Source of the DNA: Gemmatimonadota bacterium
GTDB taxonomy: Bacteria; Latescibacterota; UBA2968; GCA-2709665
Reading direction: 5' to 3'
NCBI GenBank assembly: GCA_028877215.1
Contig: JAPPFJ010000035.1
Location: 1-64,000, forward strand
Length of the DNA stretch: 64,000 bases
Under the pieces are notes generated by a model that had not been told where the DNA came from, did not search any database, and was given only the letters and a program-made list of their open reading frames with translations. A program made the translations under genes and the position numbers. Positions 1-64,000 of the stretch are shown piece by piece. How positions within the stretch are numbered: the first letter of the stretch is position 1; each line of letters opens with the position of its first letter.

Positions 1-8
1 GACTTTTG

Positions 9-35
9 GTTCCTTTTGGTCGCTTCAAAAGGAAC
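9..35. repeat. Perfect 10-bp inverted repeat at the left edge
   Basis: GTTCCTTTTG at 9-18 is the exact reverse complement of CAAAAGGAAC at 26-35, with a 7-base loop. It could be a transcription terminator or the 3' end of a gene lying left of the window. There is no long T tract after it, so the terminator reading is weak. Confidence 0.4.
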
Positions 36-70
36 ACGCCGTAGGCAGGGAATTTGGGGAGATTTGGATG

Positions 71-99
71 TTGAATTTGACGTTTGATCAAGATATATC
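71..99 (+). promoter_or_regulatory. Possible sigma70-type promoter of the GntR regulator
   Basis: A TTGAAT box at 71-76 and a TATATC box at 94-99 are separated by 17 bases, about 50 bases upstream of the GTG start of the regulator. The match to consensus is moderate. An overlapping TTGACG exists but has a poor spacer. Confidence 0.35.
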
Positions 100-148
100 C
101 TGTCCATCCATGTAAGCTTCGGCTTCTGAATCTAAATGAGGAAATCAC

Positions 149-916
149 GTGAATCAAAAGAGGACGGCTCCGGCACTCGAGCAGATGACGCCCGTCAGAC
201 GCACCTCGCTGAGCGACGAAATCGTCGGCCAGATCATCGACCTGATCTCTCGGGACGTGCTGAAACCGGGCGATCGGCTGCCGCCGGAACGAAGCCTGTG
301 CAAACAGTTCGGGGTCGGCAGGACCTCCCTCAGGGAAGCCCTCCGCACACTCTCCGTGATGGGCATCCTGGAACCCCGGGTGGGTGAGGGTACGTTCGTC
401 AGCGACAACAGCGGCCGATACCTGGAGAAATCCCTGAGTTGGGGTCTGCTGCTGGATCCGAAGGAAGTCACGGACCTCGTGGAAACGCGGCTTATGCTGG
501 AATCCCGTAATGCATTCCTTGCCGCCGGCCGCGCCACGGAAGCCGACCTCCGGGAATTCGACCGGACGATCCGTGGAATCGAGGCATCTCTGAACCGGCC
601 CGGCGAATTCCTGGAGTTCGACGTGCAGTTCCATCTGGCCATCGCCCGGGCAACCCAGAATTCGATCCTCCGCAACCTCCTTGTAATGATACGCAATTAC
701 CTTCAGGAGTGGATCGGGGCCAGCCTGGAGGAACCCGCAACCCATACGGTGGAGGTGCGGGCCCGGATGTCGGTGGAAGAACACGTAAAAATCGTGCGAG
801 CCATCCAGAAACGCGACGCCGAAGCCGCGCAGCGGGCCATGGAGGAGCACATTCTGTCCAGCAGCGTGGACCTTCGGGCGCGTATCGACGGTGATTCCGA
901 AGACCGATCGGAATGA
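149..916 (+). CDS. FadR-subfamily GntR transcriptional regulator
   Basis: A 255-residue DNA-binding regulator. The N-terminal winged helix-turn-helix covers about residues 18-85, with the characteristic stretch LKPGDRLPPERSL, then GVGRTSLREALRTL and the wing motif GEGTFVSD. The C-terminal FCD ligand domain (about 95-240) keeps the usual metal-binding spacing: Asp and His in EFDVQFHLAIA, then His in HVKIVRAI and in EEHI. Translation starts at GTG, with GAGGAAA a few bases upstream. The gene is convergent with the HAD gene, with 4 bases between stop codons. FCD regulators usually sense small organic or sugar acids, so it plausibly controls the nearby minus-strand catabolic genes, but no operator was identified. 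Confidence 0.9.
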   Translation: MNQKRTAPALEQMTPVRRTSLSDEIVGQIIDLISRDVLKPGDRLPPERSLCKQFGVGRTSLREALRTLSVMGILEPRVGEGTFVSDNSGRYLEKSLSWGLLLDPKEVTDLVETRLMLESRNAFLAAGRATEADLREFDRTIRGIEASLNRPGEFLEFDVQFHLAIARATQNSILRNLLVMIRNYLQEWIGASLEEPATHTVEVRARMSVEEHVKIVRAIQKRDAEAAQRAMEEHILSSSVDLRARIDGDSEDRSE

Positions 917-920
917 AACG

Positions 921-1778
921 CTAACCGTCCGACACGTATCTCGCCACGGTCTTCGAGAACCCTTCATGCGCCAGCGACCCGCACATCCGCACGCCCGCCC
1001 CGGCGGCTGAATCCCTGGTCAGACGGTCCGCGTTTCCCATCAGCACGCCGATGCCCGCCGCCTTCAGCATCGGCAGGTCGTTGTCCCCGTCTCCAATCGC
1101 AAGCGACTGTGAAGGGGCGACGCCGCACGCATCGCAGATCTCACGCAACGCGACCGCCTTGTTCACCTCCGGATGCATGATCTCGATCCGGTCGTCACCC
1201 GTGCGGGCGAGATAGAACCGCCGCCCGAACGCCGCACGCATCCTCTCGAACAAGCCTTCCCGTCGACCGGGACCGGGCAGCAGGATCATCTTCGGCGGGG
1301 GAACCAGATCCCGCGCCATGGACAACAGGTCCGGCTCCAGCACGATATTCACGCCCGTCATCCGCACAAGATTCCGGATCCACGCGGTCTCTTCGTCCGT
1401 AAGATAGGCCTCGCTGAGTCCGGACCGATCGGTCTCGCACCGGCAATAGATGAAGTTCACACCACTATTGCCGACAAAATCAACAAGATCGGGAAAGCCA
1501 TCCGCCGGCAATCGCTGTTCGTACAGCAACGACCGTTCGCCATCCGCGCCCGTTCCCAGCACCATCGCGCCATTATAGCTGCCCACGTGCAGCGCCGGTC
1601 TCAGATCGGGCAAAAACGGCGCCAGACTCTTCCCCACGTTTCGGCCGCTGATCGATGCCATCGCGATGCCGGAGAGCGCCAGTCGCCGAAGCGCCCCCAC
1701 AGACTCGTTTGACATCCGGCCCCTGTCGTCGAGCAGCGTACCATCCAGATCGAACGCCACGAGCCGCACGTCACCCAT
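921..1778 (-). CDS. Cof-type HAD-superfamily phosphatase
   Basis: A 285-residue soluble phosphatase of the Cof/YbjI-like HAD group. Motif I is FDLDGTLLDD near the N-terminus, motif II is SISGR, the motif III Lys lies in PEVNKAVAL, and motif IV is AIGDGDNDLPML. The C2 cap insert fills about residues 85-195. These are complete catalytic motifs, so the enzyme should be active on a small phosphorylated metabolite; sequence alone does not name the substrate. It is the last gene of a minus-strand run that includes two sugar-type dehydrogenases, which suggests a sugar phosphate. The ATG has a weak AAGG-like site upstream. Confidence 0.88.
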   Translation of the reverse strand: MGDVRLVAFDLDGTLLDDRGRMSNESVGALRRLALSGIAMASISGRNVGKSLAPFLPDLRPALHVGSYNGAMVLGTGADGERSLLYEQRLPADGFPDLVDFVGNSGVNFIYCRCETDRSGLSEAYLTDEETAWIRNLVRMTGVNIVLEPDLLSMARDLVPPPKMILLPGPGRREGLFERMRAAFGRRFYLARTGDDRIEIMHPEVNKAVALREICDACGVAPSQSLAIGDGDNDLPMLKAAGIGVLMGNADRLTRDSAAGAGVRMCGSLAHEGFSKTVARYVSDG

Positions 1779-1812
1779 CCTTGAAACCCTTCAATGACAC
1801 ACTGAAACCCCT

Positions 1813-2829
1813 TCAGAATTCCGTTACCACACTGACAGGCGTGCCGGTTTCGATCGACTCAGCGACCGCGAAACACGCCGCCATCGTCCGCGCGCCGTCC
1901 TTTACGTCGATCATCGGCGATTCGCCCGTGTCCAGGCAGTGCAGGAAATGTGACAGTTCCTCGGCGCAGGCGTGTACCTCGCCCAGCACCGGAAACGGGA
2001 TCTCCGCGAATTCCTCAATTTCTCCGAACTCTCTCAGATAGAGCCGGTTCTCTTCTACCGTGCCCTCGGTGCCATAGAGATTGAACGTCATGGAATAGGG
2101 CCGCGGCGCGCCAACGGACACCAGGCACTTTCCCACCGCGCCGTTCCTGAACTTCAGCGAAGCGATCACCGTATCGTGCCAATCCACGTCGTGCAGGACC
2201 TTCGTAACGCCGTAGGCCGAGACATCCTCCAATTCCCCCACGATCCAGCGCATCAGGTCCAGCGGATGGCACGCCCCGCCGATCACCGCGAACTGACTCT
2301 CGTCCCGGTGCCGCCACCACTGGTGACCCGTGCCCGCGAGAAACGGCCCCAGCGAATGGACATAGTCCGACTCGCAGAAACAGGCTTCGCCGAGCTTGCC
2401 TGAATCGAACAGGTCCTTCACGGCCCGGTGCAACTGCCTGAAACGCGCGCCGTGGCCCACCATCAACTGACGGCCCGAATCTTCTACCGCGGCAACCATG
2501 CGGCGGCAGCCCTGCAGCGTGTTCGCCATCGGCTTCTCGCAGAACACGTGCTTGCCGGCCTCCAGCGCGGCAACGGCCTGATCGGCGTGCAGCCTGTTGG
2601 GCGTGCAGAGATAGACGACGTCGACCACATCGTCCGCGACAACCTCCCCGTAGTCCGCCGTTACGCGTTCGGCGCCGAATTCGGCCTTCATCTCGTCCAA
2701 TCGCTGGGCGCTGCGCGACGATCCGCAAATCGAACGCAGTTTCGCCCGCGGATCGGACGCAATCGCCTTGATGTGCTCCAGGCCGATATATCCGGTACCG
2801 ACCACCGCGATTCGATATTCCGCCGCCAC
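1813..2829 (-). CDS. Gfo/Idh/MocA-family oxidoreductase
   Basis: A 338-residue NAD(P)-dependent dehydrogenase. The Rossmann motif VVGTGYIGLEHIKAI stands at the N-terminus and the family signature HVFCEKPMAN, with its catalytic Lys, is near residue 95. The C-terminal alpha/beta domain contains GGACHPLDLMRW, whose His and Asp fit the family active site. I place the start at the GTG at 2829, because GGAAAGGA precedes it by about 8 bases; a TTG 30 bases further upstream is possible but has no better site. The gene lies 26 bases downstream of a second family member, probably in one operon. The substrate is likely an inositol, sugar or sugar acid. Confidence 0.9.
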   Translation of the reverse strand: MAAEYRIAVVGTGYIGLEHIKAIASDPRAKLRSICGSSRSAQRLDEMKAEFGAERVTADYGEVVADDVVDVVYLCTPNRLHADQAVAALEAGKHVFCEKPMANTLQGCRRMVAAVEDSGRQLMVGHGARFRQLHRAVKDLFDSGKLGEACFCESDYVHSLGPFLAGTGHQWWRHRDESQFAVIGGACHPLDLMRWIVGELEDVSAYGVTKVLHDVDWHDTVIASLKFRNGAVGKCLVSVGAPRPYSMTFNLYGTEGTVEENRLYLREFGEIEEFAEIPFPVLGEVHACAEELSHFLHCLDTGESPMIDVKDGARTMAACFAVAESIETGTPVSVVTEF

Positions 2830-2855
2830 TGCAAAGGTCCTTTCCGATGATACGT

Positions 2856-3899
2856 TCAATCAACAAGGGGCAGATGCACCACGCCGCCCCGTTCCACGGA
2901 TCGGAAAACCGCCTCGGTAAACGCCATGTACTTCAGGCCGGCTTCGAAGGTGGTATCTCCGGGAGGCCCGCCCTGAATCGCGCTCACGAAATCCTGTTCC
3001 ACGGTCCACTCGCGCGCCTCGTCGTCCGGAATGGAGATTTCGGACAGTCCGCCGTCTCCGGCTCGCCCGCCCAGAATGGTATCGCTGTCCAGCTTGTAGA
3101 CCAGGGTCCCTTCGCTGCCGTAGAGCTCCACCTGCGGATCCATGCCGAACCTCGCCACGGAGGAAAACAGAAACGCGGCCTGCGCGCCGTTCTCCATCTC
3201 TCCCATGATATGCACCGAATCGGGGCGTTCCACCGGTCCCGTCCCCTGACCGTCGCCCAGCGGCCGCGTCCTGATGAACGTCTCCGCGTGCGCCGATATC
3301 GTCTTCATCTGGCCTGCCCAGCGTTGCACGATTTCCACGAGGATACCCATATTCAGCGCGTTCAAACCCGAATACCGGTCGATCTGCCGCCAGTGAAGCG
3401 GATTGTCGGGGTCACAGCTGTCGCCGCTGAACGACCGGGTATAGACATGGTAGATATCTCCCAGGTATCCCTCCCGGATCAGCCGCTGGATGAACCAGTC
3501 GCCCTTCATCGCCATCGGCGACGGGCAGATCTGCGTGACGAGGCCCGTCTCCTGCGCCCTGGCGTACATGGCCTTCGCCTCGCGAAGGTTCATCGCCATC
3601 CTCGCCTGCACGAAGACGTGCTTTCCCGCGTCAAGGGAGGCCAGCACGTATTCGCAGTGGCGGTACGGCCAGGTGCCGATCATCACCGCGTCCACGTCGT
3701 CGTTCCCGATCAACGCGTACGGATCCGACATCAGTCTCGGTGACAGGCCGAATTCGCGCGCGATTGCGCCCGCGCTTGCCTCGCTCCGGTTGCAGATGGC
3801 AACCACCTCCGCGTCCCCGATCTTCGCCAGACCGGGGAAATGACGGCTCCGGAAAATGCCGCCGGCGCCGATGATTCCAATTCGAACTTTGTCCGCCAT
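2856..3899 (-). CDS. Gfo/Idh/MocA-family oxidoreductase with altered EKP motif
   Basis: A 347-residue relative of the preceding dehydrogenase. The nucleotide-binding motif GIIGAGGIFRSRHFPGL is intact. The usual EKP signature is replaced: the equivalent segment reads HVFVQARMAMNLREA, so the conserved Glu-Lys-Pro, including the catalytic Lys, is absent. A downstream segment, LHWRQIDRYSGLNALNMG, resembles the substrate-binding region. The start at 3899 is well supported by AGGGAGGA about 5 bases upstream; an in-frame ATG 60 bases earlier is not. Either this is a diverged enzyme using another acid/base, or a non-catalytic partner of the neighbouring dehydrogenase. Confidence 0.88.
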   Translation of the reverse strand: MADKVRIGIIGAGGIFRSRHFPGLAKIGDAEVVAICNRSEASAGAIAREFGLSPRLMSDPYALIGNDDVDAVMIGTWPYRHCEYVLASLDAGKHVFVQARMAMNLREAKAMYARAQETGLVTQICPSPMAMKGDWFIQRLIREGYLGDIYHVYTRSFSGDSCDPDNPLHWRQIDRYSGLNALNMGILVEIVQRWAGQMKTISAHAETFIRTRPLGDGQGTGPVERPDSVHIMGEMENGAQAAFLFSSVARFGMDPQVELYGSEGTLVYKLDSDTILGGRAGDGGLSEISIPDDEAREWTVEQDFVSAIQGGPPGDTTFEAGLKYMAFTEAVFRSVERGGVVHLPLVD

Positions 3900-3948
3900 T
3901 TTTCCTCCCTGGAAGCTGATTCTTTGAAGACCCCAATTGGGCCGGGAT

Positions 3949-5223
3949 CTATGATGCATGCAACCTGTCCAGCAGGTCTACGGCTGCTTCCGCGATATGT
4001 TCGCCCGATCCCGGCCTGTACAGGGCCGCTTCGGGTTCGTAGCCGCCTTCCCGGTATGCCTGCTCATCCGGCAGATACCCTACGCTATCGTTTGCCAGCT
4101 CCAGCACCATCGTCTGCCCGAACGGAGACCGACGCTTGATTTCCAGCCCGAGCCTGACCAGCAGTTCTCCCGGAACGCCCACCAGGCCCAGGTCTCCGAC
4201 CCGCAGCGCCTGCACCCACGTGCGCGCTTCCTCGGGAACTTCCTCCATCCGGCGCAGAATCCGCCGGGCGAACGCCCGCTCCGCCATGGTCCCTCGACCC
4301 TCTTTGTCGATTTCCCTGGCCCGGGCGATATCGGCCGGCGACGGGCCGGTCTTGCGCTGCAGCGCCACTTCCACCATTTCAGCGCCGAGAGGCAGGTCTC
4401 GTGCGAAATCCATCCCGTTCCACGCCCAGAAGGCCTGCGCCGCCACCAGCGCGGCGACGCGTTCCGAATGCTGGTGCCGGTCGTTCACGCTTCGGCTGCC
4501 TCCGATTACGTCGTGGTTGTTGATGTCGCCCGAAGCGCCGTTCGAAAGCGCCGCCGTAAACCGTTGGCCTCGCATGCGCTGGATGAGACTCGAAAAATAT
4601 CCGAAATAGTCTGCCGAGATCTCCCGCTCGTGGTCGCCCCCGCCCACGTAGTGCAGCGCGTAGTTGCACAGCAGTCCCACGGGTACGCTATCCGCTTTCT
4701 GAATGCAGAGCACGCCCACGTCCGGGTCAACCGGGCCTGCGGCCCTCACCACGTCGGGATTCCCGGTACCGGGGTTGGTCCGCACCGTGCCGTCCGCCAT
4801 ATGAAACCGCCGGTTGAACACCGGCCGGCCCTCTTCCGCGCGCCCCCAGCCCGCAGCCACCGCGCCGCGTCCGTCCCAGGCCATGCGAACCGAATCGGCA
4901 ATCCGTTCCACCAGGAATGCCGTATATGCGTCATCTCCCGTCTGTGCGCCGGAGTGGGTGTGGGTACAGCAGATCAGCACCCGTTCGGGAGCCAGACCGG
5001 TGGTCTCGGCAATTCGCGCCTTTGCCGCGTCCAGGTATGTCCGCGACACGCCGACGAGATCGCAGACGGCGATCGCGATGCCCGTACCATCACGCTCCAG
5101 AACGAAACTGCGGACGTTCAGCGGATCGTGGATCCCCTCCGCCCTGCGTTCGTGAAACAGGCCCGGAATCAGCGTTCCCAGCGGCGGCGTGATGTCAAGG
5201 GTGATTGCGCCACCGTTCATCAT
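3949..5223 (-). CDS. Neutral/alkaline ceramidase-like hydrolase
   Basis: A 424-residue protein of the neutral/alkaline non-lysosomal ceramidase N-terminal family. It opens with DITPPLG, followed by the metal-site motif CTHTHSGAQTG, NYALHYVGGGDH, and a C-terminal SVGYLPDEQAYREGGYE segment. It is much shorter than true ceramidases and lacks their C-terminal immunoglobulin-like domain and an obvious signal peptide. Such short relatives are widespread in environmental bacteria, and their substrates are generally unknown. The start at 5223 or the adjacent ATG at 5220 follows GAGGAGG. It sits between permease and dehydrogenase genes, which suggests hydrolysis of an imported amide or ester. A paralogue lies at 50185-51621. 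Confidence 0.85.
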   Translation of the reverse strand: MMNGGAITLDITPPLGTLIPGLFHERRAEGIHDPLNVRSFVLERDGTGIAIAVCDLVGVSRTYLDAAKARIAETTGLAPERVLICCTHTHSGAQTGDDAYTAFLVERIADSVRMAWDGRGAVAAGWGRAEEGRPVFNRRFHMADGTVRTNPGTGNPDVVRAAGPVDPDVGVLCIQKADSVPVGLLCNYALHYVGGGDHEREISADYFGYFSSLIQRMRGQRFTAALSNGASGDINNHDVIGGSRSVNDRHQHSERVAALVAAQAFWAWNGMDFARDLPLGAEMVEVALQRKTGPSPADIARAREIDKEGRGTMAERAFARRILRRMEEVPEEARTWVQALRVGDLGLVGVPGELLVRLGLEIKRRSPFGQTMVLELANDSVGYLPDEQAYREGGYEPEAALYRPGSGEHIAEAAVDLLDRLHAS

Positions 5224-5249
5224 AATGCCTCCTCGTGATCGATCCGGTT

Positions 5250-7535
5250 TCAACTCATCAATCGCCGCAGCCACGCCTTGCCGCGGCCTTCGCGCTGTTT
5301 GACCAGCATCACTGAAGTCTTGGCGAATCGCCCGACCCGGTCGGGCACCTCACCGAACAGGAGTTGCTGGAAAAGGCCGGTATCGGCCGAACCCATCACG
5401 ATCAGATCGAATTCCACTCCTGCCCTGACGATCCCCGCGGGTACGGACCGGGATCGGATCGCGCGGCATTCCACGTCGCCCAGATTCGCGTTCTTCAGGG
5501 TCTGATCGATCCACCCCATGGCCTCCCTCTCCCGCTCGGCGTCCGCATCTTCGGGTATCACGGAGCATGCCGTCACGCGTGAGCCGTAGGCCGCGACGAT
5601 CGGCTCCAGCAGCTCAACGGCGAACCGCGTATGGGGTCCGCCGGCCGTTGGCAGCAGAATGCGATCGAACCGGGCCTGGTCCTGCAACTTGACAACCGCC
5701 ACGTCCGCGGTTGCCCGGTTCACCACCCTGTCGAGCACTTCGCCAAAAATCCGCTCACGCGTGGTCGTAAATCCCTTCCATCCGATCACCAGCAGGTCCG
5801 CGTGCTCGTCCGACACCGCCGACAGAATGCCTTCGTCCACGCGGTGCGCCACGCGAATGTCCGAAACCACGCGGAGGCTCTGCTTCTGCGCGTAGGCCTG
5901 CGCTGTTCGCAGCAGCGGCATCCGGTGGTTGATGTACTTCATCCCTTCCTGGATGGGCAGCTGTATTGGCACCTCCACGGTGGTATTGACGATCAGGTCG
6001 CCGTTCCTCGCTTTCGCGATGGGTATGGAGATATCCAGCAGCGATTCGATCGTACCCGGATTGGCTACGGGTACCATGACCCTGTAGGGCGCGCGGGCGG
6101 TCTCCAGGGGCAGCGCGTCCAGCACGTGGGGCTCGGCCTCGCCCGATTCCTTCCGGAAATGGATGGTGTACGCGAAAAACCCCGCCACGATCCATACCAG
6201 CGCGACGTACCAGGCCATCGGATCGAAACGAAACTGGTAAACCGCCAATAGCATATTCGAAGCCGCGCCAAGCAGCGGCAGCCACGGGAAGAGCGGCACT
6301 TTGTACCTGCGCTCGATTTCCGGCATCCGGCGCCGCAGGACGAGCAGCGACAGGTTCACGAGCGTAAACGTAAGCAGGAACATCAGGCTTGCCGCCGACC
6401 CGACCACGTGGATGGGCAAGAGCAGCGCGATGCCGGTCAGAATCGCGCCGGTGACCAGAATAGCGATGTGCGGGGTCCGCCTGTCGGAATGAATCGCAGC
6501 CATACCCACCGGCAGCCACCGGTCCCTGCCCATCGAGAAGGCCACGCGGCTGGAGGCCAGCACGGTCGCGTTCAGCGCGGACATCGTGGAAAGCAACCCG
6601 CCGAAAACGATGGTTGCCACGCCGAACGCCGGCATGAAGCTGTCTGCCGCCTTCACAATCGCCGTTTCCTGGTACCGGCCCAGAAATTCCCACGACGTGG
6701 TGGCCTCCGGTTGGACCGCACCCAGCGACACAAAGACGATCAGCAGATAAACGACCACGGTTACGCCAAGGGAAATGAACGTGGCCTTGGGAATATTGAT
6801 CTCGGGCTGTTTGATTTCTTCCGCGACCGTGGCTATGAGATCGTACCCTTCAAAAGCGATGAACGTCAGTCCCATGGCCACCAGCACGCCCCCTAGTCCC
6901 TTCGGGAAGAAGGGAGAGAAGCTCTTCGCCGCCTGGACGGGCGTCGCGAAGATATGCACCAGTCCGAACCAGACGAAAACCAGAAGCACGAGGATCTTGG
7001 AAATGGTGATCACGTTCTCCGCCTTGCCCGTGACCTCCGTGCCGCGCACGTTCAGCCAGACAAAGACGCAGCTTACGATCACCGTGACGAACGCAACAGA
7101 CGGCTGAACCCCCGTCGTCGCCTGGATCGTATAGCTGACGTCCGGCAGATACTTGTGGAAAAACTCCCAGAAGTAGCCTGCAAATCCAAGCGCATAGAGG
7201 CTGCACGCCACCGTATAGGCGAACCAGAGCATCCAGCCGGACAGAAACCCCACCGGACCGGGAAACGCCTTCTTGACGAACGAATATCCACCGCCGGCCT
7301 CTGGAATCGCCGAGGCGAGCTCGGCGTAGCAGAACGCCGTCATCAGCGTCACGAGGCCGTTCAGCGCAAATGCCAGAATTGACGCCGGCCCCGCCTCGCC
7401 GGCGGCAATCCCGGTCAGGACGAAGATCCCCGCGCCGATCATCGCGCCAATGCCGATCATCGATGCATCGAAGCAACCCAGACTCCTGGCAAATGTGACC
7501 CTGTTGGATTCCGGCGGAAGGGAGGATACTGCCAC
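5250..7535 (-). CDS. APC-superfamily amino-acid permease fused to two USP domains
   Basis: A membrane transporter of about 761 residues. Roughly the first 450 residues form an APC permease with about 12 hydrophobic segments; the first helix contains MIGIGAMIGAGIFVLTG, the family hallmark. Two universal-stress-protein-like domains follow, one at about 465-600 ending near LLVIGWKGF and one at about 615-745 containing LIVMGSADTG. This order is known for CAT-like permeases. I choose the GTG at 7535, preceded by GAGGT. An upstream GTG at 7580 would sit in the loop of a terminator-like hairpin. Neighbours suggest uptake of an amino compound consumed by the adjacent hydrolase and dehydrogenases. Confidence 0.88.
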   Translation of the reverse strand: MAVSSLPPESNRVTFARSLGCFDASMIGIGAMIGAGIFVLTGIAAGEAGPASILAFALNGLVTLMTAFCYAELASAIPEAGGGYSFVKKAFPGPVGFLSGWMLWFAYTVACSLYALGFAGYFWEFFHKYLPDVSYTIQATTGVQPSVAFVTVIVSCVFVWLNVRGTEVTGKAENVITISKILVLLVFVWFGLVHIFATPVQAAKSFSPFFPKGLGGVLVAMGLTFIAFEGYDLIATVAEEIKQPEINIPKATFISLGVTVVVYLLIVFVSLGAVQPEATTSWEFLGRYQETAIVKAADSFMPAFGVATIVFGGLLSTMSALNATVLASSRVAFSMGRDRWLPVGMAAIHSDRRTPHIAILVTGAILTGIALLLPIHVVGSAASLMFLLTFTLVNLSLLVLRRRMPEIERRYKVPLFPWLPLLGAASNMLLAVYQFRFDPMAWYVALVWIVAGFFAYTIHFRKESGEAEPHVLDALPLETARAPYRVMVPVANPGTIESLLDISIPIAKARNGDLIVNTTVEVPIQLPIQEGMKYINHRMPLLRTAQAYAQKQSLRVVSDIRVAHRVDEGILSAVSDEHADLLVIGWKGFTTTRERIFGEVLDRVVNRATADVAVVKLQDQARFDRILLPTAGGPHTRFAVELLEPIVAAYGSRVTACSVIPEDADAEREREAMGWIDQTLKNANLGDVECRAIRSRSVPAGIVRAGVEFDLIVMGSADTGLFQQLLFGEVPDRVGRFAKTSVMLVKQREGRGKAWLRRLMS

Positions 7536-7550
7536 TGGGACCTCGGTCTG

Positions 7551-7591
7551 AAAAGCAAAAAGGCCAGGGACGCGAGACACGCACCCCTGGC
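7551..7591 (-). terminator. Intrinsic terminator between TIM-barrel gene and permease
   Basis: On the minus strand, GCCAGGG and CCCTGGC (plus-strand arms 7563-7569 and 7585-7591) form a 7-bp stem with a 15-base loop, followed by CTTTTTGCTTTT. It lies just after the stop codon of the gene ending at 7611 and so would separate it from the permease. The long loop lowers confidence. Confidence 0.5.
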
Positions 7592-7610
7592 GTTGTCGGC
7601 CCGCGACGAC

Positions 7611-8618
7611 TTACGACGCGGGATTGGAGATATCTTCGTAGCCCGTCAGACGGTAGTCGAATTCCAGGTAATCCAGTAGGCGGCAGAGACTTCGAAATGC
7701 CACGCCGAACCCGTCCACCCCGCTGACGCCGCCGAACTGGCCGCCGCCCTTCACGTGCGGCTCCAGGTCCACAAATACGCCCGGCACGCCCAGCGGAGAC
7801 AGGCGCTCGTGAATCTCAGGCACCAGCGTCCGGAAATCCCGCAGCACCTGCTCGTGGCCCGAATCGCCCCGGTCCACCGGGATGAACCGGGTCAATCCCC
7901 GCTCCCCGGCCGCATCCAGCATGCCCTGGTTCGACGGATTGTTGAAACCCTTGATGTGTATCCACCCCACGCCAGGCTTCATTTTAACGTAGTGCTCGTA
8001 TGCGCTGTCCGGACTGTGACCGCTGGATTCCATGTTTCCCACGTCCGGAATGATGCAGACATAGGGACTGTTGACTTTTTCATACAATGCGATCAACGTG
8101 TCCCCGTCTCCGCCAATCAGGTCGGCCTCCACCTCCATACCGTAAACCACGCCTGCAGAAGCGCATTTCTCGACAATCTGTCCGAGTTGATCCGCGGCCT
8201 GGTCCAGGTACGGCCATGGATCCTGCCCGTGTGGATGGTAATAGCTGAACCCCCGCAGCAGTTTGGTATCGAAGGCGTGAGCCAGGTCGATAGCCCGCTG
8301 AACGTCGTTTTTCAGATAGGATTCAAACGGGACGTATCGGTTCTGCGTGCCGTCGTCCTCGTCGACGAGCTTGACCTTACCGAGGGGAGATCCCACGCTC
8401 GACACGCCGACCTGAAACGCGCCGTGCAGGTCCTGAAGCCGTTGTACTTCTTCGTCTGAAAGCTCCATGACGTTCTTCACGCCGTTGCCGAGATCGATGA
8501 ACCGGATCGTGTAATAGGATAGTCCGAGCGCAGACATCATTGTCAGTTGCTCTTCGGCCCGTTTGCTCACCGGACCCTCATCCGCAAATCCGGAAAGAAT
8601 CACTTCGGATGTTGCCAT
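7611..8618 (-). CDS. Sugar phosphate isomerase/epimerase-type TIM barrel
   Basis: A 335-residue AP-endonuclease-2-like (xylose-isomerase-like) TIM barrel. Likely divalent metal ligands are Glu in YGMEVEADL, Asp in IIPDVGNMES, His in GWIHIKGFN and Glu in VFVDLEPHVKGGG. The family isomerises or epimerises sugars and related ketones, or acts as a 3-keto-glycoside dehydratase partner of Gfo/Idh/MocA enzymes, and this gene lies in the same strand run as two of those. The start ATG at 8618 follows GAGGTGT by 8 bases. No signal peptide is visible, so the enzyme is cytoplasmic. The specific substrate cannot be read from the sequence. Confidence 0.88.
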   Translation of the reverse strand: MATSEVILSGFADEGPVSKRAEEQLTMMSALGLSYYTIRFIDLGNGVKNVMELSDEEVQRLQDLHGAFQVGVSSVGSPLGKVKLVDEDDGTQNRYVPFESYLKNDVQRAIDLAHAFDTKLLRGFSYYHPHGQDPWPYLDQAADQLGQIVEKCASAGVVYGMEVEADLIGGDGDTLIALYEKVNSPYVCIIPDVGNMESSGHSPDSAYEHYVKMKPGVGWIHIKGFNNPSNQGMLDAAGERGLTRFIPVDRGDSGHEQVLRDFRTLVPEIHERLSPLGVPGVFVDLEPHVKGGGQFGGVSGVDGFGVAFRSLCRLLDYLEFDYRLTGYEDISNPAS

Positions 8619-8682
8619 ATTCAGACACCTCGACGTTAATGAATAATGGATGATTACGTTCTGCGTTGCGCGGCCCCATCTT

Positions 8683-9399
8683 TCACGTAGTCAGTTCCGG
8701 CGTAAGATGAGCCACGCGAGCCAGATATCGCATCTGCACCCGGCCCTCGCCATCGAAATCCAGGCGGCTGATGGCCGTGTTGGGGCTTTGGAAATAGACG
8801 GCGTCCGGCATACCCGCAAACACGGCGTGGAGCAGGTCGTTGGCGAATCCGCCGTGGCAAACCAGCGCGATCCGATCCCCGGCGCCCGCGAATCGGTCAT
8901 GCAGTACGGATGCCACCCTCCTCGCCCGCGCCCGCCACTCCTCCTTTATCTCGGGCGGCCGGTTCCACCAACCCTCGTCCGTGACCGCATCCGGTACCAC
9001 GAACTCCGGGAACCGCGAGCTGATTTCGCTGGCCGTGAGACCGGGATATCCCACCTCTCCCCTGCCGTCCCCCTCATCCAGCCAGATGCCGCCCTCTTCG
9101 TGAATATCAATCCAGATTTCGGGGCGGATACCCAGCGCCTTTCCTACCGGAGCCGTTGTCTGTATCGCCCGCAGCATCGGGCTCGAAAATATCCGGTCGA
9201 ATACAAAGCCGCCGCAATTCTGCTGCATCCCGGCGGCGTGGATTTCCTCAACCCCTTTTCCGGCCGAGGCCAGGTAATGGGCCAGCCGTTCGGCCTGCGC
9301 TTCGCCGATTTCCGTGAGCGGCGGGTCGCAGACACGCTGACCGACGTCCGCCGTCGCATTATTCGCAGACTGCCCGTGCCGGATAATATATAGCTCCAT
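8683..9399 (-). CDS. Histidine phosphatase family protein
   Basis: A 238-residue phosphoglycerate-mutase-like phosphatase. The catalytic signature IIRHGQSANN is at the N-terminus and the second catalytic His lies in LVCHGGFANDLL. An acidic insert (EEGGIWLDEGDG) fills the middle. The start at 9399 directly precedes MELYIIRHG and follows GAGAGGT; a longer reading frame extends 28 codons upstream through a terminator hairpin and is unlikely to be translated. The family dephosphorylates phosphosugars, alpha-ribazole phosphate or other small substrates; no motif here decides among them. Confidence 0.88.
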   Translation of the reverse strand: MELYIIRHGQSANNATADVGQRVCDPPLTEIGEAQAERLAHYLASAGKGVEEIHAAGMQQNCGGFVFDRIFSSPMLRAIQTTAPVGKALGIRPEIWIDIHEEGGIWLDEGDGRGEVGYPGLTASEISSRFPEFVVPDAVTDEGWWNRPPEIKEEWRARARRVASVLHDRFAGAGDRIALVCHGGFANDLLHAVFAGMPDAVYFQSPNTAISRLDFDGEGRVQMRYLARVAHLTPELTT

Positions 9400-9416
9400 C
9401 CATACCTCTCCGGACG

Positions 9417-9441
9417 AAAAAAAGCCCGGCAACGTTGCCGG
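9417..9441 (-). terminator. Intrinsic terminator after uppP-lipoprotein unit
   Basis: The palindrome CCGGCAACGTTGCCGG (9426-9441) can form a 6-bp CCGGCA/TGCCGG stem with an ACGT loop. On the minus strand it is followed by GC and seven T residues. It ends the transcript that comes from uppP and the lipoprotein gene. Confidence 0.7.
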
Positions 9442-9504
9442 AGTGTAAGTTCCTGTCACCGGGAAGGGGTCGGAACATACCACATTCAGGGAGGGCGATC
9501 AAGG

Positions 9505-9900
9505 CTATTCGGATACGGGATCGAACGTCGCCACGTTCCTGAGTCCTGCGACACTTTCCCGGGCCTCGAATTCCACGGTCAACGCCACGCGCCTGACGTC
9601 GCCCGGCTCCATGTTTCCCTCCAGTCGTCTCGACGTCTGCCCCACGGTATCGTTCTGATCGTCCACCAGGCGCCACGTCAGCACAAACGGCTCTTCGATC
9701 GGCACGTCCCCTACGTGCACCACGTCCGCGTCGATCCGCACCGCGACAATCAGCGGCGGCGCGCCCTGATTGTACACCGGTTGCGCGGACAGGTTCGTTA
9801 TCGACAGCATATTCGACAGTTCTTCGGCCTGCAATCCCTTCGGATTTCTCCCGCATCCCGCCAATACGGCCAGGACAACAAGACCTATCGCCATTCGCAT
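9505..9900 (-). CDS. Small predicted lipoprotein, unknown function
   Basis: A 131-residue secreted lipoprotein. The N-terminus MRMAIGLVVLAVLAGCG is a textbook lipoprotein signal, with lipobox VLAGC. The mature part contains short beta-rich stretches such as LIVAVRIDADVVHVGD and VRRVALTVEFEA, suggesting an immunoglobulin-like fold. The ATG at 9900 follows AAGGGA; a GTG 15 bases earlier would overlap the uppP stop by 4 bases. It is probably cotranscribed with uppP and stopped by the hairpin at 9417-9441. I do not recognise a family; a periplasmic accessory role is only a guess. Confidence 0.75.
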   Translation of the reverse strand: MRMAIGLVVLAVLAGCGRNPKGLQAEELSNMLSITNLSAQPVYNQGAPPLIVAVRIDADVVHVGDVPIEEPFVLTWRLVDDQNDTVGQTSRRLEGNMEPGDVRRVALTVEFEARESVAGLRNVATFDPVSE

Positions 9901-9911
9901 AGAGAATCCCT

Positions 9912-10697
9912 TCACCTACCCAGGCAAAATACCGTCAACGCCGTAAAGCCGATCGCCCAGCAATAGTACGAAAACCGGTCCAACCGGCCGCCCTGCAACA
10001 GGGCGAACAGCCACCGGATTGCAATCACGCCCGAAACGAACGCGGCAATCAGACCGATGAGCAGCGGACCGGCGACGTTCCACTCGGGCGGATCGGCGAG
10101 AAGGCCGCCCGCCTTCAACACGGTCGCACCCAGGATCACGGGGATCGAAAGCAGGAAGGAAAAAGACGCCGCTTCCCGTCCGTCGATGCCTCTCCACAGA
10201 CCGGCGCAGATGGTAAGGCCCGAGCGCGAAATCCCGGGAAGTATCGCAAACGCCTGCGCGAACCCGATGATCAATGCGTCGCCGACCCCGATTTCTTCCC
10301 GGTTGCGCGTGGCGTAACGTGTGCTCCAGAGGACCGCGCCCGTTGCCACGAGACAACCGGCCGCCGCGGCGGGGCTTTGAAACGCCAGCGCCAGATAGTC
10401 CTCGAAAAAAAACCCCACGGCGCCGGCCGGTACGGTGCCGACAAGCAACAGCAGGACCATGCGCCAGGACGCAGGGTCCCGCCTGACGCAGCCGGCTGCC
10501 AGCGCCCTTATCCGGTCCCCGAGTACCGTGAGCACTGCGAGCAATGTGCCGAAGTGGACGATCACCTCGAAAACCAGATCTCCGGGCTCTATCCCCAGCA
10601 GCGCCTGTCCCAGCACGAGATGCCCGGAACTGCTCACCGGCAGGAATTCGGACAGTCCCTGCACAATGCCCAGAAGTAACGCTTCGTGGAACGTCAC
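9912..10697 (-). CDS. uppP: Undecaprenyl-diphosphatase UppP (BacA)
   Basis: A 261-residue integral membrane phosphatase that recycles undecaprenyl diphosphate to the monophosphate for peptidoglycan and other envelope glycans. The two family signatures are present: GLSEFLPVSSSGHL near residue 15, carrying the catalytic Glu and Ser residues, and ILPGISRSGLTI near residue 155. About eight hydrophobic segments fit the known fold and the length is typical. The start is GTG, with GGGAG upstream. It is followed by a small lipoprotein gene about 11 bases away. Confidence 0.95.
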   Translation of the reverse strand: MTFHEALLLGIVQGLSEFLPVSSSGHLVLGQALLGIEPGDLVFEVIVHFGTLLAVLTVLGDRIRALAAGCVRRDPASWRMVLLLLVGTVPAGAVGFFFEDYLALAFQSPAAAAGCLVATGAVLWSTRYATRNREEIGVGDALIIGFAQAFAILPGISRSGLTICAGLWRGIDGREAASFSFLLSIPVILGATVLKAGGLLADPPEWNVAGPLLIGLIAAFVSGVIAIRWLFALLQGGRLDRFSYYCWAIGFTALTVFCLGR

Positions 10698-10906
10698 CTC
10701 AGACGCTCTCCCATCGCGGTAATGAACGACGTTGCGTTGAATAAGTCTATATAAAAATAACCCTTAACGGTCCTCACGGCAAACAGAAACGTCCCCCGTC
10801 GAGGATCTCGGAACTTCATCTGCTGCGCACCATGGGGTGTCTCGCCGGTGAAACGCGATTCAAGAAGGGAAATTCGATTGACAGTAACGGCTATGTTTAG
10901 TTTCAT
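10694..10906 (-). CDS. Possible 70-residue small protein upstream of uppP
   Basis: This reading frame starts at ATG 10906 and its stop overlaps the GTG of uppP by 4 bases in an ATGA-like arrangement, typical of translational coupling. The product contains a plausible beta-strand stretch (GTFLFAVRTVKGYFYIDL). Against it, there is no Shine-Dalgarno site and no recognisable family. It may be only leader sequence of uppP. Confidence 0.25.
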   Translation of the reverse strand: MKLNIAVTVNRISLLESRFTGETPHGAQQMKFRDPRRGTFLFAVRTVKGYFYIDLFNATSFITAMGERLR

Positions 10907-11191
10907 GTCGAAAACTCGATCGTATACCCATCGCGCCCCCTGCGGGATATAATGCGCGCACAGTCGCGCGAGCGGATTTGACGGTTAAGGTTTCGAAGCG
11001 CGAATCCGGATGAGTATCGTCGAGTAGGCGGGCAACGACTCTGCGATTGTCCCGCCCGTCTGCGTCCGGAAAACTCCCGTTCCCGGAGCCGGCAGCGATC
11101 TTGAGCAGCCCACAGGCGTTACCTGGCGACCGAACGACGGTGATTTGCAGTTTATTCTGTCGCTTTCAAACCGGTTTGAGTGAGTCTCCCG
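10907..11191. other. Intergenic leader of the efflux operon
   Basis: About 285 bases between the divergent uppP unit and the efflux operon. It holds an imperfect inverted repeat, GGCGGGCAA at 11027-11035 and TTGTCCCGCC at 11047-11056 (one bulged base), which could form a leader hairpin. I see no convincing -35/-10 pair and no open frame with a start site. Confidence 0.4.
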
Positions 11192-13552
11192 ATGCTACGA
11201 GTTGCTATAACGGTCGCTGTCATACTTCGGCTGATGTGGCCGCCATGTCCGGCCGGGGCTCAGATCGACAAACGCCACGTCCATATTGGTCTGCTACTGG
11301 ATTTTTCGGCGACCGCAATCGATACCGGGAATAGACTCGCTCAATTGAAGGAGGAAATACACAAAGTACTCGGGACCGAAAAGTCAGTCCACTTCCTTCC
11401 CGAACACATCCACTTTTCGGCTGAGCTTGCAGACTATCTTTCGTTGGTCAACGACACGGCGGTCGATCTGATTATCGCAGTCGGCCCGGCAAGCGCCGGG
11501 ATCCTGACGGCGCACGGAGACTTTCCGAAACCGTCGATCGCCGTTGGAATACTGGACGCCGAACTACAACAGATTCCCCTTGCCGAACCCGGCGTCTCCG
11601 GCATACGCAATTTCACCTATGTCCTCAGCGCACATCCGCTCCGGAAAAATCTGGAGGCGTTCAGACGCATCCATCCGTTTCGACATCTGGCCGTCATCGT
11701 AAGCGGATACCTGAGAGACAGGCCGGGACTGGAGCGTTTTTTCGGACGTCTGGTATCCGCTTACGGGGCTGAGTTGGAATTGGTTTTCTGGCGTTCGGAC
11801 GAGGCCCTGCCGGCGCTGACCGACGCAGTCGACTCGGTCTATCTGGCGATGGTCCTGGACAGGACGCCCGATGAGATCGCCCGGTTGGCGGCATTCCTTG
11901 TCGATCGAAAGCTGCCGTCCCTTGCCCTGAGCCGGTCTTTTGTGGATGCGGGGATGATGGCGTGCATCGGCAACGAGAACGGCCAGGATCTGATCATCCG
12001 CAATCTCGCCCTGATCGTGGAGGCAGTCGTGCTGGGAGAGGATCTTTCGGCGATGCCGGTACGGCGCAATCTCGACGATCAATGGGTGCTGAATGCGGCA
12101 ACGGTTCGCCGAATCGGTCTCGACCTCCCCTTTGAAACGCTGTTTTCCGCCCGTTTCCTTCACGTCGACGAACCCACGGCCGATCGGCGCTTCAGCTTAA
12201 GTGAAGTCATCGCGGAGGGTTTGAAAACCAACCTCGACCTGCGTCTCGAAAAACGCAGCGTTGATTTGGCCGATCAGGACATCCGCCGAGCCAGATCACC
12301 CCTCCTGCCCACCTTAGACGCCTCGACCACGATATTACAGATCGATCCCGACGTCGCCGAATCGGCTCGCGGTCAACAGCCGGAGCGGACAATAACGGGA
12401 ACGGGGACTGTACAGCAGGTGATATTTTCGGAACCGGCCTTCGCCAACGTCGAAATACAGCGCTACCTGGCCGAAGCCGCCCGACATCGCGCCGATCTCG
12501 TCGCGCTCGACGTTGTGCTGAACCTTGCCACATCCTATTTCGATATCCTTCTGGCAAAGACCGGCGCACGCATCCAGGATGAAAACCTCGAGGTCTCTCG
12601 CCGCAATCTTAAGATTGCCCGAACCAGAAATTCAGTCGGCTATGCCGGCGTCGCCGATGTATTCCGCTGGGAGAGTGAAGTAGCCAGGGCCACCCAGGCA
12701 TCAATTGAGGCGTTCAACAACGTCTACCTGGCCAGAGTACAACTCAACCGATTGCTCAACCGGACGGATATCGGCGAGGAGTTCGAGGTGGAGGACGCCC
12801 GGCTCTCTGACGCACTCTTCGACCGCTTCGACCCGGCACGCATCGGTCCGCTGATCGACCGGGCAGGCGACGTGGAAATCCTCACCGACTTTCTCGTCGA
12901 AGAGGCTCTGCGGAACATGCCTTCGCTCAAACAGCTGGCGGCCAATATGAAAGCTGCCGAACGCCAGCAGCAGATGAATCGCCGGCTGTACTACCTGCCT
13001 ACCGTGGCCTTGCGCGGAAAGGCCGACTACACTTTCTGGCGCGGCGGCAGGGGAGTGCCTGCGGTCTCCTCCGATCCTGACAGAGGCACCTGGAACCTGG
13101 CCCTGAACTTCACCTATCCCCTCTTTCAGGGCAATAAGCGTAAGATCGCCATCGACAAGACCGCGATTCAGCAGCAGCAACTCCGCCTTCAGGAGGAAAG
13201 TCTGCGCCAGCAGCTCTCCCAGGCCGTCCGGGTGCGGATGACGAACCTGGTATCCAGGCGCACCAATATACACTTTGCCGGCGTGGCGGCTGAGAGCGCC
13301 AGGAGAAACTTCGACCTGGTTCAGAACGCCTATCAGAATGGGCAACTGGAAAACGCCCAACTTGTGGATGCGCAGCGGGTCGCCCTTTCCGCCCGTCAGG
13401 CCGAAGCCGCGGCCGTTTACGAATACCTGGTCAGCTATCTGCAGCTGGAAAACAGCATTGGAGGCTACACCATGTTCATGACTTCAGAGGAGCGGGAAGC
13501 CTTTATCGGGCGCCTGACGAACTTCTTCTCCGTAAGGAAGCGTTCACAATGA
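11192..13552 (+). CDS. TolC-family outer-membrane protein with N-terminal ABC substrate-binding-like domain
   Basis: About 786 residues. After a signal peptide (about 1-24) comes a periplasmic-binding-protein-like region (about 25-330) with alternating strands such as VDLIIAVGPASAGIL, LAVIVSGYLRD and SVYLAMVLDR, resembling the ABC-type 'TrpX-like' binding family. Residues about 345-780 are a TolC-type channel with two long coiled-coil-rich repeats, including YFDILLAKTGARIQDENL and LQLENSIGGY. Ordinary TolC proteins are about 450 residues, so the fusion is unusual. I prefer the ATG at 11192; a GTG lies four codons upstream. Its stop overlaps the next start by 4 bases, so this is an operon with adaptor and pump. 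The binding domain may sense or recruit the substrate. Confidence 0.85.
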   Translation: MLRVAITVAVILRLMWPPCPAGAQIDKRHVHIGLLLDFSATAIDTGNRLAQLKEEIHKVLGTEKSVHFLPEHIHFSAELADYLSLVNDTAVDLIIAVGPASAGILTAHGDFPKPSIAVGILDAELQQIPLAEPGVSGIRNFTYVLSAHPLRKNLEAFRRIHPFRHLAVIVSGYLRDRPGLERFFGRLVSAYGAELELVFWRSDEALPALTDAVDSVYLAMVLDRTPDEIARLAAFLVDRKLPSLALSRSFVDAGMMACIGNENGQDLIIRNLALIVEAVVLGEDLSAMPVRRNLDDQWVLNAATVRRIGLDLPFETLFSARFLHVDEPTADRRFSLSEVIAEGLKTNLDLRLEKRSVDLADQDIRRARSPLLPTLDASTTILQIDPDVAESARGQQPERTITGTGTVQQVIFSEPAFANVEIQRYLAEAARHRADLVALDVVLNLATSYFDILLAKTGARIQDENLEVSRRNLKIARTRNSVGYAGVADVFRWESEVARATQASIEAFNNVYLARVQLNRLLNRTDIGEEFEVEDARLSDALFDRFDPARIGPLIDRAGDVEILTDFLVEEALRNMPSLKQLAANMKAAERQQQMNRRLYYLPTVALRGKADYTFWRGGRGVPAVSSDPDRGTWNLALNFTYPLFQGNKRKIAIDKTAIQQQQLRLQEESLRQQLSQAVRVRMTNLVSRRTNIHFAGVAAESARRNFDLVQNAYQNGQLENAQLVDAQRVALSARQAEAAAVYEYLVSYLQLENSIGGYTMFMTSEEREAFIGRLTNFFSVRKRSQ

Positions 13553-14679
13553 AGCGAGGGTTCATGTCAAAGCGAAAACTGGTGTTCTGTCCCGGAATGC
13601 GAAAAGCTGCGTGGGCTCTTCTCGCAGCGACGGGCATGTGGACCGGCTGCGGCGACGAACCACAGGTTGCCGAACCCATTCGCCCTGTAAAATACGCCGA
13701 AGTCCGTCCCGCCAGCGCCGTCCAGAGCCAGCGATTTGCCGGCACAGCCAAAGCCGGCATTGAAGCCAGGCTCAGCTTCAGAACAGGTGGGCTTATCGAA
13801 TCGATCCACGTCAAGGTCGGCGACAGGGTTCATGCTGGTCAGCGCATTGCCACCCTCGACAGCCGGGATGCGGTCCTCGCGCATCAAGGGGCCAAAGCGG
13901 CGCTGGAAAACGCCAGTATGCAAAAGGCCAATGCCCAGTCCAGGCTCATACGCGTGCGGCAGCTCTACCAGGCCGACAATGTCTCCCTCGCCGAGTACGA
14001 ACAGGCCAAAAACGGCTTTGCCTCGGCCACTTCCGGCTACGAATCGGCCCGGAAGAGTCTGGAATTGCAGGGGCGCCAGCTGGGATACAATGAGATTCAC
14101 GCCCCTGTCGCCGGCATCGTCACTGCGGTCCACAACGAGGTCAACGAAGTGATCCAGGCGGGTTCACCCCTGGTGGAGTTGAGCGCGGGCGAGGATATTG
14201 AAATGGAGGTAGGGGTGCCGGAGGGCTATATCGCCCAAATTCAGACCGGTCAGCCGGTGCGCGTGCGTTTTTCGGCCCTGCCCGGACTGAATTTTGCGGC
14301 CCAGGTGCGCGAGATAGCATACGCGCTTGATGCCTCCAGTACGTATCCGGTCATTGTAAAACTCGACGCCCCCTCCCCGGCAATCCGGCCCGGGATGGCC
14401 GGCGAGGTGGAATTTCGCTTTGGCGCCGGCGAGCCGTCGGAGGACCCGCTTGTGGTGCCCGTTAAGGCGGTTGGCGCAGACGCCAACGGCCAATATGTCT
14501 TTGTCATAGACGCGGTTGACAATGGCATGGGGACGGTTCACCGTCGGCCAATTCGGGTCGGCAAACTGGTTGCAGATGGTTTTCTCGTGGAAGAAGGGCT
14601 TGCCGAACGGGAGCTGGTCGCGACCGCGGGCCTCAGATCGCTATTGAACGGGATGCAAGTCCGCCTTTTGCAAGAGTGA
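13549..14679 (+). CDS. RND efflux periplasmic adaptor (HlyD/MFP family)
   Basis: A 376-residue membrane-fusion protein linking an RND pump to its TolC channel. The N-terminus is a signal sequence with a Cys (GMWTGCGDE) that may be lipidated, although the lipobox is imperfect. The lipoyl/barrel-sandwich halves are seen at GLIESIHVKVGDRVHAGQRIATLD and EIHAPVAGIVTAVHNEVNEVI, flanking an alpha-hairpin at about 105-175. A beta-barrel and membrane-proximal domain follow. The start overlaps the TolC stop by 4 bases and follows AAGGAAG, indicating translational coupling. Confidence 0.9.
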   Translation: MKRGFMSKRKLVFCPGMRKAAWALLAATGMWTGCGDEPQVAEPIRPVKYAEVRPASAVQSQRFAGTAKAGIEARLSFRTGGLIESIHVKVGDRVHAGQRIATLDSRDAVLAHQGAKAALENASMQKANAQSRLIRVRQLYQADNVSLAEYEQAKNGFASATSGYESARKSLELQGRQLGYNEIHAPVAGIVTAVHNEVNEVIQAGSPLVELSAGEDIEMEVGVPEGYIAQIQTGQPVRVRFSALPGLNFAAQVREIAYALDASSTYPVIVKLDAPSPAIRPGMAGEVEFRFGAGEPSEDPLVVPVKAVGADANGQYVFVIDAVDNGMGTVHRRPIRVGKLVADGFLVEEGLAERELVATAGLRSLLNGMQVRLLQE

Positions 14680-14707
14680 GACCCGCCCGACCTGAACGGA
14701 CCATACG

Positions 14708-17700
14708 ATGAACCTCACACAAATCGCCCTGGAAAATAACCGCGTCACCATCGTGGTGTTGCTCGTCGTTGTGCTGTTGGGCTCAGTCGGCTATCAGACG
14801 ATGCCGCGTGACAGTATGCCTCCCTACACGGTCCGCGTCGCATCGGTGGTGACTGGCTTTTCCGGCGCCGGTCCCGAGCGGGTCGAAGCTCTGATCACCA
14901 GCAGGATCGAAGAAGCCGCGCAAGAGTTGCCCGAACTCGAAACCGTCTCCAGTGAATCACGGACTGGACTGTCGGTAGTGTCGGTATCACTCAAACAGGA
15001 AGTACCTCCGGACAAACTCCAGGCCGTATGGGACCGATTGCGCCGCAAGATTGAGACCATCCGCCCGGACCTGCCCGAGAGCATCCGTGGCCCCGAGGTC
15101 AAGGACGATGGGGTCGGGGTGGTGTACGGCATTGTGATCGGTCTGACCGGGGATGGTTTCACCTTTGCTGAACTGGAGTCCTACGCAAAGGACCTGAGAG
15201 ACGACCTGATAAAGCTGCCAGATGCTGCCGAGGTCAAGATTGGCGGCATTCAGAAAGAACGGATCTACCTGAAATTCAACGACGCCCGGCTGGCCGATTT
15301 GGGCCTCTCGGCGCAAAAAATCAAGAACAGCATTGCCAGCACCAACATCGTTTTTTCCGGCGGTGAAGTCAGCCTGGAGGATGAACGCCTGGTGCTCGAA
15401 CCGACCGGCAGTTACGCAGACCTGGACGAACTGGGGAGGACATTGATTTCAGTAGGCAAGGACGGGAGCGTGTACCTTGGCGATGTAACCCGCATCGTGC
15501 GGACCTACGAGACGCCCCGGCAACGCCTGGTCAAGATCAACGGTCAGCCGGGGCTGTCGCTCTCGGTGGCGCTCAGCGTCGGGGCCAACATCATCAAGTT
15601 GGGTGAGGAGATCGACCAGCTGGTAGCCCTCCACCAGGCGCGGCTGCCTCTGGGCATAACGCTCAACAGAGTGGCTTCCCAGGACTTTGAGGTAGAGAAA
15701 TCGGTCGACAATTTCACCAACAATCTCTTGCAAAGCGTCGCCATCGTGCTGTTGTCCATGCTGATCTTTTTGGGACTGCGCACTGGCCTGGTGGTAGCCA
15801 GCCTCATTCCCATGACCATTGTCGCGACCCTTTTCGTCATGGGGATACTCGATATCGGTCTCAATCAGGTGTCGCTGGCGGCGTTGATCATGGCGCTGGG
15901 CATGCTGGTGGATAATGCCATCGTGGTGTCCGAGGCGATCGTGGTCAAGATGGAAAAAGGCACCGACGCCAAAGAGGCTGCCATTGAATCGGCTCGGGAA
16001 CTGGCCGTACCGCTTTTGGTCTCTTCGCTGACCACTTCAGCCGCGTTCCTGTCCTTCTTTTTGGCTGCGTCCATCATGGGCGAGATGATGGGGCCGCTGT
16101 TCAGTGTGATTACCATAGCCCTGCTTTCTTCCTGGGTGCTCTCCCTAACCATGGTCACTTTGTTGGCGGTGTTTTTCATCCGGGTGAAACGTCAAGCATC
16201 CCAGTCCGGGAAAAGCACTTTTATCGATCGTCTCAACAGCCAGTATAAAGAACTGCTCCTCAAGGCCCTTGGTCGCTCCTATTCATTTATGGGGATCATC
16301 GCCGGTTTGTTTGTATTGTCGCTTTTCGGCTTTGGTTTATTGCCGTTCATCTTCTTCCCCGACAGCGAGCGCAACTTATTGACGGTAAATCTGAATTTGC
16401 CCCTGGGCACCAAGATTGAGACGACGACTGCCCGGGTGGAACGGCTCGAGTCGTATATTGCGGATAGCCTCCTGGTGAGCAAAAACCGCCAGCGCGGGGT
16501 AACGGACTGGGCGACCTTTGTCAGTGAGGGGCCGCCCTCATACGATCAGGGTTATCAGTCGGGCGAAGCCAACTCCGGGTACGCCCATATGTTGCTCAAT
16601 ACCAGTTCGGGCGACGACAACCAATGGGTCATTGACCGTCTGGATGCCTTTTGCTTCCGCTCCTTTCCCGATGCCGACGTGCAGGTTTCGAGGTTGGCCG
16701 GAGGCGGTGGCGGCAGAGACGTGGCAGTGCGAATTACAGGGCCGGACCCCAACGAGCTGTTCGGCCTGGCTGAACGCGTCAAGCAAAAACTCAACGAAAT
16801 CTCAAGCGCGCAGAATATCGGCGACGATTGGGGGCCCAAGATCAAGAAAGTCGTCGTGGACATCGACCAGTCCAGGACCCGGAACGCCGGCCTGACCAGC
16901 CAGGATATCGCCCTTTCGTTGCAGACCGCACTCACGGGGTTCAATACGGGAGCATTCCGCGAAGGCGATCAGAGTCTCCCCATAATCCTGCTCAACGAAA
17001 GCAGCCAGAATGTGGATGTGCGCCAACTGGAGAGCATTAACATCTACGCCCAGAGTTCCGGCGAAAACGTGCCGCTGGGACAAGTGGCCCAGATCGTACC
17101 TGTCTGGCAACTCGCCAAGATCAAACGGCGCGACCTGTACCGCACCCTGACCGTGACCTGCGACGCCAAGAGCGGTTTTACGGCGCAGGATATCACCGAC
17201 GAACTCTTCCCGTGGCTCGAAGAAGACAGCGAATCGTGGAAGCAGGGCTATCGCTACGAGTTGGGCGGCGAGTCGGAACAAAGCAGCGAGGCCATGAGTG
17301 CGGTGGTCGCCAAACTGCCTCTATCCGGCTTTATCATTCTCGCGCTGTTGATTGTCCAATTCAACTCCTTCCGCAAGACCTTTATCGTGTTGAGCACCAT
17401 TCCTCTTGGTCTGATCGGTGTCATTGCCGGATTGCTTATCTTTCGCTCGTTCTTTGGTTTCTTCGCCTTTCTCGGATTGATCTCACTGGCCGGTATCGTC
17501 ATCAACAATGCGATCGTACTCATAGATCGCATACAGATCGAACTGGACCGATCCGGGCGGGCGTCTGTCGAGGCAATAGTCACCGCGGCTCAGCAACGCT
17601 TTCGCCCCATCCTGCTGACCACGTGTACGACGACATTGGGCCTTGTCCCCCTCTATCTGGGCGGTGGGTTGATGTGGGAGCCGTTGGCGTTGGCTATCAT

Positions 17701-17782
17701 GGCGGGTTTGCTGTTTGCCACTGTGATCACCTTGTTGTTCGTGCCGGTGCTTTACAAGATTCTCTTTGCAGTCGAGAACTGA
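14708..17782 (+). CDS. RND multidrug/solute efflux permease
   Basis: A 1024-residue inner-membrane pump of the HAE1/AcrB type. The first helix and docking-domain start are at the N-terminus. TM4 carries LGMLVDNAIVVSEAI with the proton-relay Asp, followed by the family stretch LVSSLTTSAAFLSFF; the second half repeats the topology (SLAGIVINNAIVLID, TTCTTTLGLVPLYLGGG). Two large periplasmic loops at about 40-330 and 555-850 complete the fold. It is the third gene of the efflux operon. The substrate cannot be told from sequence; the unusual TolC partner suggests something other than a generic drug pump. Confidence 0.93.
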   Translation: MNLTQIALENNRVTIVVLLVVVLLGSVGYQTMPRDSMPPYTVRVASVVTGFSGAGPERVEALITSRIEEAAQELPELETVSSESRTGLSVVSVSLKQEVPPDKLQAVWDRLRRKIETIRPDLPESIRGPEVKDDGVGVVYGIVIGLTGDGFTFAELESYAKDLRDDLIKLPDAAEVKIGGIQKERIYLKFNDARLADLGLSAQKIKNSIASTNIVFSGGEVSLEDERLVLEPTGSYADLDELGRTLISVGKDGSVYLGDVTRIVRTYETPRQRLVKINGQPGLSLSVALSVGANIIKLGEEIDQLVALHQARLPLGITLNRVASQDFEVEKSVDNFTNNLLQSVAIVLLSMLIFLGLRTGLVVASLIPMTIVATLFVMGILDIGLNQVSLAALIMALGMLVDNAIVVSEAIVVKMEKGTDAKEAAIESARELAVPLLVSSLTTSAAFLSFFLAASIMGEMMGPLFSVITIALLSSWVLSLTMVTLLAVFFIRVKRQASQSGKSTFIDRLNSQYKELLLKALGRSYSFMGIIAGLFVLSLFGFGLLPFIFFPDSERNLLTVNLNLPLGTKIETTTARVERLESYIADSLLVSKNRQRGVTDWATFVSEGPPSYDQGYQSGEANSGYAHMLLNTSSGDDNQWVIDRLDAFCFRSFPDADVQVSRLAGGGGGRDVAVRITGPDPNELFGLAERVKQKLNEISSAQNIGDDWGPKIKKVVVDIDQSRTRNAGLTSQDIALSLQTALTGFNTGAFREGDQSLPIILLNESSQNVDVRQLESINIYAQSSGENVPLGQVAQIVPVWQLAKIKRRDLYRTLTVTCDAKSGFTAQDITDELFPWLEEDSESWKQGYRYELGGESEQSSEAMSAVVAKLPLSGFIILALLIVQFNSFRKTFIVLSTIPLGLIGVIAGLLIFRSFFGFFAFLGLISLAGIVINNAIVLIDRIQIELDRSGRASVEAIVTAAQQRFRPILLTTCTTTLGLVPLYLGGGLMWEPLALAIMAGLLFATVITLLFVPVLYKILFAVEN

Positions 17783-17852
17783 AGTATGCGACCAATGCAG
17801 GGTTCTCGTACCGCGCCCGCCTGCGGAGGTCAATTTATGGTACTTCAGCACG

Positions 17853-17881
17853 AAAAAAAACCGGGGCTGTGATTGCCCCGG
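17853..17881 (-). terminator. Strong intrinsic terminator, minus strand
   Basis: Stem CCGGGGC/GCCCCGG (plus-strand arms 17861-17867 and 17875-17881) with a 7-base loop, followed on the minus strand by eight T residues. It ends the transcript of the small membrane protein gene just upstream, and supports that gene being real. Confidence 0.85.
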
Positions 17882-17913
17882 CCGGTATGCTATCGCCTGG
17901 ATTGGACTGGACT

Positions 17914-18288
17914 TCAGTCCTCATTCCCATTCCTGATAAAGGGCGGATCCTCCTTAAACCCCTGCTCTCCTTTCTTCCTCTCTTCCGCGATCCACGCGGC
18001 GTATTTTTCGTCACGTTCCCGTATCCCTTCCTTGCGTCCTTTTTCAAACCTGCGCCTGGCAAATGCCTCGTACGCAAATCCCATCACAAGGCCACCTCCT
18101 TCCTCAATGAAAAAGGCCGTCGTGATTGCGAAAGCAATGATTGATGTGAAATCTCCGACGAGCGCGAAGGACCATGACCACTCATATGGTCCGTAATATC
18201 GCAGGAACAACCCCACAGCAAATAGGAATATCGCCAAACCAAAAAAAGCATCGAAGTTGCTGACACTCCAAATGGACTTTCGATCCAT
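17914..18288 (-). CDS. Small membrane protein of unknown function
   Basis: About 124 residues from the ATG at 18288. Two hydrophobic segments (FFGLAIFLFAVGLFLRYY and a stretch containing SIIAFAITTAFFIEE) are followed by a strongly charged, probably helical tail rich in Arg, Lys and Glu (FARRRFEKGRKEGIRERDEK). No family is recognised. The long reading frame continues upstream another 84 codons, but that part looks non-coding and no ribosome site supports it. The strong terminator 33 bases downstream supports expression. The charged tail probably lies in the cytoplasm. Confidence 0.55.
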   Translation of the reverse strand: MDRKSIWSVSNFDAFFGLAIFLFAVGLFLRYYGPYEWSWSFALVGDFTSIIAFAITTAFFIEEGGGLVMGFAYEAFARRRFEKGRKEGIRERDEKYAAWIAEERKKGEQGFKEDPPFIRNGNED

Positions 18289-18624
18289 CCGTAGGCTTTT
18301 TCTGTCAATTGCGGAATCGAGTTGAAAAGAAGAGGGAAAGAATCCCGAAGAATGCGGGGATGCATGGGTACGGCTGCCATCACCTGTTTGAACATACCCG
18401 AATAAAGATGCGTTGTCAATAGACGGAACGTCACAGACACCGATTAATTGCATGCATCCGTCTAAAACAGTGTGCATTTCTTTCTGAGTTGCGCAACGTG
18501 TCCGATAACCTGCAATGCCGCCCGGTTCGCTCCTCAACATTCAGAACAATGTAGAGGTTTGAATCGTGGATCTGATAATCCACAATGTCGGCGATGGAAA
18601 AGCCTAATCCACGGCCGCCGAATT
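18289..18624. other. 336-base gap with no convincing gene
   Basis: A 65-codon minus-strand frame (18431-18628) begins in an ATGA overlap with the stop of the P-loop kinase gene, but it has no recognisable domain. Other frames here extend into the membrane-protein frame without start sites. It may be a decayed coding region; nothing can be assigned. Confidence 0.35.
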
Positions 18625-19188
18625 TCATTCAAAACAATCTCCCGCAGGTTGTATACGGTTTGTAACATAATGTTTTACTTGCTGATATACCTGACCCTCG
18701 CCTCCGCTGGCATCGACAAAGCAAACCTCCGGACGATCCAACTCTTGCAGGTATCTCCAGATATCGCGGACCTTCTGCTCATCCCTGTAGTAGGCGGGAG
18801 CGGCGTACGCTTCCGGCATCCCCCTGTGCCTCGCCTCGAGTCGCTCCAGACACAATTCGTGTGAGCATTGGAGTACGACGGGCAGGAATTGAGTCTGCGG
18901 ATGCCGTTCGAGAATGCCGTCCAGCTTCCGCCAATGGAAATCCCACCCCAGGGTCAGGTCGAGAATTACGCTGGCGGACGTCCGGATGAACTCCTCGCAA
19001 AGGCGAAAAAGCACATCGTACGCCACCCGGTACGCGTCAATTCGGCCGCCCTTGATTCCCCGCGAGTCCTCGATCGTCCGGCCGATGGTATCTGAACTCA
19101 GGCAAGGCAGACTTAACTCACTGGAAAGTCTCCGGCATATCGTCGTCTTCCCGGCGCCCGGAAATCCGCCTATTGCAATCAGTGCCAT
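18625..19188 (-). CDS. P-loop kinase of the AAA_33/zeta-toxin-like type
   Basis: A 187-residue ATP-binding protein. The Walker A motif IGGFPGAGKTTICRRL starts at residue 5. A conserved SSDTIGRTI follows, typical of small-molecule kinases, then VILDLTLGW as the Walker-B-like strand and a Cys/Arg-rich lid (CLERLEARHRG). Such proteins phosphorylate small metabolites such as gluconate-like compounds, aminoglycosides or UDP-sugars, or are orphan kinases; there is no antitoxin gene nearby, so a toxin role is unlikely. The ATG at 19188 follows GGTGAGAAG. A longer frame upstream is not supported. Confidence 0.78.
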   Translation of the reverse strand: MALIAIGGFPGAGKTTICRRLSSELSLPCLSSDTIGRTIEDSRGIKGGRIDAYRVAYDVLFRLCEEFIRTSASVILDLTLGWDFHWRKLDGILERHPQTQFLPVVLQCSHELCLERLEARHRGMPEAYAAPAYYRDEQKVRDIWRYLQELDRPEVCFVDASGGEGQVYQQVKHYVTNRIQPAGDCFE

Positions 19189-19262
19189 CCGCTTCTCACC
19201 AACCCGATCAATCCGCGCGGAGTTCGATCCGGAAACAGGCCTGCGATTGGCCTTTTCGGCGG

Positions 19263-20393
19263 CTAAGCCAACTCCACCTTGAACAGGAAGCTCGCGCGGA
19301 AGTGGTTGTCGGATTCGGCCACGATGAATGTCTTCGCGTCCACCATGCACATATGGTGCGCCAGCCAGCACCGCGTCCCGTCCTGCGTATCCCGAATCGG
19401 CCCCAGGTCGTTGAAGAGACCCGTTCGACGGTCATACGTGAAGAAGTGCGTATCGTAGTCTCCCCCACTTACCCCGTAGATCAGGCCGTCGGGGCCCTCG
19501 ATCAGTCCCTTCATTCGCGGTGCGACGTAGGGCTTTCCCAGATACGTCGCAGTCACCCCGGGACCCCGGTGATCCACCTGAACGAGCGCCCCCGCGGTCG
19601 TGCCGACGTACATCGTCCCGTCCTCCGTCAGTAACGACGAATCCATCTGATTCGACCCTTTAATTCCCGGTGAAACGTCCGGCAGGTCCACGTTGGTGAA
19701 GTCGATTTCGTCCCGGTCGGGATCGTATCGCAGAAGTGGATAGCGTCCGGCCCATTGCATCAGTTCGTACGTATGCCAGGCGCCTCCATCCGCATCCAGA
19801 GCGAGATGCTCGGTGGACACGTCACCCAGCATGGTCAGCACGCGCGCGCTGTCGCTTCCGATATCGTACCGAAACATCTTTCGCCCGGGAAACGTATCGC
19901 CGTAGATGATGCCCCGCCCGCGGTCCATCACGAATCCCTGAACGTAGTCGTGTTCGATCGGGATGCACAGGAACTCGTACTCCCCGCTCCCGGGATCGTA
20001 TCGGAAGATCGGACCGCCCGTGGCTTTCGGCCAGATATCGGCGTCTCCCAGCGTGGCGACGCCCGCGTACACGCGCCCCTCGTCGTCCACCTCCAGGCCC
20101 TGGTGGATCTTGCTCCCGTACCGGTCCCGTTCCCCGGGATAATTCAGGGACGACCACGTATCCGTCGCCGGGTCGAACGTGTAGAATATATCCCTGTCGA
20201 GGGCGGTCAGACCCACGTAGACGAGGCCGTCGGTCGGGTTGTAGCACACGCACGTCGGAGAGATCCACTTTTTACCGAAGACTTCGTCTTCGATCCATTC
20301 CTCGCTTGCCTTCCACTTCGTGAAGTGCGTCCACTTCTCCATGCTGATTTCACACTCTCGTAGCCGATGGGTCGATATCCTCTTGATCTTCAT
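19263..20393 (-). CDS. Cytoplasmic beta-propeller protein, function unknown
   Basis: A 376-residue protein made of about six to seven repeated blades. Blade-like motifs recur: NPTDGLVYVGLTA, VDDEGRVYAGVATLGD, DRGRGIIYGDTFPG, TEDGTMYVGTTAGAL and GPDGLIYGVSGGDY. Each has an Asp-Gly-x-hydrophobic-Tyr-x-Gly core as in SMP-30/NHL/strictosidine-synthase-like propellers. No signal peptide is visible. The start at 20393 follows GAGGAGGT by 5 bases. It lies between a cyclase-family gene and a small kinase on one strand. Propellers of this kind are often lactonases or carbohydrate-active lyases, but no catalytic residues can be assigned here. Confidence 0.75.
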   Translation of the reverse strand: MKIKRISTHRLRECEISMEKWTHFTKWKASEEWIEDEVFGKKWISPTCVCYNPTDGLVYVGLTALDRDIFYTFDPATDTWSSLNYPGERDRYGSKIHQGLEVDDEGRVYAGVATLGDADIWPKATGGPIFRYDPGSGEYEFLCIPIEHDYVQGFVMDRGRGIIYGDTFPGRKMFRYDIGSDSARVLTMLGDVSTEHLALDADGGAWHTYELMQWAGRYPLLRYDPDRDEIDFTNVDLPDVSPGIKGSNQMDSSLLTEDGTMYVGTTAGALVQVDHRGPGVTATYLGKPYVAPRMKGLIEGPDGLIYGVSGGDYDTHFFTYDRRTGLFNDLGPIRDTQDGTRCWLAHHMCMVDAKTFIVAESDNHFRASFLFKVELA

Positions 20394-20445
20394 CGTGACC
20401 TCCTCTGGTCAGTACGTTTCGTTGCCGCCGCGGGCATCCTCGAAT

Positions 20446-21216
20446 TTACACCGCCCGTCCGTCGCACGAAGGGAGAACGGCGATCAGCCGGCAGGGCGCC
20501 GCGCATGCGCCGCGGATTTTCATCGGAAGGGCGATCAACCGGATGCGGGGAACAGTTATTTCTGACACGTTCATCAGCGATCCGATCACCAGAACGCCGG
20601 ACCTCATCAGCATGGGCCAGAAGCTCGGTTCTTCCTCCCCGTCGTGCCAACTCGCCATGTCCGACGCCAGGATCGAGGGTTGCTGACTCACCGCCCAGTC
20701 GATCGCGTCGTAGCTGAAATGCGGCGTCAGTTCGCAGCGGACGTCACTGCTGCCGAACCGGTTGTAACCCGTGGCGACCAGAATCGCGTCCCCAGGATGG
20801 ATCTTCTCTCCAAGTTTTTCAAGAGCAAAGCCCAGGTCAGCGGCGGTTACTCTTTCGTCCTTTCCCCTGGGGATATGCAACACGACCGCGGACACGAACA
20901 GCCGTTCCAGACCGACGTCGGCAACCGATTCCATTTCCGGATAGAGGTGCGCTCCGGTTTCCAGGTAATTGCCGGCCTGCACGCACATCCAGACTTCCTG
21001 CGTGTAGCTGCGGTACTCACGGCCCCTGCACAGGGCCTCCATTTCCTCGTCGAGTTCGCGCATATGGAACGACGGCAGGGCTCCCGTCATATCGACCGGC
21101 ATGCCGTTGAAGTAGTCACAGGTCAGATCGACCAGCCGTCCCATATCCCAGGTCTGATTCAGATCGACCGCAGGGATTCCGCCGCCGCTCTCTTCCTCTT
21201 TTCTTTCTGTCTTCAC
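20446..21216 (-). CDS. Cyclase-family (kynurenine-formamidase-like) protein
   Basis: A 256-residue protein of the putative cyclase family, which includes kynurenine formamidase and isatin hydrolase. The recognisable parts are LVDLTCDYFNGMPV at the start and GDAILVATGYNRF in the middle. The metal site normally written HxGTHxDxPxH is degenerate: the matching region reads QAGNYLETGAHLYPEM, with only one of the usual His residues. The start is GTG at 21216, with GGAGGAAA upstream. Either the family is a divergent hydrolase subgroup with a different metal set, or activity has been lost. Confidence 0.8.
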   Translation of the reverse strand: MKTERKEEESGGGIPAVDLNQTWDMGRLVDLTCDYFNGMPVDMTGALPSFHMRELDEEMEALCRGREYRSYTQEVWMCVQAGNYLETGAHLYPEMESVADVGLERLFVSAVVLHIPRGKDERVTAADLGFALEKLGEKIHPGDAILVATGYNRFGSSDVRCELTPHFSYDAIDWAVSQQPSILASDMASWHDGEEEPSFWPMLMRSGVLVIGSLMNVSEITVPRIRLIALPMKIRGACAAPCRLIAVLPSCDGRAV

Positions 21217-21446
21217 TTCTTTCCTCCGTATCGTTCATCCTATCGCTGAAGCAAGTATTCGGTGGTGGCGATGGGCGCTTTTATTCGCGGCATGAAGCGG
21301 GAAGACGTAAGCCGGTAGAAATAAGAGTTCCAAACCCCACCCAACCGGCTCGCACTCCCGTGCGCAAATCACGTCTTTTGATTCTTGCGCGAGTCCATTG
21401 TGGTCGTTTCGTACGGGAGAATTCCGCCTCCTCTTCGTTCTTCCTT

Positions 21447-21467
21447 CTTAATTCTTAATTCTTAATT
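21447..21467. repeat. Triple 7-base tandem repeat
   Basis: Three perfect copies of CTTAATT stand in tandem just downstream (minus strand) of the large membrane protein stop codon. This is a short microsatellite with potential for slippage. Confidence 0.8.
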
Positions 21468-21480
21468 CATCCTTGCCCCC

Positions 21481-23445
21481 CTACGCATAAGGAAAAAACG
21501 CATTCGAGACCGTCCCCGTAAAGTAGTCCACGGCAATCCAGAGCCCGGTACAGACGGACTCTCCCAGGATAATTCCCATAAAGAAAGGACGTGTGGACCG
21601 GTACAGCCAGGCGCCCCCGAACCTCAAAACCAGGTCTTTTACTCCCCAGGCGAGAAACACATTGATAAAGAAGTAATCCGTATAGGCAATGGTGCTTACG
21701 GGAAGCGCGACCGGATGCAGGGGCCACCACACGAACCGGGCGCGCATCACCGCCAGGAGGACCGCAATGGCGCCTCCCAGGCCCAGATACAGAATCCCTC
21801 TGGTGAAGATCGGACTCGGCTCCAGCATGCGCCGCCCGACAAAGGCATCGAACGGGAGGCGCGCGTAATCCAGAAAGTGCCGATCCAGATTGAGTCCGCC
21901 ATGGCCGTAAGCGAGCCTCAGCGTCATCGTGCTCGCGGTGATCAGCCCCACCGCAAGGGCCAGGCCCATGGCCCAGACCAGGCCCCGCCTCCGTGCAAAT
22001 CGGCGTGCAAGAAAGAGCGCCCCCGCCGCCCGGGGCATCAGCGTGCTGGTCCGGGTCATTGTCCAGGCGTAGCCGAACCCCAGCGTGACCAGGCCCGCCG
22101 GGCTAAAAGCGGAGGACCCGACCATACAGACGGCGAACTCGGCGGGATTGATGGGCGAGTACGCAGTCACGAATCCGGTCTCGCTCACAATCCGCGCCAT
22201 CACCAGGAACACGATGAAACAGGAGGCGAACAGAATCAGGATCACCGGCGGAGACATCCCGGCCTGGTACAGCCAGCAACCCAGATACAGGGTTCCTCCA
22301 CCAATCCCGATGACCGCGGCCCGGTAGGACATCACTTCACTTGAATCGTCCGCAGCGGAGGGCCTCCCCAGCACCTTCGCCGCAACCTGGCGCAGATGTT
22401 CGCGCCCGACCCATAAACTGTACGAGGCCAGGACCACCATGTAGCCCATGCCCATCAGGGCCAGGGATGCGTGTCCCTGCGAACTGAACCGCCCCACCAC
22501 GCCCGAGATATTGTAGCGTTCCGCACCCAGGATCGCCAGTACCCCCCTGACAATCTTGGAGATCACGTTGAACACCCAGATGCTCAGGCTCACGTCCGTG
22601 TTCACGAAATATGAGTACCCCAGAATAGCGAAGTGGAGCCTGAGGCGCAAGGGCGTCGTGCCGTCGAAAATCCAGATATCGTGGACCAGGCCGATCCGCG
22701 GGACCGTGTGAAAGTAGTGGTGCAGCGCGTTGATCGAACCGATCGCGAACGGAATCGCGAAACCAGCCCACATCAACCGGCTCCTGAACAACCGTCCCAC
22801 CCTGCCACTTCGGGTCTCGCTCACCTCCAGAGGCACCTGCATGATTGGAAACGCGAACCGTTCGTGGTCCTCCCACTGCTTCCGCAGGATTACAGCCAGA
22901 CAGATCAGCACCCCGAGAAGCACCAGCAGAAACGCGCCCCAGCTTACGAGAGGGACGAGCCACGCCTCCCACGGCGGCGGAACCCCGTCGGGCAGCCCCT
23001 CGTAGAGGCCGCGGACGACCTCGGTGTCCCGCGGCGCCGTCCAGGAGACGATATTGGGCAACACGGCCTCAAGGTCGCGTCGCTCGGGAGAAGCATAATA
23101 GGTGACGCCGGTGAGGTACGAGATCAGGTGTTTGACCATTTGCGAGACGGGCAGCAAAAAGAGAAACATCACGTAAATGGCCAGCAGTTCGCCACGACTC
23201 AGGGCGAATCGTTTCCTCAGCGTGGCAAGCATCGGATTGGCGAACAGAACAAGCAGGAAGAGGATAACCAGGGCGCCGCGGTCTATGAAATACGCGTTCA
23301 GCCACCGGCCCTGGATCACCATGCGATTATATGGCAGTACCAGGCCTAAAAAGCCACACAGAGCAAGGCCGATCAGAAAGGCCCGAGGGGTCAGGCCGTC
23401 CCACCCGTCCCCACCGGTGGCGCGGAAACCCGGTTCGCGGTTCAT
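21481..23445 (-). CDS. Large polytopic membrane protein (DUF6785-like)
   Basis: About 654 residues with around 14 hydrophobic segments, for example FLIGLALCGFLGLVLPYNRM, ALVILFLLVLFANPML and VLLGVLICLAVIL. The conserved block RKQWEDHERFAFPIMQVPLE and the long aromatic loops fit the DUF6784/DUF6785 membrane-protein group, which looks distantly like oligopeptide transporters. No function is established; transport of a peptide or other organic solute is the natural guess. I place the start at ATG 23445, which follows GGGATTGGATCGGGG; a frame 14 codons longer exists. A terminator-less 264-base gap separates it from the cyclase gene. Confidence 0.8.
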   Translation of the reverse strand: MNREPGFRATGGDGWDGLTPRAFLIGLALCGFLGLVLPYNRMVIQGRWLNAYFIDRGALVILFLLVLFANPMLATLRKRFALSRGELLAIYVMFLFLLPVSQMVKHLISYLTGVTYYASPERRDLEAVLPNIVSWTAPRDTEVVRGLYEGLPDGVPPPWEAWLVPLVSWGAFLLVLLGVLICLAVILRKQWEDHERFAFPIMQVPLEVSETRSGRVGRLFRSRLMWAGFAIPFAIGSINALHHYFHTVPRIGLVHDIWIFDGTTPLRLRLHFAILGYSYFVNTDVSLSIWVFNVISKIVRGVLAILGAERYNISGVVGRFSSQGHASLALMGMGYMVVLASYSLWVGREHLRQVAAKVLGRPSAADDSSEVMSYRAAVIGIGGGTLYLGCWLYQAGMSPPVILILFASCFIVFLVMARIVSETGFVTAYSPINPAEFAVCMVGSSAFSPAGLVTLGFGYAWTMTRTSTLMPRAAGALFLARRFARRRGLVWAMGLALAVGLITASTMTLRLAYGHGGLNLDRHFLDYARLPFDAFVGRRMLEPSPIFTRGILYLGLGGAIAVLLAVMRARFVWWPLHPVALPVSTIAYTDYFFINVFLAWGVKDLVLRFGGAWLYRSTRPFFMGIILGESVCTGLWIAVDYFTGTVSNAFFPYA

Positions 23446-23524
23446 CCCCGATCCAATCCCTTCACTGCGTAAACGCGTCACTCCCACTCTGCCGCGACGG
23501 GGATGACGCCGTCGGTCTGGGTGA

Positions 23525-23665
23525 TCACGTCAGCCATTCGTCCGGCCGCGAGCGGAGAAAATCCGGGTCCAGGGAACCGTGAGCCCTGCCCGTCTCAAAG
23601 GGGCTTCCCCGGAACACGAGGAATCTCACCGGTCCTTCACGAAGCAAGTCCACCGGGCCGCCCAT
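23525..23665 (-). pseudogene. Fragment resembling the N-terminus of a C45 peptidase/acyltransferase
   Basis: A 46-codon frame starts at ATG 23665 after a very good ribosome site, GAGGAGA, 6 bases away. It contains FRGSPFETGRAHGSL, which matches the N-terminal signature of C45 peptidases, as in VKGSPFQRGEQIG of the intact gene at 56383-57456. The frame then stops, well before the catalytic Cys region. It looks like the stump of a truncated gene directly upstream of the large membrane protein. A small genuine protein cannot be excluded. Confidence 0.45.
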
Positions 23666-23738
23666 CGGAATCTCCTCAAATGCCGCCTTTACTCAAAGAA
23701 AACAAACACTCCGGAATGCGAGAAGCCACAAGACAGAA

Positions 23739-23762
23739 ACGGCAGCCCCCTGAGGCTGCCGT
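23739..23762 (-). terminator. Hairpin with weak T tract
   Basis: ACGGCAGCC and GGCTGCCGT form a perfect 9-bp stem with a 6-base loop. On the minus strand it is followed by TTCTGTCTT, a poor T tract. It probably acts as a terminator after the cache-domain genes. Confidence 0.5.
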
Positions 23763-24079
23763 CCGTACGGCGTGCATCCGACGAAAATCTGTAAAGAGCA
23801 TTCAACCACTATCGGGGCCGAATCTAAATGTCAGCAAACTCTCCTCTGCCATCGCCTGGCACGCATACAACGTGAATCTGCCAAACCTGTGGAATTCCGT
23901 AGCCCCGGCCAGAAAACCCGCAAAGACGTGAAAAAAACCGCAAGCCAACTCCCTCAATCCCCTGGCCAATATTGCGACCCAACGGGCGAAAGTCAAGCTC
24001 AAACCCGTGCTCGCGGGGTACTGAATGTGCCAAGAGTCGTCAGGCCGGGGAATCAGAGTATACCAGGCCCAACGGCAAA

Positions 24080-24145
24080 AGAACCCGTCCGCAATCCCCG
24101 CAAGCCTAAGGCGCATGGCTCACGGGGTGATTCCGAACGGGTTCT
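24080..24145 (-). terminator. Long imperfect hairpin after the cache-domain gene
   Basis: Arms of about 27 and 29 bases (24080-24106 and 24117-24145) pair imperfectly around a 10-base loop, beginning AGAACCCGT and ending ACGGGTTCT. On the minus strand it is followed by TTTTGCCG. Its position 32 bases after the stop codon suggests terminator or mRNA 3'-end stabiliser. Confidence 0.5.
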
Positions 24146-24176
24146 CAGGATATCGCTTGCTGCCTTCCCTTCGGCG

Positions 24177-26033
24177 CTACTTGAGGTACAGCAGCCGTTG
24201 CGACTGCGCACCGCCGGGATAGCTCAGATGGGCGATATACACACCTGTCGACAGTAATGCGCCACCCTCGTCGCGCGCATCCCATTTGACCTTATACGTG
24301 CCCGCCGCACGGGACTCATCCACAAGCGTCCGTACGGGCTGGCCCAGCACATTGTAGATCACCAGCTTCACAGGACCCGCGCCGGACAGATGGTAGGTGA
24401 TCAGCGTGGCGCTGTTGAATGGATTCGGCGAATTGGGCGCCAGACCGCTGGCTTCCGGCACGGCCTCAACCGCGAACGCCGGCTTGGCGGCGGCCTCAGA
24501 CCTGGATGAGGCCAGGGCTTCGACACCTACGACCTTCGCACCGCCGCCCAGCGTCAGTTCCAGGGCCTGGCGGCGGCCTTCGTTCAGAGGTATGCTGCTC
24601 CAGCGGCCCACGACCTCGCCGTCCGCGTTTGTAGCCTTGGCCCGATAGTAACCGCTCACCCCATCCGCGCTGGAGATGGTCAGCGACAGCAGGCCGGCAG
24701 CATCGGTGACGGCGCTCCACGCGTAGTCGGAAACGCGGCCGGCGATGGCGCGGGAGAACTCGACGTCCAGCCCCTCAACGGCGTTGCCCAGCACCGCGGC
24801 CTCCACGACCGTGCCGGGACCGGTCGCGGCATCGGCCGCGCGCCCATAATAGCCCGACCCGATGACGTAGTGCGTTGGAACTACGCTTCCGTCCGGCCGT
24901 TGGATTTCACCGGTGAACTCGCGGGCGTATCCCACCTTGGGGACGTCGGCTCTGTCGGTGTCGTCATTGGGATCGTCAAAGTAATACTCCACGAAACCGC
25001 CTTCCGGGCTGCTGGCCGCCGCTTCGATGACCTGCGGCAGAACTAGATGTCCGCTCACGACGTCCCGGACAGTCGCTACCAGAGGCTGTAGCTCGAATCT
25101 ATTAGGAAACGCGCCGTGAAGTAGAATTGTGTTGCTGGTACGATCCAGGATGTAGAGGTACACCGAACCATGTCTCCAGGGACCGTTGGGATCCCGAAAG
25201 GCTGTCCTGACCTTCGAGATAGCGCTTATACCACCAGTTTCGTAGGCGGCGCGAAAGTAGCTCATCGCCTCCGTGACGAAGACCTTCAAGGTCTCGCGGT
25301 CCACGACGTCCTCGGCGGTGACGGACGGGTCGCCGTAATCGATGTCTTCTTCAGCCAGATGAATTTCATTGAGATCGAACCCGGCGAGTATCACGATCGG
25401 GCTCTTGAAATTGAGTGAGAAGTAGACGCCGGCATGGCCGGAGGCGCCTGGTATGCCTGGTGACAGATTGGGAATAGGCGTGGTCGCATCGAATGCGCCG
25501 TCCGGTTCCTGCATCAACACGCCCATCACAGCGCCAAAAGCCTGGGCAGCGGTTGCAGGATCGGGTGAGGTCATGTTGGCCAGGTCGCGCCTGGATACGC
25601 CCAGCCCGGAAAGGACCGCACCATAGATCATGGGGTTGAGCAGCCTGCCCGACAATGACATGTCCTTCGCGTGGATGAACACCCTTCCGTCGGGCGTCAG
25701 GCTCACGATGTACGTGGAACCGGAACGCCAGATTCCATCGTCCTGCCTTGTGAGACATCCGATGTACGCCGCTCGTTCAAGAGTCGCTTGTCCCCGGGAC
25801 TCGCTCCTGAAGAAATCTCTCGCGGCCAGCGCGAATTCCTCCAGGCTCGCGCTGCCGTCTTCCACCTGTTGTGCCGTCACACCGGGATCGTCAGGAGGCG
25901 TCACGCCGGGAGGAAGTGCGCAATCTCCCTGCGCCAGGGCGGGAGGCGCATTGGAAAAGACGCCGGCCAGCACGAGCAGGCAGACAAAAAGAATCGAAGA
26001 TGCCGAGGTGAGCGATGTTCGAGCTTTCGTCAT
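24177..26033 (-). CDS. Secreted cache-domain protein with FlgD-like sorting tail (copy 1)
   Basis: A 618-residue exported protein. A signal peptide ends near ALAQG (about residue 35). Two cache-like modules follow: the first contains WRSGSTYIVSLTPDGRVFIH, the second WRHGSVYLYILDRTSN, both like extracellular ligand-sensing single-cache units. A central domain (about 330-500) includes VEYYFDDPNDDTD and an Ig-like region. The C-terminus from NSPNPFNSATLITYHL to GVYIAHLSYPGG is the FlgD-like Ig domain used as a secretion/sorting tail in several FCB phyla. The start at 26033 follows GGAAAGGAG. It is a close paralogue of the next gene upstream. Cache domains here are not linked to any kinase, so a free-standing ligand-binding role is inferred. 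Confidence 0.85.
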   Translation of the reverse strand: MTKARTSLTSASSILFVCLLVLAGVFSNAPPALAQGDCALPPGVTPPDDPGVTAQQVEDGSASLEEFALAARDFFRSESRGQATLERAAYIGCLTRQDDGIWRSGSTYIVSLTPDGRVFIHAKDMSLSGRLLNPMIYGAVLSGLGVSRRDLANMTSPDPATAAQAFGAVMGVLMQEPDGAFDATTPIPNLSPGIPGASGHAGVYFSLNFKSPIVILAGFDLNEIHLAEEDIDYGDPSVTAEDVVDRETLKVFVTEAMSYFRAAYETGGISAISKVRTAFRDPNGPWRHGSVYLYILDRTSNTILLHGAFPNRFELQPLVATVRDVVSGHLVLPQVIEAAASSPEGGFVEYYFDDPNDDTDRADVPKVGYAREFTGEIQRPDGSVVPTHYVIGSGYYGRAADAATGPGTVVEAAVLGNAVEGLDVEFSRAIAGRVSDYAWSAVTDAAGLLSLTISSADGVSGYYRAKATNADGEVVGRWSSIPLNEGRRQALELTLGGGAKVVGVEALASSRSEAAAKPAFAVEAVPEASGLAPNSPNPFNSATLITYHLSGAGPVKLVIYNVLGQPVRTLVDESRAAGTYKVKWDARDEGGALLSTGVYIAHLSYPGGAQSQRLLYLK

Positions 26034-26122
26034 GGCAGTTCTCCTTTCCGGAAAAACGGGCTCATCAAAATTACTACGGCGGGCCGTTTTTTTCGCGAAG
26101 CTGTTTTAGGGTTATTTTGGTG

Positions 26123-27979
26123 CTACTTGAGGTAAAGCAGTCGCTGCGTCTGCGCACCGCCAGGATAGCTCATGCGGGCGATATACACTCCCGTCGACAG
26201 CGAGGCACCCAACTGGTCGCGTGCATCCCACCGAATCTGGTAGGAGCCGGCAGCCCGGAACTCATCCACCAACGTCCTTACGGGCTGCCCCAGCACATTG
26301 TATATCACCAGCTTCACAGGACCCGCGATGGACAGATGGTAGGTGATCAGCGTGGCGCTGTTGAATGGGTTCGGCACATTGGGCGACAGACCGCTGGCTT
26401 CCGGCACTGCCGCGGCTCCGAACGCTGCCTTGGATGCGACCGCCGGACCGGATGCCGACAGGGCTTCGACGCGGACTACACGCATTCCGCCGCCCAGCGT
26501 CAGTACCAGGACCTGGCGGCGGCCTTCGTTCAGCGGAATGCTGCTCCACCGGCCCACGACCTCGCCATCGGCGTTTGTAGCCCGGGCCCGGTAGTAACCG
26601 CTCACGCCATTCTCGTTCGAGATCGTCAGGGAGAACATGCCGGCAGCGTCGGTGACGGCGCTCCAGTCGTAGTCGGACTGGCGGCCGGCAATGGCGCGGG
26701 AAAACTCGACGTCCAACCCCTCGACGGCATCACCCAGCACCTTGGCCTCCACTTCCGTTCGGGGACCCATCGCGACGACGTCCGGCGCGCGCCCATAGAA
26801 TCCCGATCCGACGATGAGGTTAAGTGTGAATGCAGTTCCGTCAGGTCTCCCGATTGTAGCAGTGAACTCGCGGGCGAAGCCAACCTTTGGGATATCGGCG
26901 CTGTCGGTATCGTCAGTGGGATCGTCGAAATAATACTCCACGAAACCGCCTTCCGGGCTGCTTTGCGCCGCATCGATGACCTGAGGCAGAATGAGCCATC
27001 CGGTCACGGCGTCCCGGACAGTGGGCACCAGAGGTCGCCACTCGAATCTGTCAGGAAACGCTGCGTGAAACATGATGGTATTGCTGGTGAGTTCCAGGAC
27101 GTAAAGGTACACGGGGCCGTGTCTCCAGGGACCCTTCGGATCGCGCGCGGCGATCCTGGCTTTCGAGATGGCGGCTGGATCTGTTGCGGTCTCCGCGAGT
27201 GTGACAAACCACTCCCCCGCTCCCGTGACGAATGCCTTCAGGGTTTTCCGGTCCACCACGTCCCTGGCAGTGACTGCCGGATCGCCGTAATCGATGGCTT
27301 CATCGCTGATGGGAACCAGGTGAGACTCATTGAGATCGAAACCGACAAGCAGCACGGTCGGAATCGGGGAATCGCCCACCAGATATGTGGCGACGTGGCC
27401 GGAGGCGCCCGGTATACCCGGTCGCAGGCCTGGAACAGGGTTCGTCGCATCGAATGCGCCGTCCGGTTCCTGCGACAATGTGCTCATGACCGCGCCGAAA
27501 GCCTGGGCCGCGACGGCAGGATCGGTAGAAGCCAGATTGGCCAGAACGGCTGGTTCGACTCCCAGCGCCGAAAGGATCTCCGCATAAATCAACGGGTTGA
27601 GCAGCCTCCCCGAGAATGCCATCGCCCTCGCGTGTTCGTACACCCTGCCGTCGGGTGTGAGGCTCACGATGTACGTGGAACCCGATCGCCAGGGGCTTCC
27701 CTCCTGCCTGACGAGACATTGAAAGTACAGCGCTCCTTCCAGGGTACTTATCGGGATCCTGTATCGGTCTCTCGCGGCCAGCGCAAAGCCCCTCAGGCTT
27801 GCGCTGCCGTCTTCCACCTGACGTGCCGTCACAGGCGGGTCATCAGGAGGCGTCACGCCGGGAGGAAGTGGACACGCTGCCAGGGCGCGAGGCGCATTGG
27901 TACAGACGCCGGCCAGCACGAGAAGGCAGATAGCGGGAATCATGGATGCCGAAGCGAACAATGTTCGAGCTTTCATCAT
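26123..27979 (-). CDS. Secreted cache-domain protein with FlgD-like sorting tail (copy 2)
   Basis: Also 618 residues and the same domain order as its neighbour: signal peptide, two cache-like modules (WRSGSTYIVSLTPDGRVYEH and WRHGPVYLYVLELTSN), an Ig-like region, and the tail NVPNPFNSATLITYHL to GVYIARMSYPGG. I start it at the ATG pair at 27976-27979, after AAGGAGA; a frame 20 codons longer lacks support. Even the region around the ribosome site (GGAAAGGAGAAC) matches copy 1, so the whole transcription unit was duplicated. The two copies differ most in the middle of the cache modules, which fits divergence of ligand specificity. Confidence 0.85.
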   Translation of the reverse strand: MMKARTLFASASMIPAICLLVLAGVCTNAPRALAACPLPPGVTPPDDPPVTARQVEDGSASLRGFALAARDRYRIPISTLEGALYFQCLVRQEGSPWRSGSTYIVSLTPDGRVYEHARAMAFSGRLLNPLIYAEILSALGVEPAVLANLASTDPAVAAQAFGAVMSTLSQEPDGAFDATNPVPGLRPGIPGASGHVATYLVGDSPIPTVLLVGFDLNESHLVPISDEAIDYGDPAVTARDVVDRKTLKAFVTGAGEWFVTLAETATDPAAISKARIAARDPKGPWRHGPVYLYVLELTSNTIMFHAAFPDRFEWRPLVPTVRDAVTGWLILPQVIDAAQSSPEGGFVEYYFDDPTDDTDSADIPKVGFAREFTATIGRPDGTAFTLNLIVGSGFYGRAPDVVAMGPRTEVEAKVLGDAVEGLDVEFSRAIAGRQSDYDWSAVTDAAGMFSLTISNENGVSGYYRARATNADGEVVGRWSSIPLNEGRRQVLVLTLGGGMRVVRVEALSASGPAVASKAAFGAAAVPEASGLSPNVPNPFNSATLITYHLSIAGPVKLVIYNVLGQPVRTLVDEFRAAGSYQIRWDARDQLGASLSTGVYIARMSYPGGAQTQRLLYLK

Positions 27980-28031
27980 AACGGTTCTCCTTTCCGGAAC
28001 AACGGGCTCATTAAAACAACCGAGGCTGCTT

Positions 28032-28048
28032 TTTCTCACTGTGAGAAA
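28032..28048. promoter_or_regulatory. Palindrome upstream of cache-domain copy 2
   Basis: TTTCTCAC and GTGAGAAA form a perfect 8-bp inverted repeat about one base, 53 bases upstream of the start codon at 27979. The compact symmetry suits a dimeric repressor site. Copy 1 has no equivalent palindrome at its start. Confidence 0.35.
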
Positions 28049-28628
28049 TCAGGCTGTCGCTTCGGATCGCACAATCGAATGCTCACGTCGATGGAAGTCT
28101 ACATGCAATGCCAGTTGAAATTCCGTCCCTGGACAGTCTTCTGTTTTTGTCCACGGTTTGGGCGGTGTGCCGTTGTGGCTGCAGGCTTGGCTCACTTCCA
28201 CGGCAGCAAGTCGGTTGATTTACCTGGCTGCAATGGACAGCAAAAGCCGACATTCGCGTGCGCAGATTTCGCGCAGTGCCATTCAGAAATCCTGACTCAC
28301 TTGCAGGTTACGATTGGTAAACGTCTCAACCCGGTACTGACAATATAGCGAATAAGTGCTGAATTAGCTTTGAATTCGGATGCCTGAATGTTGATTTTTT
28401 AGTGAAATTCGGCACTCTCGTGCCGATTCGAACCAGACTGTGCGCCAACGGTGAAGATCTCTACCCACTTCAGGGCATCTTTCAGTCAGTTGACTTGAGT
28501 CGATTTTCCGGGGTGGGAGCCGAGGAGGCTGAATCACTACAGAGATGTCGCAGAAGGAGTGTCTGATTGAGCTGAAGCGGAGGTAGGTGTGGGTGAGAGA
28601 AGCTCCAGATACGAAACTCGGCACATCG
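28049..28628. other. Gene-free upstream region
   Basis: About 580 bases without a convincing gene between cache-domain copy 2 and the metalloprotease region. It is more AT-rich than its surroundings near 28340-28420 and includes a GGCAC/GTGCC hairpin at 28411-28424 and one copy of the 30-base intergenic repeat (28436-28465). It probably carries the promoter of the cache pair. Confidence 0.45.
28436..28465 (-). repeat. Intergenic repeat, copy A
   Basis: On the minus strand this reads GGTAGAGA, then TTCA, then the exact 12-mer TGGCGCACAGTC. A second copy with the same internal spacing (about 24 of 30 bases identical) lies at 41432-41461. Both lie upstream of secreted-protein genes on the same strand. 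Confidence 0.6.
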
Positions 28629-28813
28629 TCAACGGGACGACGTGTTGTTTCCAAACGCGTCGGCAAAGATCACAAAGTCACTGAACCCGATAGAGCCATC
28701 CCCGTCAAGGTCGTAACGTGCTACGAATCCGGTGCCGCCTTGACTTCGCCCGAAGACGGTTGCAAACAGAAGAAAGTCGCCGAAGCCCACGGTCCCGTCG
28801 TCGGTGCGGCGGC
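28629..28813 (-). pseudogene. Orphan dockerin-like EF-hand pair, out of frame behind the metalloprotease
   Basis: Immediately after the stop of the metalloprotease, another minus-strand frame encodes a clear dockerin-like pair: first TDDGTVGFGDFLLFATVFG, then YDLDGDGSIGFSDF and a TGA ending at 28629. It has no start codon of its own, since the frame opens only after an earlier stop. The segment matches the EF-hand pair of the proteins at 39552 and 35097. It looks like the tail of a deleted gene fused in by recombination, or a second dockerin module cut off by a frameshift. Confidence 0.7.
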
Positions 28814-31093
28814 CTACGAGCCGTACGCATCGACGAATTTGAAAAAGTCCGCGAAGTCCACGACGCCGTTGCCATCGAGGTCAAAGCGTGGGTTCGTGCC
28901 GCCGAATGCATCGGCAAAGAGGAAGAAGTCAACAAAGTCCGTCTTCCCGTCGCCGTTGAAATCTGTTGCGGCCTGCGCGGGAGGCGGGGAAGACGCGCCC
29001 GTCCACTCTGACGCGTCCCACAGTTCGATCCCGTTCAGCCCGACCGAAGCAAGCAGGGATCCGTCGGGAGAGAACACGCCGTTGATGCCGAAGCCCCAGG
29101 GGTACTCGAGCCAGTCGGGATGCCCGAGCCTGGCGATATTCTCCCTTGCCGCCAGGTTCCACAGAAGGACCTCCCCCAGTCCCGCGCTGGTGGCGAGGAC
29201 GGACCCGTCGGAGGAAAACGACGGCTCTCCGTGTCCTTGAAGGGTTGCAATCGTATCGTGCGCCGCCACGTCCCAGAGCACCATCGGCCCGTCGGTGCTT
29301 GAAGCGAGAATGGTCCCGTCCGGAGAAAACCCAACGTCCAGGACCCGGCCGGTATTTCCCTCCAGAGTCGCGGTATTGGTGCGTGTCGCCGTATTCCAGA
29401 GCTTGACCGTTCCGTCGCGTGAACCGGACGCGAGCGTTCCATCGGGTGAAAATGCAACAGTGAAGACGTGGCTCGTATGCCCGGTGAGGGTGGCGATCAG
29501 GGTCCTGCTGGATACGTCCCACAGCTTGATCGTCTTGTCTCCAGATCCTGAAGCGAGGGTGTCGCCGCTGGGCGAAAACGCCAGCGAGTGGACCCCCGTT
29601 GGACCCCCCTGATGCCCCGGCAGGGTGGCAACCAGAGAGCGGCTCGCGACGTTCCACAGCTGGATGTTGGCCTCGGAAGTACTGGTAGACCCGGTAGCGA
29701 GGTGGGTCCAGTCGGGCGAGAACGCCACTGACGAACCGCGCTTGCCTTGCGCGAACGAACCAGTCTGGGTCCGCGTCGCAACGTCCCATAGCTGGATGCC
29801 CTGGGACGAATTGACGGCGAGGGTGGCTCCATCCCCTGAGAACTTCGCGCCAAAGGTGTTCCGGAGTCTTACGCCTGAGTCGGAAGTATCCGTATATCTG
29901 AATAGCGTGGCGAGGTGGTGTTCCGACGCTTCAGCAAATACGAAATGAGTATCGCGAAAGGGGCCGACATTCGCCTTCCCCTCGGTATCGACCGCGAGGA
30001 CCGACACGTATTGTGCAACGGAGGCAGAGAGACTGGAAACGCCTTCCGAGGGAATGATGCCGTCGTAGTTGAACGTAGCGAGAGCCTGGTTTTGACCGGT
30101 AAAAATCAGGCACGATTTCACTTCCTGCGATCCTGCGGCCGCGTGGGGTGACTTCGTTTTGAGGAAGAATACAACCTGGTGAAGGCCCCTGCTGCCGGAA
30201 GCTGTTACTCTGAACTGAACGGAGAAGCTCGTTGCGCCGGCTGGATATCTCAACGGTGAGATCAGCTCGACGCTCGGCGAATTGAAATCCCTGAGGTCGT
30301 ATCCCGCCCCCGACCCATGGATAGGGACATCGGGATTGAAATATGGGTGCACCGACAGCAGGCCGGCGCTGCACGCCGACAGCCGGTTCCATCCCGGTCC
30401 ATACGACATGATGTTGGCGCCGTCGTTGAAATCGTGCTGCAGGCCTAAGGCATGGCCCAGTTCATGTGCCGCCGTTTCAACAATGAAGCTGGCGGGAAGC
30501 AGCGCGTAGCCCCTGTTATCCGCCCACCGGCCGCCAAAGCCCGCCACGTTGCCCCAACCCAGGTTGTTGTACGTGCTGTGGTCGACCACGATGAAGAAGA
30601 TATTGTTGCTCGTGCCAAATTTCGATGGCAGATCCCGAAACACATTTCCCACGCCGACGATCCGGTACGAGCGGAGATAGCTGGCATCGGAGTTCGGGGC
30701 GTCCACGCGGTGCACCAACGGGTTGCCCTGGGCGTCGGTCTCATACTGGAAGGTCTTGCTGCCCTTGCCGTTCGACTGCATCTGGTGGCGGAAGAAGGTC
30801 CGGATCCTGGGAATCCGCGCCTTCATTGTATCAACCACGTCAGGGTTGAACGTCCGGTCGTTCGGCAGGAAATAGATCAGCCGCAACGTACGCGTCTCGC
30901 CCGAGTCCGCCACCGCCGGCCGCTTTGCCGCCGGACCGAAGGCCAGTTCATGTCCTAACTGTTCATGATCCGGCGCCTGGCAGGCATGCGTCCAATCGAA
31001 TTCGGGAGAAGACCCATAGGCATCCGCGGACAACAACAGGACAGCCAGGTAGGCGGGAAAGATGGAACCAAGGACGGAGGTTCTACGGGACAT
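28814..31093 (-). CDS. Secreted metzincin-like protease with WD40 propeller and dockerin-like tail
   Basis: About 759 residues. After a signal peptide (ending near ADAYG), a zinc-protease domain carries HELGHALGLQHDF, the metzincin HExxHxxGxxH site, followed by the Met-turn NIMSYGPG. An Ig-like stretch follows (about 265-380). At least seven WD40-like blades come next, recognisable by repeated LWDVATRT, LWNVASR and VAFSPDGT motifs. The C-terminus is a dockerin-like pair, DFNGDGKTDFVDFF and DLDGNGVVDFADFF. The start at 31093 follows GGGGGT. Protease plus propeller plus dockerin-like tail suggests a tethered surface protease; the combination is uncommon. Confidence 0.85.
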   Translation of the reverse strand: MSRRTSVLGSIFPAYLAVLLLSADAYGSSPEFDWTHACQAPDHEQLGHELAFGPAAKRPAVADSGETRTLRLIYFLPNDRTFNPDVVDTMKARIPRIRTFFRHQMQSNGKGSKTFQYETDAQGNPLVHRVDAPNSDASYLRSYRIVGVGNVFRDLPSKFGTSNNIFFIVVDHSTYNNLGWGNVAGFGGRWADNRGYALLPASFIVETAAHELGHALGLQHDFNDGANIMSYGPGWNRLSACSAGLLSVHPYFNPDVPIHGSGAGYDLRDFNSPSVELISPLRYPAGATSFSVQFRVTASGSRGLHQVVFFLKTKSPHAAAGSQEVKSCLIFTGQNQALATFNYDGIIPSEGVSSLSASVAQYVSVLAVDTEGKANVGPFRDTHFVFAEASEHHLATLFRYTDTSDSGVRLRNTFGAKFSGDGATLAVNSSQGIQLWDVATRTQTGSFAQGKRGSSVAFSPDWTHLATGSTSTSEANIQLWNVASRSLVATLPGHQGGPTGVHSLAFSPSGDTLASGSGDKTIKLWDVSSRTLIATLTGHTSHVFTVAFSPDGTLASGSRDGTVKLWNTATRTNTATLEGNTGRVLDVGFSPDGTILASSTDGPMVLWDVAAHDTIATLQGHGEPSFSSDGSVLATSAGLGEVLLWNLAARENIARLGHPDWLEYPWGFGINGVFSPDGSLLASVGLNGIELWDASEWTGASSPPPAQAATDFNGDGKTDFVDFFLFADAFGGTNPRFDLDGNGVVDFADFFKFVDAYGS

Positions 31094-31312
31094 TCGTACC
31101 CCCAGGTGGGTCGATGTTGGCACACGACAACGAGGAACTGTCGCAAAATGCGACAGTCGTAACGTGATTAACGGCGCTGTTTCCGCTCCTCGACTCAACG
31201 AGAGGCGACAAGGAGTCACAGAACGACAATCGGACCGCCGTCACCGGGCCAACGCCCGATATCCTGCCGGCGAAGGAATCCGACCATTGTCAACTGCAAA
31301 CCAGCCCTATCC

Positions 31313-34300
31313 CTACGTGCCGAAGGCGTCCACAAACTCGAAGAAATCGGCGAAATTCACGATTCCGTCGCCGTTGAAGTCCGCTGTTTTCTGTCCCGGC
31401 GGCGCCGGTGGCCGGGTGGCGTCGGCGACCGTCAGAACCAGCCAGAACGGCCTGTCCAGTCCGTCGGCGCTGGTGACCAGGTCTTCGACGTTCGTGCCGT
31501 CCAGATCCGCGCGCTGAATCTTGTCGGCGGTCCAGTCCGTCCAGTACATCTTGCCGTTCCCCAGGTCCAGCGCCAGCGCGACCGGCTCGGCCACACCGCT
31601 GGTGACCAGATCTTCCACGTTCGTGCCGCCCACGTCCGCGCGTTGAATCCTTGAAGTCTGCCGATCCGTCCAGTACATCTTGCCGTTGGGCACGTCCAGC
31701 GCCAGCCCGCTCGGGCGGCCCAGACCGCTGGTGACCAGATCTTCCACGTTCGTGCCGTCCAGATCCGCGCGCTGGATCTTGTCATTTTCACCGTCGGTCC
31801 AATACATCTTGCCATTGGTCACGTCCAGCGCCAGCCCGCCCGGACTGACCAGACCGCTGGTGACCAGGTCTTCCACGTTCGTGCCGTCCAGATCCGCGCG
31901 CTGGATCTTGTCCGTGTCCCAGTCGGTCCAGTACATCTTGCCGTTCCGAACGTCCAGCGCCAGCGCGACCGGCCTGTCCAAACCGTCGGCGCTTGTGACC
32001 AGGTCTTCGACGTTCGTGCCGTCCAGATTCGCGCGCCGGATCCTCTCGGCGACCCAGTCCGTCCAGTACAGCTTGCCGTTCCGAACGTCCACAGCCAGCC
32101 CCCACGAACCGCTCTGGCCGCTCGGGCCGGTGATCAACACGTCTCTTACGTTTGATCCATCCAGGCTGGCGCTCTGGATCTTGTAATTGACGTGATTCCA
32201 ATACATTTGCGTCGCCGGAGGCGGGGCGGGGACGGGGACGGGTACCGCCAGCGCCAGCCAGAACGGTCTGTCCAGCCCGTCGGCGCTGGTGACCAGGTCT
32301 TCGACGTTCGTGCCGTCCAGGTCCGCGCGTTGTATCTTGTCGGCAGTCCAGTCCGTCCAATACATCTTGCCGTTCCCCAGGTCCAGCGCCAGCGCGACCG
32401 GCTCGGCCACACCGCTGGTGACCAGATCTTCCACGTTCGTGCCGCCCACGTCCGCGCGTTGAATCCTTGAAGTCTGCCGATCCGTCCAGTACATCTTGCC
32501 GTTGGGCACGTCCAGCGCCAGCCCGCTCGGGCGGCCCAGACCGCTGGTGACCAGATCTTCCACGTTCGTGCCGTCCAGATCCGCGCGCTGGATCTTGTCA
32601 TTTTCACCGTCGGTCCAATACATCTTGCCATTGGTCACGTCCAGCGCCAGCCCGCCCGGACTGACCAGACCGCTGGTGACCAGGTCTTCCACGTTCGTGC
32701 CGTCCAGATCCGCGCGCTGGATCTTGTCCGTGTCCCAGTCGGTCCAGTACATCTTGCCATTCCCCAGATCCAGCGCCAGCGCGACTGGCCTGTCCAGCCC
32801 GTCGGCACTCGTGACCAGGTCCTCGACGTTCGTGCCGTCCAGGTCCGCGCGCCGGATCGTCTCGGCGATCCAGTCCGTCCAGTACAACTTGCCGTTCCCC
32901 ACGTCCACCGCCAGCCCCCACGAACTACTCTGACCGCTGGGACCGGTGACCAGCACGTCCCTTACGTTTGATCCATCCAGGTTGGCGCTCTGGATCCTGT
33001 AATTGACGTGATTCCAATACAGCTGCGGCATGGCCTGAGGTTCGCTCACGTCCGTCAGGTTTATGGTCACGGCGATGGTGGCGCTGCCGCCCTGACCGTC
33101 GGAAACCCTCACCGTCACCTCGTAGCGGTTCTTCACCTCGTAGTCGTAGACTACACCCGATCTGGTCTGCAGCTGACCGGTGGCTGGGACGAGGGCGAAA
33201 CTCCCCGCGTCCGTACCTTCCAGGCTATACGTCAGCGTACCCCCGTCGCTATCCGTCGCGGTCACCGGGCTGCCGATGTTCTGTCCGGCGGGCGTATTCT
33301 CGGCAAAGCTGCGCGTTGTGCTGGCGCCCGCGCTGAACGTCGGCACCTGATTGGTTCCGCCGCCGGTCTCCGCGGTAACCGGCAACGTCGCAGTGAGCGG
33401 ATCACCGTTGAAATTCGCGATCGCGTCCGCACCCACAGTGAACGTCAACGTGCCGTCGGTGTCCATGTTGCCGTTGAAGCTGAGTTCAACGGTCACCTTC
33501 GTGTCGCCCGCGCGATGCACTCTCTGCTCGTCAACGCTCACACCCGTAATGCCCGATACCGTCACCCCGTCACGCACGTCGTGAGTGGAACTCACGTATG
33601 CGCGTCCTGACAACGTCAACGTCACAACACTCCCGTTCAGCGTCGCCTCCGTTAACGACTGCGGCGTTGTCGCAACAACCGTTTCCTCCAGCGCAGTTAC
33701 AGACACCTGGTCGGTAAGCGCGGACCCGCTGTAGTTCGCGATCGCGTCCGCGCCTACGGTGAACGTCAGCGTACCGTCGCTGTCGATGTCGCCGTTGAAG
33801 CTGAGTTCAACGGTCACCTTCGTGTCGCTCGCGCGGTGCACTCTCTGCTCGTCAACGCTTACACCCGTAATGCCCGATACCGTCACCCCGTCACGCACGT
33901 CGTGAGTCGAGAATTCGTATCTTCCCCCCGTAAGCGTCAGTGTCACCACGCTCCCGTCCAGCGTCGATTCAGTCAACGTCGACGCCGTCGTCGCCGTGAC
34001 CGACTCCATCCCCGCGGTTACGGACAACTGCGCAGTCAACGCGGCGCCGTTGTAAGACTCGATCGCGTCGGCGCCCACCGTGAACGTCAAAGTACCGTCG
34101 CCGTCGATGTCGCCGTTAAAGCTGAGTTCAACCGTTACCACCGCATCACTCTTACGCTGGATACCAAACGTGCCCACGCTAACTCCCGCGATACCCGACA
34201 CCGACACCCCGTCACGTACGTCGAAGATCGAACTCTCGTAGGATCGGCCAGAAAGCGTCAGTGTCACCACGCTCCCGTCCAGCGTCGATTCAGTCAATGT

Positions 34301-35083
34301 CGACGCCGTCGTCGCCGTAACCGATTCCATCCCCGCACTTACGGTCAACTGTGCGGTCAGTGCGGATCCATTGTAGGACTCGATCGCGGCGGCGCCAACG
34401 GTGAACGTCAACGTACCTTCTTCGTCGAAGTCGCCGTTGAAATCCAGTTCCACCGTCACCCTGGAATCGCTCACGCGTCGCACGCCGAACGTGCCAACGC
34501 TCACGCCCGCAATGCCCGACACCGACACCCCGTCACGTACGTCGAAGATCGAACTCTCGAATGCCCGTCCAGCCAGCGTGAGCGTCACCACGCTCCCGTC
34601 CAGCGTCGCCTCGGTCAACGGCGACGCGGTCGACGCCTCCACCGTTTCTTCCAACGCGGCGACCGCAACGTCCCTGGTGAGCGCCGCGCCGTTGTAGGAC
34701 GCGATCGCCCCCGCCCCCACCGTAAAGGTCAGCGTGCCGTCTTCGTCGAAGTCTCCGTTGAAGTCCAGTTCTATTGTCAGCCTGGTATCGCTTGCGCGCG
34801 TAATCCCGAACGTCCCCACGCTCACGCCCGCAATGCCCGATACCGACACCGCCCGGCGGATGGAGAAGATGGATCGCTCGAAAGTACGGCCCGCAAGCGT
34901 CACGGTAACCTCACTGCCGTCCAGCGTCGCTTCGGTCAACGGCGACGCGGTCGACACGGTGATCGACTCCTGGACCGCGGGTACGGGAACCTGGGCGTAA
35001 CCCGTTTCGGGAACAGTGAAAACCATCAAGACGACAACCAGTGAAATCAAGACGAATTGCCGGTACGTAATTGGCCGTTTCAT
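31313..35083 (-). CDS. Giant secreted repeat protein: SwmB-like, cadherin-like, two YWTD propellers, dockerin-like end
   Basis: 1256 residues. A signal peptide (about 1-30) is followed by five tandem 107-residue repeats (about 39-573) that resemble SwmB-type surface modules, each with TLDGSVVTLTL and DGTLTFTVGA. A cadherin-like domain (about 578-685) follows, with FAENTPAGQNIG. Two six-bladed LDL-receptor-type propellers come next; blades follow the pattern MYWTDWDTDKIQRADLDGTN. The end has one EF-hand-like loop, DFNGDGIVNFADFF. The two propellers are near-identical at DNA level. The start at 35083 follows GGGGTGG, 13 bases below the neighbouring gene. It is most likely a surface adhesion or ligand-binding protein. 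No catalytic motif is seen. Confidence 0.87.
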   Translation of the reverse strand: MKRPITYRQFVLISLVVVLMVFTVPETGYAQVPVPAVQESITVSTASPLTEATLDGSEVTVTLAGRTFERSIFSIRRAVSVSGIAGVSVGTFGITRASDTRLTIELDFNGDFDEDGTLTFTVGAGAIASYNGAALTRDVAVAALEETVEASTASPLTEATLDGSVVTLTLAGRAFESSIFDVRDGVSVSGIAGVSVGTFGVRRVSDSRVTVELDFNGDFDEEGTLTFTVGAAAIESYNGSALTAQLTVSAGMESVTATTASTLTESTLDGSVVTLTLSGRSYESSIFDVRDGVSVSGIAGVSVGTFGIQRKSDAVVTVELSFNGDIDGDGTLTFTVGADAIESYNGAALTAQLSVTAGMESVTATTASTLTESTLDGSVVTLTLTGGRYEFSTHDVRDGVTVSGITGVSVDEQRVHRASDTKVTVELSFNGDIDSDGTLTFTVGADAIANYSGSALTDQVSVTALEETVVATTPQSLTEATLNGSVVTLTLSGRAYVSSTHDVRDGVTVSGITGVSVDEQRVHRAGDTKVTVELSFNGNMDTDGTLTFTVGADAIANFNGDPLTATLPVTAETGGGTNQVPTFSAGASTTRSFAENTPAGQNIGSPVTATDSDGGTLTYSLEGTDAGSFALVPATGQLQTRSGVVYDYEVKNRYEVTVRVSDGQGGSATIAVTINLTDVSEPQAMPQLYWNHVNYRIQSANLDGSNVRDVLVTGPSGQSSSWGLAVDVGNGKLYWTDWIAETIRRADLDGTNVEDLVTSADGLDRPVALALDLGNGKMYWTDWDTDKIQRADLDGTNVEDLVTSGLVSPGGLALDVTNGKMYWTDGENDKIQRADLDGTNVEDLVTSGLGRPSGLALDVPNGKMYWTDRQTSRIQRADVGGTNVEDLVTSGVAEPVALALDLGNGKMYWTDWTADKIQRADLDGTNVEDLVTSADGLDRPFWLALAVPVPVPAPPPATQMYWNHVNYKIQSASLDGSNVRDVLITGPSGQSGSWGLAVDVRNGKLYWTDWVAERIRRANLDGTNVEDLVTSADGLDRPVALALDVRNGKMYWTDWDTDKIQRADLDGTNVEDLVTSGLVSPGGLALDVTNGKMYWTDGENDKIQRADLDGTNVEDLVTSGLGRPSGLALDVPNGKMYWTDRQTSRIQRADVGGTNVEDLVTSGVAEPVALALDLGNGKMYWTDWTADKIQRADLDGTNVEDLVTSADGLDRPFWLVLTVADATRPPAPPGQKTADFNGDGIVNFADFFEFVDAFGT
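31441..33026 (-). repeat. 816-base near-exact tandem duplication within the giant gene
   Basis: Segment 31441-32210 is repeated at 32257-33026 with a constant 816-base (272-codon) offset and few differences, separated by a GC-rich linker encoding VPVPVPAPPPA. It covers a whole six-bladed YWTD propeller. The close similarity shows a recent unequal exchange or gene conversion. Confidence 0.9.
33365..34969 (-). repeat. Five tandem 107-codon repeats
   Basis: Five consecutive 321-base units encode SwmB-like modules in the giant protein. Repeats 3 and 4, and 4 and 5, are most alike over different halves (VTATTASTLTESTLDGS versus VTVSGITGVSV), which implies mosaic exchange between units. Confidence 0.85.
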
Positions 35084-35096
35084 AAGTCAGCCACCC

Positions 35097-38000
35097 CTAT
35101 TTAAAGGTGCCAAGTGTCACCCGTCCGCCCTCGATGCTGCATCCTCCTGCGGCGATACAGGTATATCGGGTCCCATCCTGCAACTCGATCAGACCGCCGT
35201 TCTGGAAGCTGAGTACCGCGCGCCCCCCTTTGATGGTAAGACTTGCTTTCTGAAGGAGCCTTGGTACAAAAACGCCCGACGGGAAATTCGGGAGCGCATC
35301 GCCAACGCCGTAGGTACCGCCTCTGCTGCTGCCGGCCGCGCTAACCGCGAGCCCCGATGGATCGACCAGCCCGTTGGCGCTCGTAAGGAGATCTTCAACG
35401 TTGGAACCGTCGAGATTGGCGCGCTGGACCTTGTCCGCGTCCACGTCCGTCCAGTACATCTTGCCGCCGGACACGTCCAGGTCCAATCCGTTGGGACTCG
35501 TCAGGCCGCTGGTTACCAGGTCTTCGACATTTGAACCGTCCAGACCGGCGCGCTGGATCTTCTTTGTGCCGCGATCGGTCCAATACATCTTGCCTCCGGA
35601 CAGGTCCAGGGCCAGGCCGGTGGGGCTGCTCAGTCCGCTGGTAACGAGGTCCTCCATGTTGGAGCCGTCCAGGTCTGCGCGCTGGATTTTGTCCGAACCG
35701 GGATTCGTCCAGTACAATTTGCGGTTGGCCGCGTCGAGTGCGATTTCACCCGGAAACGCCAGGCCGGCGAGAGTGAGAATGTCCTCCACGTTGGAACCGT
35801 CCAGATCCGCACGCTGGATCTTGCCGTTTTGCCGATTTGTCCAGTACATCTTGCCGCCGGATACGTCGAGCGCCAGACCGTACGGCACGCTCAGGCCGCT
35901 GGCGACGAGGTCCTCCACGTTGGAACCGTCCAGGTCCGCGCGCTGCACCTTGTTTGTGCCCGCGTCGGTCCAGTACATCTTGCCGCCGGCCATATCCAGG
36001 GCCAACCCATCCGGCCCGTCCAGCCCGCCGCCGGTGACAAGGTCTTCGACGTTCGAGCCGTCCAGGTCCCCGCGCTGGATCTTATCCGTACCCCAGTCGG
36101 TCCAATACAGCTTCGACGTTCCCGTGGCGGGCGGCGGCACCGTCGCGACCGTGATGCTCACCGCGGCTGAGCAGTTGTTTCCGGTATCGGATTCGCCGGC
36201 TGATGCATCCACGCAGGCGCCGTAGTAGTAAGTGCCGGCGGACGACGGCGCCGTCAGGTTGATCGACTCGGCGCTTGTGCCGGAAGCGGCGAGGCCGCCC
36301 ACCGCGTCCGTTCCCACTTCCGTGTCACTCACGGAAATGGTCGCGTCCGAAGAGCGGTAGTAACGTAACGTCGATGCCGCGGACGTGCCATTGCCACGGT
36401 TGCGGACCGTTGCGTACAACGTGAAGGTCGTTCCCGCGTCCGGGCTACTGCTGCTGACCGAAGGCGTATCGACGATCAGGTCCGGCGAGGCGCCGCCGCC
36501 ACCGCCCGTGCCGGGGCCACTACCTCCCCCGTTGCCGGTCGCCGTACCCACGGCCACACCCGACGGATCGACCAGTCCGTTTGAGCCCGTAACCAGGTCT
36601 TCCACGCCGGAGCCATCGAGGTTTGCGCGCTGCACCTTGTTCGTTCCCGCGTCAGCCCAGTACATCTTGCCGCCGGGCACGTCCAGAGCCAGACCGTTTG
36701 GACTATGCAATCCGCTGGTGACCAGGTCTTCGATTCCAGACCCATCCAGGTTGGACCGCTGGATCTTGTCCGAGCGCCGGTCCGTCCAGTACATCTTGCC
36801 GCCGGATACATCGAGCGCAAGGCCGGTGGGACTGTTCACGCCGCTGGTGACCAGGTCTTCGACCCCCGAGCCGTCCACGTTCGCGCGTTGAATCTTGTTT
36901 GCGCCCGGGTTCGTCCAGTACATCTTTCCGCCGGAGACGTCCAGCGCCAGACCGCCGGGAAACGTCAGACCGCTGGTGACCAGATCTTCAACGTTAGCGC
37001 CACTCAGGTCCGCACGCTGGATCTTGTTCGTCTGCCGGTTTGTCCAATACATTTTGCCCCCGGACACGTCCAGGGCCAGACCGTAAGGAATACCAAGTCC
37101 CGTTACCAGGTCTGCCACGTTGGCGCCATTGAGATCAGCACGCTGGATCTTGTTGGCGCCCGCATCCGTCCAGTACATCTTGCCGCCTGCAAGATCCAGC
37201 GCCAAGCCGTCCGGCCCGTCCAGTCCGCCGCCGGAGACCAGGTCTTCCACCCCCGAGCCGTCCAGGTTGGACCGCTGGATCTTGTTCGTTCCCCAATCCG
37301 TCCAGTAGAGCTTCGACGCTCCGGGGGCAGGCGGGGCCGTTGTTGCCACAGTCAGCGTGACGGCCGCAGAACAGTTGTTCCTGGTATCGGACTCGCCTGA
37401 AACCGCGTCGACGCACGCGCCGTAGTAGTAGGTTCCCGAGCTCGACGGCGCCGTCAAACCGATCGATTGAGAACTGGACCCCGATGTGGCGAGTCCGCCC
37501 ACAGCGTCCGTGCCCAATGCGACGTCGCTCGTTGAGACTGTCGCATCCGTTGAGCGGTAGTAGCGCAACGTCGTCGCGGCAGACGATCCGTTACCCTGGT
37601 TCCGGACCGTCGCGCCAAGCGTAAAGGTCGCCCCGGCAGAGACGCGACTGTTGCTGACCGAAGGGGACTGAACAACGAGATCCGGGTTGCCGCCGCCACC
37701 GCCGCCCGGCGACGGGGGTGGACCTCCAAAGCTCTGTGCGAAGATCAGAAAATCCGTAAAGTCAATCGAACCATCGGAATTCAGGTCCTGTGCGGCATTA
37801 TACCTCCCATCGCCCTGCCTCGACGGGAACACGCCTGCGAAAATCAGAAAGTCCGAGAATCCGACGAAGTCATCGCCGTCGAAGTCGGGGGACGGCGCCG
37901 AGTTGAACGTGATTTCGCTGCTCGTCCTGAGTACGTCGCTCGAAGTGGGACTTTCCGCGAGGGTAACCGACTCGATGCCTATGGAAAACTGACGGCCCGT

Positions 38001-38411
38001 CACGTCGGAGACAGTCGAAAACTCCGCGCGCGCCAGAAACCCTGACGACGCCAACGTGACGGGGCTTTGCGACGCAAGGTTGGCGCCGACGGAGCCTTCG
38101 GGAAGCGTGAGGCCGAAAGCGCTGTTTTCCGCATTTACGAATGACAGCACGGAAGCGTCGAAGTCGAATTTCAGGATCATACCTGCCAGGGACGTCGGCA
38201 CGCCGGTAGCGAAAACCTCAATGGCGATGGTTGTGCCCCGACCGGAAACTGCCCCCGACGTAATGCCATCATCCGTCCGATTGCCGGCGCCTCCACCGGG
38301 AATCAGGTCCAGCGACAACACGGCGTTTGCATTGGCGCCGGCGAATGCCTGGCCCGCAAAGACGGCGACCGCGACAACGGCAATCAACAACAGACTTCGT
38401 TTGGGACGCAT
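35097..38411 (-). CDS. Secreted cohesin-dockerin-CARDB-YWTD propeller protein
   Basis: About 1104 residues. Order: signal peptide (ending AGQAFAGA); a cohesin-like domain (about 28-165, with the strand ILKFDFDASVLSFVNAE); a dockerin-like EF-hand pair (DFDGDDFVGFSDFL, DLNSDGSIDFTDFL); then two cassettes, each a CARDB domain (GNPDLVVQSPSVS; SPDLIVDTPSVS) and a six-bladed YWTD propeller (LYWTDWGTNKIQRSNLDGS). Both partner types, cohesin-like and dockerin-like, are in one chain. A C-terminal 50-residue beta-rich stretch ends the protein. The start at 38411 follows AAAGGAG. It is 13 bases from the giant repeat gene, so the two are likely cotranscribed. Its propellers probably bind ligand or partner proteins. 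Confidence 0.88.
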   Translation of the reverse strand: MRPKRSLLLIAVVAVAVFAGQAFAGANANAVLSLDLIPGGGAGNRTDDGITSGAVSGRGTTIAIEVFATGVPTSLAGMILKFDFDASVLSFVNAENSAFGLTLPEGSVGANLASQSPVTLASSGFLARAEFSTVSDVTGRQFSIGIESVTLAESPTSSDVLRTSSEITFNSAPSPDFDGDDFVGFSDFLIFAGVFPSRQGDGRYNAAQDLNSDGSIDFTDFLIFAQSFGGPPPSPGGGGGGNPDLVVQSPSVSNSRVSAGATFTLGATVRNQGNGSSAATTLRYYRSTDATVSTSDVALGTDAVGGLATSGSSSQSIGLTAPSSSGTYYYGACVDAVSGESDTRNNCSAAVTLTVATTAPPAPGASKLYWTDWGTNKIQRSNLDGSGVEDLVSGGGLDGPDGLALDLAGGKMYWTDAGANKIQRADLNGANVADLVTGLGIPYGLALDVSGGKMYWTNRQTNKIQRADLSGANVEDLVTSGLTFPGGLALDVSGGKMYWTNPGANKIQRANVDGSGVEDLVTSGVNSPTGLALDVSGGKMYWTDRRSDKIQRSNLDGSGIEDLVTSGLHSPNGLALDVPGGKMYWADAGTNKVQRANLDGSGVEDLVTGSNGLVDPSGVAVGTATGNGGGSGPGTGGGGGASPDLIVDTPSVSSSSPDAGTTFTLYATVRNRGNGTSAASTLRYYRSSDATISVSDTEVGTDAVGGLAASGTSAESINLTAPSSAGTYYYGACVDASAGESDTGNNCSAAVSITVATVPPPATGTSKLYWTDWGTDKIQRGDLDGSNVEDLVTGGGLDGPDGLALDMAGGKMYWTDAGTNKVQRADLDGSNVEDLVASGLSVPYGLALDVSGGKMYWTNRQNGKIQRADLDGSNVEDILTLAGLAFPGEIALDAANRKLYWTNPGSDKIQRADLDGSNMEDLVTSGLSSPTGLALDLSGGKMYWTDRGTKKIQRAGLDGSNVEDLVTSGLTSPNGLDLDVSGGKMYWTDVDADKVQRANLDGSNVEDLLTSANGLVDPSGLAVSAAGSSRGGTYGVGDALPNFPSGVFVPRLLQKASLTIKGGRAVLSFQNGGLIELQDGTRYTCIAAGGCSIEGGRVTLGTFK

Positions 38412-38603
38412 CGGGGAACACTCCTTTGTTTCGACGACGATTTCTTTCTGGTACGGTGGACCCTGTGTTGAATTCGACACTTGCGTTCGCTACGCCGTGA
38501 GCGGCTCGACTGCACCTGTTACGTCGACGGAATGCCAGGCGATACCGCCCACTGACTGTCACACGGCGCCCTTGAGTTTGGAGACGTCGTATTGCCCCTG
38601 GTG

Positions 38604-39413
38604 CTATTTCAACAACAGCATTCTTTTGGTCGCCGAGAAACTGCCCGCCTGTATCCGATACAGATAGACGCCGCTGGCGACGCGCCGGCCCAACGCGTCC
38701 GTCCCGTCCCACGTTGCCGTAAACGACCCGGCGTTCCTCTGTTCGTTCACCAGTACACGCACCTCCTGGCCCAGCAGATTGTATATCGCCAGCCGAACCA
38801 TTGCCGCCTCCGGCAACTGGTAGCCGATCGCGGTGGACGGGTTGAATGGGTTGGGCATATTCTGCTCCAGATTGAACCGATCCGGCAGCGGCTTCAGATC
38901 GCCGATTTCGGCGTGATGCAGCATGTCGACGGCACCATCCAGGCCCACCAGAACGCTTTCCGATACCTGAAAGTCGGACGACAACGGCGTCGCGCTCGTC
39001 CTGAACGTGAGCTCGACGAGCTTCCCGCCGCCACTGGCGCCCCGGCCGTCGATCTTCACCGCGCCGATATCCACCTGCCCCGGCGTCCGGTTCGACGAAA
39101 GGAACAGGGTCTCCTGACCGGAGCCGGATTTCAGGAGGTTACCGTCCAGTTCCGTGGCATTCACGAACTCGTATTGCACGGGATCGTATTGCAGCGAAAG
39201 CCCGTATCCCTTCAGGTCGCTGGTCTGCGCTACCGACACGCGCAACTTCAGAATGTCGCTTTCAGCTCCCGGGTCGTTCACGCGCTCCAGCTTCAGCGTT
39301 GCATTGGCGTTCCGGCCGCCCGTGACGGTCAGTCCGCGGGTCATCTCACCGGCCATTGCCGGTCCGATCAGCACAAACGCCGCAAGAACGGTTGAAGCGA
39401 TGTGAATCCACAT
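38604..39413 (-). CDS. Secreted cohesin-like protein with FlgD-like sorting tail
   Basis: A 269-residue exported protein. The signal peptide ends near AMAGE. Residues about 33-160 form a cohesin-like beta-sandwich: LKLRVSVAQTSDLKGYGLSLQYDPVQYEF matches the cohesin strand pattern seen also in the neighbour. The rest is a FlgD-like Ig tail, MPNPFNPSTAIGYQLP to GVYLYRIQAGSFSATK. This gene pairs a possible dockerin receptor with a secretion or surface-anchoring tail, the scaffold role in a cohesin-dockerin system. The start at 39413 follows AGGAG. Confidence 0.85.
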   Translation of the reverse strand: MWIHIASTVLAAFVLIGPAMAGEMTRGLTVTGGRNANATLKLERVNDPGAESDILKLRVSVAQTSDLKGYGLSLQYDPVQYEFVNATELDGNLLKSGSGQETLFLSSNRTPGQVDIGAVKIDGRGASGGGKLVELTFRTSATPLSSDFQVSESVLVGLDGAVDMLHHAEIGDLKPLPDRFNLEQNMPNPFNPSTAIGYQLPEAAMVRLAIYNLLGQEVRVLVNEQRNAGSFTATWDGTDALGRRVASGVYLYRIQAGSFSATKRMLLLK

Positions 39414-39430
39414 AGCAAACTCCTTTTTCT

Positions 39431-39447
39431 GTCACCGTTTCGGTGAC
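39431..39447. promoter_or_regulatory. Inverted repeat upstream of cohesin-like gene
   Basis: GTCACCG and CGGTGAC form a perfect 7-bp inverted repeat with a TTT centre, starting 17 bases upstream of the start codon at 39413. It could be an operator or a 5' leader hairpin near the ribosome site. Confidence 0.35.
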
Positions 39448-39551
39448 GTGGTGAATACTGCCGACAGCGGGGAGCCCGCGAAGGGGCCAGGTTTTTTGCT
39501 GAACACCGCATTTCTGGCATCAATGCGTCCGGAACAAGCCAAGAAGCCGGC

Positions 39552-41084
39552 TTACGGCCCCGTGCCCGCGTAACCCCCCATAATTGCAGGGAGTAAGTCC
39601 TTTCTCTTATTGCTCGCCGCTAGCTTTGACGCACCATATGACACGTCGACGCCTCTGCGCTGAAGGGCCGGAATGTGCACGTTGATCGACGTCGCGCTCA
39701 AGGGGTTGTTGCTTACCTCAACCCAATCTCCCTCGCCCAATCCCGTGTTTGCAACCAGCGGCGCGAGGTCCGAAACCCGGTTGCTTGCAAGATCCAGTGA
39801 TCCAAGACGGGTCAAGCCCGATAACGCGGACACATTCGATACGCCGTTGCCGGCAAGCCATAGCCATTCAACGTTGGTCAAGTTCGATAGTACAGACACA
39901 TCCGAGATATTGTTGTCATCAATGTCCAAGAATTCCAGGCGGGTCAGCCCTGATAGGGCTGAAACATTCGAGATGCGGTTACCGGCAAGCCATAGTACGG
40001 TCAATCTGGTCAGGTTCGATAGTGCGGACACATCAGAGATGCGATTATTGTCAAGATCCAAATGCTCCAGCCGGATGAAATCCGACAGTGCCGACACACC
40101 GGAAATGCTGTTGTCCGCAAGACTGAGCCCCCGCAGGTTAGTCAAGTTCGATAGTACAGACACAAGCGCAGCGAGACTCGAGATGCCGTTATCGGAAGTA
40201 TCCAGGAATTCAAGACGGCTCAAGTCGGACAAGGGTGTGAAGTTCGAGATGCCGTTACCCGCAATCCCTAACACGCTCAGGTTGGTCAAACCTGATAGCG
40301 CAGACAGACTTGGAAGGCTATTGTAACCAAGACCCAGCGTATCCAGACCAGTCAAGCCCGACAGGGGCCTAACGTCCGAAATGCTGTTATAGTAAAGATC
40401 CAGAAATTCCAGACCGCTCAATCCCGACAAGGGCACGACGTTTGAAATGCGGTTGCCTGAAAGATCCAACCGCGTCAGATTAACCGCAGCTTCAAGCCCG
40501 GCGAGATCCCGAATATCCTCGTCCGGCGCCTCTAGGCGGGTCAAGGTGGCCATCTCTGCCCGGGAGATCGGCGCGCCTAACGCCTTGCCGAGGCTGTAAG
40601 CGATAACAGCGCGCAGATTCTCGTCCGGAATAGCAACTGCCGCTGCGCCATCACCTCCGCCCGTTGACGGCGGCGCGCCGCCAAAGCTCTGCGCAAAGAT
40701 CAGAAAGTCAGGAAACCCGATCTCGCCGTCGCTGTTCAGATCGTACCTGGCTTCGTACCTGCCGTCGCCGCGGCGCGAACCGAACACGCCTGCCAACGCC
40801 AGAAAGTCGGAAAAACCAACCGTTCCGTCGCCGTCAAAATCGGGAGAAGGGTTGGTATCAGCGGAAATCACAGACTTGGCAGCGTGTCTGCCGGCCGCGA
40901 TGTACATGTCGTCTGCGGTGAACTCGCCAAATGAGGCGTCGTCATTCGTGCGGTTATCCGATCCGTTACGACCGAAGAGATCCAGCGAACGATCATCCGC
41001 CACGTCATCGACTCCGTATGTGGAAACGGAAGCGCCGAATACCATCAAGGCGCCAATCAACAGCAGACTTCGATTTCGAATCAT
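39552..41084 (-). CDS. Secreted dockerin-like leucine-rich-repeat protein
   Basis: About 510 residues. Signal peptide (ends near GASVSTYG), then a short stretch, a dockerin-like EF-hand pair (DFDGDGTVGFSDFL; DLNSDGEIGFPDFL), and a long internalin-type LRR array of about 12 units of 22 residues, for example LSGLTRLEFLDIDDNNISDVS. The N-terminal stretch SLDLFGRNGSDNRTNDD aligns with the start of the cohesin-like domain of the 35097 protein, but the bulk of that domain is missing. The start at 41084 follows GGGAGGG. LRR arrays of this kind bind proteins at the cell surface. Confidence 0.87.
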   Translation of the reverse strand: MIRNRSLLLIGALMVFGASVSTYGVDDVADDRSLDLFGRNGSDNRTNDDASFGEFTADDMYIAAGRHAAKSVISADTNPSPDFDGDGTVGFSDFLALAGVFGSRRGDGRYEARYDLNSDGEIGFPDFLIFAQSFGGAPPSTGGGDGAAAVAIPDENLRAVIAYSLGKALGAPISRAEMATLTRLEAPDEDIRDLAGLEAAVNLTRLDLSGNRISNVVPLSGLSGLEFLDLYYNSISDVRPLSGLTGLDTLGLGYNSLPSLSALSGLTNLSVLGIAGNGISNFTPLSDLSRLEFLDTSDNGISSLAALVSVLSNLTNLRGLSLADNSISGVSALSDFIRLEHLDLDNNRISDVSALSNLTRLTVLWLAGNRISNVSALSGLTRLEFLDIDDNNISDVSVLSNLTNVEWLWLAGNGVSNVSALSGLTRLGSLDLASNRVSDLAPLVANTGLGEGDWVEVSNNPLSATSINVHIPALQRRGVDVSYGASKLAASNKRKDLLPAIMGGYAGTGP

Positions 41085-41431
41085 TGAACGACCCTCCCGG
41101 TATATCGAAGACGATTTCATCCCGGAACTCTGTCCGGTTGTGAGACTGTTCAGTTATTCTGCATCGGACCGGATTTCCGACAAGCCCGGTATGGCTCCAG
41201 GTTGCAGGGCTGCGTCACCGGCGCGTTCAGCTTCAGCGTGCCGCTGGCGGCGACAGGACCGTCCGAACCCTACAGCACGAGCATTGAGGAAACAACTGTG
41301 GCCTGCTATTTGAAAGGATACCAAATAAACGTTGAACTATCTCTGAAAAATGAGACATTATTGATGATTTTTTGTTGAAGTTTGTCTAATAATCCATTAA
41401 GGTTTGTCGATTTGTAAACGGAGCCGTACAC

Positions 41432-41461
41432 GACTGTGCGCCAGCCCTGAAAGTCCCTACC
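41432..41461 (-). repeat. Intergenic repeat, copy B
   Basis: On the minus strand this reads GGTAGGGA, then TTCA, then the exact 12-mer TGGCGCACAGTC, matching copy A at 28436-28465 with identical spacing. It lies about 350 bases upstream of the LRR gene on the same strand. Confidence 0.6.
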
Positions 41462-41620
41462 TGTCACGGCGCGGTCAACGGCCTTTGCCGACCTCATTCG
41501 TACGGCCGCAGGTGTCCAAATCGGGGGCAACTGCCCGGTCACACCTGAACGCCGTCCGAACGCTTCCGTTACGTGGACGAACGCAAGAGGACTCCCGACG
41601 CCACGTAACTGAACGGGCAC

Positions 41621-41648
41621 AAAAAAAACCCCGGCAAAAACCGGGGTT
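41621..41648 (-). terminator. Strong intrinsic terminator after the PorV-like gene
   Basis: AACCCCGG (41627-41634) and CCGGGGTT (41641-41648) form an 8-bp stem with a 6-base loop, followed on the minus strand by a run of T from 41628 down to 41621. It closes the TonB receptor/secreted protein/PorV unit. Confidence 0.9.
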
Positions 41649-41694
41649 CTTCTTGTGATTCGAACCAAGGGGATGAAACGATGTCAGGCGTCCG

Positions 41695-42648
41695 TCAGAA
41701 CGAGCCGCTCAGGCTGAACCGAAGCGGGGGTTCGAAGTCGTTGCCGTCGCTGTACGCGAAGTCAACGCGGACGACTTTGCCCTCGACGGGCTTGACCTTC
41801 AATCCCAGTCCAAGACTGTACACCTCCGTATCGTATCCGGGCTTGACGCCGCCGCGCAGCGCGAACGCGTTCTGCATCCAGAGTTCGCCGCCGATGCGAT
41901 ACCGCGGCTCGGAGTAATCCGTGGCGTAGTGACTCTCTCCCGTGAGCGTCAGATACGAGGCGTCGCCGCCCCTTTCCCCGAAGACTTCCATCGCGAAACC
42001 GAAATCGAACGCAACCGGCATCTGATAGTTGATCTCACGTGCCTCGATGTCCTTGCCCAGGTTCTTGAACGCCATCCCGAGCCGAAGGCTTCTGAATCCG
42101 GTGTTGAACGTCGTGCCGAAATTGAAGTCCACGCCCGTCAGCTTGTCGACGTCGATGGTCTCCTGCGTCCACCTCACCTGGAATCCGAACGAGAGCTTGT
42201 CGGTCAATCTGGTCGCGTAGGAAGCGCCGATGCTGAAGTCGCCGATTTCCAGCATCCGGCCGGTCCCGACGGGCTGGTATATCGTCGTCTCCTCCACGTC
42301 GGGAACCGAAAACGCCATAACGGCCAGCCCGACCACACCGCGCGTCGTATTGTAGGCCAGCGCGCCCGAATAGAACCGGGTATCCACGAGCCAGCGCGTG
42401 TACGAAAGGGTATACTCCCTCTCTTCGACGTTGGTGAGTCCGGCCGGGTTTACAAATATCGTGCTGATGTCGTCGGCAATTGCCGTAAACGCCCCGCCCA
42501 TACCGGCGACGCGCGCCCCGTGGTCCACTTTGTGTACGGAGAATACGGCCTGGCCGAGCCGCTTTTGCGTGTCGCTGTACGCGGTCCCGGGCAGCAACAG
42601 CGCGTATCCCGCGCACGCCACGATTCCAATCCACAAGATCCGTTTCAT
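41695..42648 (-). CDS. PorV/PorQ-family outer-membrane barrel protein
   Basis: A 317-residue barrel. After the signal peptide (about 1-25) comes VAGMGGAFTAIADDISTIFVNPAGLT, the FadL/PorV/PorQ N-terminal signature. Amphipathic strands follow and the last residue is an aromatic Phe (RFSLSGSF), as expected for a Bam-inserted barrel. PorV-type proteins are shuttle components of type IX secretion in Bacteroidetes-related phyla. It is transcribed downstream of a TonB receptor and a secreted protein with a possible sorting tail, and stands before a strong terminator. Confidence 0.85.
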   Translation of the reverse strand: MKRILWIGIVACAGYALLLPGTAYSDTQKRLGQAVFSVHKVDHGARVAGMGGAFTAIADDISTIFVNPAGLTNVEEREYTLSYTRWLVDTRFYSGALAYNTTRGVVGLAVMAFSVPDVEETTIYQPVGTGRMLEIGDFSIGASYATRLTDKLSFGFQVRWTQETIDVDKLTGVDFNFGTTFNTGFRSLRLGMAFKNLGKDIEAREINYQMPVAFDFGFAMEVFGERGGDASYLTLTGESHYATDYSEPRYRIGGELWMQNAFALRGGVKPGYDTEVYSLGLGLKVKPVEGKVVRVDFAYSDGNDFEPPLRFSLSGSF

Positions 42649-42729
42649 AGGTCTGATCCTTATCCGATTCGGTTGAACGGTTCGACGAACACGCGAACCC
42701 GGAAACCTTGCAGCTTCGATTCGGCCGTC

Positions 42730-45036
42730 TCACTTGCTGATTACGAATATTCCCCGTTGGGTTTTTCCGGATGTTCCATCCACCAGCGATTCGACCACGT
42801 AGAAGTAGACCCCTGCCGAAGCAGAACCGACGTTGTCGATGGTTGTCTGGCTCCAGGTGGTCTCGCCCCGCCCCTGGTCGTCGTGATTCACCTCGGCGAT
42901 GAGGTCCCCGGCAACCGTGTATATCCGGATCTGGCACTTCCGCGGGATGTTCAGAAACCGGATCTGTCCCTTGGTCTCGTAGGCATGGGCGCCGTCATCC
43001 CGGTATGGATTGGGGGTGACGATCACCTTCCGGTCCAGCTGATCCGACTGTGCCGTGGACGGGACATAGGGTGTCGAGACCTTGACGCCGTTCACCCACT
43101 GCTCCGGCGAACTGTTGCCGCTCTCCAGTGAGGGTATGGCCATACCCGTCCCGTTCCAGTCGTTGTGCGCGGCGCTGAAGGTGCGGACACTGTAGTCATA
43201 CAGAAACCCGGCAATCGATTTCTTGTCGACGAATTCGTACTTGCCGCCGCTGTAGAATATGTCTGATTTTAGCGGGATTTCCACCATCAGTTCCCAGTCG
43301 TCACGCTTGAAGAGAGACCGGTAGACCCGGTAGCCCAACACGTCATTGGCCTCCGCGCCCGAGTAGTCCGGGTTGGCCGCGCCGTCGGCCGTGTCGTCCC
43401 ACACCAGATTGATGAAACCCTCGGTCGTTACGCCTGCGTCCACCTTCACGTCCGGCGGCGCGTCGGGGAGGTCGTAGTTCCACTGAAAGGCTTCCTTGGC
43501 CCTGTTGACGTGCTTGACCAGGTTGTTGAATGCCTTATCCGTACGCATCTCGTCCTGCCTGCCCTGCTTCGCCCAACCCCAGATATTCTCTTCCACGGGC
43601 GCGGCCGCCGCCAGGACGAAGACGAATTTCGCCTTTTCGCCCGGCGCCAGGTCGTAGGGACCGTACGCGATCGACCCGTGCCAGGCCCCGACGATTGGCG
43701 GGTTGTCCTTGATATCGGACTCGGCGCCTACCAGCATGTCATAGATTTCCTGGTAGGAATGATTGTCCTGGTCCGGCTCGTCGAAATCGCCGCGATTGCG
43801 GTACTCCCACCATCTCACGGTATGAGGCTGGTCTTCGATCCTTGGGGCGACGTAGCTGTTGTCGCCCTGCGTGTCGTAGGAAAAGGTACCCGGGTCGTTG
43901 GAGGTTGACGGCAGGTACGCGATGGGCGCGAATCCCGCATACTGAAATGCCGTCAATTCGCCCGGGACCCGCACCTGCGAGGGCCGCCCGCGATAGCCGG
44001 GATTGGCCGTGGACGGGTTGTAAGGCTTGCCAATGTCATCCCCGGGCATCAAGGGGTTGTCGCCGTCAAAGGCGTACCACATTTTCATGCCCGTTCCCGC
44101 CGCCGGCCCGTCGTAGTTGGCCGCCTCCGTGAACTTGAACCAGTCGTCGTTGTCGGTCGGTCGGGTTCTCCGATACCAGGCATCATAGTTCATCCATCCG
44201 TGCCCTGCCTGGGAGATGAAGAAGCGGACTGAAAAAGCGAAAAAGGTGTCGTTCAACTGCAGCCCGGCGCCGCCGTTAAGGTCCGCCGCGCCGTCCCCGT
44301 CCGAGTCCCCGGTATTCTCGAACTCGTACTCCATGATCTGGAAGTCGTCGTAATCCGGATAACTCCAGGTGTAGACCTTCTTGGTAACCGTAATCCCGCG
44401 CTTCGTGGTCCAGCGCATGATGAGAAGGCTCTCGGGGAAGTTATCTTTATCAGGATCCATATAGTGGCCGTACCGGTAGTTGTGAATCTCGGTGACGTAC
44501 CTGCTCTCCACCGGCGACTCCCCCGGCCACCAGTTGGCCATAGCCGGCCCTAAGGGAGAGTAGTTCGGGTACCCGATATTCGCCTCCGGCCCCATGGACG
44601 CATCGTAGGCCATCATCCTGATGTCGTCGGTAATGGCGCGGGGCTTCGATATCGACACGTAGTACTCGCCCTCGGGATCGTCCCCAACCCGCGTCGCTAT
44701 GTACGTGCTGAAGCCGGGCATCGTGGCCGTGGATTCGAACAACGCCGCGTAGGCCGGATGCAGGGAACCCCAGTTCCGCTCGCCCCAGTAGTCCTGAAAC
44801 TCCGTGGAATACTGTCGCGTCCACACGCCGGGATACTGCATGCCCATCTGGCGGTAATAGCTCAACCAGGCGTCAGGATCCTCGGAAACGCCCTGGGTGC
44901 CGTAATTCCAGAACATGTCCCACACCTTCGCGCGGGTCTGGAACCTGTGGTTCTCCTGCGCCCCGGCGGGGTCCGGCAGGCACAAGAACAGCGCAAGAAG
45001 CACAGCCATCGCCTCGATCCTGGGAGTCTTGCTCAT
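42730..45036 (-). CDS. Large secreted protein with type-IX-like C-terminal tail
   Basis: About 768 residues from the ATG at 45036, which follows AAGGAGA. Signal peptide ends near PAGAQE. The middle is rich in Trp, Tyr and Asp without a family I recognise. Near the end a fibronectin-like region is followed by VIVTPNPYRDDGAHAY and IRIYTVAGDLIAEV, an FlgD/type-IX-like sorting-tail pattern ending GIFVISK. It lies between a TonB-dependent receptor gene and a PorV-like gene, so it is probably the surface-exposed partner of that pair, perhaps a binding lipoprotein analogue of SusD. Confidence 0.75.
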   Translation of the reverse strand: MSKTPRIEAMAVLLALFLCLPDPAGAQENHRFQTRAKVWDMFWNYGTQGVSEDPDAWLSYYRQMGMQYPGVWTRQYSTEFQDYWGERNWGSLHPAYAALFESTATMPGFSTYIATRVGDDPEGEYYVSISKPRAITDDIRMMAYDASMGPEANIGYPNYSPLGPAMANWWPGESPVESRYVTEIHNYRYGHYMDPDKDNFPESLLIMRWTTKRGITVTKKVYTWSYPDYDDFQIMEYEFENTGDSDGDGAADLNGGAGLQLNDTFFAFSVRFFISQAGHGWMNYDAWYRRTRPTDNDDWFKFTEAANYDGPAAGTGMKMWYAFDGDNPLMPGDDIGKPYNPSTANPGYRGRPSQVRVPGELTAFQYAGFAPIAYLPSTSNDPGTFSYDTQGDNSYVAPRIEDQPHTVRWWEYRNRGDFDEPDQDNHSYQEIYDMLVGAESDIKDNPPIVGAWHGSIAYGPYDLAPGEKAKFVFVLAAAAPVEENIWGWAKQGRQDEMRTDKAFNNLVKHVNRAKEAFQWNYDLPDAPPDVKVDAGVTTEGFINLVWDDTADGAANPDYSGAEANDVLGYRVYRSLFKRDDWELMVEIPLKSDIFYSGGKYEFVDKKSIAGFLYDYSVRTFSAAHNDWNGTGMAIPSLESGNSSPEQWVNGVKVSTPYVPSTAQSDQLDRKVIVTPNPYRDDGAHAYETKGQIRFLNIPRKCQIRIYTVAGDLIAEVNHDDQGRGETTWSQTTIDNVGSASAGVYFYVVESLVDGTSGKTQRGIFVISK

Positions 45037-45095
45037 GTCGAAGATCTCCTTCGTGTCGGCATCCATAATTGCTGCATACATTACTGGTGCGTGCT

Positions 45096-48000
45096 TCAGA
45101 ACCGCATTCGTATACCCACGTGTGTGATGCGGGGATCGCCTACGTACCGGCTTCGGTCCTGGAAATCGCCGTAATTGAGATAGTTGGCGTCGTTAGGCCG
45201 GGGCCTCTGCAGTCCCCACCACATATAGTCGGTTCCGGAGGCCAGCGCGTCCTTCTGGTTGAACAGATTGAAGACCTCCAGGAAGACGTCCGCGCTGGCG
45301 CCGCCCAGTTCTAAGCGTTTCTGCAGGTTCAGGTCCATTACGGTGCGCAATGGCCCTCTTGCAATCTGGCGCGTGCCGTCCAGGACCAGATACGTGAACT
45401 GAGACCCGGTATAGATCCGGTAGATCAGGTTGGCGTTGATGCCTCCAAGCGGCGTACTGCCCCCGATCTTAGGCCCCGGACCGAAGCTCTGCGGCGTGGA
45501 CAGGAACATCTGAAGACTGCCCTGGCTTCTGCGGCCCACGTCCGTGCCCTCATTCGCCCTGTGACCGTGCACGATCCACAGGCCGCGGGCCCCCTCCCGG
45601 GCCGTGTCCGAAAGCCAGTCTTCCTCCCAGGTGGGCACGATGGCGTCCCTGTTGGTTGAAAAGTCGTAGACGTAGCCGCCGGCGACCCGCCGGTCCGCCT
45701 GGGCGGCCCTTATGGCCTCGTTGGCGCCGTGACCGATGATTCGGATCTGTTCATCGGTTAGTGTGACGGGACGCTCCGAGCTGCCCGTGACCTCCCACGC
45801 GAAGAAATAGTTCCCGCTGGCGATGTAATTCGAATCCGGTATTACCGTTGCGCCGTTGCTGACGGCGCCGCCGCCGCCGAGACTGTAGTCGCTCCACGCC
45901 ACGTTGAGGGCCGCGCGGAACGAGAAGCAGTGGCTGAAGCCCTTCCTCAGACTGAATTCCAGGCCGCGCGTGTCTTCGAGGCGGATGTTCGACAGGGTGC
46001 TGGATAGTCGCTGGCGTAGGCGGACACCCGCGCCCCGCAGTTCAGGATACAGGAAAACGTCCCAACCTCCGGTTTCCTGGAAGGAGGCGCTCTTGTAGAA
46101 CGTCGCCAGCGCGAGTGTATAGTCGGATACGAAATTCCAGTCCGCGCCCAGTTCGAAGCTGATCGTTCGCGCCGTGTTGTCCCATATCGGCCGCGAGATT
46201 GACGTGGGCGCCGGGCGGTAGTGGCTGGTGTATTCGCTGAAACCTATACCCGGTATCCCTTCTCCCGAGCCGAACCACTGGTCGTGGAACATCTGGTAGA
46301 AACTCGGCAACTGGTAGAAATGCCCGTAGAAGAAATGCAGGCTCGATCTGTATGTGATCGGGTGCGAGATCCCAAGCCGGGGGCTCCAGTTCACAATGGG
46401 CTTCATCGGGTATCTGGGCGCCGTGAGATATCGCGACATCGTCGTATACTGGAACGCACGCAGCGCCCCCATCACCGGAACGTCGGCGCCCCAGAAACGG
46501 TCGTAACGGATGCCCGCGTTCACGATGAAGCCCTCGAACTCCATCTTGTCCTGGACGTAGGCCGCAAACTGCTTCGGCGTTATCGGCTGTCCGGGCTCCG
46601 GGTTGCCGATATACAGGATCTGCTTCCGCGCGTCGCCGGGCGTATTGCCTTCACGGACGAAGTGATTGCTGTAGCCCGTGAAGTCGATCCCGATCTTGGA
46701 GAAGTGGGTTTTCGTAAGCTGGCTGGAAATGTCGAACTTTAGCGCGTTCCTGGTCTGCCGGCCGAACGTATACGCGCGCACGCTTCCCCGGCCCGTGTAG
46801 AACCAGCCGTCCGCGTCGGTTCCGATGTCCGCCGTCGAATTCGATACGCCGCTGGTATCCTGTGTGCTCTGATACCGTGAGAGCCTCATTTCGTAGAAGG
46901 TCCGCGGGCTGACCGTGTGCGTTATCACGCCGTAGACGACGCTTTCGGTGTTGATCGTCTCCCCCGCGGGCGACCCTTCGGGAAGGAAAATGTCACGGCC
47001 CGGTCCCCTGAGGACATTCCGGACGGACGGGGTTGTTCCGCCCAGCGCGCCGTTGTTGAAGGCCTTCCACCGGTCGTAGATCCAGCCGATCTGCATTTTG
47101 ACGCTGTCGTGCGCACGGACGGTCAACTTCGCCGTGTTCCGGGTATTGTACGGCCGCACGGACCATGCCCCCGGGAATCTGGCGGCATCGCGCCGGAGCC
47201 GCGAACTCGCGAAAAAGGATGTCTCAGGCAGGAGCGGGCCGCCAAGATAAGCGTCGAAATAGTGTCCCCGCTGGTCCGTATAGTTCGTCCGCTGGTGCAC
47301 GAGCGCGCCCGTTTCCGGATCCACCTCCGACGTCCACGCGGGATCGTTCCACCGCACATGCCCGCGGTGTTCCGGGGCATCGTACACGTTGGCGCCCCAG
47401 TGTTTCTTGCCGCCGGGTGTCAGCCGATACTCGGCCTCGCCGTGGTAGCTGGATCCGCCGTCCCGGGTTACCATCTGCACGACGCCCGCCTGCGCGTTGC
47501 CGTATTCGGCGTTCATCCCGCCCGTGATAACGGAGACCTCCTGCAGCGCCTTGACGTTGGCGCCCCACCACTGGCTGCCCCTGGACGTGGGACCGGCACG
47601 TCCGTCCTGGTTCTGCAGGCGTACGCCGTCGACGTAGATCAGATTGTCTTCCACCTGGCCGCCGCGTATCACCCCGGTACCGTCTACCGCCACGCCCGCT
47701 TCGAGCGCCACGAACTCCGAGGCGTCTCTGAGGATCGGCGTCCGGGCGATATCCTGGGCGGTCACCACGTACCGGCTCTCCGTTTTGTCCGGCTCCACGG
47801 GAGGCGCTTCCGCGACGACAACCATCTCCTCCAACTCCAGCTCCGTCTCGCGAAGCTGGAAGTCCACCGTATTGGTGAAGTCGGACCGGACCTGGATCTG
47901 TTCCTGCGTCACCGAGTGGTAGCCGACCATGGAGGCCGTGATCTTGTATACGCCAGGATCGACGGAGATAATCACGTAAAAGCCCTCTGCATCCGTGGAA

Positions 48001-48173
48001 GCGCCCAACCGCGATCCTTCGATGATCACGCTGGCGCCCGGCAGCCCTTCTCCATTTTCGTCGGTTACCTTCCCGACGATTTTACCGGTCGTGCCGGCCA
48101 ATGCCGCGCCTGCCAGCGCGAGAACGGCAAACGCCGTTAACGCAACTATAAAACCGTTCTTCGATCTGTTCAT
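45096..48173 (-). CDS. TonB-dependent outer-membrane receptor with carboxypeptidase-like regulatory domain
   Basis: About 1025 residues. Signal peptide, then a CarboxypepD_reg-like domain (VGKVTDENGEGLPGASVIIEG), then the plug with VDGVRLQNQDG and GGMNAEYGNAQAG, and a long barrel ending in the aromatic GIRMRF. The domain order matches SusC-like and related receptors that import polymers or metal complexes using the TonB system. The start at 48173 follows GGAGGAT. A consensus promoter lies about 115 bases upstream. It heads a unit with the secreted protein and the PorV-like barrel downstream. The ligand is unknown. Confidence 0.9.
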   Translation of the reverse strand: MNRSKNGFIVALTAFAVLALAGAALAGTTGKIVGKVTDENGEGLPGASVIIEGSRLGASTDAEGFYVIISVDPGVYKITASMVGYHSVTQEQIQVRSDFTNTVDFQLRETELELEEMVVVAEAPPVEPDKTESRYVVTAQDIARTPILRDASEFVALEAGVAVDGTGVIRGGQVEDNLIYVDGVRLQNQDGRAGPTSRGSQWWGANVKALQEVSVITGGMNAEYGNAQAGVVQMVTRDGGSSYHGEAEYRLTPGGKKHWGANVYDAPEHRGHVRWNDPAWTSEVDPETGALVHQRTNYTDQRGHYFDAYLGGPLLPETSFFASSRLRRDAARFPGAWSVRPYNTRNTAKLTVRAHDSVKMQIGWIYDRWKAFNNGALGGTTPSVRNVLRGPGRDIFLPEGSPAGETINTESVVYGVITHTVSPRTFYEMRLSRYQSTQDTSGVSNSTADIGTDADGWFYTGRGSVRAYTFGRQTRNALKFDISSQLTKTHFSKIGIDFTGYSNHFVREGNTPGDARKQILYIGNPEPGQPITPKQFAAYVQDKMEFEGFIVNAGIRYDRFWGADVPVMGALRAFQYTTMSRYLTAPRYPMKPIVNWSPRLGISHPITYRSSLHFFYGHFYQLPSFYQMFHDQWFGSGEGIPGIGFSEYTSHYRPAPTSISRPIWDNTARTISFELGADWNFVSDYTLALATFYKSASFQETGGWDVFLYPELRGAGVRLRQRLSSTLSNIRLEDTRGLEFSLRKGFSHCFSFRAALNVAWSDYSLGGGGAVSNGATVIPDSNYIASGNYFFAWEVTGSSERPVTLTDEQIRIIGHGANEAIRAAQADRRVAGGYVYDFSTNRDAIVPTWEEDWLSDTAREGARGLWIVHGHRANEGTDVGRRSQGSLQMFLSTPQSFGPGPKIGGSTPLGGINANLIYRIYTGSQFTYLVLDGTRQIARGPLRTVMDLNLQKRLELGGASADVFLEVFNLFNQKDALASGTDYMWWGLQRPRPNDANYLNYGDFQDRSRYVGDPRITHVGIRMRF

Positions 48174-48288
48174 GCCCGTATCCTCCATCCGCAATATCCG
48201 TCCAGATTCGACGATTCGGAGCCAAAACGGAATCGCGCAGGCTGTTCGAGCCCAATACAGGAAAAACGGCCTGCATTTTAATTAGCTA

Positions 48289-48318
48289 ATAATAACTATC
48301 ATTTTACCTCATTGTCAA
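48289..48318 (-). promoter_or_regulatory. Strong sigma70-type promoter of the TonB receptor unit
   Basis: On the minus strand TTGACA (plus-strand 48313-48318) and TATTAT (48289-48294) are separated by 18 bases, in an AT-rich block. The -35 is perfect and the -10 has five of six consensus bases. Transcription would begin about 110 bases before the start codon. Confidence 0.65.
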
Positions 48319-48340
48319 GGGATATTCGTCGATTCGTTAG

Positions 48341-48372
48341 AAAAAAATCGCCGGGCTTTCACAAGCCCGGCG
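48341..48372 (-). terminator. Strong intrinsic terminator, minus strand
   Basis: CGCCGGGCTT and AAGCCCGGCG (arms 48349-48358 and 48363-48372) form a perfect 10-bp stem with a four-base loop, followed on the minus strand by A and seven T residues. It ends the transcript from the phytase-like gene and the ceramidase remnant, just before the TonB receptor promoter. Confidence 0.9.
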
Positions 48373-48440
48373 TGGAGACTCTTCGACAATCCTGTCCAGC
48401 AGTGCCAATCGGTTAACGCTATGCCTTTCGTCTCTGGCGC

Positions 48441-48575
48441 TCAATTTCTCGACGCGCCCAACAACGCGACAGCGCCGTCGACGAGCGCCTCGCCGCCGCC
48501 CGGACACACGGGCGTGAACGCGGTCTCATACCCTTTTCGAAGTGCTTCCGGTCTGCAATGTAGTTGACGGCTCGG
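48441..48575 (-). pseudogene. Frameshifted C-terminal remnant of a ceramidase-like gene
   Basis: On the minus strand one frame gives NYIADRKHFEKG, and after a 2-base deficit the other frame continues YETAFTPVCPGGGEALVDG and AVALLGASRN before a stop at 48441. The same passage in the intact gene at 50185 reads YIAEREAFEQGGYETAFTPV onward. The remnant covers only the last 45 or so residues; nothing upstream resembles the family. It lies just below the phytase-like gene. Confidence 0.75.
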
Positions 48576-48659
48576 CGACCGGCTCGGCCGGCACGATGCG
48601 GACCCGGGGCGCAAGGACCCCGTGGTCGCGCAGGAGATGAAACCGGGAGGAAACAGCCG

Positions 48660-49742
48660 TTACCGGGACCCGCAGTCGAGTCCGAGGTCCGCGACGATCT
48701 TCGCCAGGTCGAAGGCGGCGACGTTGCCGTCGTCGTGCACGGCGTAGAAGGCGCCCCGGCTGAAAGGGCCGAAGTTGAGGCGGGTGAGGGCGACGCCGTC
48801 GGTATTGACGATGACGGCTCCTGAGAAGTTGCCCCTGATGGCGAGATTCTCCCGGTCGAAAACCAGGAAACGGTTATTCGCGTAATCCTGGTCGGTGGCG
48901 AGCCAGTAGCCGCGGCCTTCTGCGCATTCCAGCAGCGCCAGGCCTTCCGGCTTGTTTTTGAAGACCCCTTTCCCCACGAGTTGACCGGTGAACCGCCCCT
49001 CGAGGTCATAGACCTTGTGTACCCCTTCCGCCTCATCGGCAACCAGCATCCTGCCGTGAACGGGGTCTATCGCGATCGACTCGACCTTCCTCAGGTAACT
49101 CGCCTCCGTGGTGTCACCGAAGGCGCCGACGTACTCCCCTGTCAACTGGACGTCCGACGCTTGCAGGCGAAATCGGCGCAGACGCTCTCCCATCTCCGAG
49201 GCTGGCGCCGAGGCCGAGTTCGGTTCGTAGTTGTCGGTGACCCAGACGTCCCAACCGCCTTCACCGCGGACCGTGGCGATTCCGTACGGCTCGCGCAGCA
49301 CTTCGGCCCCGAGAAGGGCGACAGGCTCGAAGTCCGGCAGCGACAGCGCCTGCAGGCGATGGTTGTCGCGCTCGACAACGACGACGAAGTCTCCGATCAC
49401 AATAATGCCGTTGGGTCGCCCGAACCGGCCCGCCTCGGTACCCGGACCGCCCACCCGACGGATGAGCTCTCCGTTGGCCGCGTCGTGAACGAGCAATTGG
49501 TGCGCCGACTTGGCGGTGGTGATAAGCCAGTGGCGGCCTCCGGGGCCATGCCAGACGGCAGGAGAGTCGACGTTGTCCGCTCTCCTGCGCTCGGTGAGAA
49601 AAGTCTCGGTGACGATGAACTCCGCATCGGACTGGGCCCGACGCAATGACCGCATACCGCCCTGACACTGGCAGAGAAGCAGGACCATCCCCAGCCAGAG
49701 GGTGGCCTGGAAAATCCGCTGCACAGAAATACAACGGGTCAT
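48660..49742 (-). CDS. Secreted phytase-like beta-propeller protein
   Basis: About 360 residues from the ATG at 49742, after AAGGAAAGAG. The N-terminus is a signal sequence with Cys residues (LLLCQCQGG); the lipobox is imperfect. The body looks like a beta-propeller of the 3-phytase type: HWLITTAKSAHQLLVHDAANG, DVWVTDNYE, YLRKVESIAIDPVHGRMLVAD and GYWLATDQDYANNRF correspond to the acidic calcium-binding blades. It is close to phytase-like proteins of unknown substrate. Its neighbours are a ceramidase remnant and an intact ceramidase-like gene, so it may act on the same extracellular phosphorylated or acylated material. Confidence 0.7.
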   Translation of the reverse strand: MTRCISVQRIFQATLWLGMVLLLCQCQGGMRSLRRAQSDAEFIVTETFLTERRRADNVDSPAVWHGPGGRHWLITTAKSAHQLLVHDAANGELIRRVGGPGTEAGRFGRPNGIIVIGDFVVVVERDNHRLQALSLPDFEPVALLGAEVLREPYGIATVRGEGGWDVWVTDNYEPNSASAPASEMGERLRRFRLQASDVQLTGEYVGAFGDTTEASYLRKVESIAIDPVHGRMLVADEAEGVHKVYDLEGRFTGQLVGKGVFKNKPEGLALLECAEGRGYWLATDQDYANNRFLVFDRENLAIRGNFSGAVIVNTDGVALTRLNFGPFSRGAFYAVHDDGNVAAFDLAKIVADLGLDCGSR

Positions 49743-50184
49743 ATCTCTTTCCTTTGCAATGGGATTGGTGATATCCGCTACAACGCACGGAATCTTATAT
49801 ATTCGCAACCATGGAATGAAGGCAATATATCGTCCTTATGAAAGAAGAACAAGCACTGTCGTTTTTCGATTCCCACGCATAAACCCGGTTCTAACCTTGA
49901 TTCGTAAGTCTTCGGGGACATAAATTCGGATATGTGCTTGTAAATAAAGGCGATTAGACCGCGGATTACCAGGATACATCAGGTCACTGGACGTGAAGGG
50001 AAAAAACGTCCTTCTATACGTCGATAACGCCCCGTTTCGGAGGGTTTTATCGCGTCGCCGCGTTGTTGTTTTTTTCCGATCGAGGCTAATGGACATGGAT
50101 GCCTGGACGGCGGAATCGTTATTTCCCGGACTACACCGCCGGAGTCCTTTTCTACGGCGATTAGAAACGATGGCTCGCCGGCCC
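49743..50184. other. Intergenic region between phytase-like and ceramidase-like genes
   Basis: About 440 bases without a gene, including a plausible minus-strand promoter at 49824-49852. No terminator with a T tract is visible after the ceramidase-like gene. The AT-rich part is 49790-49990. Confidence 0.45.
49824..49852 (-). promoter_or_regulatory. Possible promoter of the phytase-like gene
   Basis: On the minus strand TTGTTC (plus-strand 49847-49852) and TATATT (49824-49829) are separated by 17 bases, about 80 bases upstream of the start at 49742. The -10 is good, the -35 moderate. Confidence 0.4.
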
Positions 50185-51621
50185 CTACCGGGCATCGTGA
50201 CCGTCCAACAACGCGACAGCGCCGTCCACCAGCGCTTCGCCGCCGCCCGGACCCACGGGCGTGAACGCGGTCTCGTACCCTCCCTGTTCGAAAGCTTCTC
50301 TTTCGGCGATGTAGCTGACGGCGCCGAATTCATTTGCAAGAGCAGCAATCAGGAGCCAGCCCGACCCGGATCGAGCCCGGATATCCGTACCGAGCGACAC
50401 GAACGGTTCTCCCGGGAGCCCGAGAAAGACCCCTTCGCCAACCCCGAGCGCCTGTACTTCGGTGAGGTGATGGCATTCGGGCGCCTCTCGCTGCCAGTCG
50501 GCCAGGATGACGTCATCCACGTGGCGGTATCCTTCCTTCAGCGGAAGCGCCACTTCCTTCCGGCGGGCCCAGAGCTCCGGGTCGCCGTCCCGGCGAACGA
50601 TCCCGCGGATGGCCGCCATCGCCCCTTCCGCCACCCGCCCGCCCAGGCGCGTCAGTTCACCGTCGAATCCGCTCTCCCTTCTTGCGAGACTTGCTTCGGG
50701 GTTCTCACCGGGACGGGTCCTCCAGACCCCCTCGATATCGACGTTCCAGATGGGCGTCACGTCGCCCTCGGGGCCGGACGTATATAAAACGACCGGTGGC
50801 GCGCCGTCGTCGCGCCTCCACGAATTCGCGACCCGATCGGACGCAGCGCCCGCGATCTCGGCGGAAATGCCCGACCCGCAGAATATCCAGGGGTGGGTAC
50901 CGTAATTGATCACCGCCGCAAGCGGCGCTTCCGTCCCCTGCTCCCTCACGGCGAACACCCGAACCAGCGGATCGATGCTCGTGCGCGAAACCACGCGGAC
51001 GCCCTCGACGGGTTCCCGTCTCGGATCTCCCCAATTGCCGTCGGACATGAGAACGCGCCTGGAGCTGGCCACGCCGTCGATCCGGGCCTCCCCGAACCCC
51101 GCCGACGCCGGCCGCAACGCACCGTGCGCCTCCTCCACCGCCTCCACCGCCTGTGCGACAAGCCACGCTTTCCACTCCAGGTCGGTCTCGCCCACCCAGC
51201 TGGCGGACGACGATACCGACGTCACCCGGCCCATGGCGGCAGGCGCCGATCCGTCGGCCCGTATCGTCAGACGGGCCATATCTTCGGGGCTGTACGCGGT
51301 GGCCACCGGGCAGAAAGCCGGCCCCGAATGGGTGTGCGTCGCGCAGACCATGATCGTGTCCGGACTCAGACCGGTCCGGTCCGCGGCGGCGGCGCGAATC
51401 TGCTCCGTAGCAACCGCGTCCACGCCCGTCAGGTCGACGGCGACCTGTGCCCACGCCCGGCTCCCGTTTCGCAGAACCAGCGCCCTGGCGTAGAGATCGT
51501 CGTGCACGTAACGCGACCTGATGTCCCCGGAAGCCCGCGGGTTCCACCCGGACAGCGACACGCCCACCGGCGGTGTGATCACCCGCTGGGCCGCGCCGGC
51601 ATTTAACGTTCGTCTGTCCAT
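50185..51621 (-). CDS. Neutral/alkaline ceramidase-like hydrolase (second copy)
   Basis: A 478-residue relative of the gene at 3949. It starts VITPPVGVSLSGW, has the metal-site motif CATHTHSGPAFCP near residue 100, and contains NYGTHPWIFCGSG, and the C-terminal block VSYIAEREAFEQGGYE. No signal peptide is obvious, unlike true ceramidases. It is about 50 residues longer than the first paralogue and is followed by a decayed third copy. The ATG at 51621 follows CAGGGA. It lies just downstream of a metallophosphoesterase-PQQ gene in the same direction, and the two are likely cotranscribed. The substrate is probably an amide or ester lipid, but this is not shown. Confidence 0.85.
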   Translation of the reverse strand: MDRRTLNAGAAQRVITPPVGVSLSGWNPRASGDIRSRYVHDDLYARALVLRNGSRAWAQVAVDLTGVDAVATEQIRAAAADRTGLSPDTIMVCATHTHSGPAFCPVATAYSPEDMARLTIRADGSAPAAMGRVTSVSSSASWVGETDLEWKAWLVAQAVEAVEEAHGALRPASAGFGEARIDGVASSRRVLMSDGNWGDPRREPVEGVRVVSRTSIDPLVRVFAVREQGTEAPLAAVINYGTHPWIFCGSGISAEIAGAASDRVANSWRRDDGAPPVVLYTSGPEGDVTPIWNVDIEGVWRTRPGENPEASLARRESGFDGELTRLGGRVAEGAMAAIRGIVRRDGDPELWARRKEVALPLKEGYRHVDDVILADWQREAPECHHLTEVQALGVGEGVFLGLPGEPFVSLGTDIRARSGSGWLLIAALANEFGAVSYIAEREAFEQGGYETAFTPVGPGGGEALVDGAVALLDGHDAR

Positions 51622-51660
51622 TCCCTGACCCCGGATGTTGCCGGTTGGGCTCTGCAGCCG

Positions 51661-53841
51661 TCAGGAGTCCTTCCCGTCCCACCCGAAACAGAAGACTCGC
51701 CCGTCAAACGTTCCCACAACCAGGCCGCGATCCACTGTGCATGGAGACGCCGTTATCGGGGAGCCGAAAGCGGCGCTGTCCAGACATCGGCCCGAAGCGG
51801 GATCCAGCACGTACAGCAAACCGTCGCACCCGCAGACGATGAGGGAACCTTCGTGCATCACCGGAGCGGCCAGAATGGACCGCACGCCCCGGCGATACGG
51901 AACCATATCCAGCAGGTCGTCTCCCGTCCGGAACCGCCAGTGCATCGCGCCGTCGTCCATACCGAAACAGAGGGCTTCACCCTCCGGGGTGGTCGCATAG
52001 ATCCGATCGTCGCGGACCAACAGTCCCGTGGGATACCTGGAGGGCAGAATCTGTCTTTCCCAGACGACCCCGCCGGAGTGCTTCTCGACGGCGATGAGAA
52101 ACGAGGCCTCGCCGGAGAAGTGGTGAAGGTCTGTCGAGCCGCCCCCGCTCACGAGAAGGTCACCCGCCAGGACCGGTCTGGCATAGGGAAATTCGACCCC
52201 CGCCTGTCGCTCCCAGACGACGTCCCCCGTCGCACGGTCCAGCGCCACAAGCCCCCGCCGCTGAACGAGAAGGAGAAGCAGGTCTCCGGAGACCTGCGGG
52301 CTTGCATAACATGCCCAGTTGTCACCGTCTTCATTCACCGAATGCCAGATCCTGCGACCCGAGGCCAGATCGAAAGCCGCGTATCCCGCCTTCTCGCCCG
52401 CGTAGACCGTTCCATCCGCGATAACCGGAGCGGAATAAATCCAGCGTTCGGGATACTCAGGCAGGTCTGCCTCCCACATTGTGGCGCCGGACCCCGCGTC
52501 CAACAGTTGTACGCGACCCGTTATGGACACCGCCGCGCAGGCGCTGCCGTCGACAGCCACACTGTTCTTTACAGCCGCATCCGTCCCGGCGTGCCAGACC
52601 ATTTCCCCGCTCGCGGCATCGAGGCAGCAGACGCCTGCCTGCACCGGCCAGCCTTCGTCGCGCAGGCTGAGAAACACGCGTTCTCCCGACGAAACCGGCG
52701 CCGCCCGGTGAATCCCGCCCGGAATCTTCCGCTCCCATCGCAGGCGGAGCGAACCACTGCCGAATCCGATGTCTCGCGGGGAAATCTCCCCGGACTTCGG
52801 TGCGGCGCCGGCGGCCTGGAGCACGCGAAGGCCAAGGGCTGCGTCGCCATCACTGAACTGCACCACGCGGTAACCCCGGGGCGACGTGTCGATTCCACCG
52901 AAGCAGACCGGCGGGGCAGCGGACACCACCATGTCGCCGTAGGAGCAAACCTTGCTTGAGTGCCAGTGTCCGTGCAGGACGAGGCGGACGTTGTACCTGC
53001 TCAATTCGCGGAGAAATGACCCCGGTGGCGGGGTATGGACGACGACCACGATTTCACGGTCCGGGGGCTGCAGCGCGAGGTCCGCCCGGAGCCACTGCGC
53101 CTTGCGCTCGAGGTCCGCCGGAGGGTAGTACGCGTCTTCATTCGGGAAAAACGCAAAATGGCGTCCGCCCCAATCCAGACTGTAATACGTTGGCCCGAGA
53201 AATGCCTCGAAGTGCAGCGTCGCGGGAAGACCGGCGAACTTCCTGCCAATCTCCGCCAATTTCGGATTGTTCGGCGTGGCTTTCAACTCAAGGAACTCAT
53301 CAATGGAAATACCGCCCATCCGCTCCTGGTTTCCGTCGTGCCCTCCGAACAGCGGAAAGACCGGGGTTGAAATCGTCCGGACGGCGTCGCGAAAGGCGGT
53401 CAACTGTTCGATCGTCCCCCAATCCGTAAGGTCCCCGCTGGCGATAATCAGATCGGGCTTCGCCTCCCGTTCGATCTGACGAAGGGCTTCCGAAAGCACG
53501 GGACCGGACGTGTGCGTATCTCCTTCCGTGACAATGTGCGTATCGGTAATCTGCGCCAGCGTGAACGAACGCCGGGAGCGTGCGGGAGACGGCGAAAGAC
53601 GGAAATCGACACCGTCTTGCGCTTCCGAAACGTCCGGCGTGGAACGATAGTACCCGTCCTGCGCGGAAAAGCCGTCCGGAACCGTGATAAACACGAACCG
53701 GTGCGTACCGGTTTCCACGTCGAGTTCGTACCGACCCTCTCCGTCCGTCTGTACTATTTGCTCACCGTTCGTAACCGAAACCCCGGTCAGGCCGTGTTCC
53801 GAATCGTCATCGATCACCCTTCCGCGAACCTGTATCGTCAC
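51661..53841 (-). CDS. Metallophosphoesterase fused to a PQQ-type beta-propeller
   Basis: About 726 residues. A short N-terminal carboxypeptidase-regulatory-like stretch (RVIDDDSEHGLTGVSV) is followed by a calcineurin-like phosphoesterase (about 80-330). Motifs: ITDTHI, ASGDLTDWG, VVHTPPPGS and LVLHGHWHS. The usual GNH[DE] motif reads GGHDGNQ, so the Asn metal ligand is Gly. The rest (about 370-720) is a PQQ-like propeller with repeated Trp-anchored blades such as ASGEMVWHAGTD and ATGDVVWERQAG. I start at GTG 53841 after AAAGGAGG; an ATG 36 bases earlier lacks such a site. Sensor-coupled phosphatase is a fair guess. Confidence 0.85.
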   Translation of the reverse strand: MTIQVRGRVIDDDSEHGLTGVSVTNGEQIVQTDGEGRYELDVETGTHRFVFITVPDGFSAQDGYYRSTPDVSEAQDGVDFRLSPSPARSRRSFTLAQITDTHIVTEGDTHTSGPVLSEALRQIEREAKPDLIIASGDLTDWGTIEQLTAFRDAVRTISTPVFPLFGGHDGNQERMGGISIDEFLELKATPNNPKLAEIGRKFAGLPATLHFEAFLGPTYYSLDWGGRHFAFFPNEDAYYPPADLERKAQWLRADLALQPPDREIVVVVHTPPPGSFLRELSRYNVRLVLHGHWHSSKVCSYGDMVVSAAPPVCFGGIDTSPRGYRVVQFSDGDAALGLRVLQAAGAAPKSGEISPRDIGFGSGSLRLRWERKIPGGIHRAAPVSSGERVFLSLRDEGWPVQAGVCCLDAASGEMVWHAGTDAAVKNSVAVDGSACAAVSITGRVQLLDAGSGATMWEADLPEYPERWIYSAPVIADGTVYAGEKAGYAAFDLASGRRIWHSVNEDGDNWACYASPQVSGDLLLLLVQRRGLVALDRATGDVVWERQAGVEFPYARPVLAGDLLVSGGGSTDLHHFSGEASFLIAVEKHSGGVVWERQILPSRYPTGLLVRDDRIYATTPEGEALCFGMDDGAMHWRFRTGDDLLDMVPYRRGVRSILAAPVMHEGSLIVCGCDGLLYVLDPASGRCLDSAAFGSPITASPCTVDRGLVVGTFDGRVFCFGWDGKDS

Positions 53842-53873
53842 CTGCCACCTCCTTTTCCGGCTCTCCCGGCACT

Positions 53874-54326
53874 TCACGCTGCTACCGGTTGCCAGATTTC
53901 AATAGGGATACCGTCGGGATCCAGAATGTAGAACGCGACCGCGGCGACGCTTCCTTCGCGGACGATTTCAGTTGGAGTGCTCATTGCGGCCGCCCCGGCC
54001 GTGGTCAGGCGTTCGTATTCGGCCGCGGCGTCTTCCACCTGCAGCGCCAGGCTGGAAGCCCCCACGTAATTGTTGCGCAATTCGCGCGAAATGGACTCCG
54101 GGTTCTGAAACTGAACCAGACCTACGACAAACCCCGTTGGCCGGTGGAGAATCATGCCCACCCGCAATCTGACGTCCTGCATTTTCATAATCGTGTCGTA
54201 AGAAGCAAGCCCGTCCCGATCGGCCACATAGGTGACTTCGAACCCGAGCAGGTCCCGATAAAACGCGAGCGACCTGTCCAGATCGCCCACCGAGTACTTG
54301 ACGTGATGGACCTTTGTAAACGCCAT
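53874..54326 (-). CDS. VOC-family (glyoxalase/dioxygenase fold) protein
   Basis: A 150-residue single-domain protein of the vicinal-oxygen-chelate superfamily. The pattern VHHVKYSVGDLDRSLAFYRD at the start and AVAFYILDPDGIPIEIWQP at the end are the paired beta-alpha-beta-beta-beta half signatures. Likely metal ligands are the His in HHVKYSV and the Glu in IEIWQP. The start at 54326 follows GGAGG. It is near an enolase-superfamily gene and a metallophosphoesterase-PQQ gene, fitting an isomerase, lyase or dioxygenase in the same catabolic run, but the reaction is not determined. Confidence 0.85.
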   Translation of the reverse strand: MAFTKVHHVKYSVGDLDRSLAFYRDLLGFEVTYVADRDGLASYDTIMKMQDVRLRVGMILHRPTGFVVGLVQFQNPESISRELRNNYVGASSLALQVEDAAAEYERLTTAGAAAMSTPTEIVREGSVAAVAFYILDPDGIPIEIWQPVAA

Positions 54327-54347
54327 CGGCAAGCCTCCGCCTTCCGC

Positions 54348-55517
54348 TTATCCGGCCGGCCAGGCCCGGTGGTGCGTGCAATATCTCTCCAACGCGTCGA
54401 GGTCGACCTCGACACCCATGCCGGGACCCCCGGGAATCAGGACGTGGCCGTTTTCGACCCGGAAATCCCGGGTCAGCAGATGCGACTCCCGCAACCACGG
54501 CCCCGCCTGGTCGCCCGGCAGCGTACAGTTGGGTGCGCTGGCTGAAAGGTGAAGTTGCGCCGCCGTGGCAATCCCCAGGTCGATCCCGCTGCCCTGCCAG
54601 ACCGGAAGGTTCGCATGCCCCGCCGACGCGGCCTGCAGGCGCCAGTTGTACAGACCACAGGCCCCGTCGATATTCAGCCCTCCCGCGGCGCCCGACGTCA
54701 GCACGTTCCACAGCGACTCGGGTGGATCGATATGTACGACGACGCGCGCGTTCATGCGACGGCGCAGCTCTGCGAATTCCTCGAGGTGAAACCGTGGAAA
54801 CGGGTCTTCAAGAATGGCCATGTTGCCCACCCGGTCCATCTCCCGGAGTACCGATATCGCGTCGTCCATCCGGTAGAACCGGCCGTTGGCGTCAACGGTA
54901 ACCTGACTGTCCGCCGACGCCTGCTGAATGGCTTCCAGCCGCTCGACATTGGGGTCTTCCAGCGACGTCTTCAGCTTGACCCCGCAGAAGCCGAGTGCCT
55001 TACCCCTCTCGACACACTTCACGGCGTGATCGGGGGTGGTGCGCGGCATCCAGTAATCCACGGGCACCCGGTCCCGCCACGCGCCTCCCCAAAGCGCACA
55101 CAGGGGCAGGCCGGCGCGCCTGGTGGTAAGTTCGGAGAGAGCCATCTCAACGAGCGCCTGCATCGGGTGGCGCAACCTGTGCTGCAGATTGGCCGGATCG
55201 GCGGCGTACGGTGACGGCGGCGACGGACGCTGCCAGTAAAGCGTACCCTCGGGCCACAGATCCAGGAAGGAAAGCCTGAAATCCGCAACGGGCCTGTCCA
55301 CGAGACCGGACAGTGCCTCAAAGTTAGACGACCTGGAGCCGGACCTTACCTCCTCCCCCCACCCTTCGAACCCTTCTGTGTCCGTGATACACAGCACATA
55401 CCTGTCGTCCATACCGGCGGGGTTCGCCCCGAATACGGGACTGGCGGCCCATTCCTCCATCAAGGGAACATTGACTTCCCAGACCCTGACCTGTGCGATG
55501 ACCGGTGACGAAGCCAT
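54348..55517 (-). CDS. Mandelate racemase/muconate lactonizing-type enolase-superfamily enzyme
   Basis: A 389-residue enzyme. The capping domain is N-terminal; the barrel has GVKLKTSLEDP with the KxK catalytic pair, then TVDANGRF (metal Asp), AILEDPFP (metal Glu), and the late barrel motif GSGIDLGIATAAQLHLS. The third metal ligand is probably the Asp in VVVHIDPPE. Such enzymes abstract a proton alpha to a carboxylate in acid sugars, amino acids or dipeptides. The ligand residues are mostly present, so the enzyme is likely active. The start at 55517 has only a weak ribosome site. It lies 14 bases from an SDR gene. Confidence 0.85.
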   Translation of the reverse strand: MASSPVIAQVRVWEVNVPLMEEWAASPVFGANPAGMDDRYVLCITDTEGFEGWGEEVRSGSRSSNFEALSGLVDRPVADFRLSFLDLWPEGTLYWQRPSPPSPYAADPANLQHRLRHPMQALVEMALSELTTRRAGLPLCALWGGAWRDRVPVDYWMPRTTPDHAVKCVERGKALGFCGVKLKTSLEDPNVERLEAIQQASADSQVTVDANGRFYRMDDAISVLREMDRVGNMAILEDPFPRFHLEEFAELRRRMNARVVVHIDPPESLWNVLTSGAAGGLNIDGACGLYNWRLQAASAGHANLPVWQGSGIDLGIATAAQLHLSASAPNCTLPGDQAGPWLRESHLLTRDFRVENGHVLIPGGPGMGVEVDLDALERYCTHHRAWPAG

Positions 55518-55531
55518 TTCCGGTATCCAAT

Positions 55532-56344
55532 CTATGTTTCCGGTTCCTGGCGAGCCCGGAATGACTCCCGTTCTCCGAACACCTTGACGTAGTTCTGGCC
55601 CGACATCTGCCCTCCGTCCGCCACGATACCCTGACCGGTGACGAACGCCGCCCCGTCCGACGCCAGGAAGAAGATGATGTTGGCGACGTCCGCGGGGCTG
55701 CCAATCCGGTTGAGCGGTATCAGCCTGAGGTAGTTCTCCACGAAAACCCGGTCTTCGAGCAGGTCCCCGTGAATCGGCGTGTCGATGAACCCCGGCAACA
55801 CCGCGTTCACGCGGATGCCATCGCCGCCCAGTTCCACGGCCAGCGTGCGCGTGAGCGCCAGCAACGCCGCCTTTGCGGCGTCATAGGTCGCCGCGCGCGG
55901 GCTGCTCGACAGGGCGTTTCGCGAAGCCACGTTGACGATCGCCGCCCCCTCCACGCCCTTCATCCCGGGTACGAACCCGCGGATAAGCGCCGATGCGCCG
56001 ACGAGATTGGTGTTCAGCGAGGTCTCCCACATCTCGTCAGTCGTTTCGGTGATATCCGCGTACAGGCACACGCCGGCGTTATTCACCAGCGCCCGCGGCG
56101 GACCGAACTTCGCAACGATCCGCGCGGCAAGCGGTGTGAGGGTCCCCACGTCGGCCATGTCGCAGGGGAACGCGTGGACGTGCGGGCCGATTGTCGCTTG
56201 CTTCAGCCGGTCCAGCCCGTCCCGCGAACGGTCCAGAGCCGCAACGAAGAAACCCGCTTCGACGAAGCGCGCCACCGTGGCCTTTCCGATGCCGCTCGCG
56301 GCGCCGGTCACCACGGCCAGCGGGGCGGATGAACGTTGAGACAT
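55532..56344 (-). CDS. SDR-family oxidoreductase
   Basis: A 270-residue short-chain dehydrogenase. The cofactor motif VVTGAASGIGKAT is at the N-terminus, NNAGV follows, and the catalytic Ser-Tyr-Lys set is VASRNALSSS and TYDAAKAA. The length is typical. The start at 56344 directly precedes the cofactor motif, but AGGAGA lies 13 bases upstream, a long spacing; an ATG at 56374 is possible. The gene is in the same strand run as the enolase-superfamily enzyme, C45 peptidase and dioxygenase, so it probably oxidises or reduces an intermediate of that pathway. Confidence 0.85.
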   Translation of the reverse strand: MSQRSSAPLAVVTGAASGIGKATVARFVEAGFFVAALDRSRDGLDRLKQATIGPHVHAFPCDMADVGTLTPLAARIVAKFGPPRALVNNAGVCLYADITETTDEMWETSLNTNLVGASALIRGFVPGMKGVEGAAIVNVASRNALSSSPRAATYDAAKAALLALTRTLAVELGGDGIRVNAVLPGFIDTPIHGDLLEDRVFVENYLRLIPLNRIGSPADVANIIFFLASDGAAFVTGQGIVADGGQMSGQNYVKVFGERESFRARQEPET

Positions 56345-56382
56345 ACGGTATTCGCTATCTCCTGACTGCTCCATCTGCGGAT

Positions 56383-57456
56383 TCAACCCAGTGCGTATCG
56401 CGTGAACCTGTCGAGAGAAGGGAGCCCTTCGTTCAGCCACATTTCGCGATTCCGGCACGCCAGGATCACGCCGAAATTCGTGATCATGTTGTTTTCGTTA
56501 TTGCGCGGTCGCTGGCAAAGACCGCCCGGATTGTGTTCATCCATGAGAACTTCCCGCATTTCCCGCAGCGTGAGCGGTGTCTCTCCGCCTCCGAATCTCC
56601 CGTAAAGGTGAGCGACCCGGTTCAGCGAATTCTGAAAATACCGCGTACTGATGAACTCGGGATCCCACTTCCAGCCCACGGCCTGCATTTCTTCGCTGAA
56701 GTAGTGGTTCGTGGAAAATACGACCCCGTGCTCCGGACCCCGCACGCCATTCATGTCGCAGGCGTTTTCCGTAGCGGCCGCGTTTCCCTCGGCATCGGCC
56801 AGCACGATGTTGATGCCCTTGCCGGTCAGTCTGGTCTGCCTAAGGAAATCGACCGACTCCTTCACGTTCGCGCACCGTTGCAATACGAGGCGGGGGGCGA
56901 TGTGCTGGGGCACGCCGGATCCGTCCTGCCCTTTCATCGTGGGATGTCCGGAGTTCGTCCCCATGCATAACCCCGCCTCGTTCACGCCGCACTCGGACCA
57001 CACCGTCCCGATCTGGTTGATGCACAGAACGTCGTACCCCGCCTCCGATCGTATCGTCAGGATCGTCAATCCCCCAAGGCGATCAGAATCGGGTCGAAAT
57101 CTCCCGTCGTCGGTTTTGCCGAGAATGGGCCCCACGTCGCTGGCGGCAAATGCCACGCTGCTGCAGCCAACGTCGTCGGCCATCGCGGGGGCGACTGCGT
57201 TGTAGGTATTCTTGTAGAACGCTTCCTCGTCGGATATCTCCGCACCTCTCGCGATGCCGCGAATCTCTTCAATGATTTCCGGAAACGCCTTCTGAAGGTG
57301 TCCGCGCATCGCCTCCATCAGGGCGGCCTGTCGAGTCCGCACTTCCCTGATCCCGGAGAAACGGGCGAGACTACCCCGTATCTCCTCCCTGAACCGGCGG
57401 CCGATCTGTTCCCCGCGCTGAAAAGGAGATCCCTTCACCTCGAATTCAGGAATCAT
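56383..57456 (-). CDS. C45-family peptidase (acyl-CoA:6-aminopenicillanate-acyltransferase-like)
   Basis: A 357-residue Ntn hydrolase. The signature VKGSPFQRGEQIGRRF is at the N-terminus. The catalytic nucleophile is the Cys in MADDVGCSSVAF at about residue 98, which becomes N-terminal after self-cleavage. The segment CGVNEAGLCMGTN fits the fold. Family members hydrolyse or acylate amides and amino acids. The start at 57456 overlaps the preceding gene by 11 bases, a tight coupling. A long frame upstream is only a shadow of the neighbouring gene. A fragment with the same N-terminal signature lies at 23525-23665. Confidence 0.87.
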   Translation of the reverse strand: MIPEFEVKGSPFQRGEQIGRRFREEIRGSLARFSGIREVRTRQAALMEAMRGHLQKAFPEIIEEIRGIARGAEISDEEAFYKNTYNAVAPAMADDVGCSSVAFAASDVGPILGKTDDGRFRPDSDRLGGLTILTIRSEAGYDVLCINQIGTVWSECGVNEAGLCMGTNSGHPTMKGQDGSGVPQHIAPRLVLQRCANVKESVDFLRQTRLTGKGINIVLADAEGNAAATENACDMNGVRGPEHGVVFSTNHYFSEEMQAVGWKWDPEFISTRYFQNSLNRVAHLYGRFGGGETPLTLREMREVLMDEHNPGGLCQRPRNNENNMITNFGVILACRNREMWLNEGLPSLDRFTRYALG

Positions 57457-59110
57457 CGTCTGCCCCCGTGTCTGCGCGGGTCGTTCTCCCGGGCAGGTCC
57501 GCCGCTTCCCGGATCCTGTGCGCATTCTCAAACAGGCGCCGGAATCGTCGGACCGTCTTCTCCCGGCCCTCGGCGTCGCGGACCTCCACGAAGAGCGGGC
57601 CGCGTGTGATCTGGTGCGTGGACCACGCCCACAGGAAACCTGCAAAGGAAATCCGGCTGCCGAACAGTTCCCTAATTTCGTGATGATTGGAAAGGAGGCC
57701 CGAATCGGGATCCGTTTCCACCTGGTGGATGTGGTATCCCAGGATTCGCCTACCGAGTCTGGCGTACCAGTCGCCGAGCGGCTGCAGATTGTCCAGATCG
57801 CCCCCGTTGTTCCGCGCATGGCCCACGTCCAGCAACGCGCCCACCCTTGCTCCGGGCAAGTCAGCCACCTCCGCTGCTACCGCGTCGATCCACCTCAGGT
57901 ACTCCTCGATCCTCGTGGCGAATTCCCGATCCGGCGAGTCCGCGGGCGTATTGTCGGGATTGTGGATATTCTCGATCGCGATCCCCACCCCCTCGCGGAC
58001 CGCTTGCCTGAACAGGCTTTCGAATGTCCTGGCGAAGGTGAAAAAACATCCTGTCGCTTCCATTCGATGCTCCCGAACGCGCTCCATTTCGCGGGCGGTC
58101 GCCCGGGGCACGTGGACCGTAAGGCTGTCCGCGCCCGCTTCCATCGCGCAATCCAGGTGCGCCCGGACTGCATCCACACCGTCGACGCGTCGGGCCCCCG
58201 AATTCCACCGCAGGTCGGGCAGATGATAAGACAGATAGAGCGGACCCTGATCCCGGAGGTCGCAAAGCGCCGTGGAAAGCGCCTTCCGGGAAAAATCGAG
58301 GTCCGCGGGCCGGATTTCGAGGCAGGACAGGCCGGAACCGCAGGTCTTCCGGGCTGCCATTACCGGGTCGCCCTGTATCGACCAGCCCACAGGCTGCATG
58401 CCGTTCGGGAGGTCCGCCGGCAGCAGACGGATCGCCGGCGACCAGGGGATGAACGTCTCCGTCCATGCCCCGTCCTGGCCGCTCTCGAAGAGACTGATTC
58501 CGGGAAGATCGCCGATGGCCTTGTCCGGATCCAGTCCGCGGACCACGGCCTCGACAAAGCCGTTTTCGCGCCGGGTCCGGTGAAAGTGGCTGTGTCCCGC
58601 AACGAGAAGCTCGACGCCGTTTTCACGGAGCCAGCGCGTCAGCCACGCCCGGCCCTCTCCGTCCATCCTGTCCAGCGGATAGTGAGTGATGACCATCCGC
58701 CGCTCCGCATGATTGGACCCGAGGCTCCGGTCCAGCCACGAGCGCTCGTCGTCAAGAAGGGTCCCGGTCGACGTATCGGGCAGGAGAACCTGCAGGTCGC
58801 CGAACAGGGCCACCCGGCGACCGGGGGCCGCCAGAGTCTCGAACACCGACATCGCGTGCCGGCCCCGCCGTTCAGCGTTACCCGGGGTGAAGAGCACCGG
58901 GACTTCCACCCGATCCAGCGCTTCCAGGCAGCGCACGGCCGAAACCGCCGTTGAAAAGGTCGTGACGTCTCCGGCCACGGCCAGAAAATCAGGTCTCTCC
59001 AGGTTTACGCGGTCGACGGCCCACTGAAGCGCCTGGTGTGCCGCCGTATCCGGGTTGTCCGAAAGATGGAGGTCGGTCAGCAGTATAAAGCGATGGACGC
59101 TTGCCGTCAT
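57446..59110 (-). CDS. Metallophosphoesterase fused to xylose-isomerase-like TIM barrel
   Basis: 554 residues. Residues about 1-255 are calcineurin-like phosphoesterase: LTDLHLSDN, AVAGDVTTF, ITHYPLDR and VAGHSHFH. The GNH[DE] motif is changed to PGNAER, so the usual His is missing. From about 265 to 530 there is an AP-endonuclease-2-like TIM barrel with metal-ligand candidates in GVGIAIENIHNPD, GALLDVGHARN and ILGYHIHQVE. I do not know of this combination as an established family. The stop overlaps the C45 start. The enzyme pair may dephosphorylate and isomerise one substrate, which is inference. Confidence 0.85.
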   Translation of the reverse strand: MTASVHRFILLTDLHLSDNPDTAAHQALQWAVDRVNLERPDFLAVAGDVTTFSTAVSAVRCLEALDRVEVPVLFTPGNAERRGRHAMSVFETLAAPGRRVALFGDLQVLLPDTSTGTLLDDERSWLDRSLGSNHAERRMVITHYPLDRMDGEGRAWLTRWLRENGVELLVAGHSHFHRTRRENGFVEAVVRGLDPDKAIGDLPGISLFESGQDGAWTETFIPWSPAIRLLPADLPNGMQPVGWSIQGDPVMAARKTCGSGLSCLEIRPADLDFSRKALSTALCDLRDQGPLYLSYHLPDLRWNSGARRVDGVDAVRAHLDCAMEAGADSLTVHVPRATAREMERVREHRMEATGCFFTFARTFESLFRQAVREGVGIAIENIHNPDNTPADSPDREFATRIEEYLRWIDAVAAEVADLPGARVGALLDVGHARNNGGDLDNLQPLGDWYARLGRRILGYHIHQVETDPDSGLLSNHHEIRELFGSRISFAGFLWAWSTHQITRGPLFVEVRDAEGREKTVRRFRRLFENAHRIREAADLPGRTTRADTGADDDS

Positions 59111-59154
59111 ATCTCGTTTATCGTCTCGCAGAATTTTCTAAAAGACCCAGGGAG

Positions 59155-59892
59155 TCAGTTCGCATAGGAATGGCGGCCGGGATTCCCTCGAGCATGGTAG
59201 AGACGAAGCCCGTCCCAGTCGAACCCGGACGGAGAAACGAACGTGCGGTCGATTGCGGCGTGGGTCGAAATGTACTTTAAAGTAATCCCGCAACGGCGCC
59301 GGGATGACCTGTTCGGATTGGACCCATGCAGAATCCAGGGATCGTGAACGGAATACTCACCCGCGCGCAGTTGCACGTCTCTGGCGTCGGAAAGTTCGAG
59401 GTTTTCCAGCGACATCGGCAGCGTCGTGCCGGAGTCGAGATCCACCTTGTGCAACAGCACCGCCTGCTTTCGGTGGGTGCCTGGCAGCACCCGCATGCAG
59501 CCGTTCTCCACGTCGGAATCGTCCACCGCAATCCAGAGCGTGAACGTATCCATCGGCGCGACAGGAAAAAACGCGGCATCCTGATGCCAGTCTACCGCAA
59601 GGCCGTCGTCCGGGCGTTTGCTGATCACATAGGAAGTGAAGAGCGCGACGTCCGGACCCACGATCTGCGCGGCCACGTCGATGAGACTGTCGCTCAGGAA
59701 GAGATCGCGAAGGTACCCGTTTTCGTAATGGAGCGACGGCATGTTCTCGGGCCTGCGGTCAGGAGGAAGACGATCGACAATGGAATCCAGTGCGGCGCGA
59801 AGCCTTGCAAGTTCGTCGTCATCGAGAATCCGTCCGCCGACGGCATAGCCCTCGTTGCGGTACTGTTCGAGTTGTACGGCGGTGAGCGCCAT
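59155..59892 (-). CDS. Phytanoyl-CoA dioxygenase (PhyH) family protein
   Basis: A 245-residue Fe(II)/2-oxoglutarate dioxygenase. The iron-binding facial triad is visible: HxD in VDWHQDAAFF near residue 105 and the distal His in WILHGSNPNRS near residue 195, with the 2-oxoglutarate-binding Arg a few residues later in SSRRRCGITL. The start at 59892 directly precedes MALTAVQLEQY; a longer frame is not supported. PhyH relatives hydroxylate many small molecules and are very abundant in Latescibacterota and Poribacteria-like genomes. It lies beside the metallophosphoesterase-TIM fusion gene. Confidence 0.9.
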   Translation of the reverse strand: MALTAVQLEQYRNEGYAVGGRILDDDELARLRAALDSIVDRLPPDRRPENMPSLHYENGYLRDLFLSDSLIDVAAQIVGPDVALFTSYVISKRPDDGLAVDWHQDAAFFPVAPMDTFTLWIAVDDSDVENGCMRVLPGTHRKQAVLLHKVDLDSGTTLPMSLENLELSDARDVQLRAGEYSVHDPWILHGSNPNRSSRRRCGITLKYISTHAAIDRTFVSPSGFDWDGLRLYHARGNPGRHSYAN

Positions 59893-60034
59893 GTCGTTTC
59901 CAATCCGTAGATTCCGTGTGCGACGATTCTTCATTCGCTCCGGTTCGCGCCCTGCCAGCCCGCTGAAAATGCCGTCCGGGCCGCAGCCGGCCCTTGCGGT
60001 CGAAATACAGCGGAGCGGCCTGGTCAACGGACGG

Positions 60035-62167
60035 CTACGCTGGCGTCGGTTTCAAGATCTGCAGATGCTCTCGAATCAGCTTTTCGTAGATGCCGACGAA
60101 ATCCGATCGCCCGTTATGCAGATTATAGAAGTAACACATCGGGTTCGGATTGATTTCGATCACCTGGAACCCCGCCGGGGACCGAATCACATCGATTGCA
60201 AAGAACCCCAGTTCGATCACACCCGATACGCCCGCCGTTACCCGAGACAGCCCTTCCAGCGTTTCAGGTGCATCCACCCGCTTTGCGAATCCGGTTGACC
60301 CGTGCAGCGGGTTCAGGTCGCCGCACGGAGATGTATTGACTTTCTCGTATGCCAGCAGCAATTCATCCCGGGCGGCAACGATCCGATACTCCGGCCCGCT
60401 GATGTGCTCCTGAACCAGGATCAAATTGTCGAGAAAACCGCTGTGTTCGAATAGCGTCCGCAGGCGTTTCTCCAGCGCAAACCGGTCTCCCTCCAGGAAA
60501 ACACCCTGGGCAAGCGACCCCTTGTTCCGCTTTACGAGTACGGGAAAGGTGAACCGGCGTTCAACCTCCTCGATGACCGCGTCGACGGACGCATGGGTCC
60601 GATAGCGCGAAAACCGCTCGTCCGCAAATGGATTGAAGGCCACCATCGTTTCGGGAACCGGAAGCCCGGCCCCCGTAAACAGCTCGTACTGATATGCCTT
60701 GTCTTCCGCCAGGCGGGCCGCCACGTAGTCGTTGAACGGATGCCTGTTGCGCAGAAAGTAGACCGGCCCGCGTCCGGGCGGCCGGATACGGAACAGATTT
60801 CCGTCATCCGATGCCGGTTCAATCCGAAGGTCCAGGTTTGCGCAGGCTTTCGCGAGGCACGCCAGACTCTCGCGGTGCAGGTCTTCCCCGAATCCGTCCC
60901 GCTCGCATGGCAGCCCCAGCGCTTCGCGCGCCCTGCCGACGAGATGCAGGGATCCCATGATACAGACGGGATTTCCCTCCCGCAACCCCGCACGCCCCAG
61001 CGCTTCCACGATGTCCGGCGCGCAACAGGCGGAAAGCCCCGCGGGCAGGCATTGGCGGAGCTTGTCGACGGCCAGGGCTTTGGGGTGATCGGACCTCGTC
61101 AAAACCAGCTTCTCCGCCAGCGGCTGGATCGCCTCGAGTATCCCCCCGGCGTCGTGACCCGAGTTCACGCCCACCACAAACGTCCACCGCTTCGACATCC
61201 CGGCCAGATCGCCCGCGAGGGCCACTGCGCCGGAAGGGTTGTGTGCGCCATCCAGCACGATCGGGGGCGTTCGTCGCGCCGCCTCGAACCTGCCCGGCAG
61301 ATCGAGTCCGGTCAGGGCATCCACGATCCGGGCATCTGTAAGGTCCTTCCCCATAAGGTGGCGACCGACCGCGATCGCCAGCCGGGCGTTCTTCCGGAAT
61401 ACCGACCCCCGGTCCGGCATCTCCGGATGCGGGAATTCCCGCGCTGCGCAAAGCCAATCCCCGTCCGTTTCGCCGCCGACAACGCGAAGATCAACGCCCC
61501 GCTCACGGCACTCTCGACGCAATAGCGCGAGCACTTCGGGTTTCTGTGTGGCCGGGGTGAAGAGCGGCCTGCCGGCACGGGCGATTTCGAGCTTGTCCAG
61601 CGCGATCGCCTCCACCGTATCGCCCAGAATTTCGGTATGGTCGAGATCGATTTGCGTCAGGGCGGCCACGCCGGCATCCCAGGCATTGGTCGCGTCGTAC
61701 CGGCCGCCCAGGCCCACCTCGAATACGCCGATGTCGACGCCGGCATCTGCGAACATAGACGTCGCCAGCGCCGTTAACGCCTCGAACTTTGTGAAGTAAC
61801 CGTACCCCTCCGCTTCAAATCCGCGCGTTCGGTCGTAGAGGTCCGAAATCCATTGCGCCCAGTCATCCTTATCGAGGATCCGGCCGTCGATCCGGATGCG
61901 TTCGCGGATGGTATGCAGGTGGGGGGAGGAGTAGATACCGGTCCGGCGGCCGCACGTCTGCAGCAGGGCGGCCAGGACGCTCGCCACCGTCCCCTTGCCG
62001 TTGGTACCGCCCACGATGACCGACGCAAAGTCTTTCTGCGGATTTCCCGTCCGGTGCAACAAAGCCCGCATCCGGGGCAGATAGTCTTCCGGCGTACCCG
62101 CCGCCGTCCCGTCCCTTTCCCAGTCCTGCAGCGTATTCAGATAGCGTTTGCCACGGAAGTAATCCAT
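60035..62167 (-). CDS. folC: FolC-type Mur ligase fused to a C-terminal ATP-grasp ligase
   Basis: 710 residues. The first 430 or so are folylpolyglutamate/dihydrofolate synthase: P-loop VGGTNGKGTVASV, EVGLGGRYDATN and VLDGAHNPSGA match FolC rather than MurC-F. The rest is an ATP-grasp domain: PVLVKRNKGSLAQGV as the ATP lid, ILVQEHISGPEYRI, and IEINPNP as the metal-binding Glu/Asn end. The reverse order (ATP-grasp then Mur ligase) is cyanophycin synthetase; this order with a FolC half is not one I know. The start at 62167 precedes MDYFRGKRYLN, after a GGGAAAG-like site. It lies beside rpmB. One chain could add glutamate to folate and then a further amide. Confidence 0.88.
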   Translation of the reverse strand: MDYFRGKRYLNTLQDWERDGTAAGTPEDYLPRMRALLHRTGNPQKDFASVIVGGTNGKGTVASVLAALLQTCGRRTGIYSSPHLHTIRERIRIDGRILDKDDWAQWISDLYDRTRGFEAEGYGYFTKFEALTALATSMFADAGVDIGVFEVGLGGRYDATNAWDAGVAALTQIDLDHTEILGDTVEAIALDKLEIARAGRPLFTPATQKPEVLALLRRECRERGVDLRVVGGETDGDWLCAAREFPHPEMPDRGSVFRKNARLAIAVGRHLMGKDLTDARIVDALTGLDLPGRFEAARRTPPIVLDGAHNPSGAVALAGDLAGMSKRWTFVVGVNSGHDAGGILEAIQPLAEKLVLTRSDHPKALAVDKLRQCLPAGLSACCAPDIVEALGRAGLREGNPVCIMGSLHLVGRAREALGLPCERDGFGEDLHRESLACLAKACANLDLRIEPASDDGNLFRIRPPGRGPVYFLRNRHPFNDYVAARLAEDKAYQYELFTGAGLPVPETMVAFNPFADERFSRYRTHASVDAVIEEVERRFTFPVLVKRNKGSLAQGVFLEGDRFALEKRLRTLFEHSGFLDNLILVQEHISGPEYRIVAARDELLLAYEKVNTSPCGDLNPLHGSTGFAKRVDAPETLEGLSRVTAGVSGVIELGFFAIDVIRSPAGFQVIEINPNPMCYFYNLHNGRSDFVGIYEKLIREHLQILKPTPA

Positions 62168-62267
62168 ACGGAGCGCTTTCCCGCCGGTAACATCCGGTCC
62201 GATTGCCGTACAACGCACGCGGGGTTGGCGCCAGGAGCCCGCGCCGCCGATAAAAATAAAAAAACCC

Positions 62268-62295
62268 ACCTGGAAACAAAAGGTGAGTTTTTTTC
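62268..62295. terminator. Intrinsic terminator after rpmB, possibly bidirectional
   Basis: AAACCCACCT and AGGTGAGTTT pair over 9 of 10 bases around a 9-base loop. On the minus strand it is followed by seven T residues, so it ends rpmB; on the plus strand another T run follows, but no plus-strand gene ends here. Confidence 0.75.
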
Positions 62296-62375
62296 GGTTG
62301 GAATCCGCTCCCGGGATTCTCCGACCCTTTGCCCGGGGGATCCATGAGAGAGGATCTGACGACCTCAGTGCTGCG

Positions 62376-62567
62376 TCATGCGGCTTTGTTCACAAGGCCG
62401 AGCTTTATGCACTTCGTGCAGACCTTGATCCTTCTGGTCGTTCCGTCAACCGTCGCACGCACACGTCTGAGATTTGGATTGAACCGCCGTCTCTTTTTAT
62501 TGTTGGCGTGACTGACGTGGTTGCCGACCATCGGCCCCTTCCCGCAAATGTCGCATCTTGCAGCCAT
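62376..62567 (-). CDS. rpmB: Ribosomal protein L28
   Basis: A 63-residue large-subunit ribosomal protein. It begins [20 protein letters not shown], the L28 N-terminus with a CxxC pair, and has the basic core [15 protein letters not shown] and a second CxxC in [11 protein letters not shown], so this is the zinc-ribbon form of L28. The start follows GGAGG by 9 bases. It is transcribed alone from a consensus promoter and ended by a hairpin, next to a FolC-type fusion gene. Confidence 0.97.
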
Positions 62568-62699
62568 TACCAGTGCCTCCGGTATATCCGAATTGAGCTT
62601 GTTCCGTCATGTTGAAGCTGATATCAATCCGCGCCCACGTTCCCGCCAGCCGTCCATAAAAGGCAAGACGCCGCGGAGAGGCGCTTCATAGCCAGAACA

Positions 62700-62727
62700 A
62701 ATATACCAGTCAGACGTCACTTGTCAA
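62700..62727 (-). promoter_or_regulatory. Consensus sigma70 promoter of rpmB
   Basis: On the minus strand TTGACA (plus-strand 62722-62727) and TATATT (62700-62705) are separated by 16 bases. The -35 is perfect. It implies a leader of about 125 bases before rpmB; the leader has a weak GCGCC/GGCGT hairpin, of unknown meaning. Confidence 0.75.
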
Positions 62728-62857
62728 GAAAGAACCCGAATCCTGACCCCTTTCAACTACTCGGAACCCTCCCAGGAGCCCCGTCCTTCCACGGTTGCGG
62801 GCGGACATTTCGCGCGTTGCGTCACGTTCCCCGGCACCCGGAATACCTCGAGGCCGG

Positions 62858-63997
62858 TCACCGCGGATGCCGATCGGATGTACGGAATCGAATGAACCAG
62901 AGTCCGATTTCCGGAAGCGTTCCGCTGCTGAAAACCGCGCATGGCTCGTCGGGTATCAGGCTTCCGCTGGCAGGTGAGATTCCATAGAGGAAGAAAGTAT
63001 CCCTCAGTCCGTAACCTCCGAAGCCGTTCAGAACGACCGCGGACCAGCTTCGGCCGCTATCTTCTCCGCGGTACAGCCGGAGCGCGTTTCCTGCGGTTCT
63101 GGACATCCACATACGCCCGCGCTCGCGCGGATGTTCGAAGATCGCTGCGATTCCGGCGCTCCCGGTGAATACCGCCTTCCACCGGCGCAGATCGGGATCC
63201 CGCCGATAAACGATCAGCCGGATCCTCCCGTCGCCGGCTCGGCGCGTCGCGGAGACAAGCAACGCGCCGTCGGCCGCCCGCCGGATCGCCTGGGCGAAGG
63301 CCAGGTTCTGCTCGATGGGGTTGGCGTCAGCGACCACCTCCGTCACGGCTGATGCCGGGTCGCCATAGGGCACATACAGATAGTTGATCCGGTTGTAATA
63401 CGGACTGTTATATGCGTTGTTACTCACGACGAGGTGAAAACCCTCGCCGTCCGGGACGATCAATGGATACAGCCACGTCGTCCAGGGCTCCTTAGACCGC
63501 TGCTCCCGCGCCAGGACGAACGGACCGGACCATGAACCGGAATCCAGGTCGACCCAGGCGACCTGAAAGGAATAGGACCCGGGTCTCCCGATATATCCGA
63601 GTACGAGCCGATCGCCATCCATGGCCGCACCGATATAACCGGCACGATCCAGTCCGTCCGGCAGCGCGATCGGGGCGAATCCGCGCGGATCGCCGCGAAG
63701 GCGCTGATGTAGAATCCGGGGGCCGGCGTCGCGACGTGCGTGGATGAGTACGAGACGCCGTCTTGAGTCCAGCAACACCATACCCGGCTGATGGTGGAGG
63801 CCCTCCCATTCAAGGAAGGTCTCCCAGCCGTCTTCCGTACTCCGGTAGACGATCCCCCTGGCGGTATCCTGTTGCCGGCCCCATCTACCCAGCGTATAAA
63901 AGTGGTCCCCGTCGAACACGAGCTTCGGCGCGTTGTAACCCCAATAGGGGCTGACCGATGCAATGCCGCTGTCAATGCGGGTCAGCTCGAAATCCAT
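62858..63997 (-). CDS. BNR/sialidase-like beta-propeller, start near the window edge
   Basis: At least 379 residues, from an ATG three bases inside the right edge; the true start may lie outside. It looks like a sialidase/BNR-type propeller: blade-like motifs include YRSTEDGWETFLEW, VLLDSRRRLVLIHA and RLYRGEDSGRSWSAVV, the last being a classic Asp-box (SxDxGxxW). No signal peptide is seen. Glycosidase residues (an Arg triad, Tyr) cannot be placed with confidence, so it is called a propeller of unknown function. Confidence 0.7.
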   Translation of the reverse strand: MDFELTRIDSGIASVSPYWGYNAPKLVFDGDHFYTLGRWGRQQDTARGIVYRSTEDGWETFLEWEGLHHQPGMVLLDSRRRLVLIHARRDAGPRILHQRLRGDPRGFAPIALPDGLDRAGYIGAAMDGDRLVLGYIGRPGSYSFQVAWVDLDSGSWSGPFVLAREQRSKEPWTTWLYPLIVPDGEGFHLVVSNNAYNSPYYNRINYLYVPYGDPASAVTEVVADANPIEQNLAFAQAIRRAADGALLVSATRRAGDGRIRLIVYRRDPDLRRWKAVFTGSAGIAAIFEHPRERGRMWMSRTAGNALRLYRGEDSGRSWSAVVLNGFGGYGLRDTFFLYGISPASGSLIPDEPCAVFSSGTLPEIGLWFIRFRTSDRHPR

Positions 63998-64000
63998 TTC

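Follow-up and report, generated by a model that had tools for sequence, protein, structure and literature searches.

Can the exit duct of an export system carry a receptor of its own? One gene in the window, the whole 64,000-nucleotide stretch of DNA analyzed here, raises this question: its predicted product begins like a periplasmic binding protein and ends like TolC. TolC channels are trimers, and the outer-membrane channel is usually viewed as a duct that the adaptor opens. Clamshell binding-protein domains are normally used by bacteria for catching nutrients.

A binding-protein domain in front of a TolC-family channel

The fused ORF spans positions 11180–13552 of the forward strand, 790 aa counted from a GTG at 11180. 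An ATG at 11192, where the starts of the homologues also align, gives a protein of 786 aa. The gene is the first of an OEP–adaptor–RND operon, directly followed by the adaptor and pump genes, and the start of the adaptor gene overlaps its stop by four bases:

11192–13552, + strand: complete fused gene, 786 aa, a single frame also in relatives
11192–11263, + strand: type I signal peptide (...PAGAQ), residues ~1–24, without lipobox, read by eye
11273–12160, + strand: type-I substrate-binding-protein domain of the ABC_sub_bind/TrpX kind, periplasmic, residues ~28–323 (profile, AF2 model, PF04392)
12161–12196, + strand: short interdomain linker, residues ~324–335, the gap from the model range to the OEP start, with low pLDDT
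12197–13462, + strand: TolC-family channel domain with two OEP repeats, residues 336–757 (PF02321, PDB, Foldseek)
12197–12760 and 12890–13462, + strand: the OEP repeats of the fused gene (PF02321)
13549–14679, + strand: RND periplasmic adaptor, or membrane fusion protein (TIGR01730, 232.8 bits, cut-off 94.9; PF16576, E 1.1e-22)
14708–17782, + strand: RND inner-membrane pump, 1024 aa (PF00873, E 2.3e-158)

A scan upstream of the fused gene found no promoter on its strand. Among 34 fused proteins scanned, none shows the lipobox pattern within its N-terminal 60 residues.

Taken by itself, the N-terminal part of the window protein scores 14.6 bits (E 0.019) against PF04392 (ABC_sub_bind), under the cut-off of 25.9, and as a single query against the PDB sequences it gave one weak relevant match, 6hni (E 0.035). 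Among nine fused relatives, four pass the PF04392 cut-off (L055, L059, L021, and L022), two stay below it, and three give no hit up to E 1; the cut-off is also passed by the Sulfuricurvum kujiense homologue described below. A profile of 16 fused N-terminal domains matched 3lkv (E 3.1e-12), 3lft (1.5e-7), and 6hni (9.2e-7) in the PDB and no other entry at E ≤ 0.01. In extracts of PMC6816091, these binding proteins carry phenylalanine, tryptophan, and tyrosine as ligands. The AlphaFold (AF2) model of the isolated domain (pLDDT 77.3, pTM 0.70) found the same three entries as its best VIA matches: 3lkv (Z 22.1, rmsd 4.3, 275 aligned), 3lft (Z 21.1, rmsd 4.5, 277 aligned), and, third, 6hni (Z 20.7, rmsd 4.8, 275 aligned). 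They were followed by a half-size relative (Z 16.4) and by other type-I folds (Z at most 14.7).

Since the profile, the model fold, and the PF04392 passes among relatives point the same way, we assign the N-terminal part to the type-I substrate-binding folds, ABC_sub_bind/TrpX kind; the copy in the window has diverged. PF04392 alone would miss it in its own genome, as a search there returned no match at E ≤ 0.001. The TrpX equivalog model NF041285 (cut-off 390 bits) gave no hit up to E 1 in the window; among four relatives, two had scores, of 22.2 and 32.9 bits. A preliminary description of the gene had proposed an ABC-type binding-protein domain in front of TolC; profile and fold bear this out and place the domain at residues ~28–323. 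The readings that it had set against its own, a divergent repeat of TolC or a low-complexity linker, were checked and are ruled out by the profile and the predicted fold.

PF02321 (OEP) matches the C-terminal part in two stretches within residues 336–757 (154.9 bits, cut-off 22, E 2.7e-45), and a PDB sequence search with the channel returned TolC-type chains (best E 2.1e-14). The whole protein scores 119.6 bits against TIGR01844, the TolC subfamily model, below its cut-off of 225.15. The full-length AlphaFold model is poor (pLDDT 59.9, pTM 0.35, low-confidence linker); it retrieved TolC chains on top in Foldseek, and placing the domain on the channel from it was given up because of its quality. 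The remainder of the protein is therefore, as had been suggested, a channel of the TolC family in a tripartite pump operon, given PF02321 and the neighboring adaptor and RND genes. Like other outer membrane factors (PF02321; TCDB 1.B.17), the protein has two OEP repeats and shares an operon with an adaptor and an RND pump. However, its 786 aa exceed the 472 ± 30 residues that an extract of PMC4827864 gives for the family, because of the N-terminal binding-protein domain. Eight OEP proteins are encoded in the window's own genome, and only this one has a frame of fused length. Almost certainly, the gene encodes an outer-membrane channel of the TolC family whose N-terminus carries a secreted domain of the ABC_sub_bind/TrpX fold, without a lipid anchor.

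Two other genes of the window deserve mention. The RND pump (14708–17782) reads VDNAIVV and INNAIVLID where AcrB has VDD and the proton-relay lysine, and its energetics may differ from those of AcrB. A 776-aa frame at 5250–7580 appears by eye to be an amino-acid permease-like protein with universal-stress-protein domains at its end.

Distribution and partners of the fused gene

A contig scan located six loci with 74–84% identity over the whole protein, in genomes filed as Gemmatimonadota/Gemmatimonadetes or Latescibacterota/Latescibacteria. In a survey of 386 genomes, 35 match the N-terminal profile at E ≤ 0.001: 14 in the window's phylum, six with fused frames elsewhere (706–839 aa), and 15 weaker ones (E 5e-13 or worse) whose matches are stand-alone or other proteins. 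The 14 are found among 64 genomes of the window's phylum; 13 have frames of 768–829 aa and one (G007) a remnant. The latter is a 128-aa frame (L024:9519–9830) that covers only the N-terminal ~100 residues of the domain and has a sulfatase gene nearby, as in L022, apparently what is left of a lost fused operon. At E ≤ 1e-20 the profile matches 16 of 80 genomes in the phylum of G235, 4 of 44 in that of G151, and one of two in that of G304. The matches in the G235 phylum correspond to 17 places; at four of them the frame is shorter than 700 aa, and three of the four lie at the edge of a contig. Since the lists of these three phyla and of the window's phylum do not include G121, G270, and G180, the fusion is present in at least five phyla. 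This junction recurs in many genomes, so that a chimeric assembly or chance join is ruled out.

L092:7721–9652, in a single-contig genome, is a 644-aa fused frame with a shortened channel half, and the gene is possibly broken. G428 carries a second, diverged fused paralogue (L103:5545–8226) with ~120 extra N-terminal residues and an adjoining adaptor gene, without an RND gene.

We compared the neighborhoods of 31 fused loci. An RND gene is adjacent, on the same strand, at 21 of them (three of these are cut by contig ends), and L023 has RND remnants. Three loci have an adaptor without RND (L057 and L060, where the contig ends, and L103, where it continues), two end at the contig (L005 and L102), and four have neither adaptor nor RND despite flanks of at least 6 kb (L055, L058, L092, and L096). 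Gene order varies, the channel being first or last. The search for fused homologues and their operons advised at the outset thus yields a family across several phyla, mostly beside adaptor and RND genes.

The RND pump was also used as a query (E ≤ 1e-200) against 18 genomes. None of the six genomes without an intact fusion match (G001, G003, G005, G006, G007, and G025), and 8 of the 12 fusion-bearing genomes do, six beside the fused gene and two elsewhere (G121 and G270). In these two, the closest RND relatives are located elsewhere than the fused gene, and no intact unfused channel was found beside them; locus L071 stops at a contig end. G021, G235, G151, and G180, all fusion-bearing, gave no match, which weakens the argument for operon coupling; G021 has kept the fusion next to just broken pieces of an RND gene. 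From these counts, pump and fusion have mostly been gained or lost together in the window's own lineage.

A fused homologue also exists in a cultured bacterium. SULKU_RS13415 (WP_041667226.1), on plasmid pSULKU01 of Sulfuricurvum kujiense, is an 803-aa protein with both domains above the Pfam cut-offs, and it shares the same two domains and 27% identity across 740 residues with the window protein. In contrast to the RND genes of the window operon, its operon encodes an HlyD adaptor and an ABC-2 exporter. The public annotation of SULKU_RS13415 names the binding-protein half only, a blind spot by which the fused protein is filed under that half alone. As the strain is cultured, the domain is open to expression and screening.

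A search with only the channel half (E ≤ 1e-25) gave matches in 14 out of 147 genomes, every one of them in a frame of 706–829 aa. We built a tree from 29 fused channels, leaving out L003, L004, L005, L092, and L055, and six of the seven unfused channels of the window's genome; the seventh, L124, had no hit to the channel profile. A branch with a support of 85 separates the fused channels from the unfused ones. Judging from these comparisons, the fused proteins form a family and not a recurrent accident; more than one origin is still compatible with the tree. In five pairs and by two methods, dN/dS was 0.15–0.28 for the N-terminal domain and 0.08–0.14 for the channel, the domain evolving about twice as fast. 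As these values are low in each half, both are, by this measure, kept by purifying selection, the N-terminal domain more loosely.

Conserved residues and a possible ligand

Conservation was counted in 29 fused domains, after removal of the near-identical L003, L004, L005, L011, and L013 from 34, and compared with seven stand-alone relatives; a wrongly chosen frame of L052 was removed from an initial eight, and it still contributes to the stand-alone counts at the two specificity positions. Four residues are characteristic of the fused set and found in none of the seven stand-alone proteins: D37 (29/29), S136 (28/29), K113 (26/29), and Q126 (23/29). P114, N140, G254, G282, N301, and T304 are present in all 29 fused and all seven stand-alone domains, and G98 is, together with D37, P114, and N140, among the family-invariant residues. 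The three solved binders (3lkv, 3lft, and 6hni) have in their second lobe a D-N motif with a role in contacting the ligand; "DN" occurs in that stretch in only one of 29 fused domains. The positions responsible for the choice of side chain in the solved binders, S247 and Q265 of the window protein by alignment, vary among the fused set, and naming a ligand from the pocket residues was dropped for this reason.

The fused domain thus shares fold and profile with the ABC_sub_bind/TrpX proteins (PF04392; 3lft, 3lkv, and 6hni) but differs from them in being joined to a channel, in having lost the D-N motif, and in its own invariant residues. The fused-specific D37, K113, and S136 and the loss of the D-N motif make a TrpX-type ligand unlikely. 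The conservation pattern fits a clamshell with its own, non-TrpX ligand; it also fits a clamshell turned into an interface. The binding proteins of ABC importers have a permease and an ATPase as partners; the genes in the window operon with the fusion are those of an adaptor and an RND pump.

Stand-alone genes of the ABC_sub_bind type were found in several other contexts. At L063:4970–10086 such a gene is flanked on one side by the gene of a TonB-dependent receptor and on the other by that of a HAMP-HisKA-HATPase histidine kinase, an arrangement that looks like a sensing unit. At least five are clustered at L061:3177–11709, adjoining a dCache-HAMP-cyclase gene. On an Aureimonas plasmid (L131:3701–6930), one comes right after a SpoIIE-type phosphatase gene, with a response regulator near. 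As stand-alone genes of this type adjoin signaling genes elsewhere, a sensing role becomes plausible for the fusion.

Possible roles of the domain on the duct

As TolC channels are trimeric, each channel would carry three clamshells. The tether of about 12 residues to the N-terminal end of the channel domain would hold them outside the duct, on its periplasmic flank near the equatorial ring. In the mechanism that we propose, the ligand of the clamshell is a small molecule from the periplasm, which need not be an amino acid, and the two lobes close around it. Closure would alter the docking of the channel with the adaptor, or its opening by the adaptor, and the pump would thereby be switched at its exit end according to the content of the periplasm. 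The steps of this proposal differ in strength. That the domain binds a small ligand is somewhat more likely than not. That ligand binding regulates the channel is a tentative suggestion, for which we see somewhat less than an even chance. Our preferred reading of the domain, a ligand-responsive module on the outer-membrane duct that would set docking or opening, falls somewhat short of an even chance. In its favor are the identity and fold of the domain, the preservation of the fusion across phyla, the adjoining RND genes, purifying selection on both halves, and the residues specific to the fused family. Against it count the lost D-N motif, the variable specificity positions, the faster evolution of the N-terminal domain, the four loci that have neither adaptor nor RND gene beside them, and YbjP, which binds E. 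coli TolC at about the same site and is reported to lack an allosteric or signaling role. The fusion accompanies RND pumps as well as an ABC-2 exporter, and for this reason its site of action is probably the channel and adaptor side, and its task probably not the supply of a single pump. In its most general form, in which these proteins are a widespread family of ligand-gated export ducts, each protomer having its own clamshell receptor through which a periplasmic molecule sets the engagement of RND or ABC-2 ducts, the proposal is possible but doubtful.

The main rival is structural. The binding-protein fold would have been reused, without a ligand, as a bulky collar that holds or stabilizes a non-lipidated channel in the envelope, a service that the lipoprotein YbjP may render to TolC of E. 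coli. A close known arrangement is the TolC–YbjP complex of Escherichia coli, in which a globular periplasmic partner sits on the outside of the channel in a 3:3 ratio (extracts of PMC13095208 and PMC13082787). YbjP is a separate lipoprotein, whereas the fused partner is covalently joined to the channel and its fold is that of a ligand-binding protein. According to the extract of PMC13082787, YbjP sits near the equatorial domain of TolC, its linker runs along the TolC N-terminal helix, and an allosteric or signaling role is unsupported. The lack of a lipobox in the fused proteins, the missing D-N motif, and the faster evolution of the N-terminal domain are all in keeping with a collar. However, a whole two-lobed clamshell with invariant D37, G98, P114, and N140 exceeds the needs of a spacer, and the other seven channels of the window's genome do without such a long frame. 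We regard a purely structural role as unlikely, though a serious contender.

Alternatively, the domain might capture the substrate of the pump in the periplasm and pass it to the adaptor or pump, in the manner of CusF, which is said to hand its substrate to Cus. The fold is that of a solute-binding protein, and at most loci adaptor and pump are encoded in the same operon. Yet the entry sites of the inner-membrane pump are far from a domain tethered to the channel, and the fusion also partners an ABC-2 exporter, which makes delivery to one type of pump unlikely. Both points render feeding of the pump less likely than an action on the channel and adaptor, and we consider a substrate catcher quite improbable. 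It is more improbable still that a single chain is made and then cut, releasing the binding protein from an otherwise ordinary channel. In favor of cutting, the models give the short linker low confidence, but the 14 strong channel matches all lie in fused-length frames, which indicates that the covalent link is kept, and no version with two separate genes came to notice. That the N-terminal part is no binding-protein domain but a diverged repeat of TolC, a linker of low complexity, or the result of misassembly has a negligible probability, since against the low PF04392 score of the window protein stand the agreement of profile, fold, and many genomes.

The arrangement, a ligand sensor on the exit duct, had initially been taken, with reserve, as new. 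The role of sensor is an inference, and the D-N motif of the solved aromatic-amino-acid binders is lost. Searches of open-access full text, covering the theme and the solved relatives of the domain, brought up no description of the fusion; PMC7565204 contains both Pfam numbers, and InterPro or UniProt may list the combination without comment. The novelty stands in this sense, but the window gene is not a one-off, as it belongs to a family found in several phyla. Each part is known by itself; joined, and conserved in this form across phyla, they make a novel version of the tripartite exporter.

A receptor-type domain has thus been kept in the channel over several phyla and with two kinds of energizing pump. 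The question of whether the exit duct itself senses the content of the periplasm becomes directly testable. If the proposed ligand-responsive role is true, these bacteria would have a regulatory layer on the outer-membrane component of their exporters, one that depends neither on transcription nor on the substrate sites of the pump itself.

Follow-up and report, generated by a model that had tools for sequence, protein, structure and literature searches.

A reading made from the letters alone of a 64,000-nucleotide stretch of DNA (here called the window) had described, close to its right end, one chain in which intact FolC motifs are followed by an intact ATP-grasp domain. This locus raises the question of whether two ligases are indeed carried on one protein and, if so, what the second of them might add to the product of the first. 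The open reading frame, the profile matches and the catalytic residues confirm the arrangement, whose parts are as follows.

60035..62167, minus strand: entire fusion gene (710 aa), with FolC first and a RimK-like ATP-grasp domain second
60917..62167, minus strand: FolC half, aa 1-417, scoring above the TIGR01499 cut-off, with solved FolC/FPGS structures as best matches
61988..62008, minus strand: FolC P-loop GTNGKGT, aa 54-60, kept in 27 orthologues save at N56 and T60
61235..61252, minus strand: FolC DGAHNP motif, aa 306-311, conserved relative to solved FolC structures, with D306, H309 and N310 invariant
60745..60916, minus strand: junction and short segment preceding the ATP-grasp domain, aa 418-474, a helix plus strands, 53% mean pairwise identity
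60062..60744, minus strand: RimK-like ATP-grasp domain, aa 475-702, above the PF08443 gathering threshold, nearest to RimK, ArgX and LysX in Foldseek
62376..62567, minus strand: rpmB-like gene (bL28), 63 aa, the upstream neighbor on the same strand, named by eye from its translation and not part of the mechanism discussed below

Translation from 62167 to 60035 gives a single unbroken frame. The ATG at 62167 was preferred as start over a GTG at 62269 because nearly all orthologues open with M(D/N)YF. The junction between the two halves is conserved over its approximately 57 residues; AlphaFold2 predicts a helix (428-444) followed by strands, and no low-complexity linker appeared here in the orthologue alignment. 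Modelled in full, the chain had a mean pLDDT of 84, and the ATP-grasp half modelled alone one of 88; the whole-chain pTM of 0.64 is too uncertain to place the two active sites relative to one another.

The fusion of FolC to an ATP-grasp ligase is real and fixed across the class to which this genome belongs. A single ORF encodes it in 42 out of 47 genomes of the class (this one included), over essentially the full span of the query and at 51-85% identity, and four of these genomes consist of a single contig (G007, G010, G037 and G046). Elsewhere in the class, the fusion is cut off at contig ends in two assemblies (G029 and G038), no FolC was detected in two others (G023 and G034), and one member of another family (G021) has a stand-alone FolC. 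Counted as intact among the 42 is the orthologue of G042 (contig C95, 19669-21906), in which an apparent insertion in the FolC half gives two overlapping matches within one 755-aa frame. The genome studied here is 98.6% complete with an estimated contamination of 7.4%, which is irrelevant to the fusion since the latter is conserved across genomes. As a separate observation, G005 holds an extra copy (locus L083, contig C48, 178-3054, minus strand) that breaks off in the junction and runs in frame into an antisense catalase; this is probably a chimeric contig or misassembly.

No comparable ATP-grasp half was found in 17 genomes of the same phylum and about 500 of other phyla, where scores reached at most 41-46 bits; class members scored 407-498 bits. 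A scan of 84,980 species by pattern, which is sensitive to fairly close relatives only, returned 15 loci, all of them in metagenome-assembled genomes labelled Latescibacterota/Latescibacteria or Gemmatimonadota/Gemmatimonadetes; several of these are contigs identical to those of class genomes. When 44 FolCs were placed in a maximum-likelihood tree, all fused ones grouped in one clade (100/100), with a single change of state. The stem branch of this clade is long (1.1 changes per column), and the specificity of the fused FolC itself may therefore have shifted. Among 27 orthologues, mean pairwise identity is 57.5% for the FolC half and 60% for the ATP-grasp half, and the identities of the two halves are correlated across orthologue pairs (r=0.93); for either half, dN/dS between members of the genus lies at 0.14-0.25. 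Judged by sequence, the two halves thus appear to be functional and under similar purifying selection. Since its catalytic residues are invariant, its identities keep in step with those of FolC and its dN/dS is low, the ATP-grasp half does not look like a decaying or passenger domain.

The identity of the N-terminal half is well defined. It matches the NCBIfam folC model TIGR01499 with 283 bits (cut-off 162.65) over aa 30-415, covering positions 1-398 of the 400 in the model, and both Mur_ligase_M and Mur_ligase_C score above the Pfam gathering threshold. FolC and FPGS enzymes are its closest solved structures both by sequence and by predicted fold. E150, H177, K192 and R293 are invariant in the 27 orthologues, as are the three residues of the DGAHNP motif listed above; the exceptions are N56, T60 and H83, each substituted once. 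From these family matches, the half is predicted to be a dihydrofolate synthase/folylpolyglutamate synthase; no sequence motif tells monofunctional from bifunctional FolC (PMC1971073). The resemblance to FolC extends over the whole N-terminal half and all of its motifs, whereas known FolC proteins stand alone, and none of the matched models or solved structures has a C-terminal ATP-grasp domain.

The C-terminal half is more distant from its relatives. PF08443 (RimK) matches aa 524-677 with 30.7-33.5 bits (gathering threshold 21). The rimK_fam model, TIGR00768, covers aa 478-676 of this protein. Each of the 21 members tested matches it, and no other NCBIfam model gave a lower E-value; yet the score of about 56-58 bits lies well below the cut-off of 143.4. 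The models for MptN and CofF matched 10 and 6 of the 21 members, respectively, and weakly (best E-values 5.8e-5 and 0.0024); in this HMM comparison, neither was the best family match. The top Foldseek match is E. coli RimK, and cyanophycin synthetase, Ddl and bifunctional glutathione synthetase follow after RimK, ArgX and LysX. The fold and the catalytic residues are those of the RimK family (RimK, MptN and CofF, also LysX/ArgX): the ATP-grasp lysines K490 and K546 and the Mg-binding residues E593, D659, E671 and N673 are invariant in the 27 orthologues. In contrast to that family, the N-terminal subdomain is shortened and joined to FolC, and the NLHRGG loop of RimK is kept only in part. Because the domain scores below the rimK_fam cut-off and shares no more than about 20% of its residues with RimK, homology does not tell which amino acid and which acceptor it uses. 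A genome-wide search gave no better RimK match elsewhere in the genome.

We asked which pathway the FolC half serves. A check proposed with the sequence-only reading was whether the genome holds another folC; the genome-wide search found none, the only second FolC-like match being a weak one on contig C5 (aa 223-380, 28% identity, E 6.9e-5). Dihydropteroate synthase (folP) and HPPK (folK) are present in the genome, and the fusion carries the sole FolC of a folate-making organism. Just right of the window, 2-5 kb away and on the opposite strand, lie rimO, folA (dihydrofolate reductase) and thyA (contig C34, approximately 64117-67039); in five more genomes, which represent two families of the order, the fusion again has rimO and thyA as neighbors, and in three of them folA too. 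The F420 marker CofE and the tetrahydromethanopterin marker Mch (methenyl-H4MPT cyclohydrolase) are both absent from the genome, which makes F420 and H4MPT unlikely substrates. Because the FolC is the only one, folP and folK are present, rimO, folA and thyA are nearby and the F420/H4MPT markers are missing, the FolC half very probably serves folate.

Other neighbors were noted in passing. In family f4 (locus L045, 4932-5981, and relatives), the upstream neighbor is moaA (GTP 3',8-cyclase) in place of folate genes; it ends some 19 bp before the fusion gene, which suggests an operon with molybdopterin synthesis and gives no support to the second activity. Between rpmB and rimO, a protein of about 379 aa (62858-63997, minus strand) resembles by eye the beta-propeller/sialidase type and matched nothing in Pfam or NCBIfam under the thresholds applied. 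On the other side, a 554-aa protein (57446-59110, minus strand), found in at least two genomes of the same genus, is another unusual fusion: it has a calcineurin-like phosphoesterase at aa 7-175 and a TIM barrel of the xylose-isomerase type at aa 284-521, each scoring above its Pfam gathering threshold. In a 738-aa protein (51661-53877, minus strand), a BamB/PQQ-type beta-propeller is joined to a calcineurin-like phosphoesterase that comes with its N-terminal domain.

How new is this protein? The sequence-only reading knew of no established family with this domain order, and as regards a common annotated family this holds: none of the Pfam and NCBIfam models searched spans both halves, none of the genomes searched outside the class has the fusion, and a literature search of open-licence papers found no description of a FolC-ATP-grasp fusion. 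The order is not novel in itself, however. In the MurC-Ddl of Chlamydia (NF011171), a Mur-type ligase already precedes an ATP-grasp ligase, and the fusion is needed for its Ddl activity (PMC4803751). There the two ligases belong to one pathway, that of peptidoglycan, and the second makes D-Ala-D-Ala; our protein scores 14.8 bits against the NF011171 cut-off of 1015 and gives no full-length match. The comparison first drawn was with cyanophycin synthetase (CphA1), in which, likewise, a single chain carries both an ATP-grasp ligase and a Mur-type one, acting on one growing product. The domains do stand there in the opposite order, but the comparison is not the most apt one, since the ATP-grasp half is closer to RimK, LysX and ArgX by HMM and by fold; the substrates of CphA1 are others, and at 34.6 bits, with the cut-off of the model at 877, the fusion shows no family-level similarity to it. 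The novelty lies in the combination of a FolC with a RimK-like ligase and in its having become fixed in a class.

RimK is a poly-alpha-L-glutamate synthetase that puts alpha-linked glutamates on ribosomal protein S6, and MptN and CofF add an alpha-linked glutamate to the tails of coenzymes (tetrahydrosarcinapterin and F420, respectively). In the reading that we prefer, to which we give even odds (a probability of about 0.5), the FolC half makes gamma-glutamyl folate, and another amino acid, most likely an alpha-linked L-glutamate, is attached to the tail by the RimK-like half. The FolC half, as the only dihydrofolate synthase/folylpolyglutamate synthase of the cell, would attach the gamma-linked glutamates. 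The RimK-like half would then take the folate (poly)glutamate and use ATP to turn a carboxylate of the tail into an acyl phosphate, and the activated carboxylate would form an amide bond with the amino group of a further amino acid, L-glutamate in alpha linkage being the likeliest. The tail would thereby be capped or extended, as by MptN and CofF. For the ATP-grasp half, folate as substrate, glutamate as the added residue and the alpha linkage are all proposed by analogy with these enzymes. The sequence-only reading had predicted a bifunctional peptide/amide ligase for folate or another carboxylate; as a prediction, a bifunctional amide ligase acting on folate is supported. Two precedents bear on this proposal. 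In methylotrophs, the polyglutamate chain of methylofuran is built by the RimK-type ATP-grasp ligases MyfA and MyfB, which resemble the fusion in making the polyglutamate tail of a coenzyme but are encoded by separate genes and act on methylofuran, not folate (PMC8141765). The folates of E. coli carry alpha-linked distal glutamates in their tails, according to Ferone et al. 1986 as cited in PMC1971073 and PMC11634982. A bolder form of the proposal, which we regard as doubtful, is that the two sites alternate on one tail, as in cyanophycin synthetase, and that the standard folate of the class is a new type of cofactor whose alpha/gamma-glutamyl tail is mixed or branched, or whose tail ends in another amino acid.

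Several other functions can be weighed against the same evidence. The cap placed on folate polyglutamates could be an amino acid other than glutamate (aspartate, alanine or a diamino acid, for instance). ATP-grasp ligases of the RimK-like and Ddl/CphA-like kinds accept many different amino acids, and all of these families match this domain weakly. We think this unlikely, as the top HMM and fold matches are ligases of glutamate (RimK) or of alpha-aminoadipate/glutamate (LysX/ArgX). A division of labor, in which the FolC half acts mainly as dihydrofolate synthase, adding the first glutamate, and the ATP-grasp half elongates the polyglutamate tail, would fit the presence of a single FolC in every fused genome examined, the long stem branch of that FolC and the capacity of RimK alone to polymerize glutamate (PMC8141765). 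All the FolC catalytic residues checked are nevertheless kept and give no sign that FPGS activity would have been lost, and we consider this division quite improbable. Less probable again is an ATP-grasp substrate unrelated to folate (a peptide, a ribosomal or other protein, or another cofactor), the halves being fused for stability or co-expression only. The target of RimK among ribosomal proteins, the proximity of rpmB and rimO and the moaA gene of family f4 could be read in this way; against it, the fusion is unsplit in every intact class member seen, its halves evolve in step, and folA and thyA are neighbors as well. Finally, a merger of two genes by an assembly or sequencing error, the outcome that was said at the outset to be fatal to the fusion, has next to no chance of being the explanation: the genomes are metagenome-assembled and G005 does contain a chimeric copy, but the same ORF recurs in independent assemblies across the class, single-contig genomes among them, and contig ends, undetected FolC and the stand-alone FolC of G021 cover the absences.

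Returning to the reading of a gamma-glutamyl tail modified by the RimK-like half, we know of no gene firmly assigned to the alpha-glutamate step of E. coli folates. The fusion offers a testable candidate for the type of enzyme that carries out this step, with a domain that can be compared with E. coli RimK. These results suggest that this class of uncultured bacteria has an unusual way of building or capping the glutamate tail of vitamin B9, the second reaction being a prediction. If it is true, the 'gamma tail plus alpha cap' logic of F420 and sarcinapterin would extend to bacterial folate.
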